This document shows positions 1-64,000 of a stretch of 64,000 bases of DNA, in pieces. Within the stretch, counting starts at the first letter, position 1. Every line of letters begins with the position of its first letter. The notes below the pieces were generated by a model. The model made no database searches and was not told where the DNA came from. It saw only the letters and a program-made list of their open reading frames with translations. This stretch comes from Branchiostoma floridae (lineage: Eukaryota > Chordata > Leptocardii > Amphioxiformes > Branchiostomatidae): assembly GCF_000003815.2 (NCBI RefSeq), contig NC_049980.1, forward strand, positions 1,887,960 to 1,951,959, written 5' to 3'. The position numbers and the translations under genes are program-made.

Positions 1-890
1 GGAAAGAAAAGAGGAAACGAGGCAGCCTGTCTGGCGATTTGATGACTCCGAATTCCCACGTGCGTGACCAGGTGTCAAAGATTAACTCACCTCACGGAGA
101 CAAGGCAAAAGTTAACACAGGATTAAACCTCTCACATATAGCTTGGCCGTCTCCTTTCCTTCACCGAACCTGGAAAATAACGTAGCGAGTGAAAAGGGAA
201 GAAGTACAGAACAAAAGTCCAACCTCTTGGTCGCTCCTTCGACGCACATGAAGAACGGACAGCCAATCTGTCAGGCAAGAACATGCCACAAACGTATAAC
301 ACGACGGCGCTACACGCCCACCACAACATTCTACATAATCTCATACCACCAGAACCGCGCACGGGCGAACTACCAAACCTTAAAACGGGATGGACGACTT
401 CTTCGCCATTGTCACAGTTCACAAGATGGCCTTTTGGTGGGGAGGAAGCGACAGCCTGGTTCTGTCGCTTAGGCTCCAAAGGCGTACGGAGAACCTGTAG
501 ACTGCAGTGATCTATTCCTCCGCTGTGCTTTATAGAGTGGGTGTGATGACGTCACCCATATCTCTCAACCAATAGCATCGCATGACAAATAGTGGCGGTA
601 ATGTTTGCTGTAGAGGTCTACGACCTCATATTTCTGTCAAATGATTAGTAACCTTTTTGAGCGACGTATCATTGATGCCTGCCATTTATTATTCAAATGA
701 ACGTCCTAATTTACATGAATTGTCTCAGTTGAACCTCTTCTTTATACACAACACATGTTGGTCAAAGTATGAAAGTCGAAAAGAACGGTGTAGCATGTTG
801 TCATCAATAATGTTAATGAGACCCTGATTTGCATAATTTTGTTCAATCTATGTTTAATCAAGGATCAATGGTCTAATAATGTTCACCTTT
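1..890. other. Gene-free stretch
   Basis: No exon with protein-family similarity or convincing splice sites is visible on either strand. Overlapping short open frames at 130-510 lie on both strands and look like chance products of moderately GC-rich DNA. Around 600-890 the sequence is AT-rich and unremarkable. Confidence 0.6.
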
Positions 891-1235
891 AGGCCACAGC
901 AAGTAAGTTTTATGGATGACGTCAGTTAATTTTCGCCTGATTTTGAAAAAAAAGAAAAGAATTTCCCCTCCTGGAGATGGTGAACATCATCATGACGAGA
1001 AAGTACCAAAATTGGAGGAAAATATCGTATGGTAGCCTTGATTGATTGTACTTGTAGAAGTGACACTTGTGAGGCAGCCGTGAACGTAGTTGTAGAAGTG
1101 AAAATATTCGATAGTAAAGTGGCCCCAATGTTGTAACCATGACTGTAATTGTCAACTTGGTAAGAGATATAAGTCTACCACACTAGTGTCACTTTGTTAC
1201 TAAGTAAAGTAATAAAAGACTTGTTGGCTGAGACG
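891..1235 (+). repeat. Dispersed repeat family X, copy 1
   Basis: The copy starts with GGCCACAGCAAGTA followed by TTTTATGGATGACG. Its interior (TGGTAGCCTTGATTG, TTGTAGAAGTGACA, TCACTTTGTT) matches the reverse complement of 48953-49330 and parts of 12300-12949. It is non-coding, probably a MITE or a solo terminal piece of a DNA transposon. It is truncated on the right next to the mariner remnant. Confidence 0.6.
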
Positions 1236-1333
1236 AGTGGCGAATTCCTCCCAGGCCTTGTGGTGGACCAGGTATCCGTGCAGGTTACTGGTAGAACACA
1301 TAACTCACGCCACTTTTTGTCCTCGAAGTGTAT

Positions 1334-1740
1334 ACGTATACGAGGGGCGGTCAATAAGTAATGTGCCTGACCCACTTCCAGTCGTCTGATCTAGATGAAA
1401 TTTTTTATGTTTAATGATTCATATCTGTATAGGTTATGTTGCAAAAAAACAGCTCTGAACTAATTATGGTTTCTGATTTACTGGTGTTTGAACTGAGTCA
1501 GGTGAGAAATGGACCATGTGTGAAATGAAACCAGTTGAGTGTCGCGCAGTGATCCGGTTTTTGTATTTGAAAGGACGCACACAAAAGAAGACTTTTGATG
1601 AAATGAAAGAAACTTATGGTGATGATGCCCCATCATATGACCCTGTAAAACGCTGGCATCCTGAATTCAAACATGGCCGGAAGTCTGTGGAAACAGCTCC
1701 CAGACCTGGTCGTCCCTCTTCGCACTCTACTGCGTGAATT
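1334..1740 (+). mobile_element. Truncated mariner-like element
   Basis: A mariner-type terminal sequence at about 1339 (CGAGGGGCGGTCAATAAG) is followed by about 170 bp of leader and then a transposase N-terminus at 1516. Homology stops near 1737. The catalytic DDE/D domain and the right terminal repeat are missing, so this is a dead 5' fragment. Confidence 0.7.
1516..1737 (+). pseudogene. Mariner transposase, N-terminal HTH fragment
   Basis: A 73-codon frame begins with a helix-turn-helix of the mariner/SETMAR N-terminal type: it contains ECRAVIRFLYLKGRT, then DEMKETYGDDAPSY, a VKRWHPEFKHGR segment and RPGRPSS. In intact transposases of this family the N-terminal HTH pair binds the terminal repeats and a DDD catalytic domain of over 200 residues follows. 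Here the frame ends at a stop just after the RPGRP linker, and no catalytic residues are found downstream. The start is the ATG that fits the family's usual N-terminus. It is non-functional on sequence grounds. Confidence 0.75.
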
Positions 1741-2655
1741 CGACTTCTTCTCGTTTATTTGTGATATTGAAAATGTAGGAACAGATATGCTTTTGAAGTA
1801 AAGGTTTGTTTAAATTCATAAAAAATATAAATTCGTCTATATTACTTAGTTGTATGAAGTGGGGGAACATGGGTTCTATCAGTCTATAGAGTTCAGCTCA
1901 CTTTCTTAATATTACGCAAACTACAGTCTACTACAAAATGATGTTCGTCTTCTAACTTATCTAGATTACAATATCTACATTCAGTTCAGTTCAGTTTATA
2001 TTCGTTGTTGTAGAGGAGTGCGGTTTAATATGTCTTCCAGTTTCAATGTGTAATTTGTGGCAATTGATTTGTAGTTTTGTGATAAGGGCCAGTGTATTAG
2101 CATGATCCGGAAACAACAACAGCCGAGCCCACCCGCCTGGATAATTGCGCACTTGTATGCACGTAATCGCACCACTCACCCTACATCTCACCATTGCATG
2201 TGATGTAATACAACTTCAAATAAGTTGAAGGGGCTACCCCCATGTCCTAAGATGAATAAATAAATAAATAAATAAATAATCAGGTAGATCGCTCCACCTT
2301 CATAGTCTCGATGTAGCAAAATCTACTGTCTACTGCTGCTAATTTTATTATTTGGATGACATCCTTTGGGTACCCCAAAACTGATCATGCTTACAAGAAA
2401 AAATAGAACAAAGGACTAAATACAAAGAAGGTGGTAAAATACTATTGATTGTCGAAAAATTCAGTCGTAAGAAAAAGAAGTATTCTATGATATGAGTATA
2501 TGTTCTGATATTTTTCCAATACATGGCATGTCTTTGTTAATTTTGCAGCTTCTCTGCTTCTGTACGATTTTCAGTATGATCTCAAACTCTTTTTTTAAAC
2601 GGACGAAAATTGATACGCTCGCGGATGTCATCCATATAATGATCAGTATGAACTT

Positions 2656-2896
2656 AAGGTGCACTCTCACTGCACTTGTGCCAAGCTTGCGTCACTGCGG
2701 GGTACGGTCCCTGCGTCACTGTTTTGTTATTTTTTTTTATAATTCAGATATTGTGTAATACGTAAAAGTATGACTTAGAAGACGACAAAATACACAAAAA
2801 GTAAAGAAAATCGTTCTGTATCTCTGAAATTTGTTGAGTATCTTTCGAACCCCGCAGTGACGCAAGCTTGAAGCAAGTGCAGTGAGAGTGTACCTT
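2656..2896. repeat. Palindromic MITE family A, copy 1
   Basis: A 241-bp element bounded by an inverted repeat: AAGGTGCACTCTCACTGCAC on the left and its near-complement ending GTGAGAGTGTACCTT on the right. The interior contains GACTTAGAAGACGACAAAAT. Copies lie at 4778-5018 and 6319-6552. TA/TTA flanks suggest a Tc/mariner- or Harbinger-type parent, which is not proven. Confidence 0.8.
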
Positions 2897-4777
2897 TACT
2901 AAAATGAGTTTAGAAAAGTAGACAGCCCGGGTATAGTTCCCATAATTCGGCCCAGGGTCCTCCATTAATCCTATTGGTAGAATATCTTTCTGTCTCATTC
3001 TACATCTACTACATAGACTTTGCAGGCGTGAACTCCAAGGCCGTGAACTTTATGTAGACATCCTAGTCTCCTAGACCTAGTACTAGCCTGAGCCGCCGAG
3101 TCAGTCTCGGTTTAGTTCTATTGCAAGACAGTCCGGCTGGACTTTCTAGGGATAATAAGGAGTTAATCCTTGACGCAGTTGAGGGCTTAATCCTAGACGA
3201 AGTCTAAGACAATATAAGGACTTAATCCTCAACGCATTATTTTTATTTTTATTTATCAGTCTTGTAGGGTGGTCCCTTCAGTTGTCAAACACTGATTTTT
3301 TCCAAGGAAGCCCTGCAACAGATCAAGTATAAAATACGCTGCAGTTATGACCGATAAAGCCGTCGAAAGGTACCACGCCGTCACAGGCAACGCAGTTAAA
3401 TTAAGGTCTAAAGCACTCAAAAAGTCCGATGCCGGCCTGATGACATAGTATATACGTAGCTGTATTAGATCTTGGACTCCCAGTGATTTTGTCGGGTTGC
3501 AAAGTCGACGTCTCTGGCCGCAGACTACACATAACTCTATTTATCTTGGGCATTTCGGCTCCATTTCTGTGTCGTTCCTCTTCTTCTTCTTCTACATTTA
3601 TGTCAAATCAGGTGTGAGGCGAGTATTGAAAAAAATAAAACATGAAAGAGCACGAAAATAACATAGTACAATGCCAACTAAGGAAACAAACCAAACATCT
3701 GTTTGCGCTATAGCTACTAGTAGTTAATGCTAGACATGAGAGAATGAGGAATCTAGGTCACCACGTACAGCACGTAATTCCCCATGTGAAAAGCCGCGCT
3801 TTCGGCTATGATGCAATACCGGAATAGTCCATAGTCAACCTGATAGATAAGTCAAAATCGGAGCAGAAATACTTGCTTATGCTTTATAAATCCTCTCGAA
3901 TTTTCCGTATATTTGTGAATGGTCTTACGGTTGGCAACAATTGATATTGATTAGGCCTTTTACTCTGTCGCCGACCCCTGCAAACAAGTGGCATAGTCCA
4001 AGGAAACAGCTGACTGCTGTGTCATTCAAAGGTTATAACGCTACAGTACAGTTCAGTACACCGTTACGTTAGCTAATGTGCAAGTCGGACGCCGAGGTTT
4101 ACGTGGTACGGAGTAGATCGTGCTCCACCGGAACATAGCGACAACAGCCTGCGGACACAGGTGCTGACTGGTCCGATGACCACTCACACGACTGCCGGTG
4201 CAGTGAGAAGGTAAGCTTTCGGTCCGAGTAACGTTACCTGCTGTGATGCGCCTTCCTTTGTTCATTATAACTTGGGGGTGGGGGGCATGTCGTCTGCTAT
4301 GTACAAGTCTTTTTCTGACTTCTGATCTCTTAGTATCACAATTGACTTTACTGGACCAGTTACCTGATGACGTAGGATGATGGTATTGTTTCATACGAGA
4401 ACCGTAGCTATATGTGCGTCGCCCCGTTTGCTATACTAATTTCAGTAAAACGCTTTGCGGGGTTGCGCAATTGTAAAGTAGTCAATCGCTCGACCTCAGC
4501 TGCGAAGCTTGGAATGACTAACCTAGCGTTGTTTTGCTTTGATCCTCTGTATGCTGCAGACACTGCTTCCAAATTGTGCACTCAATGTTGTCTGTGAAGT
4601 ACCTTCTATTTCGAAAACCTGGAATACTTCAAATAGTGCACAGTGCTGTGTATAATAAATGTTTTTTTTTTGCATCAGTATATTCATATTCATAATGACA
4701 TAATGGATGATGTCAGATGTATGCAGTCTGTTGGTGTATCATAGGAAACTATATGCAAAATTATGAAGACTTCACTT
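2897..4777. other. Gene-free stretch
   Basis: No supported gene. At 3130-3235 a motif near TTAATCCT(T/A)GACG recurs three times at irregular spacing, a small decayed tandem repeat. Open frames at 4053-4394 (-) and 4412-4597 (+) show no family motif and no consistent splice context. Confidence 0.5.
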
Positions 4778-5018
4778 AAGGTGCCCTCTCACTGAACTTG
4801 CGTCAAGCCTGCGTCACTGCGGGGTTCGAAAGATACTCAACGAATTTCACAGATAAGGAACGAATTTTCTTACTTTTTGTGTATTTTGTCGTCTTCTAAG
4901 TCATACTTTTACTATTACGCAATATCTATAAAATTCGGCAAAAATAACAAAACTGTGACGCAGGTAACGAACCCCACAGTGATGCAAGCTTGAGGCAAGT
5001 ACAGTGAGAGTGCACCTT
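4778..5018. repeat. Palindromic MITE family A, copy 2
   Basis: Same inverted ends as the element at 2656 (AAGGTGCCCTCTCACTG on the left, CAGTGAGAGTGCACCTT on the right) and the same core, but in the opposite orientation: the TTTTGTCGTCTTCTAAGTC segment is the complement of copy 1. Confidence 0.8.
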
Positions 5019-5460
5019 TAGGTACCATACCTACGATGTGTATTTTGTCACCGGCCGTAAGTAAACATACACGTATGTCACCGTATACATAAAACACTCT
5101 TCCTAGTAGGCCAAAGGTCAATATCCTTAAGCTAACGTTACAGTAGTTTATCCGTAAGGTCTGGACTTCAAATTCAAACGTCTGTGAGACAGAAGTTGTC
5201 ATTGGCAAACTCTTTCACTTGCATGCAGTTTGAGTGATTCCCATTTTGCCATGTGGAAATCACAAGTGTTGTGCAAGCTTGATGTTACACAACTTGGACG
5301 TAGATTTCGTTATATCACTTCCTCATTTGTGAGATTGCGTGTCCAATCTGCTACCCTATTCTAAACATGGATTTTTTATTAAACTACAAATGCAGTTGAT
5401 TATCACAGTTGTTTCCTGTTTGACATAATAAGGGGTCATTATGAATGGATAGATAACAGC

Positions 5461-5622
5461 TAGTCTCCAAGCAGATCCTACGGTGCCATAAGATAGTATC
5501 AAAGCTGGCGAAGGGGTATATCCGGGCAAAGGGAGTCAAACGGCCTCCCGGTACCTAGCGTTACACTCCTCTGTCAGCTTTTTGTACTATCTTATGCTAC
5601 TGTAGGATCTGCTTCGAGATTA
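5461..5622. repeat. Palindromic MITE family B, copy 1
   Basis: The ends are TAGTCTCCAAGCAGATCCTA and its inverse GGATCTGCTTCGAGATTA. It is flanked by an exact 8-bp direct repeat ATAACAGC (5453-5460 and 5623-5630), a target-site duplication pointing to a hAT-like or related transposase. Other copies are at 48632-48943 and 56959-57087. Confidence 0.8.
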
Positions 5623-5730
5623 ATAACAGCCACAATATTATAGATTTAATACATGATAACAAAAGACTTGAAATCTCGCCCTTTGTGTAAAGAACTGAGA
5701 CTTAATTCAGCAAGCATTTTGACAGTTAGA

Positions 5731-6133
5731 AAGCTGTTGATGGCGGACTCATGTTAAACCTGTCAGTACCACCAGTCGGAATCGACCTCACGTGATGTCT
5801 AACTATATATCGTTCGTCCTTTGTTAGTGGCATGTTGTCCCACAATTTGCTTAAGGTATTTATGTAGACCCAAACAGTCAGGTTAAAGTGCCCTTGCATC
5901 AGATAATGGGATAAAAGCCTCGGGTAAACAGCTGTTGATGGCGGACTCATGCTAACCTGTCGTCAGTACCACCAGTCGGATTTGACCTCACGGGATGTCT
6001 AACTATATATCGTTCGTCCTTGGTTGGTGGCATGTTGTCCTACAATTTGCGAAAGGTATTTATGTAGACCCAAACCAGTCACGTAATTAAGTGCCCTTGC
6101 ATCAGATAATGAGACAAAAGCCTCGGGCAAACA
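5731..6133. repeat. Two-copy tandem duplication, about 200 bp
   Basis: Two adjacent units, 5731-5931 and 5932-6133, share GCTGTTGATGGCGGACTCAT, TCTAACTATATATCGTTCGT and TTTATGTAGACCCAAAC, with scattered substitutions and small indels. No coding content is recognised. Confidence 0.8.
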
Positions 6134-6318
6134 ATAATGTCTGCAATGGCTCGGCGTCACAAGGTAAAGGTTTGTTTCCCGCGGTGACAGCGTTTAATAG
6201 CCGACCTCGAGTTGAACCCTCACATACCAGACTGCCGCAACCGGCTGGAACTGGTCAGGGCAGAACGGCTGAGTCACTGTTGCACAGCTTGGCGTTGAAG
6301 TACGCCCGACAAAGTCAT

Positions 6319-6552
6319 GGTACACTTTCACTGCTCTTGTATCAAGCTTGCGTCACTGCAGGGTTCGTTCAAAGCGTCACTGTTTTGTTATTTTCTCCGA
6401 TTTTTTATAACTTAGATATTGCGTAATACGTAAAAGTAGGACTTAGAAGACGACAAAATACACAAAAAGTAAGAAAATCGTTATTTTGGTCTGAAATTAG
6501 TTGAGTACCTTTCGAACCCCGCAGTGACGCAAGTGCAGTGAGAGTGCAACTT
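6319..6552. repeat. Palindromic MITE family A, copy 3
   Basis: Third copy of the family at 2656 and 4778. The left end is decayed (TACACTTTCACTGCTCTTG) and the right end reads GCAGTGAGAGTGCAACTTA. It has the same GACTTAGAAGACGACAAAAT core in copy-1 orientation. Confidence 0.75.
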
Positions 6553-6979
6553 ACGGGTAGATGCCGGTATTTTAGAATTTAAATGGCTATTTTAACCGGT
6601 GATTGTAACAAATAATACTCAAATATTTTGCTAGATAGGTGCTCAAACTTTGGTGTTTCTGATGGCCTATCGATGGAATCTAAATTCATTTTGAACTTCT
6701 TCTTGAATTATTTTACCGAGACCTGAGGTCAAAGGTCCCGGAAGGTCCAAGAATAGGTTATCTTATTTCCTATCTTCAACTTCCTGCCACATGCACGCCT
6801 GTTGCCTCATGAAAACCAGTGGAATGCCGAATTTGAGACAAATCCACTATGCAAAAGGAACTTTATTCATAGATACGAAGACACAAACCCAGGCAAAACA
6901 AGTTGTTCAAAATATGAAACTCGTATCGCAGCAAGGAAGGGTATTCTAGTATTTTTCCACTACTCACCCAACTACAATA

Positions 6980-7153
6980 CAGTAGAAGCCGTTTAATTGC
7001 ACACCCCATTTGCCAATGTATTGCGTGCAATTATCCGGATTGTGCAATAAGGCGGAGTTATCCAGCTGGACCGCACCGGTTTGGGATTTGAGAATTCCGT
7101 GCAATTAACAGAAGTGTGCAGTCATCCGTTGTGCGATTAACTGGCTTCTACTG
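6980..7153. repeat. pogo/Tigger-like MITE
   Basis: A 174-bp element with ends CAGTAGAAGCCGTTTAATTG and its inverse TAACTGGCTTCTACTG, flanked by TA on both sides. TIRs starting CAGT with a TA target site are typical of the pogo/Tigger group. It ends about 80 bp before the splice acceptor of the first coding exon of transporter 1. Confidence 0.7.
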
Positions 7154-7267
7154 TACTCATTCGTTCCAGAGTGAAAACTAAAGATTCACGGATTTATGAG
7201 ATCTCCAATGTTTTTTTTATATCATTGTTCCAGGCAGCCGTTGCTGTTGGAAAAGGTGAAAGCTCGC

Positions 7268-10200
7268 ATGAAGGACTGTGCGAGGAATGAAGGCCCTGAG
7301 TATGACCGCGCCCCTGACGGCGGGTGGGGCTGGGTGGTGGTGTTCGCCGCCCTGTGTAACCTCGGCTTCATGTACGGCACGGTCAGGTCGCTAGGGGTCT
7401 TCTTCGTCCCCATGATGGAAACGTTCGGCACAAACGCCGGCACGACATCATGGGTGGTGTCAACCGTCATGGGATGCTCGTTTGCGTGTGGTGGGTGGTG
7501 TTTTTTACTTACCTTTACTGTCAGAATGTATGTGTCAGAGTAGAGGTTGTGATGCTTAGGGAATGAGAATCACCGACTGTACCAGTAGAGATCCAAATAG
7601 GGTACTGCAAATGTGTAGGCTTAGGTCCCATTTGAAAAGGGGCCCTGACAGGCTGTTTTTTCGGTACTACCGAGCATGGCCCCTACGTGGCTCCTTGGGG
7701 CACCTTGCCGCTCCCGGGGTATATTTGGGCCCGGCTGTCGGACTTAAAATGAACCTGGGACCCGGTGACAAATAGACGCCGTGACCTACCCGTGGGGAAC
7801 ACCAAGAGGCACCCTGGTATCCGGTAGTCCACTGGGACAAATTTCTGGCTTCGGAGCCCGATACATCCCTGACGGGCAACGGTGCAATTTTGTGGTCTCC
7901 CATTTGCAAATCCTAAATTTCAAGTCAATCTAAGCGTCTAAGCTTTGTTGAAAAGTTCTACCTTTTAGATTTCAAGTGAATAATTGTAGATTTGCAGACT
8001 CTGCTGGGAATCGCTGGGTAGAGATCCCGAGTTGTAATATTCGTCTCTATCGGTGAAGACTCCAATCGGGATCTCTACCTAATCTCCAAGCAGCTCCTCG
8101 GTGGGGAGCAAGCAGTCTCTATCATGTACCATATACAATCTCCATTGGACAAGCAAGCTCCATTTTCCAACGTGCATATTCAAAGTTAAAGCGTGATTGG
8201 TGCCCATGCATTCTCCGTATGGCACATTATTTTATCGGTTATACGTAGCCACTGTTTGTCTGAATTTAGTATTGAGCATTCGTGAGGTATCCCATCATGC
8301 AAATTTTGCAAATCCCCGTAGATGAATATTGAACAAATCAAAAAGAAATGTACGAAGTCCCTTGCTGTACTTCTACAGGTCCAGTGTCAGGTGCGCTGGT
8401 GAGGAAATTCGGAAGCCGCCCAGTAGCCATGACGGGAGGAGTGTTGGTGTGCCTGGGGTACCTACTGAGCAGCTTCGCCACCACGATCTACCACGTCTAC
8501 GTCACAGTTGGACTTGTAGTAGGTGGGGCAGACATCAATCTTTTAGCTAGTGTGCTCATATATATGATCATCCTCTTGTATTTGGATCGCCGCTTGCGTA
8601 CTGGTCGGCAATCCATCCTTCTCGCTACGTTAGGGCTATCCTAAGTGTTCAGCACAATTAGAAGGTCAACCAATGACAGCATGGCAATTATTGGTTCGAC
8701 CAATGCGAGACTGACTGTTTTGACGAAGGTATGCAGGGCTATCGGTCATAAGTACTCCTCGTCTTGCCAGTGGAAAGTTACCAGCCAATCACGTTGTCTC
8801 TTCACCGCAGACGGTGACATGATTGGCTGGTTGCAGACCTGCGTAACACAGTGAGAAGGACGGATAACAGGCCGGTACGCCAGGGTTGTTACTTGATGTA
8901 AACAGCCGACGGGTCCGAGAGGATGCATCTCATAATCGTGGCCGTTTCCTAATGATCATCACAATTTTCTGTCATCTATTATTCTGTTTGTGTATATATC
9001 ATTTAACGGATTGTACTGCGCATGCGCAGCGATATGCATTGTGGGTAATGTGTCAAAGTTGAAAGCCCCTAAGACATAAAGAAAGCACGTATCATGCATG
9101 GTGTAAGCTGTTTACAAGCTGACGTGCTTCACCTTCGACCTATTAACCACAATGCATGCGCGGTTTCAACCATGAACAGACTTATTGTCAGCACCGGTTT
9201 TCATCTGTGACGTTTTACCCTCCCAGGAGTCGGCACGTCCTTAACACACGTGGCCTCCACGTCCATCGTGGGGCGGTACTTCGACAGACGGCGGGGGCTC
9301 GCCAACAGCATGGCGCTGATGGGGACCTGCGTGGGGTCCTTCGCTCTCCCGCCACTCTTCCAGCTTCTCATCAACGAGTACGGGATGCGAGGATCCTTCA
9401 TCATCATCGCGGGGCTGGAACTTCACGTGTGCGCCTTCTCTTCTTTCTTCCGCCCGATTCGCCTGAAGGGGGACTCCGTGAAACGTACCCGTGTTGAAGA
9501 GGAGGAGGGAAATCCTAGTGAAGACGTTCACACAGCCAGCAGAACATGCTGTTGTAACATTATTGATAAATCCCTATTCAGAGTCCCCGCGTTCTTGGTG
9601 CACATCGGGTCCATGATGCTCTTCACGTTCTCGTTCCCAACGTTGATCTTCTTCATCGTGCCCCGCGCAAGGTCTATTGGGATCGAAGAATACAGCGCGG
9701 CATTCCTTCTTTCTGTCAACGCCATCACTGACGTCATAGGTCGTCTATCTAGCGGTCTGATCATGAGTTATCGCCCGTCACCATTGAAACGACTCTGGCT
9801 GGCCGTCATACCTACATTGTTCTTAGGGGTAACTAGTTTGGTATTTCCGTTGGCCACAACCTACACGTTAATGCTGGTACTGTGCGTGTTCTTTGGGCTC
9901 TTCTCCGGTCTGTACGTGCCAACCATCGTAACGCTGATCCCAGATTTTGTCGGTATTGCCAAGCTCCCGCAGGCTCTGGGGACCATGCTCATGTTCAACG
10001 GTGTCATGTCTCTCATAGGGTCCCCTGCTGTAGGTAAGTTCCAGGGAGAAGCAGAGGAGGGTATGCATCCATCCCAGCATTCCTTGCTATACACGTTTCG
10101 CAATACACATCCCAGATGGGTGATTGTGAGGAACACATACAAGTCATATTGCCTTTGACAGTACAACCGGTACAGTTTAATCAGTAGATTTTCTTTTCTT

Positions 10201-10852
10201 AAATTGTCAAAAGACTAAATTTTCCCACGAAATCCTGTACACCTTTTGAAATTGTGTGATATACTTTGTAGTTCAATATCAACCATCTGGAATGTTGGAA
10301 TGGGTGCCTATCCACTGATTTGAACAGCATGTGGGGATAGTTTGAAACATTACATTGGAAACTCGGATGATTGGATGTCAGCGGAATTACATATATAAAA
10401 GGACACTGAAAACGCAGCTTTTAACGTATGGTGTTGTGTTTCATGAAGAATTAGTAGCATATGTGAAACACTCAACGTATAATGGCTGGATTTAAAGTTG
10501 AATTTAGATTTTGATGAAATTCCATAAAAAAAGAGCCATTAAAGCATAGACCTATATCTTTATTGTGGATAATATGCTAATTTGCTCATTTTTTCCGATA
10601 TCTTTGTGTACAGGCTGGCTCTTTGACATCACCGGAAACTACAACGTGTCGTTCCTGTTGTGCGGCGGGGTGATCGTCACTTCCGGCCTCTTCCGCCTCA
10701 CCGCGCACTGCATTATGGGAGACATGGGACTCTGCAGATCAACAGCTGAGAGGACCCAGCCTGTGGCACACGAAGCTGAGCAGAAAACTCTCTTAAAAAC
10801 GGCAGATTTCCCTCATGAACCAGTCGTCATAGAAGTTGAAACCACCGTATGA
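7268..10852 (+). CDS. SLC16-like monocarboxylate transporter 1 (4 exons)
   Basis: Predicted 12-TM major facilitator that moves small monocarboxylates or similar acids across a membrane; the substrate cannot be told. Coding exons: 7268-7490, 8379-8522, 9227-10033, 10614-10852, joined in phase 1 each time and giving 470 aa, normal for the family. The MCT signature DGGWGW is at residues 17-22, GRYFDRRRGLA lies in the TM5 region, and the TM8 pair is D291 and R295 (TDVIGR), matching the Asp/Arg pair of MCT1. The TM6-TM7 loop is short and acidic. The start is the first ATG in the exon that opens after TTCCAG at 7233, so a 5' UTR exon probably lies upstream; an ATG at 7196 lies inside that intron and was rejected. 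Exon 2 is 144 bp, as is the matching exon of transporter 2. Confidence 0.93.
9013..9162. repeat. Foldback element in transporter 1 intron 2
   Basis: Inverted ends: ACTGCGCATGCGCAGCG with TGCATTGTGGGTAATG on the left, and CCACAATGCATGCGCG on the right, enclosing GTCAAAGTTGAAAGCCCCT and its partner CTTCACCTTCGACCTATTA. It resembles the elements at 11091 and 23082, which also pair GCATGCGC-type ends with a GTGAAGGCCCCTGACTTGTA core. Confidence 0.6.
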
Positions 10853-11090
10853 CATCTAGTTGGCAAAATAGTTTAAAGGCAAACATATCTCTTTTTATTT
10901 TGTGCACAATTTAGGGATTCGTCAGTCAAGCAATGTTTTGTGTACTATAGTTTTTACTTCCTGATTATTTATCATATTTAGCAAAAAATGATTATTGTAT
11001 ATAAAATTGAAAATTCTATTTTTCTGTCAACCCAAGGAGATTTAAAAAATCACCTTTTAACCTCCTTGGTCAACCCAAATAAGAACTTTC

Positions 11091-11261
11091 ACGGATCCAA
11101 CTACGCATGCGCAAAGTGAAGGCCACTGACTTGTAAACAGTTCTAATCTCCGCCATGTTTGTTTTATGCGTGTCCAAATAAGCACCTCCGTTAGCCAGTT
11201 TACAAAACAATGTTTAGCCGTGTTTTGTTTACGTGTCAGGGGCCTTCGGAATTGGATCCGT
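11091..11261. repeat. Foldback element downstream of transporter 1
   Basis: The ends are ACGGATCCAACTACGCATGC and the inverse ATTGGATCCGT, with internal arms GGCCACTGACTTGTAAACAG and GTTTACGTGTCAGGGGCC. It lies between the stop codon (10852) and the first candidate poly(A) signal (11308), so it may be part of the 3' UTR. Confidence 0.65.
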
Positions 11262-11307
11262 AAAAGGGCTCATATTTATCATGTAGTGATAAAACAAAAG
11301 AAAAATT

Positions 11308-11313
11308 AATAAA
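11308..11313 (+). terminator. Candidate poly(A) signal of transporter 1
   Basis: AATAAA lies 456 bp after the stop codon. It is the first perfect hexamer I find downstream. It may not be the one used; an ATATAAAATT stretch near 11000 is weaker. Confidence 0.4.
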
Positions 11314-11597
11314 TGGCAGAACCTGCTATTGTGTAATTAAGTTAATTATGCCATAAAAGATACCCTTATGTTAGGCAGGAGCCAAGATAGTCTTCTATCT
11401 GTTCCATATGGTACTACAATGTAGTGCTGTTGCACAATGTTACTTAGCGAATCGCAGTTTGAATGTATTTCGGAACCACCGTGTGTAGCAAAGCACCAAA
11501 GTTTAGAAGGTGAAAGCACAGTTAGAAAGCCAAAGAGTCAACTAACGGAATGATAACGTTTTGTTGTAGTCAGAGAGAGTCTTGTTGGGTGACGGGT

Positions 11598-11814
11598 AAC
11601 GTTAGTCCACCTTTATCCGAGGGGGTAACCTATATTCGTTATTGTTAGAAACTGGGTATTTAGGGATTCAAGTCGACGGATGGTGCAACATTTTGAAAGT
11701 AGTTATATTGCAATTTGGTTCAAACGGCCGTTGACTTGATATATTTTAAAAACAACGGATATAGGTTACCTCGCGGATAAAGGTAAACTAGCGTGAACCT
11801 CAGCATTTGGAGTA
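11598..11814. repeat. Palindromic MITE family D, copy 1
   Basis: The ends are AACGTTAGTCCACCTTTATC and its inverse GATAAAGGTAAACTAGCGT, with inner arms GGGGTAACCTATATTCGTT and AACGGATATAGGTTACCTCG. The same family occurs at 23697-23873, 55982-56202 and, as a half copy, at 56378. Confidence 0.8.
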
Positions 11815-12299
11815 TTGTCGGTTGCACACTAATTAAATCATTCAGTTGATCGAATTGATATCAATATAAGGGTACATGGTCATACGTACGATTGTAAGTT
11901 ATGTGCACCGTTGTGATATCTTGTCGCCATATGAAATGACATTGATACTATATTAAAAACGCCATGACATTGGTAATTCTCACTCAATACCTCTATAGAT
12001 CATCGGTATTAAAATGTTGCGGAATACAGTAAATTGTTTACAAATGTGCCTATTGTACTGGTTACTCGCTCCAGCAAATGTGTCTTGCTTGGTGAGATGT
12101 GGACTATTTTTGCAGTAGTCTTTAACAGAGATGTGAACTATTTTTGCAGAAGACCTGAGCCAAAACAGATATAATGCAAAGTATTTTGAAGATCATGATC
12201 ATAACGGTAGTATTTTTCTGTACTGTGTACAGTGGACGTTCTCAGATGCAATAAATGTCACAGTAGTCGTAATTGTTTTGTTGTTGTGTTTTTCTTCAC

Positions 12300-12949
12300 C
12301 TTTAGAAGTAACACACAAGTTCTGTACCATAAGGCCGCCGCAAGTGAATTTTGTTGATGACGTCAACGCGCACCAGTATGGTAGCCATGAGTGTAGTTGT
12401 CCACTGGGTAAAGGTGGGGTCACACCTGCGTATATATTTAAGTCCGTATGAGTCGCGCATGGGAGTATTTGCCTCCACCAGGCCCCACAGGTCGTTGGAA
12501 AAATAATAGCAATTGGACAAACGTAAACAGTTAACATGTCAGACGAGTTAGCTGGGTCGCTAACCATACTTCTCGGTCAGCTAACTCATCTGGCATATTA
12601 TGTATCTATATTTGTCCAATTTGTACTATTTTCCCCGCGACCTGTGGAGCCTGGTAGAGACTAAGAGCTTAATACGCACCTCAAACGGACTTGAATATAT
12701 ACGCATGTGTGACCCCACCTTAAGTGATACTAATCTACCACACTAGTGTTACTTTGTTCACCTTTTGAATCCAGAAAAAATGACTTGTTGACCATGATAC
12801 CATATTTCTACGCTTCAATGGTTACAACGTTTATGGTGTCTGTTTTGAAAATCTAGCAATCTTGTTTTCTTTTACCCATGTTTTTTTCTCTCAGTAACTT
12901 TGGAGTCTGCAGAGCATGTCATCCAGAGAATTTACTTGCTGTGGCCTAA
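12300..12949. repeat. Repeat family X, copy 2 (interrupted)
   Basis: The right end reads ACTTGCTGTGGCCTAAG, the inverse of the GGCCACAGCAAGT end at 891. The interior matches 48953-49330 in reverse orientation (TACAACGTTTATGGTGTCT, TTTGGAGTCTGCAGA). It is interrupted by the palindrome at 12411-12721. Confidence 0.6.
12411..12721. repeat. Palindromic MITE family F, copy 1
   Basis: About 310 bp with long arms: AAGGTGGGGTCACACCTGCG plus TATATATTTAAGTCCGTATG on the left, and GACTTGAATATATACGCATG plus TGTGACCCCACCTT on the right. Inner arms include CCCCACAGGTCG with AATAATAGCAATTGGACAAA and their inverses. Relatives are at 45826-46580, 57110-57314 and 60839-61129. Confidence 0.8.
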
Positions 12950-14344
12950 GTACAAGCCTCGTCAGACCGGAGTGTAATGTTGAACCAGTCACACCGAGGT
13001 GAAAGCCTACATTTTTCGATAAGTGCGTTGGGTTTTAAAAGACCCTAAATCTGTACCCAGGGTTCACAACCATAAAAGACTATCTCCTACCAGGATGTCA
13101 GTTGCTAAATTGACTCCTCACATCTTTCCAACATCATAAATTAGACCCAGTGGGAGATCTCTACCCGTCTGGCAACAAGAACAATGGCTTACCATTACAG
13201 CAAACGACAGGGAAACATTTGGATGTAACTGACATCAAGATTTCAAAAGTCCTGTCCACAAATTTTTCAAGAAATCATTGTCAGACACAGAAAAAGACCC
13301 AGACAGTTGATAAAGACATCAAACCCAAGTTCAGGTATTCACAGTTTGTTTTCACACAAGAGCTCGGGCATAATGTTGTATCAAGGCCTTGTTTGAACTG
13401 CCTCTCAGCAAAGACCAGCCCTTGTCAAGTTTGAACTACTTATATTTTGCAACTTGCAACTTGTAACTGTTTTCTCCACATCTCAACTAGCTTTCAAATT
13501 GATACCTAATAATATGGCTAATGGTGATATCCGCGCCTAAAGCTTCTATCTCACTGGGCTGAGGCACTGTTGATGTACCTTGGAGTTTGACAACGCTACG
13601 TGGTGACATAATGAAATACAATGAAAAAATACAATGGCGACATTTTCCCAAAAGCTTTATTGCCCTCTGCGTGTTGGATGCAATAGAAAGAACAAGTCGC
13701 ATTGATTGCTAATATGTCAATCATGCTCTAACTAACACTACAGGCTCTAACTTTCGTAGACTAGCATTCTTAAGCAAACAAATGGACGCCTAAGATCAAG
13801 TTTCAAAATGTGTTGTTATATGTGAAGATTTCTGAAAAGTATTAACCACTGTAGCTTTGTAAATGTTTTGCTTGAGTTGATGGCAAAGAAATTCTACGTT
13901 GATGACAATGGTCAGACTGACGTTGACCTGGCGTGGACTGTATAACACTCATCTACAACATACGGCTTCTGAAACTTATCAATTGGTGATAGTCAGTTGT
14001 TGGCACTGTGAAGCCTTCCTCAACCATTGCTTACTGCGTTACATGTGCACTGTTTATGTGTACGGTTAGAGGATAATTGAAGAGAAAGAAATGTTGAAAT
14101 TATGTGTGGTAGCGTACTCACATTAACGCCATTACACTTTGCTACATTCAACTCATATCTGTATATTGATTTTTTAGAATTATGAACAGGGGTGTAGCCA
14201 GGACTTCAATTTCATCAATTCAGCTCTCGATCGTCAGGAAAGTTTACCCTTTTTGTGGTTAGTGAAGGGAATCATAAACAACAATTCCCGATCAAACCCT
14301 CACCAGACGAACTCTGGCTACAGCCCTGGACACATTTGCAGCCA
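12950..14344. other. Gene-free stretch between transporter 1 and the unknown gene
   Basis: A 94-codon frame at 13150-13434 (+) has no recognisable motif, no hydrophobic segment and no matching splice partners, so it is not called. The rest is AT-rich single-copy-looking DNA. The 3' end of the minus-strand gene at 14345 must lie here, but I see no perfect AATAAA close to its stop. Confidence 0.5.
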
Positions 14345-17089
14345 TCACAGTTCGTCGGACTCGTACAGATACTGCGGGGCTGGGCTGACTTCTTGGGCGC
14401 CCAGGGTGTACTTCGCGTATGTTCGGCTCATACCTTCCTCCTTGTGTGGGGGGTGCTCGAGCAGGGCCTTTTCCCTCAGCTCGGGATTGACCATTTCTCT
14501 GGGTCGGCGGAGGCCCCCGCCTATCACGGGGTCGTAGTGCTTGTCGGGCACGGTCTCCGGAGAGAGGTAGGACCCGCGGGACAGCACGCTAGGCGCCCTG
14601 GTCACGAAGCGCCTCCCGGACCCCCCTGCCCGGGTGGCGGCGGCGGCGCTGGCGGCAGAGGCGTGCGGAGGGCCCGTGGGGTGGTAGGTGGCCGGCGTGG
14701 TGTGGCGGCAATACATGTGCGACGGGTCGTCCTTCCACGGCGAGTTGCAATACTTGAACCGCTGACGGTTGACTTGGTTGACGATCTGCTCCGTTATCTC
14801 GACCGGCTTGCCGCCGATCAGGTAGATGTCGGTGGGCCGGACAGACCACGGGGTCTGCCCGATCTGGGGCGTTTTCCTGACACCAGGGGCAAACGCTCCT
14901 GCTACACTGCTGTGAGTGTAGGACGGGTACTGGACTCCCGAGGCAGACCTGACCCAGTGGATGGGGCTGTAGGCGTTCCCGGCCCGGGGCTGCATGCTGC
15001 TGAACTGCTCCACCCTGTCGTGGACGATCGGCTTCGGCTGGTGCTTCCTCCTACCCTCGCCCTCTGGCGACTGAACTGCAACTGTAACCTGTAGAACACA
15101 GAGGCAGAATCATTGAGATGTTGTCGCCGTCTGTCTGTCTGCTGGTTAACAAGATAACTCAAGAACGACTGGATGGATTGTTTTATATTTGGTGTGTTGG
15201 TAGGTTATGTTCGGTTTTACATTATCAAGCATTCGTATTTGTTCGATGACTTCTCATCATCGACCGACTTCTTTTTTGTCTTCTGTAATAAACCAATCAC
15301 AACTTAGAACTGCCGGGGACATCAGTATATCAACTGTTACTCTGTTATAGCAAAACCTGTTTTGGTACTTACAGGTTTGTGATAGCCAAACCCAGCTGTT
15401 TTGGTTTTGTAACAGGAAAATTACTGAGAGGGAAACGTAATGTATTTTCTCGAAAACGCTACTCTTTACCTGCACGGGTGGAGGGTGACGTCCCATCATC
15501 TGTTTGACCTTGGTTTCTGCACAGTCCTTCAGGGCGTCGTACAGCTCCTCTTTGTCCACACCTTCCGGGGCCAGGATGTCCACGTACGCTTCCAAGGGCT
15601 TGTTCTGTGAGGAGGCAATAATGTAGCCGGGTGACATCCGATCTACAACCGGCGCTCTTATACTCACACATGTGTCACATAGTGATTCGTGCGAATCACA
15701 TGAGGTTCGTACGTTTTCGCATAGTGATTCGTGTGATTTTCATAAGGTTCGTGCGTTTTCGCATAGTGATTCGTGCGTATCACATAATGTTCGTACGAAT
15801 CTCATAGGGTTTCGTGCAAATGCTTAGGAACCCCTGGTAGCGCGTAAAGGATCTCCGATTGTAATACGGAGGGCACCTAGACGTCTATTTTACATACTGG
15901 TAATGAAACATGGAGGAAAACAGTTTCAGAATCTTCTGTCGTCTTCGTAATGGCGAAATCATAGCATTGGTTTAGTTCTGTTCGGTTCTGGACATGCTAT
16001 GGTCTTGATTTTTTGTCTGGCTGATAGGTTGTGATGTAAGGAAGAAGTGATGCATGTTTGGACTCCCTAGCAGCTTGCTCTGGAACTGCAGTCAAAATCT
16101 TCCACGGAGCATAACAGAACATAGGAACGATGGATCTCCATGATATTTAGTATGCATGTATCTTTGTCAAAGATGTACATAATGAAGTGCAAGTTATTCA
16201 AATTTGGACTTAATCTGCACACTTAATGGGGAAAATCTATATCTACAGTGTTTTTCATTATAGGACTCAAATACATGTAACATATGTAGTTCATGGCAAG
16301 TGGAAGATACCAATTATGCAAATGATTAATTAATATAGAAGCCTCTATTCTTCTAAGTACATGTAGTAAATGATTGGATTGTCAACATTGTGACCTGTGC
16401 AAGTTAGTTGAAGGTGTACATAACCAAAGCATAAATCATGCAGATGTGAAAGTCATTTGCATAATCAGAATATTTCGTGGAGGTATGAGGTCTACGAACT
16501 TTTGTTTTGAACGAGTTTTAGGCGTTTTTGTCACTTTTTTTTCTTTCTTATACAACATGTACATACATGTACTGCCTGGGATAGAAACTGGCGAATAAAA
16601 GCCGGACATAACAGCCCTTTGCCAATTGTGCATCAGCAGAATTTCCCTAAAGTGTATAGCATAGGTCGCAGAGGAGGCTCTACGTAGGAGAAGATTATGT
16701 GATGGTGGTAGCACGGCTTTGACTACTGTAGTATCTTATAGTACTTTACCCTCTCGGAATAGACAGGAACATTGAGCGCAGCCCTCCGTTTGGACGGGTC
16801 CGGGTTGGTGGCGAAAAACAGCTTGGGCACGGGAGACCTGCGGCCGTTCTCGTCCGCGGAGAATACTGGAGACGCGGGTCTGAAATCATGGTATCGTTAA
16901 AACGCCATGGTGAACCAAGGAGGTTAGGTGAAACTCATTCATATTCGACTTCTGAGGGCCTGGTTTAGCTATCAAAATGGGATCAACTAGCGGTGGATCG
17001 CACTAGTTATATGTAATATGAATCTACGTATAAATCGTAAATCATTGACAGCTCTACGCACACAGCGTACACACACACACACGCGCGCG

Positions 17090-17131
<42 letters not shown>

Positions 17132-17842
17132 CATACATACATACCTGTATTCTGTGTGGTGTCGGTGGGGTTGGAGACTAGGTCCAGGTGGATAACTGCT
17201 ATAACTGAAGATATACAAAAAATAGGCACAATCAGCCTATGAAAATGCGGACAGGGTCTAATAGTTGTGATTACAGAAAGAAAGATGTAAAGAAAACCTA
17301 GATATAAATCAAAGGTAATCCGGATTAACAATGCCATCATCACTCTTCCACACACTACCACCACGAGCTGCCCTACCCCGTGACATCCGCTCACCTCCAC
17401 CCAACAACCCTTTATCAATACCATGTCTGCCCACGTCAGTCACATCGTTGACCATAGACATTTGATACAAGGTTCAATTGTGGATCCCTTTCCACTAGAG
17501 AAAGCGACTGTCTAGTGGAAAATGAGCCGTAGTTTTGTTCATGAAACTATCTACAGCTCTATTAAGTACAATGTCCCACCTGCCGGAGTACTGTGCATAC
17601 GGGTCTGCCTGGCCCACCAGAAGTTTGGGCGGCCTGGTAGCGGGGGTGGGGCTAGCGGTGCGCCTCAGACGGTTGACGGCCCCGGCGTTCCCGCGCTCCG
17701 GCTTCCAAGACTTCCATGCCGTCCTCGGGATGCTTAGCTTGGGTTCATTCAACGCCTTCTCCGTCGCCTTGTCCATCAGTGACCAATACAAATTCTCCCG
17801 CTCGCTGCCTGTCAGTTTGCTGTAGTTCGGGGACCGCATCAT
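14345..17842 (-). CDS. Unrecognised multi-exon protein (4 coding exons)
   Basis: Coding exons, 5' to 3' on the minus strand: 17842-17580, 16879-16750, 15604-15470, 15088-14345. Every junction has GT/AG and phases match (2, 0, 0), giving 423 aa from the ATG at 17842. I do not recognise the family. The protein is soluble-looking with no signal peptide or TM segment. It is rich in Pro, Arg, Ser and Tyr with short ordered patches (SERENLYWSLMDKATEKALN, PLEAYVDILAPEGVDKEELY, GKPVEITEQIVNQVNRQRF) and an Ala-rich run near residue 300. The low-complexity, Tyr/Pro-rich style resembles axonemal or spermatid structural proteins, a guess only. The frame stays open upstream to a possible acceptor at 17907 (exon start 17906), so the N-terminus may be longer. 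Confidence 0.8.
15672..15815. repeat. Degenerate tandem repeat, about 48 bp
   Basis: CATAGTGATTCGTGCG or TGTG alternates with CATAAGGTTCGTGCG and TTTTCGCATAGTG through three imperfect units. It lies in intron 2 of the unknown gene, just 5' of its third exon. Confidence 0.6.
15985..16145. repeat. Fragment of dispersed family H
   Basis: It contains GGACATGCTATGGTCTTGAT, TGTAAGGAAGAAGTGATGCA and GGACTCCCTAGCAGCTTG, shared with 32690-32790, 43470-43540 and 25380-25800. It lies in the first intron before exon 3 of the unknown gene. The class is unknown; complete copies end in a CCTCCATG...CATGGAGG hairpin. Confidence 0.5.
17069..17143. repeat. (AC)n/(CG)n microsatellite
   Basis: About 75 bp of alternating purine/pyrimidine, AC repeats interrupted by a GCGCGC block, followed by ACATACATAC. 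Open frames across it on both strands are artefacts of the repeat. Confidence 0.9.
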
Positions 17843-18225
17843 CTCGCCGACACGATCTTTCCCGAGGACACCCGAAAAAGTCCGATCAGCCTGTTTGGGT
17901 TCCCTCCTGGCAAATAAATCCTACCCTCAACAACCGAAAGCTCCTTCCTCAGGATTGGTCAACTACTTTCGTGTAGTATTCGGTCTTCCTCGTAGAGCAG
18001 TCGGCTCTCTTCGCACGAGGTTGGCCCAAATGAAGAATCGCTCCTTCCGTGGGCGTTATCTATTGCAAAGAGTTATCCACAAAACGCCTTGTAAATGGAA
18101 GAGCGCTTTACATCTTAGCTGTAAAAGAAAACAACGAAAATTATTGAAGAGGTTCATCAGTCAGTTAGTAAAATATTCTTCAATCAGTAACACTTTGAAA
18201 AGCATAAACACATACCTCCAAATTT

Positions 18226-18384
18226 TCGATGTCTTCACAGTACATCTTGCTCATGGAGTCTCGCGAGAGAACGGGACTTGGTCCGAGACTCATAGATCTG
18301 CTTACAGCTGCTCCGCAAGTCTCGGGCCTAATCTCAGTCTCTCGCGAGACTCAGTGAACAAGAAGTACTGTGAAGACATCGATT
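18226..18384. repeat. 159-bp foldback element
   Basis: Near-perfect arms of about 48 bp: CGATGTCTTCACAGTAC plus GAGTCTCGCGAGAGA on the left, and TCTCTCGCGAGACTC plus GTACTGTGAAGACATCG on the right. The inner pair is GGTCCGAGACT and AGTCTCGGGCC. It is MITE-like, with only one copy seen in this window. Confidence 0.8.
18259..18349. promoter_or_regulatory. Two TCTCGCGAGA boxes in the foldback
   Basis: TCTCGCGAGA occurs at 18259-18268 and 18340-18349, one in each arm. This palindromic box is a known CpG-promoter element in vertebrates, bound by BANP. It lies about 420 bp upstream of the ATG of the minus-strand unknown gene, so it is a candidate promoter part. Use in this organism is inference. 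Confidence 0.35.
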
Positions 18385-20359
18385 ATTTGGCGGTATTTGT
18401 TTTATGCCTTTTAAAAATGTCTCTGATATTAAGTTCATTCTACTTACGATAACCGACAACGAAAATAATTTAGGATAACCATAACTGCATGTTTCTGTGT
18501 ATGGATACAACTGGTAAATCCAATATATGAAAACAGCATACCCATGATAAGGAAACCGTTTTATCCAACAGCCCCTCCCATCGCTCACACTATTTTCCAT
18601 GGTTGTAATTAAGCCCTGTATTTTCCATATCATTATACCAGCTACTGTGGACTATTTTTATGCTGTCGACTTGGCAATGATTATAATAACAATTGTCATT
18701 TACGCTGACAGTGACAATTTTTGCAAAATCCGCCTAGCCAAGAAAAGAATGGACATCGTTCTTTAAAGACCTAAATTGGACCTAGTGACACGAAAAGGAA
18801 GACTCTCTGCCAAACACATCTAATTTTAGACTCCAGTTATGTTCCGTTATCGCCCGAAGAGATTCAAACGCGCGATAATTTCAAATGTTGGACATACGTT
18901 CCCAAGAGGCACCGCGCGCCTGGCATGCCAGAACTCTACGCAAGCCGAATAACTTTCATAAGCATATCTATATTTGCCAAAAGGACCTTTTATGTTTCCT
19001 TGAAAATAAGAACGACTTTACATCAAAACGGCGATTGTCGGTTTCAAGATGCTATTGAGCATAAAACTAGCGCATATTCGTCGTACTGCGCAGAAGTGAC
19101 TGTGATACAATTCCAAAACTTCCAATGGGCGGCAACTTCTACACAGATATTTAGGAACGATATAGGTTAATAGCAAAACACAAGAAAATTTCGACAATAG
19201 ACCTTGCAAGAACATTGATGTTGATGTTGTTTTGTTGTTGTTTAAAACAGAAGTACAAGTTTAAAATATCGGAATGACGAGCTGAAGATCTGTCCCCAGA
19301 ACATTGCACCTCCGATGACAACGGCGATTTAGCAAAATGACTTCAGGAAGAACATATACCTTAAAATGATTTGTGTAGTCACGGAAAGTGAAAGTTCTTA
19401 CCATGCTGCTCGAAGTCCTGCCTGCACCCAAGCGCTAGCCTACGCGGGTGGGAGAACGGGGCCCCATTCCTCCACCAAAGAACTTGTCTTCCGCCCGTCT
19501 CCCTTACCCGGGACCGCCGCGAGATCACGTGTCACCGCCGCGCCTCCAATAAGAAATCCACTCCAGCTTCAAATTTCGCCTCTCCTCAGTCTTCGGCTTT
19601 TCTTAGTGACGGGGACTGCGTGTATAAGATGTCAGGCCGACTTTATAAGGAGAGAAATCCGGCGAGTCTCATAATAGAACAGTCCGGGGTTGGCTTCAGC
19701 CACGTCTCCAGAGAACAGTTCGCTCTAGAAGCTACGGGGCTTCTACAAATTTCTGACATATCCCGAAGGCCCGCGATGCCTAGATTTCTGCAAGTGTCGA
19801 GGACGGAAAGCTCCTATTTTCGGCTAAATAATAGACGCTTGATCCAGTTTCAACTGGCGGTTGCTAAACTCAGTGATTTGATTGAGTTGGATTTGCAAAG
19901 AGAGTGGTACATTGTACCACTCTAATACACATAGCCGACCATGGCCTTCCGTTCTTCTCCAGATTATGTTTGTGCGTTAGTCGTGTGCAAGGTCATCTGA
20001 GGTTGGGAGTTGGTCGGCAATATGGCTCACTTGTCCCCAAAGCTGCCTGCACTAGCTGACTATAGTTTTAACATAAAACAAAGTCTAGAAAGTCAAATTC
20101 GGATAGGATGATATCAAATGAGCCAAATGGAGCTCCCAACCCAGCATCATCCTTGGTTGGGGATTAGCCGCGAGCAAAATTATGGAAATGTTTGTACAAA
20201 ATTACGCTACCATGTTAAGTTATCCTTGAATGAGAATACATTTTTTGGCATTGGCATGTAACCAAGGTTATATATCTGTCCATTATACCAGTCTATGGTG
20301 CCAAGTCCTAAGTGTGGGGCAAAACCAGAACGTTAAGGCTTTAGGCTTCATATCTAAGG
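18385..20359. other. Gene-free stretch
   Basis: No supported exon. At 19400-19560 there is a GC-rich patch with a CACGTG E-box (in ATCACGTGTC) and an inverted CCAAT context. The complement of CTCCCTTACCCGGG near 19500 resembles a donor (GTAAGG), so a 5' UTR exon of the minus-strand gene is conceivable but unproven. The 101-codon frame at 19620-19925 has no family features. Confidence 0.35.
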
Positions 20360-20665
20360 CTAAGGGCACAACCCGCCGTACGTGCAAATACGTGCTGTCT
20401 ACGTGCCAAAACGTGGGCAATCTTTTGCAATCCGTAAGTGGTAAGTACCGACTCCGTACGAACTCGTAGGGAATCCGACGGATTTTGGAGCAGGCAGACA
20501 CACCGTAGAACTTCACGTGCAGACAAAACTCTGTGTGCCGTGCGTTGACGTACTCCTTCCCTGCTCTTGCCAGTCGTTCCCCACGTTTTCAGATATACGT
20601 GGCGAACGTGGCCTCCAAAAAAAAAAAATACGGACAAATTTCACGTACGTCGGGTTGTGCCCTTA
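20360..20665. repeat. Palindromic MITE family C, copy 1
   Basis: About 306 bp with ends CTAAGGGCACAACCCGCCG and its inverse CGGGTTGTGCCCTTAG, and internal arms rich in TACGTG and CGTACG. Other copies are at 36780-37059 and 54238-54759. The frames crossing it are repeat-derived. Confidence 0.85.
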
Positions 20666-22653
20666 GCTTTAGGCTGCGCCCCCATCACACCGGTGCCCGT
20701 CCGGGATGTAGCCCCGGCCGGGCCCCGAAGCCAGTCTACTGGTGTAATCTGTCTGCCTTGTAGTAGTTGAAGGTTTCGTATGTCTTATATTTTATGTCTT
20801 ATATTTTATTTGGATGTGTCAAGTTGGCAAGAGTGGGTTGGCGGGAGATCGGCAGACAAGTAAGTGTCGTGGGTAGCTTGACACATCCCTTTTTTTCCTT
20901 CTTCTCTTGTATGTTCTTTGAAATGTTGACAAAAAATGAAAACAGTGAAATTACCTCTTGTCTGTCTTGTATAGGTTTCCATATTTTTATTTTTTATTTT
21001 TTAAAACCTCAATTAAAAACGGTACATTATATGTTGGCAGTCACCATATGGTCTGCATGTCGCCTCAAATGTTCTGTCTACAAAATTACCAAAACAAACA
21101 TCTGATTTCCGGACATAGAACTTTTACTTCCGGGACATTTGAAACCTCCCGAGGGGTAGGGGGAAAGTTAAATGTTGTCCAGACTGCAGTGGTGTGGGTG
21201 TGACAAGATAGAGGTATCTGAGGAATCACTGCACGTAAGCGTTGGATTAAAAGCAACGTCTAGTGACGGATGAGATGTCGGATTTGCTCTATCATTCAGT
21301 TGGCACACAGAGCACGGTCAGTGTCATATATATAACACGTTCGGATCAGCTGGTAGGGGAGACGCAGCCATTAGAATTTTCCCCAGTAATACATGCAATC
21401 CAATGGTAGAGTTGAGGAAACAAATATGCAATTATCTGAAGAATAAAAAGTTCAAGCCATAAAAACTTACTATTACCCTCAATTTTTTTTTATAGTCTAC
21501 TATGTCCAGTCTCATCAAATTCATTTGCCAGAATTTCTATACGGCTATTTTTTAGATACACCCCCTAATCAGAGACCTTGGATGGGTCCTTTTGGCAAAA
21601 AACAGCATCCAGGGGATGATACCACTACCTCATGGGGGTGCCAATAACTGAATAAGTTATCTGAAAATCAATTGTAATCTTGAATCATCAAGGGATGATG
21701 GACAGTACGTATATTAGATAAAACGACAAGAACAAATTTGTGTTAGATAGTGCTATCGTGACGTTTCTTGATTTGCTTGCAGGTAACATTTTCAAAACAG
21801 CTCTTCTTCTCCACTGATCACCCAGCCTATGATAATTTTTGTCTCTCTTCCAGCTACATATTCAACAAATACGGGTGAAGTTGGCCAAATGTCTGTAAGG
21901 CCAAACAAGATCTGTATCATGCAAAATGTTTTGAATTTCTGTCATTTTTGTCGTCGAAAGTCGAGCTAAAATCGTTCAATCGTGATGTCATTCTCTTGCG
22001 TGATTTTTTTTCAGTTGCACGTGTTTAAAGGAAGTCTGGATGTTATTAGATAAGTAGCAAAATATATCTTACTGACGGACGTCATCGCACCATATCGTCA
22101 AATATATATATTCGTCGTTGTACACTGACTTTACCACTTGTAATCTCACTGTCAAGACCCAGACTTTTCTGTCTTTGCTCACTAAAATTGTCAATCTGAC
22201 CAAAGGGTACCAAATTGCTCGTTTTATCCCTTAACTACAGATGGCCCATTTCTGGATCTGCGGCAGCCATGTTGTCTCGAAATATGGTTGCATACCAGAC
22301 CAAAGGCCGGCGATAACGAGGGAGGTTCCCGGTCCTTGCTGTGTGCTGCAGTGCGGAGTTTGCAGCTGTTTTGCAGGCTTGTACAATAATGAAGCTGACA
22401 GGGTTAGAGAAGTGAGATAGTACCGGTATATTTTTTTGCAGTGCGCTTGTGGCTCTGCAGGATGATTTCACGACTTCAGCAGAAGCTACTCCGCAGTTAC
22501 GGATGACTCACGGTTGGTTTCTTGACAACAATGATAAAATGGCATCAGGCGTAATATAGTATGTACGTCAGCTGAACAAGTTCATCTACCTGTGATGAGC
22601 TAGGCTGATTGCTTGATCATGATGTAAGTTGTGCCAAAATCAACTGACGCGTT
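20666..22653. other. Gene-free stretch
   Basis: AT-rich DNA without recognised genes. A GC-rich run at 20670-20740 resembles a piece at 7840-7880 in transporter 1 intron 1 (CGTCCGGGATGTA type). No splice-supported frames. Confidence 0.5.
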
Positions 22654-22659
22654 TTTATT
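22654..22659 (-). terminator. Candidate poly(A) signal of transporter 2
   Basis: TTTATT on the plus strand, AATAAA on the minus strand, about 197 bp beyond the stop codon at 22856. The intervening sequence is largely the SINE at 22680-22855. Confidence 0.5.
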
Positions 22660-22679
22660 ATTAGATGGGTTGGTATCCC

Positions 22680-22855
22680 TTCCTCTATAGTGTGCACGAG
22701 GCACCTCCCCGAACACGTAACCCCCATTTCACGTCCCTTCTGAAAGACAGGGAGCAACTCCAACCTGGATGCCCTGCGCATGCCCAGGATTGAACCGCCA
22801 TGTTGATCAGGGGCTCACAGTACCACTGCTACCAGTTGAGCCACAGGGACATCCC
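22680..22855 (-). mobile_element. tRNA-derived SINE
   Basis: On the minus strand a tRNA-like head carries an A box (TGGCTCAACTGGTAGCAG) and a B box (GGTTCAATCC) at normal spacing. It is followed by a non-tRNA body with CTTTCAGAAGGGACG and GGGGAGGTGCCTCGTGCAC, then an A-rich end. The head starts within a few bases of the transporter 2 stop codon, so the SINE forms most of the predicted 3' UTR. Confidence 0.7.
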
Positions 22856-25800
22856 TCAGAGTGTCGTTAGTCTTTCATAAACCGTTTCCAGTCTATCGTC
22901 ATCCCTTTCTGTGCTGTTCACGAGTTCTGCATTGAACTGAGGCTGTTCCTTCTTGTTGTTGCTAAGCATGACGGGAATCATGATGATCCCAGCTAAGACC
23001 ATGGAACTTCCGGCCGCCAGGAACGACATGTTGTAATTTCCGGTCAGGTCATGTAAAGCACCTAGTATCGACACACCCAATAAGCCCTTTCGTACATTGG
23101 ACTACGCACGCGCGGGCGACAGGAACATTGGGTAACGTGTCAAAGGTGAAGGCCCCTGACTTGTAAACGGTGCCGTCTGGATCAAAACAATGGTCTGTTT
23201 GCCTCTCAGCGGCCTTTACCTTTGACCTATCAGCCATAGTTCCTGTCGCCCGCGCATACGTAGTCTAATGTGCGAAAGGGCCTATAATCATAATGAAAAA
23301 GATGCGATGTGCACTAATGGCTCGAAGCAAACATTTTAAGCACGATCTATCATACAAGTATGGGCAATGCTTTAATCTGTAACTAACTAGTCGATATTTT
23401 TCTTTGTCCGCCGACGAAGATTTCCATGTCACAAACGCTAACGGTCAATGCCATCTGGCCATATCGCAGACCGGCGCACTTCAATATTGTATTTTATGTC
23501 TTACCTGGGCCGCGAAAACGTTCGATACAGGTGTTTAGGACTTTGTGATGACACACGGGTGTATCACACGGATGCTAAGTTGTATCATATGGGCTTCCTT
23601 GGAGTGAATGCCGAATGTGGCATGGTTTAAAATTCATATACATGTTGTTTTTTCCCTTTTGTCCTACCTACCGACCCAAGTTTCATTTCAACACGTAACG
23701 CTAGTTCACCTTTAACCGTAGGGTGCCCTATGTCCGTCGACAGATGGTGGTTTCAAAGTGCAATATTTTGAAAATAGTAAACAATTTGAAACTAATGTCC
23801 ATCGACTTCTCTGGATACCCTGTTTAGCATCACACGGATATAGGTTACCCCGCGGATAAAGGTATGCTAACGGAACGGACAAAGGTATATAACCGGTTAA
23901 CTGGAAACCCATCATTTTCCCCTCAGCCTCACCTGCCACAGGCGGTCCCGCCGAGGCACTGATCCCCTCCGCCATCATCAGCAGCCCGATGGCGCTGGCT
24001 AACCGTTCCGTCCCGACCAGATCGGCGGCCACGGCAAACGTCAAGGGTATGATGAGTCCGTTCACAAACCCGTACACTACACTGTGCACCAACATGGCGG
24101 TATACGTCACAGCCAACGGACACAGCAACGAGCAAACTCCCAGCATGCTCGCCGTCATGACGTACTTGTGCAGCTTGCCATATTTGGGAAATTCCGGAAC
24201 CATCCCTATGACAACCCGACCGATGATGTCTCCGACGGAAAGGATAGAGATGAGAAAGGCGGCTTGGTATTCGCCGGCTCCTAGATATACTGCGCGTGGA
24301 ACCAAGTGTACAAACGGTACGTAGTACCCGAAATATAGGAAAGCAAACGAGAAGAGATATAGTACAAACTGGCGTTTCCTTAGAAGGGTAAAACCTGACA
24401 TTTTAGAACGGCCGTATGCCTTTGGCAATGCTGTTGTGTAAGTGACGTCTTTTTCTGGTCTGTACACGTTATCCCCTGTGATAGTTTCTCCTTGATGGTA
24501 GGTTGATCGTACAGTAGTGTCGCCTGCAGGGTGTCTGATCGGCTTGAGCAGAGCGCCACAGACGCAGCAGTTCAGCGCTATTCCGCTAATCACAACCAGG
24601 GCGCCTCTCCAACCGTAGCAGTCGATCAGAAACTGGAAGAATGGCGGGAAGGCAAAGTTGCCAGTACACGCACCCAACCACGCCAAGGCGTTGGCAAGCG
24701 TACGTCGCTTATCGAAGTAACGCCCTACCATGGTCATCGTGGGTAGAAAGGCCAAGGAGAAGCCAAATCCTGAAACAAACGAAAAATTAACGTTAACTTG
24801 AAAGTAAAACATCTGATTTGGTAATCTACATAATCCATGATGAGGAAAATAAGTTACGATTTTCTTAAGTGAGAATGTGTATGCACATATATTTTGACAA
24901 GTTTTCAATACGAATCGTGCCACGGAGATATTTGAGATGATAGCATAAATTCAAGATCTTGAGAGATGAGTAGACAAATACAACTATGAACAAAAAAAAT
25001 TGTTAATCATATTACCAACCTATCCTACCCAACCTAAGCTTTTGTAAATTTTATGCAAATGACATGCACATTTTCATGATTCGTGCATGGTGATGTTCAT
25101 CATTGACTAACATACACATGTCAAGTATAAAATTCCCATCATTAATCATTGAGCGGTTTTGCAATTTTCGCATATATTATGCAAATCAGTTCCTCATTAG
25201 CATATTTGGCATCTGCTTATGTTCCATCCATCATAGTTTAAATTTGTTACATCTATTGAAGTCAAGTTATTGAAATACATGTAATGGAATTATACAATTT
25301 CCTTATTAATCATGCAAATAATGTCCTCACGTGCATTACATGTATATCATTATGAACATCTTTGCCTAAGCTACCTGCATGCCTAAAATGATGGCAATCC
25401 ATCGTTCCTCTCTGCAGTTATCCTCTTTGGAATGTCTTGACAAAAATACCCCTGCAGTTCCAAACTTAGATGTTTGGGGTCTGAAACTTGCCCCGCTTTG
25501 TCATGACGCTCAAAGCTATCTACCACCAAGATGTCAAGACCAAATCATACATTGAAAAAAACCCCGCTATGATAGATTATTGTCATTAATTATGCAAATA
25601 TAGTCCTATTTCACATAATCAGTATTTTTGTACAACATTGTCTAAGGTACATACATACCAAAAATATGAACATTCGTTGTTCTCTTCTTGACCTATTCAC
25701 TTCAGAACTTTTTGACAAAAATGCCCTGCTATCCGAAAAACAGTCGCTGGGGAGCCCAAACATATGTGACTTATTCCTGGGCTCAAGAGCTATCTAATAC

Positions 25801-28800
25801 TCAAAATTCGTGACCATAGCTTGTTCAGATCATGAGATAGCAAAACCAGAAGCTGTGCTGCAGTACCAATAGAAGCCGCTAGGGGGCCCAAAATCTAATC
25901 CTTTCCAGCTTTCATCACACCCCACTAACAAACCAAGTATGAAACCAATCCATCCAGCCGTTCTTGAGTTATCTTGTACACAGACAGACAGACAGACAGA
26001 CAAATGTTACTGAAAATATAACCTCCATGACATTTCATGGAGGTAAATATAACATTTAGTACGTACTGATTCATGGCGCTGCTGCAATCAATGTTGAATG
26101 TATGTATTTAGGCTAGGCAAACATTCCTGGAAATGTAATATTTGAAAACATCAATAAAATGTCTGGAAGCTAAAAAAATGATTTAACATTGAGGGCATAG
26201 CCATGTGTTGCCCTTCAGAGAACAAGGCAAGTTGCACGTGTTGCACTAACGATGCACGTGTTTTGGGTATACCAAGGACGTTATATATTGTATGTACTGA
26301 GGTATCTAGGTCAGGTGAGGAATACGTGCTGTTCAAAAATAAGAGAAAAATTTTACCATAAAAGATTAACCTACATGGTATCTACACGTAAGCACACAAT
26401 TACGACTTTCTTAAGTGAGAATTTGTATCCACATATATTTTGACAAGTTTTCAATACGAATCGTGCCTATGTTATAAAACACGGAGATATTCGGTATGAT
26501 AGCATGAATTCATTAAGTGCACGTTTTCAAGATCTTGAGAGATGAGTGGACAAATACAACTATAAACAATTTTTTGGTAATCATATTACCAACCTATCCG
26601 TTCTGCCTAAATTCTAAGGCTACACTAACTGATAGGCGGCTGAGCAGCCTCATCTGTGTATAAGTCATATAAATGAATACACAGAAAAAACAAATGATAT
26701 ACAAACAATATGTAACGGATTTACATACTTGTGACAAGTAAGTGAGTGAGTGAGTGAGTGAGTGAGTGAGTGAGTGAGTGAGTGAGTGAGTGAGTGAGTG
26801 AGTGAGTGAGTGAGTAAATGTACAACTGCTTGGCACCGATGTAAGCATAAAAGAACATTGAAGCTTTTACCTAGAATTATAGAACTGATATATTATGATG
26901 ACTGCATGAAAATACACCGCCACTGTATGCTCTCTTGTATTTGCATAGTGTCTTCATTATGTCCAACCTTTGTTTATTGACTAGCTCCTCTGGTAAATCA
27001 TTTACTCTGTCTGTTTGAAACGCTGCCTCATCATTACGAAGACAGTGTCAAAAACGCATCACATGATAATCTTTATTCTTAAGTCATGACATTTGTATTC
27101 TATAATGCCAGCGCTCTACTACAGTATTCAAATTCTTTTTAAACATTCAGCATGTCAATTACATATTACAATATAAGATTTGCTTTATCAAAATCCCACT
27201 CTGGTATTGAAAATCACTTATGACCATACTAAAAGAGCTTTAAATGTGTATTGTCCATATGGTACGGATGTGTCGTGATCAACTATTTGAATTCATGTAT
27301 TTGGAACACGGACAAGGAAGCTTTAAATGTGTATTGGTCTATATGGTACGGATGTGGCGTGATCTACTGTTCGAATTTATGTATCTGTAACAAGGAAAAC
27401 GAAATTGTCTGACCAACACTAGGTGAAAAAATGTGATAGCATCCCACTATCCCGTTATTACACTAGTAAGAGTACAAGAATTGTGTCTATTGGCAAAAAC
27501 ATGTGATAGAACCCCTCTATCACATTGCTTCACTAGTAAAAGTACAAAGATTGTCTACTGGTGAAATAATGTGATATCGTTGTGTCAACCATTATCACGT
27601 GTAAAAGTTGTTAACACGGTTTTCGCCTTAAACACTCTTTGGAACTAAAATGATATGATAGATTGGCAGTGCTCAGTAAAGTAGTAGCTGTGGATTGACC
27701 CGGCCGGAAACCAGGATGCTGTTCAGATAGAATGTTATTTCGGTGGAGATATTCCAGGAACTGGCTTTAATTTATGTATCTGGAACACGGACAAGGAAAT
27801 TTTTAATGTGTATTGGTCTATATGGTACGGATGTGGCGAGATCAACTGAATTTATGTATCTGTAAGAAGGAAAACGAAATTGTCTGACCAACACTAGGTG
27901 AAAAAAATGATAGCACTCCACTATCCCATTATTTCAATAGTAAGAGTACAAGAATTGTGTCTATTTGTAAAAAAAAATGTGATAGAACCCCTCTATCACA
28001 TTACTTCACTTGTAAAAGTACAAAAATTGTCTACTGGTGAAATAATGTGATATCATTGTGTCAACCATAATCACGCGTAAAAGCTGTTAACACGCGTACG
28101 GTTTTCGACTTAAACACTCTTTTGAACTAAAATGATATGATAGATTGGCAGTGCTCAGTAAAGTAGTAGCTGTGGATTGACTCGGCCGGAAACCAGACTG
28201 CTGTTCAGATAGAATGTTATGTCGGTGGAGATATTCCAGGAACTGGCTTTAATTTATGTATCTGGAACACGGAAAAGGAAATTGTCTGAGCAGGACTAGG
28301 TTTCACATTATCTGGCAGGATCGCGTTATCGAAAGGTTACAAAGAAGCAAGTGGTGCAAAATGGCACAAAATGTCTTGCTAACTGCCATGATAATGATGA
28401 CGCTACTGTGTACATCATGCATATCTGATTCCTGCCCGAATTGTACTTAGCTTTTACCTAGAACTATAGACCTGATACGCTATGATGACTGCATGAACAT
28501 ACACCGCCACTGTATGCTCTCTTGTATTTGCATAGTGTCTTTATTATGTCCAACCTTTGTTTATTGACTAGCTCCTCTGGTAAATCATTTACTCTGTCTG
28601 TTTGAAACGCTGCCTCATCATTCCGAAGACAGTGTCATAAACGCAGCACATGATAATCTTAATTCATAAGTCATGAAATTTGTATTCTATAATGCCAGCG
28701 CTCTACTACAGTATACAGATTCTTTTTAAACATTCAGCGTGTCAATTACATATTACAATATACGATTTGCTTTATCAAAATCCCAGTCTGGTATTGATAA

Positions 28801-31800
28801 TCACTTATGACCATACTAAAAGAGCTTTAAATGTGTATTGACCATATGATATGGTACGGCTGTGGCGTGATCTACTGTTTTTATGAATCTGTAACGAGGA
28901 AAACGAAATTGTCTGACCAACACTAGGTGAAAAAAATGATAGCACTCCACTATCCCATTATTTCACTAGTAAGAGTACAAGGATTGTGTCTATTGGTAAA
29001 AACGTGTGATAGAACCCCTCTATCACATTACTTCACTTGTAAAAGTACAAAAATTGTCTACTGGTGAAATAATGTGATATCGTTGTGTCAACCATTATCA
29101 CGTGTAAAAGTTGTTATCACGGTTTTCGCCTTAAACACTCTTCTGAACTAAAATGATATGATGGATTGGCAGTGCTCAGTAAAGTAGTAGCTGTGGATTG
29201 ACCCGACCGGAAACCAGGATGCTGTTCAGATAGAATGTTATGTCGGTGGAGATATTCCAGGAACTGGCTTTAATTTATGTATCTGGAACAAGGAAAAGAA
29301 AATTGTCTGAGCAGGACTAGGTTTCACATTAGGTGGCAGGATCGCGTTATCGAAAGGTTACAAAGAAGCAAGTGGTGCAAAATGGCACCAAATGTCTCGC
29401 TAACTGCCATGATAATGATGACGCTACTGTGTACATCATGCATATCTGATTCCTGCCCGAATTGTACTTAGCTTTTACCTAGAATTATAGACCTGATACG
29501 CTATGATGACTGCATGAACATACACCGCCACTGTATGCTCTCTTGTATTTGCATAGTATCTTCATTATGTCCAACCTTTGTTTATTTACTAGCTCCTCTG
29601 GTAAATCATTTACTCTGTCTGTTTGAAACGCTGCCTCATCATTACGAAGGCAGTGTCATAAACGCAGCACATGATAATCTTAATACATAAGTCAGGAAAT
29701 TTGTATTCAATAATGCAGCGCTCTACTACAATATACAAGTTCTTTTTAAACATTCAGCGTGTCAATTACATATTACAATACAAGGGTTACTGTATCAAAA
29801 TCACACTCTGGTATTGATAATCACTTATGACTATACTAAAAGAGCTTTAAAAGTGTATTGACCATATGGTATGATGTGTCGTCATCAACTATTTGAATTC
29901 ATGTATCTGGAACACGGACAAGGAAGCTTTAAATGTGTATTGGTCTATATGGTACGGATGTGGCGTGATCTACTGTTTGAATTCATGTATTTGGAACGCG
30001 GACAAGGAAGCTTTAAATGTGTATTGTCCATATGGTACGTGTTGAGATATGTTATGTATATGGTCCATATGGCACGTGTTATGTTGGTGGAGATATTCCA
30101 GGAACTGGCTTTAATTTATGTATCTGGAACACGGACAAGGAAGTTTTCAATGTGTATTGGTCTATATGGTACGGATGTGGCGAGATCAACTGTTTGAATT
30201 TATGTATCTGTAAGAAGGAAAACGAAATTGTCTGACCAAGACTAGGTGAAAAAAATGTGATAGCATCCCACTATCCCGTTATTACACTAGTAAGAGTACA
30301 AGAATTGTGTCTATTTGTAAAAAAAATGTGATAGAACCCCTCTATCACATTACTTCACTAGTAAAAGTACAAAGATTTTCTACTGGTGAAATAATGTGAT
30401 ATCATTGTGTCAACCATAATCACGCGTAAAAGTTGTTATCACGGTTTTCGCCTTAAACACTCTTTTGAACTAAAATGATATGATGGATTGGCAGTGCTCA
30501 GTAAAGTAGTAGCTGTGGATTGACCCGGCCGGAAACCAGGATGTTGTTCAGATAGAATGTTATGTCGGTGGAGATATTCCAGGAACTGGCTTTAATTTAT
30601 GTATCTGGAACAAGAAAAAGGAAATTGTCTGAGCAGGACTAGGTTTTACATTATCTGGCAGGATCGCGTTATCGAAAGGTTACAAAGAAGCAAGTGGTGC
30701 AAAATGGCACCAAACGTCTTGCTAACTGCCATATTGACTACGCTACTGTGTACATCATGCATATCTGATTCATGCCCGAATTGTCGGGTTATCTACGAGA
30801 AGTGTCATCCGGTAAAGGGTACTGGATCTGGACGTGAAGAGCTTTGTGTCACCTGTGACCCTTCTGCGGAACATCTCGTCAGAGATACCATTCCACGCTG
30901 CACGCTTCTTCAGAAAGCGACAACTTTGTTTCTCCGGAATTTCCGTCTTGGCTACCTGTCCTCGGCCGACATCAACCACCTTAAGCATCTGACGCATCTT
31001 TACATACAACCAGGTAAGTTTGCGATTTTGTGTGAGACATGATGAGATACTGGATGAAATCACAATACAGGAGAGATTCTGATTAACATTGATACAAAGA
31101 ATGTCATGATATATCTGGAAACGCTTCTGTTTTATTTTTTCAAACGTAGGAAAATACAAAGTGGTACAGTCTCAAGTTATGCTCCTATCATAGTGGTAGC
31201 ACTCGCTATAGATAATATGTACAATATGCTATTAAGATACGTAAAAGAAGAACATCGTTTTGATAAACACATGTGATGTCAGTTATTTACGAAGTTGAAG
31301 ATTTCCGTATCTTATAGTTATACTTTGACTTCACTGTGACTTACAAAATCGAAAGTAATCTCGATCCAGTTTAGCTCACTGAGCAGCTATTCTTCCAATT
31401 ACTCTACCTCTTTTCAACAAGCACAAACGCTCCATCCTTAGAATTGCAATCCTTTCCAGTAGCGTGTATGTCGGATGAGCAACAATGGTCGGGATTCGAA
31501 TTCCCGAATCCTTTGTCCAGAGGCACGACCGCTAACCACGGAACTACACACGCTGCCATGTTATTGAGTTATTGAGGCAGGGCGCTATTGTGATATAAAA
31601 CTAGTTGTTTATTAATTTGTTTTTCTTATTTATTTGTTTAGGAAACCTCGGGCTCCTTGACAATCAGACGTTCGAAGGGTTTGAGTGCAAGCTGTACGAA
31701 CTGTTTCTGTCTCATAACAACCTTCCGTATCTAGGAAAGGGGTGGCTTGTCGAAGTTCTTCGTTTTCTCAACTTAGATCATAACGAAATAGCTTATATAG

Positions 31801-34800
31801 AAGAGGGGGCATTTGGTGTCAGTGACCAATGCCTCGCGACGCCAGCTCTATTTCTGCCGTGGAACAAGCTCGTGGAAATCAAGCCAGGATACTTCAGACA
31901 TCTTTGTAAGCTGAGGGTCTTGGATCTACGACATAACCAAATTTCCACCATCGACAAAGGTACCAACGACTTCAATTTATTGTGCTAGTTCTGCATACAA
32001 GCTTTATTAGCTGTGCACTTGGTGTGTATTTTCTTGTGATCGTTGTCAAGGTCAGAGGATTATATCCAAACCGAAACCGAAAGAATCACTCTGTTTAGAG
32101 AAGCCACAAAGACTTAATTATAAGTTATCCCAACTTCCCCACGTTGACAGACGAACAGAAAGCCACTTTTCTCTTGAAAACGCAGAGCCCACAAATTTTA
32201 GAAAAGGTGGGGCTTTTCGTATCCCTCTACATCCAAAAAAGAAGTCAAACCCAACCTGTTTAGAAATAGCCAACACTAGTATTAGAGTATAGTATTGTTC
32301 ATGACTGTCCATTGTCACTATGTTTATACCATGTACTTGCAATTAGCCCTCGGGCACGAACTTGCAAATAAACTTCTTCTATATCTGCCAATAACCTAAA
32401 ACACATTTGCACACACTTTCAATGGTCTTTATTCAAAGCTTATATAATTCGGGGTCCATGAAAAATGGAGGTATAGTTTTGAGTGTGTCTGTGTGTGTGT
32501 CTGTGTGTGTGTTTGTGTATGTGTGTGTTTGTGTTTGTGTTTCCGGATATTTGTGGACAACATAACTTGAGAACCTCTTAATGGACTACGATGATATTTG
32601 GTATGTGGGTAGGGGTTGGGAAGACAAAGGTCAAGGTCAACTTTGGGCCCCCTGGTGTGTGACCTTGGTACTGCAGCAGAACTTCAATTTTCTTAATCTT
32701 TTTACCTGGACATGCTATGGTCTTGATTTCTTGGTGGCAGATAGCTTTTTATGTAAGGAAGAAGTGGTGTATGTTTGGCCCCCCTAGTTTTAATTGTGTT
32801 TTCCCCAAATGTCAAAATCTATTCATACGTGGCAGCTAGGTGGTAAATATTAGTATGTACATTATGATTCCTTATAACGTATATGTATGCACAACGATAT
32901 AAGTTTGACGATTTCTTTTCATTTCAGGCAGTTTCGATGAACCGTATCGCCTGAAAGTACTCCGCCTTGCCAGTAACAACCTGACAGCAGTACGAAGAGC
33001 TTGGTTCCCAGCCATAAAGGACAGACGACTACTCACTACCTTAGGCTTGGCTAAGAATAAAATTCAGTACATCGAACCCGGGGCATTTATGCAGCTTGTT
33101 CTCTTAGAGACCCTAGATCTTTCTGATAATCTCATCACAAGTCTGCAGGAAGATCAGTTCCTTCTTGGTGATCTTAGCTTTGGTATATGGGATCTAAACC
33201 CCTTAGTGTATGGTAACCCCATCCGTTGCACATGCACTCTCCGTTGGTTATTTCAATTGGACAAATCAGAAGATTTGTTACTTTCTGATTTTCTAGCTAT
33301 TCGCACATCACACTTTAAGTCGTTCACTTGTTTTTATCCAGAGGATTTCGAGGGCACAGTGTTCAATGACCTTTCGAGAGACAGGGTGTTGTCGATGCAG
33401 TGTCCCGCTCCAAAAATTACAATAACTGAACAAAAGAAAGGTCAAACCTTCCAATGCGAAATATGTTGGGAAGAAGGACCTCCTGGCATGCAATGGACTT
33501 TGCCAAATAAGACAACCCTCCTGATCACAAACGTACAATTTGAAAAAGAGACGCATATCAACCTTGGTGATATGAACACTTCAACGTCATTCTACGTGAA
33601 TTTCCAGGGTTTCAACTGCTGCACTTCCACATCATCTGCGGCCAACCATTCCAACTACTACGCCTGTAACTTTAGGGGAAAGACAATTTCTACCTTGAAA
33701 ATCAATGAAAGTCTTATGCAGCAATGGTACGGTACAAATATTCATTGTACATCGCTGTTTGATTCAGGCGGTGCAAACGTCACGGCTCAATATATAATGT
33801 CTGGTACAAAGAGTTGGACCCAGTTGTCCCCCTCGTTAAGCAGCGTCACTACGGCCTCTGCTTCAAGTGCACCAACAGGAAATGGTGAAGGCGAACAGCA
33901 AATATTCATCCTGCTAGAATCAAATCCGAACGATAGTTTCCCTATTAATCTGTGGGATCTACTCATCACCATCTTGCTGACGTCAGCAATCGTTGCGCTG
34001 TCCTGCTTTATCCTGCATTCGCTACGAGGGGCCACATTTACCAATAAGCAACAGAACCACAATAACAGTGGTATAGGAAATCAGCGAACCATACACCAGT
34101 CCTCTCAGCAGATCTCTGAGACAGTAGACGACCCGCAACATCACACGTACGAAACCATACCGGACGAACAGATTGGGGATGATGTTATCACACCTTACGG
34201 TCAAGCTAAACTGTCGGGTGCCTACGGAATAGACTCGCCCCAAACTGCAACAAATTGTAATTACTAGCTTGTCCTTGCACAAAATGAAAGAATGTGAACT
34301 GATTATGTTACAAGTCAGAAAAGTGAATGCGCTTAGCTTATTAGACAAAGATATGATATGATAATGTTGTGAAATTAGAATCCTACAACGTAGTTGGAGA
34401 AAAATAACTGCTCGAAACCGAGTACAGAAACAGCCTCAAGGCCCACTGAAAACACAAAGTCAGCAGCAGATGTAGTGGTAAATTTTAGACAGCAATTTTG
34501 TGTGATTTGTGTGGTGTTGTGATATTGTCTAGAAAGTAACTTACTTTTGTTCACATTCTTTCCTATTGGCAATAATGTACATGTACAATGTATGTATACA
34601 CGATGTTTTAAAGAATAAAGCAATAATACAATGATTCTTGATACCTGTCTAAACGTGACATTTTTCTCGGATCGTTTCTCGGATTGTTTAGGTCTTCCTT
34701 GCTACCACAAGCTAATTTATAACAACAACACTTAAAGCCATACTGTACTCCAGAGGAGAGTGTTCCAGCTCTGCTAGTAATATTTTTCTGAATCCCAAAA

Positions 34801-37800
34801 TGTAATTGTACCGACCACTTGACATTGGACCTGGACAAGGGAGCAGTTGCATTATAAAGCATTAACCCCCCAAGTACCCTCTAATTAAATTACAGCCAAG
34901 TGTAACACATTATAATGCGAACAACCATTGGACAAACTTCAACTTGGCAGCTCTAACGAAATATTTGGTTGAGCTTGACAATAACTTTTGCAATGTGTTG
35001 GCCTTAGTAACTTTGTTTTTGCTTTGGTCAAAAATGAGCTTTGATGTTTATTAATCATCCAATTGAAACCCATGTTTAAGACTTCAACAAAGGGCCTTCA
35101 TAGAAATTGGCAGCTCTTAAGAAATAGAGGTCCAATCTTAAAAACAATGTTTGTAGCATGTGTGTGAATAGTTGTTCATCATTTTCCCGGAAAACCGGAA
35201 GTTGCGTTGCAGTACCAAGGAAAGAAGCCAGGGGGCCCAAAATCTAATCATTTCTAGCTTTCATCACACCCTACCAACACAGCAAGTATGAAACCAATCC
35301 ACCCAGCCGTTCTTGAGCCGATCGACAGACAGACAGAGCAACGCTACTGAAAATATAACCTCCATGACATTTCATGGAGGTAAAAAAATAAAGCACAAGG
35401 CTTGCATTTCGTGGTGCGTTTGGCCCAAAAGCTATAGGTCTCGGGTTCGACATGCCCCTATGTTGTCTCCTTGGGAAAGGCGCTCTACGCAACTTTCCTC
35501 ACTCAACGGTGGTGTGACTGTCGGCTAATCTGTCTCAAGTATTCCCTAACATTGATGAGGGCACACATGGACTTAGTGCACCAATGTACCTGCCAAAAAG
35601 TGCACATTTGCCACCAAGAACGGTATTTTTTTTTCATTTTGTATTGAATGAAGTATGTAGTTAGTCTGGTACATCCCAACACAAAACGCCAGGCCTGCGG
35701 GTAAACGAACGACGGGAATCAGTTTTGATTGACAACTCTACTTGCCGATTTCCCAAGAGCTTGTTATCGCTCCGAGTCAGACTGTCCTTAGTTGTGCCAC
35801 GGGAGGAGAGGCTGTATGATTAGAATTCTTGGCATCGGGCCGACACCGCCTCCTTCGGTGATTTCAGACAATAGATCTGTTCAAAGCCTTGTCATTACCC
35901 TACTTTCATCCTTGACTGAGCTGAAAGTCGTGCTTTGAAAAATAAGAGTTTTGGCTTCAGGTTTCATCCCATTTTGAAAATGTCGCTTTTGTATTCTATC
36001 TATGGCCACGGCAAGTCTACTTAATGGATGACATGTTCTATAGATTTCAAATCTAGCGCTTTAGCTCAGAAAAACCAATGAAAGACCTTTATTTTGCGTT
36101 ATGTACGTTATATCCAGTGACATAAGGATGTGTTGTCTTTGCTACATCTACAAAGACTAAAATATACTCGTATGTACAGGTTCACTTCCTCCCTGTCTGG
36201 AAGACAGCTGTTAATGTCAAGACAGATGGAGCTTATGATATGTGGTTTATATACATGTAATTAATTGCATAAGGAAACTGTGCTGTTTAGTCTTCTATTT
36301 TTCTGCGTTATTCAGAATACATTTTAATATATTCTGTGCTATTTAGAACGAGTATGATAAATTCAATGGGGATCACGTGTGACACACTTTCGATTATCAT
36401 CAACAATTTATGATTCATAAATCGTAGGAAACAACACCTGAATAGGATTTCTATATCTCCCGCAAACCTTACCTTACGGTGCAACTAGCGTGCAAAACTA
36501 TTCATTCTTAAAACCCTGCAATTCAAAGCAATGCCTCTTCCTGCCGAAAAAAAAGATATATTAGCCTCCTGACTCGACCGAAATGAAATAGTCGATATTC
36601 GCTCATGGCTTTGGTTTCCACTGTTTTATACTCTTTATCTGTTTTGCTACTTCAGAGTGTAGCCACCTTGGTACGGTGTTTCGCCTTCTATTGATCACTT
36701 ATCCTTATCTTTTCAAAACATGCATCCGAAATGTGGCTGGTAGAATCAATCATGTTGTTCTACACGTACGGTAGTAATTCTAAGGGCACAACCCACCGTA
36801 CCTGCAATTTGTCCGTACGTTTTTTTGGGAGGCCACGTCCGCCAAGTATTTCTGAAAACGTTCAGGCCGTACAGGTCAGGGGGGGTATCCGCAGCCTGAT
36901 GGCAGACAAAGTTTTGCCTGCACGTAAAGTTCTACGGCGTGTCTGCGTGCTCCAAAATCCGTCGGACTCCCTACGAGTTCGTACGGAGGCGGTACTTACC
37001 ACTTACGGATCCCAAAATATTGCCCACGTATTTGCACGTACGGCGGGTTGTGCCCTTAGCTTTAAAATAATGTGCCTTGCCTGTCATGACGCCAAGAGTT
37101 AGGTACACGTAGACGACCCTGGTAGAGAAGCTGGCAAACATGCAGCCACAGGCGCTCATCACTCCTCCCAACATCACCGCACACCGAGGCCCCACGGCTC
37201 TGTTCGCCAGACTCGCGAGGGGGCCTAGGAGGGAAGTTGTGTCCAAGAGAATAGCGTATCACTTTAAATGACAAGAAAGCAACACATTGTAGGCAAAGCA
37301 AGGTTGAACTGTAATTTTCGACACAAGTGTTTGGCTGTTCAGCGTTGGTTCAGAAAGACTTTTAGAGACACAAGCTTTAAATGAGCTTTAAATTTCTATC
37401 TGAAAACGCCTGCATTAGAACACATCAACCTTCTCTCAACCGAGACGGGGGCCGATACCAACTGCCGGGCACCTTTGACCCGATGCATGCGGTACACATT
37501 CAGGTCACGTGACATATGCTTTGGGTCATTCCAACTTGAAAACAATCAGAGGAATGAGCGAAGGCATGTTGGTAAGAGTTTTGCGTTGTGATTAGAAATA
37601 CCGTATAAAATCTCTACATTCTTTGGACCAAAATAATTTTTCTGTACAGAAATGACTCATAAAATCTCTACAAGCTTTAGACTGAAAGGAATCCTTTGAG
37701 TACAGACATAACGTATAAAATCTCTACAATCTTTGGACCAAGACGAATTCTTTGTGTACATACCTTGTACCTTGGTCCCTTAAACCCAGTATTCCTGGAC

Positions 37801-38989
37801 CAACACGAACAGAAAATCAAAATGAATTGTGAGAAAATGAATTTGCGTACCTCCTCCGTACATGGATGCCAGCGTGATGGACGTGATCCAGGACGTCTTC
37901 CCGTAGGTCGTGTCAAAGTGGTCAACAAACTCAAGAAAGAACACGCCCAGAGACCTAAGTAAAAATGGAGCAAACAAATTTATATAAAAGTCTCGATCTA
38001 TTCTGTATGACTTGTAAAGAGAAGTTTCATCTTAGCCTGATTAAATCTCGCAGCCCGCCAAACATCCGCCGGCCCCCGCGGGGAGGGGCGAGTTACAGCC
38101 CTGGACAGCGGAGTTTGTGTTACACAGACTAGTTTCATGTATGCCTCGCCGTTTAGTGCGTAATATTGGACTTTTTTGGGTTGGAAAATAGAACACTAGC
38201 GGTACAGTCAAAACTGCGCAATTGATCATGACCATCTTTACAGATCAGGACCAAATGAGCAATGTGAGCACTAGCTATCATACAATTTTCCCATTGACAC
38301 AAAGCACTAAGAATCCTGCCTATAGTGACTTCATATCCACATGGCCCAGAGTTTATCGGTCCCATTGTTCTCTTTGCCAGTTTTAACTGTATTGCAAGCT
38401 CCTGTCAAACTGTCAAACATCTATGTGCGACAGTTACCTAGCTGTAAACTTTTGTCAGATAAATCACCAACAACTGCAAAGAGAGGCAAAACGAAATTTA
38501 AAAAATTCATACCTCCGTGAAGTATTTACATTTTATTGAGAATTTGCTATCGCTTTATTTAATATTGTGGATTTCACACTTATTCTGTCTGCCCATTCTA
38601 CAGCCTACTAGTACAAGTTTGGAACCGGACCAAGCCAACCTTCCCGTACTGGGGAACAACATTGGACCCGGGCCAGGCAAAAACTTTCTCTAAATTTCTA
38701 ACATCAGCTGACACAACTGCGGACACAAACTAAGACAAAAGAAACAAACACACAGAGACCGAAATCAATAGCTCTGTTTTCACGGAGGTAATAAGACAAA
38801 AACAAGAAAGTACCAATTACCGAACCTTATCGTCCCCGCCGTACAGAAACACACGGTAAACCCGGCCAGGACCACGCACCACCCCCAGCCTCCATCCGGG
38901 GCCTCCGCGCGTTTTTCGGAGGGCCTTTTCATTCCTTCATCGGTTTCGGGCGCTGGGCTGCTCCTTTCTATCGACGACATTTTCTTCAT
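22856..38989 (-). CDS. SLC16-like monocarboxylate transporter 2 (5 exons)
   Basis: Exons, 5' to 3': 38989-38826, 37954-37851, 37224-37081, 24769-23933, 23061-22856, giving 484 aa. Signature DGGWGW is at residues 32-37, GRYFDKRRTLA at 153-163, and the TM8 Asp/Arg pair is D318 and R322 (GDIIGR), as in proton-coupled MCTs. Introns 2-4 are phase 1 at the same positions as the three introns of transporter 1. Intron 1 (phase 2, within the TIR codons) has no counterpart there. Intron 3 is 12,311 bp, begins GC (CAG then GCAAGG) and encloses the LRR gene on the other strand. An acceptor-like TTTCGACAG just before the ATG (exon edge about 39002) suggests a 5' UTR intron. The two transporters are convergent paralogues; substrate is unknown. 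Confidence 0.92.
23082..23284. repeat. Foldback element beside the last exon of transporter 2
   Basis: Arms: AAGCCCTTTCGTACATTGGA plus CGCGCGGGCGACAGGAAC on the left, and GTTCCTGTCGCCCGCGCA plus TCTAATGTGCGAAAGGGCCT on the right. It ends about 20 bp from the intron 4 acceptor (exon edge 23061). Related to the elements at 9013 and 11091. Confidence 0.8.
23697..23873. repeat. Palindromic MITE family D, copy 2
   Basis: The ends are AACGCTAGTTCACCTTTAAC and its inverse GATAAAGGTATGCTAACG, with the inner arm GGATATAGGTTACCCCGCGG. It is in intron 4 of transporter 2, about 60 bp from the donor of exon 4. Confidence 0.8.
24848..26598. repeat. Direct repeats (about 175-200 bp) flanking a 1.4 kb insert
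   Basis: 24848-25022 and 26397-26598 are near-identical in the same orientation (TTCTTAAGTGAGAAT, ATATTTTGACAAGTTTTC, AATACGAATCGTGCC, AGATCTTGAGAGATGAGT, ATATTACCAACCTATCC). The second has about 30 bp more. The DNA between them includes the family H copy at 25360-26045. This looks like a local segmental duplication in intron 3 of transporter 2. Confidence 0.7.
25360..26045 (+). repeat. Dispersed family H copy
   Basis: Contains CTACCACCAAGATGTCAAGA, repeated AATTATGCAAAT motifs, (CAGA)n and the terminal hairpin CCTCCATGACATTTCATGG. The same end is found at 35355-35382 and a near version at 43960-43980. No protein-coding content. Confidence 0.55.
26739..26815. repeat. (AGTG)n microsatellite
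   Basis: About 77 bp of AGTGAGTG repeat, directly before the tandem array. The minus-strand frame of repeated SLTH residues is an artefact of it. Confidence 0.95.
28361..28450 (+). pseudogene. Truncated LRR exon 1 copy, unit 1
   Basis: The frame from ATG 28361 gives MAQNVLLTAMIMMTLLCTSC and continues ISDSCPNCT, then a TAG that spans the unit junction. It is the signal peptide of the nested LRR gene with none of the mature protein and no donor site. The longer in-frame start at 28256 is also open. Confidence 0.8.
29382..29471 (+). pseudogene. Truncated LRR exon 1 copy, unit 2
   Basis: As in unit 1: from ATG 29382 it reads MAPNVSLTAMIMMTLLCTSC plus ISDSCPNCT and stops at the junction. It differs from unit 1 at few positions. 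Both copies carry an ATGATAATGATG insertion-like difference relative to the intact exon at 30704. Confidence 0.8.
30704..34267 (+). CDS. LRR-containing single-pass membrane protein (3 exons), nested gene
   Basis: Exons 30704-31013, 31642-31959 and 32928-34267 join in phase 1 and give 655 aa. Order: signal peptide (about 1-22, LLTAILTTLLCTSC core); Cys-rich N-cap with CPNC and CVTC; about six to seven LRRs (LYELFLSHNNL, LRFLNLDHNEI, LRVLDLRHNQI, LKVLRLASNNL, LETLDLSDNLI); an LRRCT-like cap with NPIRCTCTLRWL; an Ig-like region with a C, W and YYAC pattern; a Thr/Ser-rich stalk; a TM segment at about 551-575; and an 80-residue tail with HTYETI and TPYGQA tyrosine motifs. Probably a cell-surface recognition or adhesion receptor, ligand unknown. 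An in-frame ATG at 30599 would bury the signal peptide, so 30704 is preferred. It sits inside intron 3 of transporter 2, on the opposite strand. Confidence 0.88.
31455..31560 (-). mobile_element. tRNA-derived SINE fragment in LRR intron 1
   Basis: The minus strand reads like a tRNA: GTAGTTCCGTGGTTAGCGG (A-box region), then GGATTCGGGAATTCGAATCC (B-box region). Acceptor and anticodon stems pair poorly, so this is not called as a working tRNA. Confidence 0.55.
32455..32840 (-). repeat. Dispersed family H copy in LRR intron 2
   Basis: It starts TCCATGAAAAATGGAGGTAT, the inverse of the end at 43960, followed by a GT-rich tract (32483-32545). It then has GGACATGCTATGGTCTTGAT and TGTAAGGAAGAAGTGGTG, shared with the other H copies. 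Confidence 0.6.
34614..34619 (+). terminator. Candidate poly(A) signal of LRR gene
   Basis: AATAAA, 347 bp after the LRR stop codon, in an A/T-rich 3' UTR-like stretch. Confidence 0.55.
35195..35385 (+). repeat. Dispersed family H, 3' fragment
   Basis: TTGCAGTACCAAGGAAAGAAGCC, shared in part with 25860, leads to GCAAGTATGAAACCAATCCA, a CAGACAGACAG tract and the hairpin CCTCCATGACATTTCATGG. Directly followed by a SINE. Confidence 0.6.
35386..35530 (+). mobile_element. tRNA-derived SINE
   Basis: A head with B box GGTCTCGGGTTCGAC is followed by CTTGGGAAAGGCGCTCTACG and CAACTTTCCTCACTC, the same body as the SINE at 55775-55900 in opposite orientation. The A-box half is decayed. Confidence 0.65.
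36780..37059. repeat. Palindromic MITE family C, copy 2
   Basis: The ends are CTAAGGGCACAACCCACCG and its inverse CGGCGGGTTGTGCCCTTAG. It is in intron 3 of transporter 2 and stops about 20 bp from the GC donor of exon 3 (37081/37080). Confidence 0.85.
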
Positions 38990-39576
38990 GTAGCGCAGTG
39001 CACTGTCGAAAAAAAAATATTAAATTGTAGACTCCAGTAACAAAATCTTCTTACAGATACAATAACACTAAAGTAGCGTTGTCTCTTTTACCAAACGGGT
39101 GCCTTGTGACCTAGTTTTAGGCCATATTGATCTGATGATATGGATGACATCCGCCCACTCATCAATATTCGGCCGTTTCAAAAAAAGGTTTGGTTTTCAA
39201 CAATACGTTAAATCATACAAAGCAGCTGTAAAAAGAGCAAATATATGCCGCAGTTTGGATAAAAGACGAAAACGTATGCTACTATCTACTAAGAATGCCA
39301 AGGACAATTCCAAGGTCAAAAAATATTTAAGAATATCAATTTAGACAAGGAATCTATTATTTGGTATACCACACTCTGTGTGTCCAGTCATAACGAAGGC
39401 AACGCAAGATCAGATCAGTTTAGGTTCCTAGAGGATGTCATCCATATAATCAAACCAACATGGCCTAATTCCAAATCTGAACTACCACCGACCCGTTAGC
39501 AGGTGAGAGCGATCAATAGTAAAGGCGCAGTAAGCTAGCGAGTCATTGGTGATCATTACCGGCGGAAGCGGGGAGT
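38990..39576. other. Upstream region of transporter 2
   Basis: An acceptor-like T-run plus CGACAG just upstream of the ATG implies a 5' UTR exon further out, which I could not place. Two copies of a GGATGACATCC-like motif (39140 and its inverse at 39433) recall family X. The 81-codon frame at 39099-39344 has no family features. Confidence 0.4.
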
Positions 39577-39768
39577 CATCCTCCTACGCAGGGACATCCA
39601 ACGGCGAAACCGCCTGTCTGGATGTACCCTGCTCTTTTAACCGCCACTCTTAGTTCCTGTGGACGCCCCCCCCCCACCAGCTGTCTGGATGTACCCTGCT
39701 TTAACAACCGTCACTCTTAGTTCCTGACCGCCCTGCTTATAAATATCAATTAGCTTGCCTTATATGGT

Positions 39769-40829
39769 CAAGTCAAGTCAAGTCAAGTCAAGTCAAGTTT
39801 ATTGCACAACGATTGCATCAGGTACAATGTATGGCAAATAACATGTATTACAATGTACTAACAACTACAAACCATGACTATACGACGATACAACTCATTA
39901 CCATAACTACATGTAGTACAGGAATGTGAATATAAATGGCGTGTTAACGTAGTGTAAAATACAACTTAAATGATTAGGTCTAATCTGCTATTGTACAATA
40001 CATTCTCTCTTTTTCAGAGCAGTACAAATGTATTGGCCTAGATATGTAGACATGTGGTCTGGACATGACATAAGTAGTTTGAAAATACCTGTGTTTGTCT
40101 TTGGCAATGGTGTACTAGATTTACATGTGATCATATCCATTAATTTTTGTCTCTCTACGGTATATGCAGAGCATGTCATTAGAAAATGAAATTCGTCTTC
40201 AATACCATCTTGACATGACGGACATAGTCTCTGGTTGGCTGGTATATTATGATACCGACCCTTTTCTATTTCCAAGCAGTGTGAACTGATTCTTAATTTG
40301 GTTATGTTAACAACAAAGGCTTTATTATGAATTGACGAAAGGTAATTTTCAAGTGTGAATTGACTTTTGATTTGGGAATAAGTTTTTAGTTTGTTACAAC
40401 TCTTTACTTCTTGTCGCCATCCAGAGAGAAATGCGTCTTTAAGACGTTCTTTGAATATGTTTCCAAAGTGTTTGGCATTAACGGCAGGGTTTAACCAAAC
40501 ACTTTGGAAACCATTCCTGCACAAAATGTCTTGAACGAGTATGATCCAATCTAGTTCTTGTTCAACTGCTGTGTCATATGCCTTTTTTACAATTCTATCA
40601 TTGGGTAGGGTACGTAGTCTAAGCCAGTATTTGATAAGTTGTGTTTGTGTGTCAATAGACAAAGGGAACATTCCTAATTCGCCTCTAATGGCGGCGTTTA
40701 CAGAGCCTCTTGGGACACAGAGTAGCATTTTGCAATAGTTAACATGTTCTAAGTCAGGTATCTCATAGGAAATGGTAGGCTGTTCTAATAAAATATTTCT
40801 ATCAGCTAGGGTTTTAGAGTTATACATTC
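39769..40829 (-). mobile_element. 5'-truncated LINE with short-repeat tail
   Basis: On the minus strand, a reverse-transcriptase C-terminal region is followed by about 180 bp of 3' UTR and a terminal (TTGAC)n tail, seen as TCAAG repeats at 39769-39798. CR1-like LINEs often end in such short repeats. The 5' end is cut near 40829. A CTTAT match on both sides could be part of a target duplication. Confidence 0.75.
39988..40827 (-). pseudogene. LINE ORF2 C-terminal fragment
   Basis: An intact 279-codon frame corresponds to the region after the RT domain of a non-LTR retrotransposon. The clearest part is a zinc-finger-like segment, CPSCQDGIEDEFHFLMTC, preceded by LRISSHCLEIEKGRYHNI. No YADD catalytic box or endonuclease domain is present, so it cannot retrotranspose itself. 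The frame is unbroken, suggesting a fairly young insertion. Confidence 0.8.
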
Positions 40830-41477
40830 AGCTTATCTTTGTACTTCTTATTGAAAACTGAAAAGCCTATTTTCTGATTGGCTGACAGCTGGTTAGTGGC
40901 GACGACCACAGGAACTAAGAGTAACGGTTGAGAAAGCAGGGTACATCCAGACAGGCGGTTTCGGCGTTGGATGTCCGTGCGTAGAAAAATGCAGGGAGTC
41001 TACCATGCAGGAACCATCTAGGCTACTTTACTATAAGAAGAACGTTTCAATATAAAAGACACTAATGTCTGCTGATGTAGGTCAAGGAGCTTTTCTCTGC
41101 CATGCTGGTGTCACCTCTCTGAGGATAAACTAAACTGAACTGAATGTATTTATTGATATGTATCATGTGAGAAACAACGATCCATCCACTGTCATAGTTT
41201 CCGGTTCAATCTCTGCATTAACGAGATTTATGGATATCATCAGAAATGTAAACAGCACGATTTAGGAAAGCTTTATGAATTGTCGTTGCTATAATGACGT
41301 TCTTGTTACCATCGTACCATGTAATTGCCCGTGGTTCCATTATATGATATTTGCATCATGGGGAGGATTTTTCATTTTACGTGGAAATAAAATGCCAACG
41401 CCCCTGCGGGATTCTTCTACCTCGTTTTGTTTCGAAAAGACAAGTGACAGGTTAAAGCTGGAATCCGTAGGAGTCGA

Positions 41478-41985
41478 AATGGTGGTGTAAGTAGGAGCTA
41501 ATTCTACAGTAAATGGTGGTGTAAGTAGGAGCTACTTCTACAGTAAATGGTGGTGTAAGTAGGAGCTACTTCTACAGTAAATGGTGGTGTAAGTAGGAGC
41601 TACTTCTACAGTAAATGGTGGTGTAAGTAGGAGCTACTTCTACAGTAAATGGTGGTGTAAGTAGGAGCTACTTCTACAGTAAAAGGTGGTGTAAGTAGGA
41701 GCTACTTCTACAGTAAATGGTGGTGTAACTAGGAGCTAGCTCTACATTAAATGGTGGTGTAACTAGGAGCTAGCTCTACAGTAAATGGTGGTGTAAGTAG
41801 GTGCTACCTCTACAGTAAATGGTGGAGTAAGTGGGAGCTGCTCTACATTAAATGGCGGTGTAACTAGGAGCTAGCTCTACATTAAATGGCGGTGTAACTA
41901 GGAGCTAGCTCTACATTAAATGGTGGTGTAACTAGGAGCTAGCTCTACATTAAATGGTGGTGTAAGTAGGAGCTACCTCTACTGA
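41478..41985. repeat. 34-bp minisatellite, about 15 units
   Basis: The unit is GGTGGTGTAAGTAGGAGCTA plus CTTCTACAGTAAAT. Left-hand units carry CTACTTCTACAGT; right-hand units carry CTAGCTCTACATT, creating the 10-bp palindrome GAGCTAGCTC. It is intergenic, between transporter 2 and ENDOU. Confidence 0.95.
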
Positions 41986-43129
41986 AATTACCATGGAAAG
42001 TACACGTACATGTAATGACTGTTAGATGTTATGAGAAACATAACCTCACTTTTCATGAGTAATTTGAACTTGTAATGAAACGTCCAGCCTTGACTGATGC
42101 AGTCCCACTGGCTATGACATGATCGGCAAGCTCGCGTAATGTATCTTTCCCCTCCGACCCTCAGCCCTTTACTGGAAAACGCTCACACATAGAAATTGAG
42201 GTCCCCTGAATGCGCCAGCGCTACCCAGACTGGGTAATGCGACAATTATCTTTGAGGCTCCCTTTCCACTAGACGGTCGATCGCTGAGTGATCGTAGAGC
42301 GAACAAAATTGGATTTGCTTCATTGTTAATCTGAATATGATGTACGAGGCAAAAGTATGATTTAAAAGATAAAACAAACAAAAATGTGAAACTAAATGTC
42401 TTCAATAACCATGACGTTATGCGTTCTCTACGAACGAGGAAATTACACCTGGCTTGTAATATGTCCACATATAGAAGTGGAGCAACATCTACTGGAGGCT
42501 TAAAACAAGCTTGGGAAGAGAGAAGAAAGAAAGAAGAGAAGTCCATACATCACCTTTAAAAAGACAAAGAAGAGTGCATCACCTCGTTGTTGACAAGATA
42601 TTTACCCGCTGTCAGATGCACCCACACATGTCCTCATGCTGAACTACGCGATGCTTCGTTTATTAAAGCTCACATCTGAATACCCGTCTGCGCCGAACGT
42701 TCCGTAGGATGGCTATATCCTGGTAGAACTGAGTAGAAAGGTGTAAGATCGGATGTACAGGAGATGGCTTAGTTGCGGCGTTGCCGATCAGTTGATCCAA
42801 TCATTCCCTGTAGCGGGCGATGGAAAGCAGTACCAGGTCCCCTCGTCTCCAGCACACGAACACGTACCTCTCCCCCTGCCCCACAAAGGAACGTGTTGGA
42901 ATTCAAGCCGTAACTTCATCAGTTAAGGATTTCGGACACCGCCACGATGCCTCAATTTTCCGCTCTACCGAGCAGCGCTGAACGCACTTGTACATGTGTG
43001 AGGATGGGAATAAAATTTTCATTGTCAATAGCGTTCTGATGGTAACAGCTCAGCACTATATGGGCGGCTCTTGATTTATTTTACACCGAAACAGCGAAAT
43101 TATCATTTAAAAATGGATTTTTTTTGTCA
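41986..43129. other. Gene-free stretch
   Basis: No supported gene. CCCTTTCCACTAGACGGTCG at 42260 resembles ends near 17480 and 60615, probably a fragment of that element family. The 125-codon minus frame at 42169-42546 has no recognisable domain. Confidence 0.45.
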
Positions 43130-43285
43130 AGAAGGTTATGTTTTGGGTGCTGTTTGTGAGTCTGTATGTCTATCTATATGTCTTTGGACTGCATAACTCG
43201 AGAAGCTGTATTTGGTAAGTGCGAGGGAACGAAAAAATCAAGTTCGAGTGTGTGTGTGTATGTGTCTGTACGTTCGTGTGCTCGT

Positions 43286-43322
<37 letters not shown>

Positions 43323-43985
43323 CGTGCGTGAATGAGTGAGTGCGTGTGTGTGTGTGTGTGTGTGCGTGCGTGCGTACGTGTGTGTGTGTGTGCGCGCGCG
43401 CGCGTGTGTTCTCTGATGTATGATGTTTGTTCCAGACCGAACCAGAACCGGTTTTTATATCTTTTCGTCCTGGACATACCAGATAGCTTTTGATGTAAGG
43501 AAAAAGTGTGCAGGTTTGGGCTCCCTAGCAACTTGGTCTGGAACTGCAAAGGCACTTTGTTCAAATCTTTCAAGGAGGACCAAATATCATGGAAATCCAT
43601 CGTTCCTATGTTCTGTTATGGTCATTGGAAGATTTTGACAAATTGACCCTGCAGTTCCAGAGCAAGCCGCTAGGGGGCTCAAACCTAAATACCGTCTTCC
43701 TTGCATCACAAGCTATCTGCTACAAAAAAATCAAGACCATAGCATGTTCAGGTCAAAAGATACAAAAAAAAATCGAAGTTCTGCTGCAGTACCAAGGTCA
43801 CACACAAGGGGCCCAAAATTGACCTTTCAAACGCCTACCCACATACCAAATATCATTGCAATCCATCCAGACGTTCTAAAGTTATGCTGACCACAAATAT
43901 CCTGACACACAGACACACACAGACACACACACACACACACAGACACACCAAAAACTATACCTCCATTTTTCATGGAGGTAATGAT
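43130..43985 (+). repeat. Dispersed family H, longest copy, with GT tract
   Basis: It begins AGAAGGTTATGTTTTGGGTG, has a long GT/GCGC tract (43249-43410), then CCTGGACATACCAGATAGCT, AGCAAGCCGCTAGGGGGCTC and ACCAAATATCATTGCAATCC. It ends in an ACAC run and CCTCCATTTTTCATGGAGG. A further partial copy starts at 44429. All frames across the GT tract are artefacts. Confidence 0.6.
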
Positions 43986-45825
43986 TATAACCTTCTTGGC
44001 GAAGTAATAATACTATACCATTAGGCTCTCCCTATAGTATTGTGTGCGAGAAAAAGTGAAAAAAAAAAGGTTTTGCAGTCACAAAATCGCTCGTATTAAC
44101 ACAAACAGCTGTTTGTTGTGATTGGTTACTGACAGAAGGCAGAAAAAAGGACGCACCAGCAAAAACAATAAGGATTTGAGTGACAACATTTCTCATAGTA
44201 TTACGTTGCCAGCTGGGGCTCTAGGGATTGAGCTTGATATGGTAATGACTTCAGGAGGAAGAGCATTACGATAAGATAATCCTCTTAACGCTCAGTAAAG
44301 ACTCAGTGATAGATGTTATACTTGTAGTTTCTGGTCTGGCGTTTGAGGCCCCAAGGCCTCACTCACACTGAGAAAATAGTATCATATTGTGGGCCTCTAG
44401 GTCCATCCTTGCGTTGTAGTTCAAAGTATTACCTCCATGAATGGTGGTATTGTTTTGTGTCTGTGAGTCTGCCTGTGTGGGTATCTGCCGGTTTGTCTGT
44501 TCGTCTGTTTCTGGTTCGACGTGTTACGCTGTGTTGAAGTTTGCCCAGAAACTGTACCGATCCAGACATTGGTTTCCAAGACTGCCGGGAGTGATTGGTG
44601 TGAGGGAGGTTGTAGACAGAACACAAAGCTTGTACTCTAAAAGCCCACTACCTTACAACTGTTTTAACAGGCCCACTTCACATTTCCTACCCTGGGCCCG
44701 GTCGGGCTGTTTGCGGAAGCGAAAAATTAAAGATTTCGCAAATCAATATGCACAATATACGCTGTTGAATTATTTTTGGTCAGTTTCGTGTTGTTGTTGT
44801 TGTCTTTTATATCGCACATATTGTTCCCAAAACTGCCCGGTCGGGTCCCGGAAATGTGACTTTACCTTAAATAGTGTACTGTGATCGGTATTGCCAGCCA
44901 GGGTCTTTAACTTACATAATTGCTGATTAATAACTGTTTGTATTCTTATAATCATATACGTTAGACCTTTCCAGGTGTCACGTGTTTTCCAATGTTTTTA
45001 ACTGTACAGAACATACAATTACTCCCTTGGCCTTGTAGAAAAATTATTAATCATTACTGTTAATATGCTCCGGATGTTTTGGGCTGGATAGATTTTTATG
45101 ACTTTTGTTGTGTTGTTAGCCGGTCTTGGAAAGAGGAAGCTCAAAGTAGCTAGATTTTTGGCCTCCTTGCGGCTTTCCTTTTTGTAATAGTGTGTTTCTG
45201 ATACGTGTGTTTGTCTGTCAGTAATGTCGTTTCTGCATTTCAACCCTGCCCCCCCCCCCTGCACTAAGGGTACCGACAGTGTCAGAGGATATGTAAATGT
45301 ACAATATGACGTCCTCATACATCTAATAGAATAAAATTTGACCTTTATTTTCATACTTTCTGTTTATTACATAACCAAAGCCTGCGAGGTAACATCATTT
45401 CATTTTGAACGTACAACAAGGATATGCTGAAGTTCTCTCCAAGCAACGGTTCGGCTCCGACTGTTTTTGACGTGTTTTAGGCGTATTTATATAGGCCTGT
45501 CTATTTTGTACCGTTTTCTTTATGTTTCGTGAGACAATCTTATATATCACAAACTATAATTTTTTAAATATTTTTTTTAAAAAGCCTGCAAATCAGCAGC
45601 AAAATCCGCACTATGGTGCACTACAGCACACAGTATCGGCCTTCAAGGGGAACTGCCCGCTTATCTACTAGTTCTCGCCAGCATTTCTTTCTTTTTCCAC
45701 TCTATTTGTAGTTTTTATGCGTCAGCAAGTATTACATGTACCTCCAAAAATACATTACTGTTGACTCACGAGGCAAACAACGTGACAAGCACGCGTGTGT
45801 GTTTGATTAGTTATCATACAAATGT
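43986..45825. other. Gene-free stretch
   Basis: Contains a family H start fragment at 44429-44500 (CCTCCATGAATGGTGGTATT) and AT-rich DNA. The 147-codon frame at 44441-44884 begins inside the repeat and shows no domain. Confidence 0.45.
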
Positions 45826-46580
45826 AGGTGCAGTCACACGTGCGTGTATATCAGGTCCGTACGAGGTCCGCATTGACATTCTTTTATGCGCAGTCGTGCG
45901 CACAATACGAACCTCATATGCATCTCAATTGTTTGCTGTCAGACTGTCAGCTTTAGGTACGCACAGACCTAAAACTAGCACAAAACGATTGAGATGCGTA
46001 TGAGGTGCAAATTGCGCGTACGACTGCGCATATGAAAAAATGTCCATACAGACCTTAAGGTCTCATTGATGTCTTACTCCGAGTGGGTACCCTAAAATAG
46101 ATCCGAGCCAAAAAATGAACGGCTGCACGGACGCATGTTTTTAGCGGTGAGAAATTCCCTTTTAGCCAGCGGAACTGATCTCAAAAGTTAGATTGGTGAA
46201 AGCTTGTTTGTAACTAAAGACATTAGCAGGTAAAGTTTTGCAGCCGCGCGCTAGGTCGGAGGTACACAGTCGTGGGTTCTGAGTGGTGCGGTTGTACACT
46301 AGCAGCGAAAAAGTGCCTTTTGTGGGGATTGACTAATCGTAGTTTGTAATTGCTATAAAAAAGTTCCTATGTATAGTTTACGTTGGCAATTCTTTCCCAC
46401 GGTATAGGGTAAATGTGCTCGACATAGAATGAAAAATCTGCTGAAGTTTCACGTAGCTTCATTATGAACGCGCCCATTTAAATCACGAATTATAACATAG
46501 AAGTCTATGGGAAGAAAAAACTTATCAATGAGACCTTATAGTATAGCGACTTCATATACACGCTCGTGTGACTGCACCTT
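45826..46580. repeat. Palindromic element, family F, long copy
   Basis: The left arm AGGTGCAGTCACACGTGCGT leads to CCGTACGAGGTCCG; the right end is TACACGCTCGTGTGACTGCA plus CCTT. An inner inverted pair lies at 45890-46040 (ACCTCATATGCATCTCAATT and GAGATGCGTATGAGGTGC). Longer than its relatives, probably carrying inserted DNA. Confidence 0.65.
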
Positions 46581-47759
46581 ATCGTATCGTCTGCATGTGT
46601 ACGTGTCAGCAAATTAAGTTCTTAAAAAGAAGAAGACCTTTATTGTATTTTTTTGCCACGCTGTGATAAGTACAGGTCACAAGAAGACATGTTGGAGAAA
46701 TACAGTTCCCTTAGGATACAAAATAAATCTATCATTTAAACAGATTCAACTTCTCGTTTCCTTTCAGTTATAGTGGAGATAAAAGAGAAAACTGTTTTAT
46801 GATCAATGGTTTTGTCTAGTTTCGTTTAGAATATGAATTTTTCTACAGAAGTGTGTGAAACGGGGAAATATGTTTTGTCAAACTGGGCAGGCAGCTAACT
46901 ACTGTACCGTCCCAGAACGTAATGTGGGAATATGGGTGAGCCTAGTAGAGGACGAATTGCTTGTATTTGAATAATAAGTGGCAAAGTCAACTATCAGTAA
47001 CAACTAGACACCTTTAACCCTTGAGCAACATGGTGCCTCAGCCATGTATAAGAGCTGTTGTCGTTACAATAGGATTCATCATGCAGTTTCTGTTATATGT
47101 TTGGTCAAATTTATATAAGAATTTGGCCATACAAGAGATATCATTCCCGAAGACCATTTTTTAACCAAGACAGCATAACATTCTTGATCATTCTTACATG
47201 TGCAAAAACGTAACGCCCTTACAATATACGATACGTTCAGTCGAAGTGCTCGGGCTCTGACTACTGTGAATGTAGTTAAGGATTTAATTTCGCGGTATCG
47301 GAAAAAGAACTGTTCGCGGTAGCACCATGCACTGTAGTCTCTTACTGTAATGGAAAAAATGTTCGCGGTGGTTTAAAGTTCGCGGTCAATAGGCAACGCG
47401 AAAACTGTTAACATAAAACCACCGCGAAAATTCCTGCATTAACGGTAGGACGTAACGTTAGGTGCCGTGTGATTATACCAGCTGTCTTCAGCAACAGTAA
47501 CTAGCACAGCCTTACCTGGGTTAAATAGACGGAACTTTGGCTGTTTGCCGAGCTTTTGTATAAACTACCGGCAGTAACCTCTCCGGGTGGTATACATATG
47601 CGCAGTGTAGTGACTGCACATTGACAACAGAGGCAACAGAAGTTAAAACCCGGTAGACATTTTGCCTAATTGACAACACCGTTACAGTGGCCCTAAGAAA
47701 GTATATGAAACCTACATTCTACTTTTTATCTCCTGATAGAAAAACGTACTGAGATCCGG
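46581..47759. other. Upstream region of ENDOU
   Basis: No upstream exon is identified. At 47285-47432 there is a foldback with TAATTTCGCGGT and ACCGCGAAAATT ends and several GTTCGCGGT motifs. A TTTATCTCCTGATAG near 47740 could be an acceptor just before the ATG. No clear TATA box. Confidence 0.4.
47285..47432. repeat. Foldback with GTTCGCGGT motifs
   Basis: The ends are TAATTTCGCGGT and ACCACCGCGAAAATT, with GTTCGCGGTGG and AGTTCGCGGTC between them. It lies about 330 bp upstream of the ENDOU start codon. Confidence 0.6.
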
Positions 47760-49483
47760 ATGGCTTCACTACGAGAGACGGTCGTGGTGTTGCTGATTTT
47801 CACGACGTTGTCAGGCTGTACAGAGGGGGCACGACGTGCTACAAGTAAGGCTTATATATTCTCACCTCTACTCTTTATCCCCTACACCAAGAGTTGTGTG
47901 AAAGGTCAAGAGCATTCATGGACAAAATGTGTTCTCAATTTTGTGGTATTATACATATATACATGACATATGCATGGAAGATGAATGACACATAAAATAT
48001 GCAGGGTCAATTTTTAAAGGCTGTCGGTTAAAGTCGTTTGGGAGTCAGTGAGAAGAAATTCTAGCCCGTGGGAGCGGACCAAAGCAAACAAGGCTGGACT
48101 GCAGGCTAAAGAAGCTCCGCGCTGAAAACGACAAAGTTTGTTGTTAGTTTAAAGGAAAAATCTTCACAGGATTATCATAATGTGCTTTGTTCTGACACGT
48201 TCGGAAACCATCCTCCTACGCAGGGACATCCAACAGCCAAACTGCTTGCCCGGATGTGCCCTGCTCTTTCAACCGTCACCCTTAGTTCCTGACCGCCCTG
48301 CTTATAAATATTAATAAGGTTACCCTTATACATGGTTGGGGGGGGGGCGTCCAAAAAACCCCAACTGTCAGCCAATCAGAGCATAGGCTTTCCGTTTTCA
48401 AAAGCTGTCTCTCAGGTATAAGGGTAATCTTATTAATATTTATAAGCAGGGCGGTCAGGAACTAAGGGTGACGGTTGAAAGAGCAGGGCGCATCCAGACA
48501 AGCAGTTTGGCTGTTGGATGTCCCTGCGTAGGAGGATGTCGGAAACTGGAAGAGGAACAAACAGGCAATTACAAACACGATGATCTCACGATCAGGACTG
48601 TGAGGTAAGGCCATAGCAAGTACATTTTATGTAATCTACAAGCAGATCCTACAATGGTATAAGATAGTACCAAACTGGCCAAGGAGTGTAATCAGCCAAC
48701 TGACCAAGGAGTGTAGTCAGCCAAAAGGTGTCCATTTGACATGTAGAATCTGCCCCCGGTCTACTAGAATAAATACTATGAACATCAAATTGTTTCCTAA
48801 TCAAACTATGCCCTCCTTCATGTTTGGTGCAAAATTCCAACTGGGACATGTGCTGGTCAGCGATACACACTCCTAAGCCGGCTTCACTCCTCTGACAGCT
48901 TTTCATAAAATCTTATGCTACCGTAGGATCTGCTTGGAGATTACATTTTATGGATGACATTTTCCGCAGACTCCAAATGAGAGAGGGCGACAGAAACCAG
49001 ATGGGTAAAAATCAAAATGTCTAGACTTTCAAAAAAGACACCATAAAGGTTGTAACAAGAATTAAAGTAACAAAACATGGTATCAAAGCTAACAAGTCTT
49101 TTATTTCTGTATTCAATGGGTGAACAAAGTGATACTAGAGTTGTCGACTGATATCACTTAACAAGTTGACAACAAATGCCATAGCTACTACCAGTTTTAT
49201 TATCGAACTACATAGTGTAGTGTCACTTCTACAACTATGGCCATAGCTACATGTACCTCACTACTGTCATTTCTACAAATACGTAAAAAAACTATACAAT
49301 CAAGGCTACCACACAATACATTTTCTCGTGTTAGTTTCCCTCTCGCTACAAAATGCTGTCAAACGTTTTCTTTATTCATGAAAACGCTGACGTGAGACAG
49401 CCTGGGTACCATCCGGAAAATGATTCGCTCCGACGTTCATTATATACTATACACAGTCGCTTCTAGCTCTGAAATTTATTAAA

Positions 49484-49575
<92 letters not shown>

Positions 49576-52500
49576 CTATATATATATAACGATATTCTAT
49601 CTATACCCAGGCTAGACATGAGACACAAGTGAACATGAAAATGTGCAGAAAATGTGTATTTGTATGTGTAAAAAACTTTCATAACATTACTTCACTGCAC
49701 AACCGCTCTTGCTTGGCTCTATCACATGCATGGGAGAGAATGGAAGGCCTTACGAATTACTCAACACATTTTGTAACCTTCCTTGTTATCTTAGGAGAAG
49801 ATGCAAACCAGCAAAAGAGGTATACTTAAGAAGGAACAACTAGTAAAATGTACATCTAATAAGCAATATCCAGATTTTCGGTACAATTATGAGCTTTCCC
49901 AACCCTGTACATATATCTGCTTGCAATTGAATCCCTGTAGCGTCCTGTGTTGGTCGCTGTGGTGAACAATACAACAACGCCAACCGCTGCCACTGCAACG
50001 ATGTGTGCGGCCAGTATGGGAACTGCTGTAGTGACTACCAGGCTATCTGTGTTCTACAAGGTAAGAACTGTGCCGTTTTTTTTTCTTTCTATTTTGCTTT
50101 TGGATAGACGAGGACAATGTAGACTGCACTCAAGTTTTGTAACTTATATTAACAGTGCCACTTACACGGTACAGACATTAGGTAAAGGTAGTCTTTTATC
50201 TCCCCGGGCGAAGTCAGATACCCATTTTTTGGCGACGCCTCAGGGGCGGAGGCATTCTACAGTATTACGATTGCTTTGAAAATATTCCAAAAATTGCACG
50301 AATGCATTCCCTAGGGAATTTATTTTGAGGTAGCCTTTGCCTGTTTGGTCTTTTATCGGAACAGAAACGACCTTTGTTTCTTGATATCTAAAGTCACATG
50401 TATCGTTTCGGGTGATTTGCTTCTTTCAGGACAAAAAAAAATTGTCATAATCAATGTTTTAAGTACCTTTTTTGTTTCTGGCAAATGAGAGTTATGTGTT
50501 AAAATTACAACTCTCTATCCCTCTTTTGGTGTTATTTGAGAGAAATAGGAACGCTATATTAAAGATTTAATGTTTCAAATTCTTTTTTTTCCACCTGTGA
50601 ACACAATCATATTTTGAATTTACTAGATCTAATTTGAAACAATGGTTATTTTCAAGATGTTTGTACAAAGCAGAAAAGGCCATGACTGTACACATTGAAA
50701 TTAAGAAACTACTCATTTGCAAGACAACCAATCCACACAATTATCTATACCTTTATTTCATCAACGTACACATCAAACATACTTTTATTACATCTGAAGA
50801 CACAAATAGATTCACTATATAAAGCTTGCAGAACAGGACATTTTTTTTGCTTTATAACTTTGGATGTTTGTCTATAACGCGAATCTTGGTACTACATTCA
50901 AGGAGAAACTCTCTGTTTTGTATTTCTGTCAATCTTGTAACAAGTTGTATGCATGGCTATTAGTACCACAGAACCAGTCCTGGAACTATAGACTGATTGT
51001 CAAGATTACATATACATTGGTTCCCGTTTTGCTGAGGTGATAGACTAGTAGGTTGTATTTTAAAGCTGTTGTTGCTGGTCATCTGACTGCCGTCCAAGTT
51101 CAGGTCTTTCTTGTGACTGTTGTCGATACTGTCATGTAGAGCTGTAAGAAACAATGTAGAACAGGTTAGTTATAGCTTAACACATGTTGGGAAACCCGAT
51201 CTCATACTCCCATGAAAACGCTGATAATATGTCAAAATATATGAATCCCTGTGGGTTCTTTAAGATGGTTTAGTTGTCAAATGTCTTCTTTCACATGACA
51301 CCCAAGCTAATTAATTAACCAGAACCCCCGCATCCAATTATAGGTTCGGTCTGGTTTTCAATACCCCCAATATTGGTGACTGGTCTCCCACTTGAGCCGT
51401 AGGGTCTGGTTGAGTCATCCTTCTATCATCATTCTTATGCTGTAACTCCTTGTGAGAAAAAAAGACAGATGTTGAATCACTCCAAACTTTGGTTTTATAG
51501 TAGTTTTATGCATTTGCATTCATTTGTTGTCAGGGCATGATTGGAATTAATATTGTGTGACTTCAGTAAAAAGACGTGCCTGCAGCTGTTTGATTTTTTT
51601 CAGGCTGCGTTTGTGGAACAGTAGGGGAGGATTCTCTGTGGATTTTGAAGACAGATGATCGTGCGTGGGATAACAGAGAACAAAGGATCTTTCTTTCCCC
51701 CTTCCTCTTGAAAGGAAGACATTTCCCGTCCCTATAGCTACAGAAAACGTTTTTTCTATCCTCTTGAGTTAGACTTGACACAAAGAAATTTGCTGACCTG
51801 ATAGCTACAGAGAACAAAGGTTTTTTCTATCCTCTTAAGTTTGACTTGACACAAAGAAATTTGCTGCACCGATAGCTACAGAGAACAAAGGTTTTTTCTA
51901 TCCTCTTGAGTTTGACATGACACAAAGACATTTGCTGATCCGACAGCTACAGAGAACAAAGGTTTTTTCTATCCTCTTGAGTTTGACATGACACAAAGAC
52001 ATTTCCCGTACCGATAGCTACAGAGAACAAAGGGTTTTTTTCTATCCTCTTAAGTTTGACTGGACACAAAGACATTTCCCGTCCCGATAGCTACAGAGAA
52101 CAAAGGTTTTTTCTATCCTCTTGAGTTTGACTGGACACAAAGAAATGTGCTGCACCGGTACCAATAGCTACAGAGAACAAAGGTTTTTTTTTTCTATCCT
52201 CTTAAGTTTGACTTGACACAAAGAAATTCGCTGCACCGATAGCTACAGAGAACAAAGGTTTTTTCTATCCTCTTGAGTTTGACATGACACAAAGACATTT
52301 CCCGTACCGATAGCTACAGAGAACAAAGGTTTTTTCTATCCTCTTAAGTTTGACTTAACACAAAGAAATTTGCTGCACCGATAGCTACAGAGAACAAAGG
52401 GTTTTTTTCTATCCTCTTAAGTTTGACTGGACACAAAGAAATTGGCTGCACCGATAGGTACAGAGAACAAAGGTTTTTCCTATCCTCTTAAGTTTGACTT

Positions 52501-55500
52501 GACACAAAGACATTTCCCGTCCCGACAGCTACAGAGAACAAAGGTTTTTTCTATCCTCTTAAGTTTGACTTGACACAAAGACATTTCCCGTCCCGATAGC
52601 TACAGAGAACAAAGGTTTTTCTATCCTCTTAATTTTGACTTGACACAAAGAAATTTGCTGACCCGATAGCTACAGAGAACAAAGGTTTTTTCTATCCTCT
52701 TGAATTTGACATGACACAAAGACATTTTCTGACCCGATAGCTACAGAGAACAAAGGTTTTTTTTTCTATCCCAATGAGTTTGATTTGACAGAAAGACATT
52801 TCGTATAAGAGCTGCGGGAAACTAACTACGATGCGCCCAGGCTAGTTGAGCTGTTTAGAAATATCCATATAATAAAATACTTCGGACGGCCACAGAAAAC
52901 ACATGATCACTCACCTTTTATATATTTTCTCCATCGGACCTCCGCACGCCTGCCTCTTTGCCTTTCTGCTACCTACTGTACTTCTGAATAAGGAAAGATA
53001 CAGTGGATAACAGAGGGGCATTTTCCAACACGTCCACTCATCCCCACTCCAGTGTCTTCAATGATGGTCAAAATGATGAGATCTCCAGAATGGTCAGCTG
53101 ATATCCTGAGAATGTGCTCGATTGGTCGACCGCCGATACATCACGTGGAGGCCCGCCTCTTGTAATTAATCTTTTTTTTGTCTCTTGTTCCGCCCCGTTG
53201 GAGGGTCTCCGCCTCCTGTTGTGGGATAGTCTCCGACTCCTGGGGGCGGGGCTGTCATAAATCTGCAGCTGTCTAACTCCAGATGGAACGACTAATGTGT
53301 TTAGCATTGGCTCTGACGTTCTTCAAGGGGACCCTCTTGACATGTTTTTATTCAGGTGTTCTATCTCAGACACTGAAGGCTTTACCGTACGCAGTCGTCA
53401 TAGCCGTCACTACCCTGTCGAAGTCCTTGCTGACATTGACTTTGCAGACGACATAACCCTTCTCGAAAACTCTATCCACTTCGCACAAATTCTGCTAAAC
53501 AGTATAAGTATAGGAGGCATGTCAGGCCATCGGCCTTAATTCAAAACCGTTCAAAACAAACTACATGCATCTGAGCCCTTCATCTCCGCGGCAACAAATT
53601 GCATTTGACAGGTCTGAAATTGAGCGTGTAGTCGACTGCAAGAATCTAGTTGTTTTTTCTGGTAAAGAGATAGATGCATGTGTAGAGTAAGGGTTGTCTA
53701 AGCTTGTAGTTCTTTCATTTTCCTACAAAAAATATCACACTGTGAAAAAATCTGGAAGCACCTATCAGGAAGCAAACAGAAACCTGTTAAAAACTACTCT
53801 ACTTTACAATTCTAAGTCATTGGCCTTGGGTGCAGTCATTAGTAAGAAACGGCACCTACACAACAGTGCTACAAATAGTGTACAACGTATAATGAAAACG
53901 GTGAAACATCCCAGGTTTACCGCTGATAAACGGCAGCCTCCATGCTCGTTAGTTTACCTATATGTCACTGACACACTTCGCCACTTGCCACTATGTCGTT
54001 TATGATCCGGCACGTTCTCAGGAACAGCTCAATCTCAGGACCGGTGTTTATTATCTCAACTCCCTTGTTTGGATCTCTTGACATTGGCATGCTATGGTCT
54101 TGATTGATTTCTTTGTGGCAAATAGCTTGTTTCATTATAGTTTGGATGCCGCCATTACAGGGGTACCTAAGTATTCATACGATCCTTACGAAAAACATAC
54201 GATCCACTACTAAGAAAAATTCGATCCTTAAGCTAATTAATGGCACAACCCGCCATACGTGCAAATGCGTGCTGTCTACGTGCAAAAACGTGGGCAATCT
54301 TTTGGGATACGTAACGTAAGTGGTCAGTACCGCCTCCGTACCAAATCGTATGGAATCCAACGGATTTGGGAGCACGCATACACGCCGTAGCACTTTACGT
54401 GCATGCAAAACTTTCTCTGCTATTCGGGCTGCGGATTGACTCCCGTACGAGCCAGTACGGGTGACGCGCGTGCCCTGTACAGCCAATGCGAGTGAGTAAG
54501 GACACCGTACGTACACAGCACGTGTAAGTACGGCCTGCATATGATAACGTGGCAATCGCACAGACATCGTACGTACAACTCACCAATGGCGCAACGAACG
54601 ATGCACGCAACCGCTCACGGCACGTGCGAGTGACGTATGTTGAGACGTGCACCCTCCCTGCTCTTGCCATTCCTTCCTCACGTTTTCAGAAATACGTGGT
54701 GGACGGGGCCTCAAAAAAACGTACGGACAAATAACACGTACGGCGGGTTGTGCCCTTAGCTTTACGGAATTAATACGATCCTTACTAATCTGTCGCCACC
54801 ACACCGAGCCGTGCTCTGTTGCAGATTAATATCCTTTCCCCAGCTAGCCGAAAGGTATAAAATACACCGATATGTCACCCAATAAGTTAGCACTCGTGCA
54901 GGTGGAGGTTTTAGGGCTTAGCAGGGTGGGATAATCCCTATGTCGTCAGAAGAAATGCAAGTTCCGGGGCCACCATGTTGAATTAGTAAGGATCCTATGA
55001 ATTCCGTAATGATCGTATGATTTCCGTAAGGATCGTATGAGTTCCATAAGGATCGTATGTTTCTTAGTAGTGAATCGTATGAATTCCGTAAGGATCGTTT
55101 GTTTCTCGTAAGGATCTTATGAATACTTATGCGCCCCTGCATTAGATCCCCGCCCTGTTCTGATTTGTTTTAATGTGTAAGGAACCGCTAATTCCCATGC
55201 TATCAATGGTGAAGAGCACTAATTGCAGTGTTATCATTGATGACAACCATTTATTGCCGTGATATCAATGGTGAACATGATAATTGCTATGCTATCATTG
55301 GCGGTCGTTCCCCCAGAAATATACACGTAAACTTCACTCGATGGATGTATGCTCTGTTTATAAAATCAAAGGATTTAGCCATTACATCCTACCCTCAACA
55401 AGAACCAAAAAGTTCCTATACAACGTCAACTAGATTTTGTTCTGAATTCGTGATCAGGGAAGTACACAATTTCTACTAACCAAGCCTCAGTTCAATGCCT

Positions 55501-58500
55501 CATTTCCTACTGAATAAAATAGACTACCATCTACCTTGAGTGTACCTCTCATTTCGTATAGAAATAATCACATCATTGCACATCAATATTACTTCTGTGC
55601 TGAACAGAAAAGACAAAATCACACACCCATTTTACATACTTCTGTAACAGCTCGAAGAAATGTAATGTGGTATACAACCCATGATGCTTCCCCCACATTT
55701 AATTACAAAAGACTAATGACATTCATAAACAACCGTCGCCAGTGTTTTTTTAAACACCATGCTTGTTATATCTGGGTGAAGTGAGGAAGGTTGTGTACAG
55801 TGCCTTTCCTAACGTCGGGGGCACGGCGGGGATCGAACTCGGGACCTCTAGATTCCGAGCCGAACGCGCTACCAGTTACGCCACGCCCGACGCGACTGTG
55901 GCGTTCATAAACGTTGTCAAGAATATGTACTCTTTTTATTTTGCCAACATTGTATAGTCACTGGAAATATCAAACCAGGGTAACGCTAGTTCGTCTTTAT
56001 CCGCGGGGTAACCTATATCCGTTGTTTCATGGTATTTAGGAATTTTGAGTCGACTGAAGATGGTTTCAAACTGCAATACATTTGTATTTTGACGATGTTG
56101 CAATTTGAAACCACTGTCTGACGACTTGATATTCCTAGATACACTGTTTTCAAGACGGATAAAGATTACCACTAGTGACTCGGATAAAGGTAAACTGGCG
56201 TTAAACCGTGGAGATGAAACCCCCGTTCCTTACCTGTCCAGTGAGCTGTGCCTCCCGGTGTGGTGAAACGTACGACAGCTCCAACACTTGCCACTGTAAC
56301 GACAGATGTCAGGAGTTCAGCAACTGTTGTGATGACTACAACGCCTTCTGCGTTCCTACAACTGTGACGCGTAAGTGTAGCTCACTTCACCTTTATCCGC
56401 GGGGTAACCTATATCCGTTGGAGGGATATCAAGTCGACATTGACAGTGTACACCTACAGTGGCATAGCATTAGGAGTTGATGGTCCATACTTTGTGAGCC
56501 GTTATGTTATGTTTTACGATAGGAGCCTGTTTTAGGAAAGCACAAGCAAAGGCAGGAACTACTCACAAGAATTGAGTACACAAGAAAAGAAACAGTTGCA
56601 CTTTAGGGCAATGTTGTGTATCACAAAATCTATAGATTACCTTAGGCGCGGTATCATATTTCGTTGTAATTATTTTTGTGATGAAATGCGCTGTGCTCTA
56701 CTGTGTCTAGTTTCTTGCCCAGTATAAGCAAACCCCGGGTTGTTTTTCTCCTGAACTTCCTTCAGCGACCACCTTACCCCCCGTGCCGTCCTCTCCTCTG
56801 CCCGTCTCCTCTGCCGAGCTGTCAAGCCTCGCTGACGACTTGTGGTACGGTGACGTCAACTTCGCCAGGGAAGGGGTGGACTTCACCTTGAGCCTGCAGA
56901 GTTACGTCTCCAACACGGCCATGCACACGGACTACTCCTCATCAAGGTACCATCCCACTAATCTCCAAGCAGATCCTACAATGGCATAAAATATTACCAA
57001 ACTGGCCAACACACTCCTAAGCCGACTTCACTCTTCTGCCAGCTTTTGATTCAATCTTATGCTACCGTAGGATCTGCTTGGAGATTACCGCTCCACCAAT
57101 ATATCTTAGGGCCCAGCCACATGAGAGTGCATTTCAAGTCCGTATGAGTTCCGTATTAACATTTTTCATACGCAGTCATAAGTACAATACGCAGCTCATA
57201 CGCATCTCAATCGTGTTGTGCCAGTTTTAGTTTACGCGTACTGGACAGTACAATGCGTATGTGTACTAGAACTGACACAAAACGATATGAACACGCTCGT
57301 GTGACTGCACCTAACGCGGGTATCCCACTGAACTACGCCATGTTACCTAGGAAAATGCGCTATGTACGATGACTAGAAATTGTAAAGAAATATTTTTTCA
57401 GTGATTGCAATATTTTTTCTTTTTTTAAATCGCAATTTCAGGCAATAACTTGGCAATGTTTTTTTTATCGGTTTACGCCATGTTTTAAATTTCTATTGCA
57501 AGTCGGTCCGTTTCAGTGAGATACCCACTTTACAGGTTCTATATATAAGGAAAGGGGGGCGAATACTGTGTTTAGCATCGTACATTTTTTTTTAAATGCT
57601 GATAGCTCATTTCACTCCAATTAGAAGACTCAATAGAGTTTGTCACCAAGTCCTGCTCTTATAACAAATTCAACCGCCAACGTCCAAGTAATATGATAGA
57701 ACGTTTTCAAGATTGACCATATTTTGAATACATGTGCACACTACCGTACCATCCTCCCCATCTTCTGTTACTTCAAAACCCCCCCTCTTCTTTCAGACTC
57801 TTCTCGTACATGAATGAGAACGGTGTCTTTTCGTCCCCCACGTACTCGACTTTCGCCGCCATCTTCAACAACTACATCGCTCAAACCGGGAACACCGAGC
57901 ACGTGCCCTCCGCAGAGTCGGCCGAGAACGAGGCATTCCTGAGCGAGATTATGAAGACCCAGGTCATGGCAAAGCTTCATGACTTTCTGCGCTGGAAAGG
58001 TGAGTTGGTTTGCATGGTCTTGCAGCTTTCGACGTCAAAGGGTAGTTCCCTTTGCGGCCTTCGACGAGCGCTTGCGTTTATTGATGGGGGAGCGCTGATT
58101 CGCGATTCTCAACATATCGGGGATAGCCCCCTTTCTTTCTTTCTTTATTCGCACATAATAGCATGGCTTAAAAACAAATGTGTATACAGAGATGAAGAAC
58201 ATGCGGGGGTGGGCAGAAGCCTATGTGGCTTTTCTTTGGACTCCCCCAGAAATAAGTTGCAGAAATAATAATTATACATAATTAAAGTGAACGAAAAATG
58301 CACATAACATAAGTTGAAATCGTCATGTGAAATATACTAATGGAATAGAAGTTGTATTACAAATGATCAAATGAAATAATAAATACAAAACAAAATAGAC
58401 AAAACATATACAAGTAACTTGGGATTTGAAAAGGTAGGATCTCTAAGTTTTAAGAATCTTCTACTATTCTAGCGGCCACAGACACGACCGCCCCGGCATA

Positions 58501-60382
58501 AGAACCGGTCCCCAATATGTTGAAAATTGTTAATCAGCCCTCCTTCTTGTAATACGCCAGCGCTCATGGAAGGCCGCGAAGGAGGCTAGCGGATGGGCAT
58601 GTTCGTTTCGTACATGGTCGTCGCCATCTGAAACTATAGCCGCCATATCGCTGACCGTTTTCTGAAAGTCTTGATCATGAGGCCGACAAGAAGCAAAAAA
58701 AAAAGTATTTCAATTACACCTGCAGTGTCATGATAGATGGTAAAAAAAATCATCGAAAAAAAGATAATGGACCCAAAAGGGTTCGAAGCCAAACCAAAAA
58801 TGATTATTTCCTAATCAACTACAAAACATCACGATGTGGACCTGCTAATATAAGCAAAAAGGCGACGACCGTTTCATAAGGTGACGGCCGTTTCATAAGG
58901 CGACGACCGTTTCAAAAGGCGACGGCCGTTTCAAAAGGCGACGACCGTTTCATAAGGCGAAGACCGATTACGACATTGAAATAAGCGACGCTGCCATATT
59001 GGAGACAACACCGTGATGTTTCTTGGCAAGCTCCCACTCTGGGTCAGCTTTATATATTGTACATCCTGTCTGTAGTATAGTGGTATATGCTGCATGTTTA
59101 GAGAGTTCTAACTGTTTTTGAAGTTCCCTTTCAGTATGAAAAGATGACAACGACCGACGGAAACACGCGACGCCGACTGAAGCCCACGTCATGGTCCTTT
59201 TACTGGTTAATTTATTAAGCTACTCTTGGCTCTTCCCCATGTAAGTTTCTATAGGAGCACAGTATGTCAAGCAAAGAAGGACTGCTGTACTCACGGAGAA
59301 CGATGGAAGCTTGATGTATTGAAATCTGTCGTATTTCCTCTTACTAAGCTCCTATTTATATATGTAACGTTACATGTTCTGCGGACGTCAGTCGTTTCGA
59401 CATCACCACAACAAAGGTTTACGATATGTTAGGGACTTTTGAGATATTTTAATGTTATAACGTTATATCTCTGTGCCTTTAGGGATCGTGCCCTACAATG
59501 AGGCTGACTTCAAGGCCCGTCTGAACGAAATCTGGTTCGGCCGTTACTCTCGCCAGGACGGCAAACTAGATACTTCTGGGTTTGAGCACGTGTTTGTGGG
59601 TGAAGTGAAGAATGGCGTGGTGTCAGGCATGCACAGCTGGGTACGGTTCTACATGGCCGAGAAAAGCGGAGACTTTGATTATTCTGGCTACGTCTATAAA
59701 AATCAAGTAAGTTTATTTCTCCCTATTTACTTATTACAAATTATTATGTTTCCCGTAGGAAAAACATATTGTTTTGCTGGCGTGTTCTTTCATCTTCTTC
59801 TGACATTTTGGCGACATTTCAGGGCCGAGCCGAGTTTTTTTCTCTCTCTCTCTTTTGGCGACCGCTCAGGACCGAGCCTAGTTTCCTCCTTTTTTTGGCG
59901 ATGCCTCATAGGCTAGCATATTTCTAGCTCTCTTTTTGGCGACGCCTTAGTGGCGAGGCTAACGGTATAGTGTTGTGTGCGAGTAGCTGGTCAAAGGGCA
60001 AATTACTAGGAGGAAAACATCCCACGCTTCCTCGAAAACGTTTCTTTCCTAGTTATAACTACTAGTATGTTTTAACTGGTAGGTTAAGTACTTCCAGCTG
60101 TTTCCTCTAACGTGTTGAGAAAATCTTGACAAAATTGTACTTTAATTTCTTCTTCCCCAGCCTGGCACCATCGGCGTGCAGTTCCGCTGGGGTAGTGTGT
60201 GGAAGAACCTGGGCGGCTTCTTCCTGGGTACCAGCCCGGAGTTTGATGTCGCCATCTACACCCTCTGTTTCCTGACCCGTCCGAACGGTCCTTGTCAGTT
60301 CACCATGGCGGGAAGCCAGATGCGGATCATCACCTACAGTTGGTTGGACCGCGGGCGCTACCTAGCTACAGCATATCCCTGA
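47760..60382 (+). CDS. ENDOU: Secreted EndoU endoribonuclease with two somatomedin B domains
   Basis: Uridylate-specific endoribonuclease of the XendoU/PP11 family, which cleaves single-stranded RNA at U and leaves cyclic-phosphate ends. Exons: 47760-47844, 49941-50060, 56242-56370, 56766-56946, 57797-57999, 59483-59706, 60161-60382, giving 387 aa (human ENDOU is about 410). Signal peptide about 1-23; SMB1 at 30-66 and SMB2 at 70-107, each with the canonical eight Cys and encoded by its own phase 1-1 exon; a Thr/Pro/Ser linker; then the EndoU domain at about 125-387. H275 (GFEHVFVGE), H290 (SGMHSW) and K329 (VWKNLG) align with the catalytic His-His-Lys, and E274 and E280 with the conserved acidic pair. 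The loop before K329 is about 4 residues shorter than in human. Predicted active and secreted. Intron 2 is 6.2 kb and packed with repeats. Confidence 0.95.
48209..48538. repeat. Palindromic MITE family G, copy 2 (uninterrupted)
   Basis: A 330-bp foldback with ends CATCCTCCTACGCAGGGACA and the inverse CCCTGCGTAGGAGGATG, and inner arms CTTATAAATATTAATAAGGT and ACCTTATTAATATTTATAAG (approximate). A poly-G run lies in the centre. In ENDOU intron 1. Confidence 0.9.
48609..49400. repeat. Repeat family X, copy 3, with inserted MITE B
   Basis: It starts GGCCATAGCAAGTACATTTT and resumes after the inserted element at 48944 with CATTTTATGGATGAC. The interior includes CCGCAGACTCCAAAT and CAATCAAGGCTACCA, matching copy 1 and copy 2. 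In ENDOU intron 1. Confidence 0.7.
48632..48943. repeat. Palindromic MITE family B, copy 2
   Basis: The ends are TAATCTACAAGCAGATCCTA and its inverse TAGGATCTGCTTGGAGATTA. It is flanked by the exact 9-bp repeat CATTTTATG (48623-48631 and 48944-48952). The empty site is preserved in repeat X at about 905, confirming insertion. Confidence 0.9.
49486..49588. repeat. (TA)n microsatellite
   Basis: About 100 bp of TA repeat with one TCTCTC interruption, in ENDOU intron 1 about 350 bp before exon 2. Confidence 0.95.
51672..52805. repeat. 70-71-bp minisatellite, about 15 units
   Basis: The unit is GATAGCTACAGAGAACAAAG, a T run, CTATCCTCTTGAGTTTGAC, then TGACACAAAGA and a variable end. Two end types alternate irregularly: AATTTGCTGCACC and CATTTCCCGTCCC. 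The T run varies from 5 to 9. GATAG at the unit start can pair with CTATC. In ENDOU intron 2. Confidence 0.95.
53281..54005 (+). pseudogene. Decayed LINE reverse-transcriptase fragment
   Basis: VLQGDPL and IDFADDITLL are the RT motifs before and around the catalytic Asp pair. Further on, NLLKTTLLYNSKSLALG and VKHPRFTADKRQPP look like the RT C-terminal region. Frameshifts and stops at about 53540-53690 break the frame. It lies in ENDOU intron 2 on the same strand. Confidence 0.7.
54158..55139. repeat. Large palindromic element E
   Basis: The left arm is CAGGGGTACCTAAGTATTCA plus TACGATCCTTACG; the right arm is CGTAAGGATCTTATGAATAC plus TTATGCGCCCCTG. The right arm repeats a TACGATCCTTACGGAA-like unit about six times (54990-55120). 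A possible 5-bp duplication CATTA flanks it (54153-54157, 55140-55144). It contains family C copy 3. Confidence 0.75.
54238..54759. repeat. Palindromic MITE family C, copy 3 (nested)
   Basis: The ends are TGGCACAACCCGCCATACG and CGTACGGCGGGTTGTGCCCT. It is inserted into element E and larger (522 bp) than the copies at 20360 and 36780. Internal CACGTGCGAG and GTACGTACA motifs are abundant. Confidence 0.8.
55775..55900 (-). mobile_element. tRNA-derived SINE
   Basis: The minus strand has A box TGGCGTAACTGGTAGCGC and B box GAGTTCGATCC at tRNA spacing, then GGAAAGGCACTGTACACAAC and TTCCTCACTTCACCCAG, the same body as at 35386. The anticodon stem has mismatches, so it is a SINE head rather than a tRNA gene. 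Confidence 0.7.
55982..56202. repeat. Palindromic MITE family D, copy 3
   Basis: The ends are AACGCTAGTTCGTCTTTATC and its inverse GGATAAAGGTAAACTGGCGT. It stops about 40 bp before the acceptor of the SMB2 exon (56242). Confidence 0.85.
56378..56455. repeat. Half copy of MITE family D
   Basis: TAGCTCACTTCACCTTTATC plus CGCGGGGTAACCTATATCCG begins about 8 bp after the donor of the SMB2 exon. Only one arm is present. Confidence 0.75.
56959..57087. repeat. Palindromic MITE family B, copy 3
   Basis: The ends are TAATCTCCAAGCAGATCCTA and its inverse GGATCTGCTTGGAGATTA. It starts 12 bp inside intron 4 of ENDOU, directly after the donor at 56947. The flanks show only an approximate 8-9-bp repeat. 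Confidence 0.85.
57110..57314. repeat. Palindromic element, family F, short copy
   Basis: GTGCATTTCAAGTCCGTATG is on the left and ACACGCTCGTGTGACTGCAC on the right, with an inner inverted pair around CATACGCATCTCAATCG. In ENDOU intron 4. Confidence 0.65.
58000..59482. other. ENDOU intron 5
   Basis: No internal gene. The frame from 57732 runs through exon 5 and past its donor only because no stop occurs early. Contains the 19-bp repeat at 58860-58970 and an AT-rich stretch. Confidence 0.5.
58860..58970. repeat. 19-bp tandem repeat, about 6 units
   Basis: The unit is GGCGACGACCGTTTCATAA, with GGCGACGGCCGTTTCAAAA variants, in a head-to-tail run. Confidence 0.9.
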
Positions 60383-60454
60383 TAAAACAGCACGCCCTGG
60401 ATTCAACAAGATCGGCAAAAAGAAAATGATTTGCCTCGTGAGCTGCGTTTACTC

Positions 60455-60460
60455 AATAAA
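60455..60460 (+). terminator. Poly(A) signal of ENDOU
   Basis: AATAAA, 73 bp after the ENDOU stop codon. Close spacing and context (CTCAATAAACAGC) make it a good candidate. Confidence 0.7.
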
Positions 60461-60612
60461 CAGCAACAAAGCTATAAAAACTAAGGTCAAATTTTGCTCT
60501 GTTTCATGTTTGAAAATTGTACGAACATTTACACACTGTCAGTACCTTTAGTGCGGAGGCCAGGCGATGAGATTTTAAGTGCCCATGTAGGAAAGACATT
60601 ATTATATGTTAC

Positions 60613-60838
60613 CCCCTTTTCACTAGAACGGCGCTCTCGTCGCTCTCTCTGTTAACTCCGCTTCCTAAAATCTGACGGATTGATAAAACTAATCTTCTTA
60701 CTTACTTTTTTTTTGTTTCATCAGGTTTTCAGACACACCTATATATGTTGTATGATATATAGAGTTACACGCATCCGTTTTATGTATAGGCCCCAGTGCG
60801 AGCGCTGCGCTATCGCCGTCTGGTAGAAAGGGGATCCT
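60613..60838. repeat. Foldback element downstream of ENDOU
   Basis: The ends are CCCCTTTTCACTAGAACGGC and the inverse GCCGTCTGGTAGAAAGGGG. Fragments with similar ends are at 17480-17520 and 42258-42300. Confidence 0.6.
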
Positions 60839-61129
60839 AAAGGGGGGCGTGTATACGTACATATACAATCAAGTTCGTACGAGGTCCGTATTGAAGTCTT
60901 AGCCCCTACCAGGCTTCACAGGTTGCTGGAAAAATAATAGAAATTGGACCAGAGAGGTTAGCTGGATCGCAAACCCACTCCTTGGCAAGCTTAGTCCTCT
61001 GATATGTTCTGCATCTATATTTGTCCAGTTTCTACTATTTTTACAGTGACCTGTGGAGCTTGGTTGAGGCTAGGATTTCCGTACGAACCTCATACTAACT
61101 TGAATATATACGCATGTGTGAACCCACCC
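60839..61129. repeat. Palindromic MITE family F, copy 4
   Basis: Shares AAAAATAATAGAAATTGGAC, CACAGGTTGCTGG and GAATATATACGCATGTGTGA with the copy at 12411. It directly abuts the previous foldback. Confidence 0.75.
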
Positions 61130-64000
61130 AGCCATGCATACATACATATGTAGTACAGATCTGTACCGTGGGTTAACTTTTGTGTAATGGCGATTGATAA
61201 GGATTTAAGGTGGCACAAGACGGTATAAATCCGCGACTCTCGTCCAATAGCAGATCGAGTATACATAAAGTAGTGTGTTACAGACTGAAAAGGCCGTAGT
61301 TATTGTTCTGTGCACAACAATGAGGCGGGAACTATGCTGAATGGTAGTGAGGGTATTCCACGAAAAATGAAACTTACAATAAACCATTTAATATTAATTA
61401 GAAAGAGCTCATGGAAAGAAACAAAATGCTTTTATCTCAAGTGAATTGGATGTTGTGTGGCCGAGATATTTGAAATATAGTGTTTAGATTTTAGGTCTTT
61501 ATTTTTACGCGTTGAATAATTAGGCCTCTCTATCGTTTTCATGGGATCATATCTCAAGAATAGAACATCACAAAGGAATACATCGGGTGTGCGACTGTAA
61601 AAGTGTTTCTTCTAGCCTGAGGGCGGCGGCAATTGTAGGGCCGGCCGCTAGGGGCGCGATTTCAGTCAGGCTAGTGTTTCTTCGGTCGGCTTGGATTTGC
61701 ATCTTGATATTGTAACAGGTACTGCCTGTGCACCAGCCGCAGTTACATGACCTCTGGAAAAGTGGATTTGATGAAAGAACGAGCTAGGCGGCCAACCTAA
61801 TATGCTCATTTTCAAATGTTTTATACATTGTACCCTGGACTTCAACATATCATATTTATATTTCAGCCATACCATAGGTATGGTGAAATATATTTATATT
61901 GCAGCCATACCATAGGTATGGTGAAATATATTGTATTCGTAATGTTTCTTTCTTTCTTTCTTTCTTTCTCCTGTCAAATCTTCAGAACACGGTTTCTCCG
62001 TTGTTCCTCAACCGAATGACTTGAAATTTGGCACAAGGGTAGAGTGGGCCAATACCCTCGGACGTTTTTTTCATTTTTCCCATATCTGTCTCTAAAATGA
62101 TTTTATTAAGGTTTTCGGGTCATCTTAAGGCCAAAACTGTATATTTGGGCCCCCTGTACCCTGGTATTATAACCGAATGAGCTGAAATTTGGTGTAGATA
62201 GGCATTAGATAGTTGGTAAAATGATCCAAGTAAAAGTTTTGACATAAACTACTTTAAAATGATTAATTTTGGCACTTTTCTGATGGGAAATTCGTTTTCT
62301 TTTGGCCGCCTGACGTGACCTTCCGTGACCCCGCACGGAGCCCACACCTGTGCGCGAAGGCTAATTAATATTCATAAGCGGGGCCTCACGATTCCGTATA
62401 TACTGCAGTGTTCCCGCCAGAATTTTTTACAGCGTTGGCACACGGGGCCCGGGGTCCACCGAAGAACGCCGAAGGCTCCTGCCCGGCAGGGTCCAGGGGC
62501 AGAGCCCCGTTGGGGGAAACTCTTGCACTTTGGGCTATTCAGAAGGCTTATTGTATCAGTTTTTAGGGGCATTTCTGTGATGCGATGGTATATTTTCCCT
62601 GCGCTGTTAGCTCCGTACGTTTTTAGAAGGTTCCGTTTCTCACAGAACTGCTGTTGTTTCAGAAATCTCACGGACTTATGCTTACAAACACGTAAATTGC
62701 TAACTTGCAACCAGCGCTTTACTATATACAGTAAATTTCAGCACTTTTCTGAGGGAAAATTGGTTTTCTTTCGGCCTTTTGCCGTGACGTCACCCCGCAG
62801 AGCCCCCGCACGTGCAAGTTAAATGAATTTAACGAGCCAGCCAATCAGCGAAAAGGAAGACGAAGTCTAATTAATATTCAATAGCGGGGCCTTCCAACCC
62901 CGTGTATATAGAAACACGTGCATATCTTGACAACACAGCGGACGAATGTCACCTTACGCCCGGTTTTATATACATGTATATATAAAATAGTTTTTTTGCG
63001 AGGATTTGGAGTTAACGACAAGGTCATTTGGACGGTAGCAGAAGGTACGCGTTCCTTGAACGTCAGAGTACATGTCTTTGTCGATGAATTTGCCAACATT
63101 CCGCGTAGCAATATCAATCATTTTCGGCAGATTTGACTTTGGCAGGGTAAGTTGAGACAATCGACGAAATGTTACTTGGCGGAAATCGCGGGAAAATTGG
63201 CCAGTTTAGATTTGATAAGTAAGTTTAACAATGGCGAGAATGATTATTTCCTCATCAATATTTATCGTGAGAATGTTTTGAACTGTAAATCTAAACAATT
63301 TTGTTACCTATGCAATGTTTATATGAATAAACATAAATTTTGCCAGCACGATGTTGCAGCAACATGATGTCTGTATTATGCCACTTTTATTGTTGAAGGC
63401 GCGTAAGCAAATGAACAAGCATGACAAAAGAAATGTTATGATACTATTTATTCGGTAACATTCACTTTTATTCACGATTCTAATTTGCAATGCCTGCAAA
63501 CTCCGATCGGAATCACCCGGACCTTGTACGATTTAAAATGCATTTAACGTGAAATTGGAATTTATGACGGATCCGACACGATCCGAGGCGTCTCAAGCTT
63601 GTTGAGGCCCGGGAAATTTTGAAATCTTGACCCTCCGAAACGCCATTTCTGGCATTTTGACGAACAAATTTCACTGATAGTCCGAGCAAAAAAATTTTCC
63701 TAGGCCCTCCCCCCCGCTCAAATTTTTTTTCCCTAGGCCCTCCCCCTGGCTCAATTTTTTTTCCTAGGCCCATACCACCCACCCCCCGACGACCGCCCCC
63801 CGCTAAATATCGACCAGTCCCTTAGTGCCCAGTCACTCAGTGTAAAATTAGCTTTGCGGATCCGCTGCAAGTATAAACTTCGACCCCTATATGTTGTTTT
63901 TGGTAAGTTTTTGTCGACACATCTTGGCTTCCGGGAATCACTCCGAGGACGCAAGCAAACAGTGAAGCACCCCGGGCAGCTTGACCGATAATGTCATCGC
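61130..64000. other. Gene-free right end
   Basis: No supported gene. At 61867-61921 there are two tandem copies of a perfect CCATACC-ATA-GGTATGG hairpin. 61947-61970 is a (TTTC)n run. 62290-62415 and 62745-62915 are a diverged direct repeat. 63690-63775 has three units of TTTTTCCTAGGCCCTCCCCC. Open frames at 62325-62822 (+) and 63513-63954 (-) lack any domain. Confidence 0.5.
62290..62915 (+). repeat. Diverged direct repeat with TATA-like ends
   Basis: Both copies run AATT(G/C)GTTTTCTTT(T/C)GGCC, TGACGT, CCCCGCA, TAATTAATATTCA, AGCGGGGCCT and end in a TATATA-like box (62395 and 62905). Spacing is about 460 bp. It could be a duplicated promoter or 5' monomers of a retroelement; class unknown. 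Confidence 0.5.

Follow-up and report, generated by a model that had tools for sequence, protein, structure and literature searches.

An array of three head-to-tail units, the third of which runs on into an intact LRR gene, was identified at positions 26862..30784 of the window (the whole stretch of 64,000 nucleotides that was analysed, C2:1887960-1951959). We consider it probable that this is a partial tandem duplication which was expanded by unequal exchange, and whose truncated units are without function.

The array lies where the preliminary description had placed it. Comparison of the window with itself gave long unit-to-unit BLAST matches at E 0.0, which excludes similarity by chance. 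The unit heads begin at 26862 (A), 28449 (B) and 29470 (C), all on the plus strand. Unit A (26862-28448, 1587 bp) is composed of a head, 84-bp repeats, a partial body (A0), body A, a truncated exon 1 and an ACTT filler; unit B (28449-29469) measures 1021 bp, and unit C (29470-30784) is here only the repeat part of the copy that continues into the intact gene. The three are approximately 91-96% similar, with substitutions per aligned site of 5.1-7.5% in the head, 3.8-4.4% in the proximal 370 bp and 2.4-7.4% in the signal-peptide codons. The units are unequal: unit A contains an internal tandem duplication (27290..28283, plus strand, 482-bp period, 2.1 copies), which gives it its extra partial copy A0, and of the 84-bp repeats C has about 2.4 copies, A two and B none. 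Directly to the left of the array is an unstranded AGTG microsatellite (26737..26815), to which the C12 stretch described below also matches (query 45-110). Outside the array, the sole match of region 26500-31000 to the window (blastn, E<=1e-4) was that of the left flank (26526-26599) to 24950-25025. These positions fall within a further local direct duplication (24854-25025 and 26400-26599; 77% over some 200 bp, 1546 bp apart), next to which a minus-strand gene resembling MFS transporters is located.

Based upon splice sites and reading frame, the intact LRR gene is predicted to encode a product of 655 aa from three exons on the plus strand: 30704..31013, 31642..31959 (which also matches the paralog) and 32928..34267. 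The third carries the last LRRs, the extracellular region, a hydrophobic segment taken as transmembrane by eye from the translation, and the tail. Three stretches of the product matched LRR_8 (Pfam E 5.7e-29), no Ig family was found among its Pfam matches at E<=0.001, and its best solved relatives include LRRTM, LRRC15, LRIG1 and TLR3. The duplication breakpoint (30784/30785) is located within predicted exon 1, whose donor (CAG/GTAAGT) is at 31013/31014; the C12 paralog has CCAG/GTGAG at the corresponding place. The copied part had been described as the signal-peptide exon, a description which does not hold, since CPNC (at 30784) is internal to an exon that runs to 31013. For the same reason, the truncated copies are without the exon-1 splice donor.

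The A/B and B/C junctions are identical (CCGAATTGT-ACTT-AGCTTTT), ACTT being a 4-nt filler. Two broken copies with their own upstream DNA had been reported to end after CPNC, and this was borne out: truncated ORF A (28361..28450, plus strand, ATG at 28361) and truncated ORF B (29382..29471, plus strand, ATG at 29382) are both of 29 aa and both terminate in TGT ACT TAG, i.e. one codon beyond CPNC. In both copies, the filler and the opening bases of the following head together encode Thr-stop, the TAG of ORF A being built from the filler and the first bases of unit B. The special weight originally attached to these features does not hold. Because the filler is the same at both junctions, one breakpoint copied once is simpler than two independent breaks, and independent truncations at one codon were rejected. 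The most satisfactory reading of the common end is a single event that appears twice, having been copied by homologous exchange. In addition, a 3-nt in-frame insertion is common to A and B and is absent from C and from the C12 paralog. Single-strand folding at the breakpoints was unremarkable (z of 0.75, -0.26 and -1.06).

The direction of change was established by comparison with a paralog. Searches of the genome (513431437 bases in 431 contigs) gave nine matches to 30595-31013 and five to 26700-27240. Outside the array locus only C12:11178721-11179753 matched both head and gene start, although absence of a match does not show rarity; later exon-1 sequence had two further short matches, of 75 bp on C19 and 124 bp on C11. 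The closest relative found was the C12 gene starting at position 7444 of L009, which matches over the exons and the 5' flank, with protein identities of 68%, 81% and 71% in the exon 1, 2 and 3 blocks and splice sites at corresponding places. This paralog is unbroken over the left unit edge, where the flank outside the units (26826..26861, plus strand) aligns with it across the breakpoint, and over CPNC (CPNCRVVSEKC versus CPNCRVIYEKC). In contrast to the array, it has one head, one start, a single 5' flank and no truncated copies, and the distance from the equivalent of the left breakpoint to the ATG is 548 bp, versus 3878 bp in the window. No second copy of its 5' kilobase was found nearby, except that 95 bp match the next LRR gene at 73%. 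Because the paralog runs through both breakpoints, the ancestral left edge is the one preserved in unit A, and the ancestral gene is the one that follows from unit C. At their ends, units A and B are 93.6% and 91.7% identical to unit C, and 77.6% and 76.6% identical to the C12 paralog. At least four related LRR receptor genes are found in tandem within the 16 kb of C12:11172001-11188000 (L009-L010), a stretch containing one 100-base gap (10734-10833) which is not in the 5' flank, and the gene in the window has the look of one of these copied to C2. In the closest C12 copy, a stop codon occurs shortly before the aligned tail ends.

Each unit also contains part of an interspersed repeat, located at 30250..30498 (plus strand) in unit C with equivalents in A0, A and B, and with subrepeats of about 70 bp which in the window hold a near-palindrome of 10-12 pairs. 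A 1785-base query gave at least 130 matches in the genome (40 of 265 candidates scored). Among the matches listed, counted by eye, six were in the array and two at the C12 paralog; the remaining ones corresponded to query 1242-1504 (window 30241-30503) or to query 6-80 (the unit B equivalent). Tandem Repeats Finder detected arrays of about 70 bp in three of four genomic examples (L005, L007 and L008, not L006), and in L007 the subrepeat is present in both orientations. A block of about 50 bp, single in the C12 paralog, flanks the insert on both sides in the array, and no match to the element was found in the 16-kb C12 region, gap included, at E up to 0.01. From these features the insert looks like a truncated non-autonomous element. 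The whole unit was also considered as a dispersed transposon carrying a gene start, and this was rejected as the head and start region matched only the array and the C12 paralog; the inner 250 bp are interspersed, whereas for head and start (query 1-190) no other matches were found.

Variants are distributed among the units as a mosaic. Alignment of the four body copies gave 16 sites that are gap-free and split two versus two, leaving out all others: seven unite A0 with C against A with B, six A0 with B against A with C, and three A0 with A against B with C. They fall in six runs (P 0.0053 versus 20000 shuffles, in a test that treats sites as exchangeable). Such a pattern suggests that the units have exchanged sequence, and their divergence is therefore no clean clock. 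For scale only, with a rate of 5.89e-9 per base per generation (PMC12862219), 5% divergence would correspond to about 4 million generations, akin to the allelic depth there (pi 0.0397). Private changes number 13, 6 and 15 in the head and 10, 13 and 16 in body and exon for A, B and C, respectively, according to which no unit is specially conserved in both parts.

We infer the following order of events and mechanism of exchange. One non-homologous join would have tandemly duplicated the 5' flank (head, insert and proximal region) together with the first 27-28 codons of the LRR gene. The break would have fallen within exon 1 past CPNC, leaving behind the 4-nt filler that helps to form the stop codon. 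Later homologous unequal exchange between the copies could then have produced a second truncated unit with an identical junction, and additional rounds of exchange could account for the repeats of 482 bp and 84 bp as well as for the mosaic.

It is rather unlikely, yet deserves consideration, that the array is in part an artefact of assembly, in which each haplotype has one truncated unit and merging placed the allelic units A and B one after the other. For the 2020 B. floridae assembly, Sanger reads of roughly tenfold depth were used, and the haplotypes were first assembled separately and then resolved with HaploMerger2 (PMC7269912), and an earlier assembly of this species had artefactual duplicates of allelic genes (PMC2632668). 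Furthermore, A and B diverge by 2.4-5.1%, near the heterozygosity of 3.2-4.2% of sequenced amphioxus (PMC12862219). Against this, the window contains no N, the A-B divergence is not distinct from that of B and C (3.8-7.4%), and the junction requires at least one truncated unit in any case. The 482-bp duplication in A agrees with a real array and with a merging artefact alike. Since unit divergence is near heterozygosity, a count of three units is not safe; there may be only two, and the minimum is a single truncated unit ahead of the gene. Individual lancelets differ in gene content, and the genes concerned are enriched for immunity functions (PMC12373286), which makes real variation in copy number plausible as well.

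The truncated units are most likely by-products with no selected role, and the observations can be accounted for without giving them a function. The ATG, the hydrophobic core and the longer in-frame start had been noted as kept in the truncated copies, and they are indeed present: the upstream in-frame ATG occurs in all three units, and the best 11-residue Kyte-Doolittle means of the N-terminal core are 2.38 (A), 2.23 (B) and 2.49 (C). Such retention is no sign of use, since under random substitution (substitutions alone, indels left aside) the ATG and open frame of the 87-nt ORF survive six changes in 0.68 of trials, and the longer ORF of 189 nt survives 5 to 12 changes in 0.71 to 0.46 of trials. 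That A and B yield secreted microproteins of 29 aa, consisting of a signal peptide and a few mature residues, is thus extremely improbable despite the intact ORFs and hydrophobic cores. About nine residues would be left after signal cleavage, both codon changes between A and B in the signal peptide are non-synonymous, and no poly(A) signal (A(A/T)TAAA) was found on the plus strand of any unit. Relative to the C12 paralog, non-synonymous differences number 5.5 (A), 7.5 (B) and 7 (C) and Ka/Ks over 27 codons is 0.158, 0.232 and 0.404, respectively, versus 0.628 for exon 1 and 0.577 for exon 3 of the intact gene; the low values and the in-frame indel are compatible with constraint on A and B, although 27 codons cannot decide the matter. 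Another proposal is that the intact gene gains a start site or a regulatory input from every copy of the 5' flank. Head and proximal region occur in every unit and may contain regulatory DNA, because both are recognisable upstream of the C12 paralog too, and donor-like GTRAG(T/A) sites are present in each unit (three in A, one in B, two in C). Such a promoter array nevertheless appears quite unlikely from the sequence. TATAWAW was likewise not found on the plus strand of any unit (for both motifs, weak evidence), transcripts initiating in the truncated units would be without an exon-1 donor in their own unit, and with 38 ATGs between the start of unit C and the ATG of the gene, unspliced read-through messages would be laden with upstream starts. 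A specially conserved block was also sought, and the longest invariant runs were not significant by permutation (P 0.089 for 432 body columns and 0.081 for 374 head columns, above 0.05 though low). Very unlikely, too, is a reading in which the 5' units serve a possible immune-type receptor as an expression dial of variable copy number, unequal exchange adding or removing whole promoter-plus-signal-peptide units between haplotypes and upstream units acting as decoy or additional promoters. Rfam and tRNA scans of the window gave no matches (the tRNA scan in the bacterial code), and a bacterial promoter scan was uninformative, as its model does not apply to an animal.

Partial tandem gene duplication expanded by unequal crossing-over is a known general class, and as a partial tandem duplication with exchange the array is an already known kind of event. 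It shares with this class the head-to-tail copies derived from the adjacent intact gene, the breakpoint inside the gene, the non-homologous filler junction, the identical second junction and the mosaic of variants. It differs in that the copied part is a 5' flank together with a piece of exon 1, located upstream of the intact gene and including a fragment of an interspersed repeat. A literature search on partial duplication and on first exons, promoters or signal peptides yielded nothing of use, and novelty is not claimed. The amphioxus VCBP locus is similar in its lancelet copy-number variation, gene fragments and haplotype-specific repeats, and one modelled transcript there has an insert-specific start and signal peptide (PMC2632668). 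In contrast, the products of the VCBP genes carry V-type and chitin-binding domains rather than LRRs, and an array of 5' fragments is not described for that locus in the sections of PMC2632668 drawn on here.

The array offers a polarised example, from a very highly heterozygous lineage, of how a partial gene duplication can begin with a filler junction and subsequently be enlarged and shuffled by exchange. It would provide a natural promoter-dosage series if its units were transcribed or variable in copy number. As matters stand, it is mostly a caution that ORFs which look conserved in young tandem copies are to be expected from chance alone.

Three other features of the window were recorded. 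A minisatellite of 34-bp units is located at 41477-41982 (14.9 copies, 94% matches), and a large one of approximately 71-bp units at 51673-52802 (14.7 copies in 51745-52801). An exon of a XendoU-type endoribonuclease (Pfam E 9.2e-30) was identified at 59461-59916.
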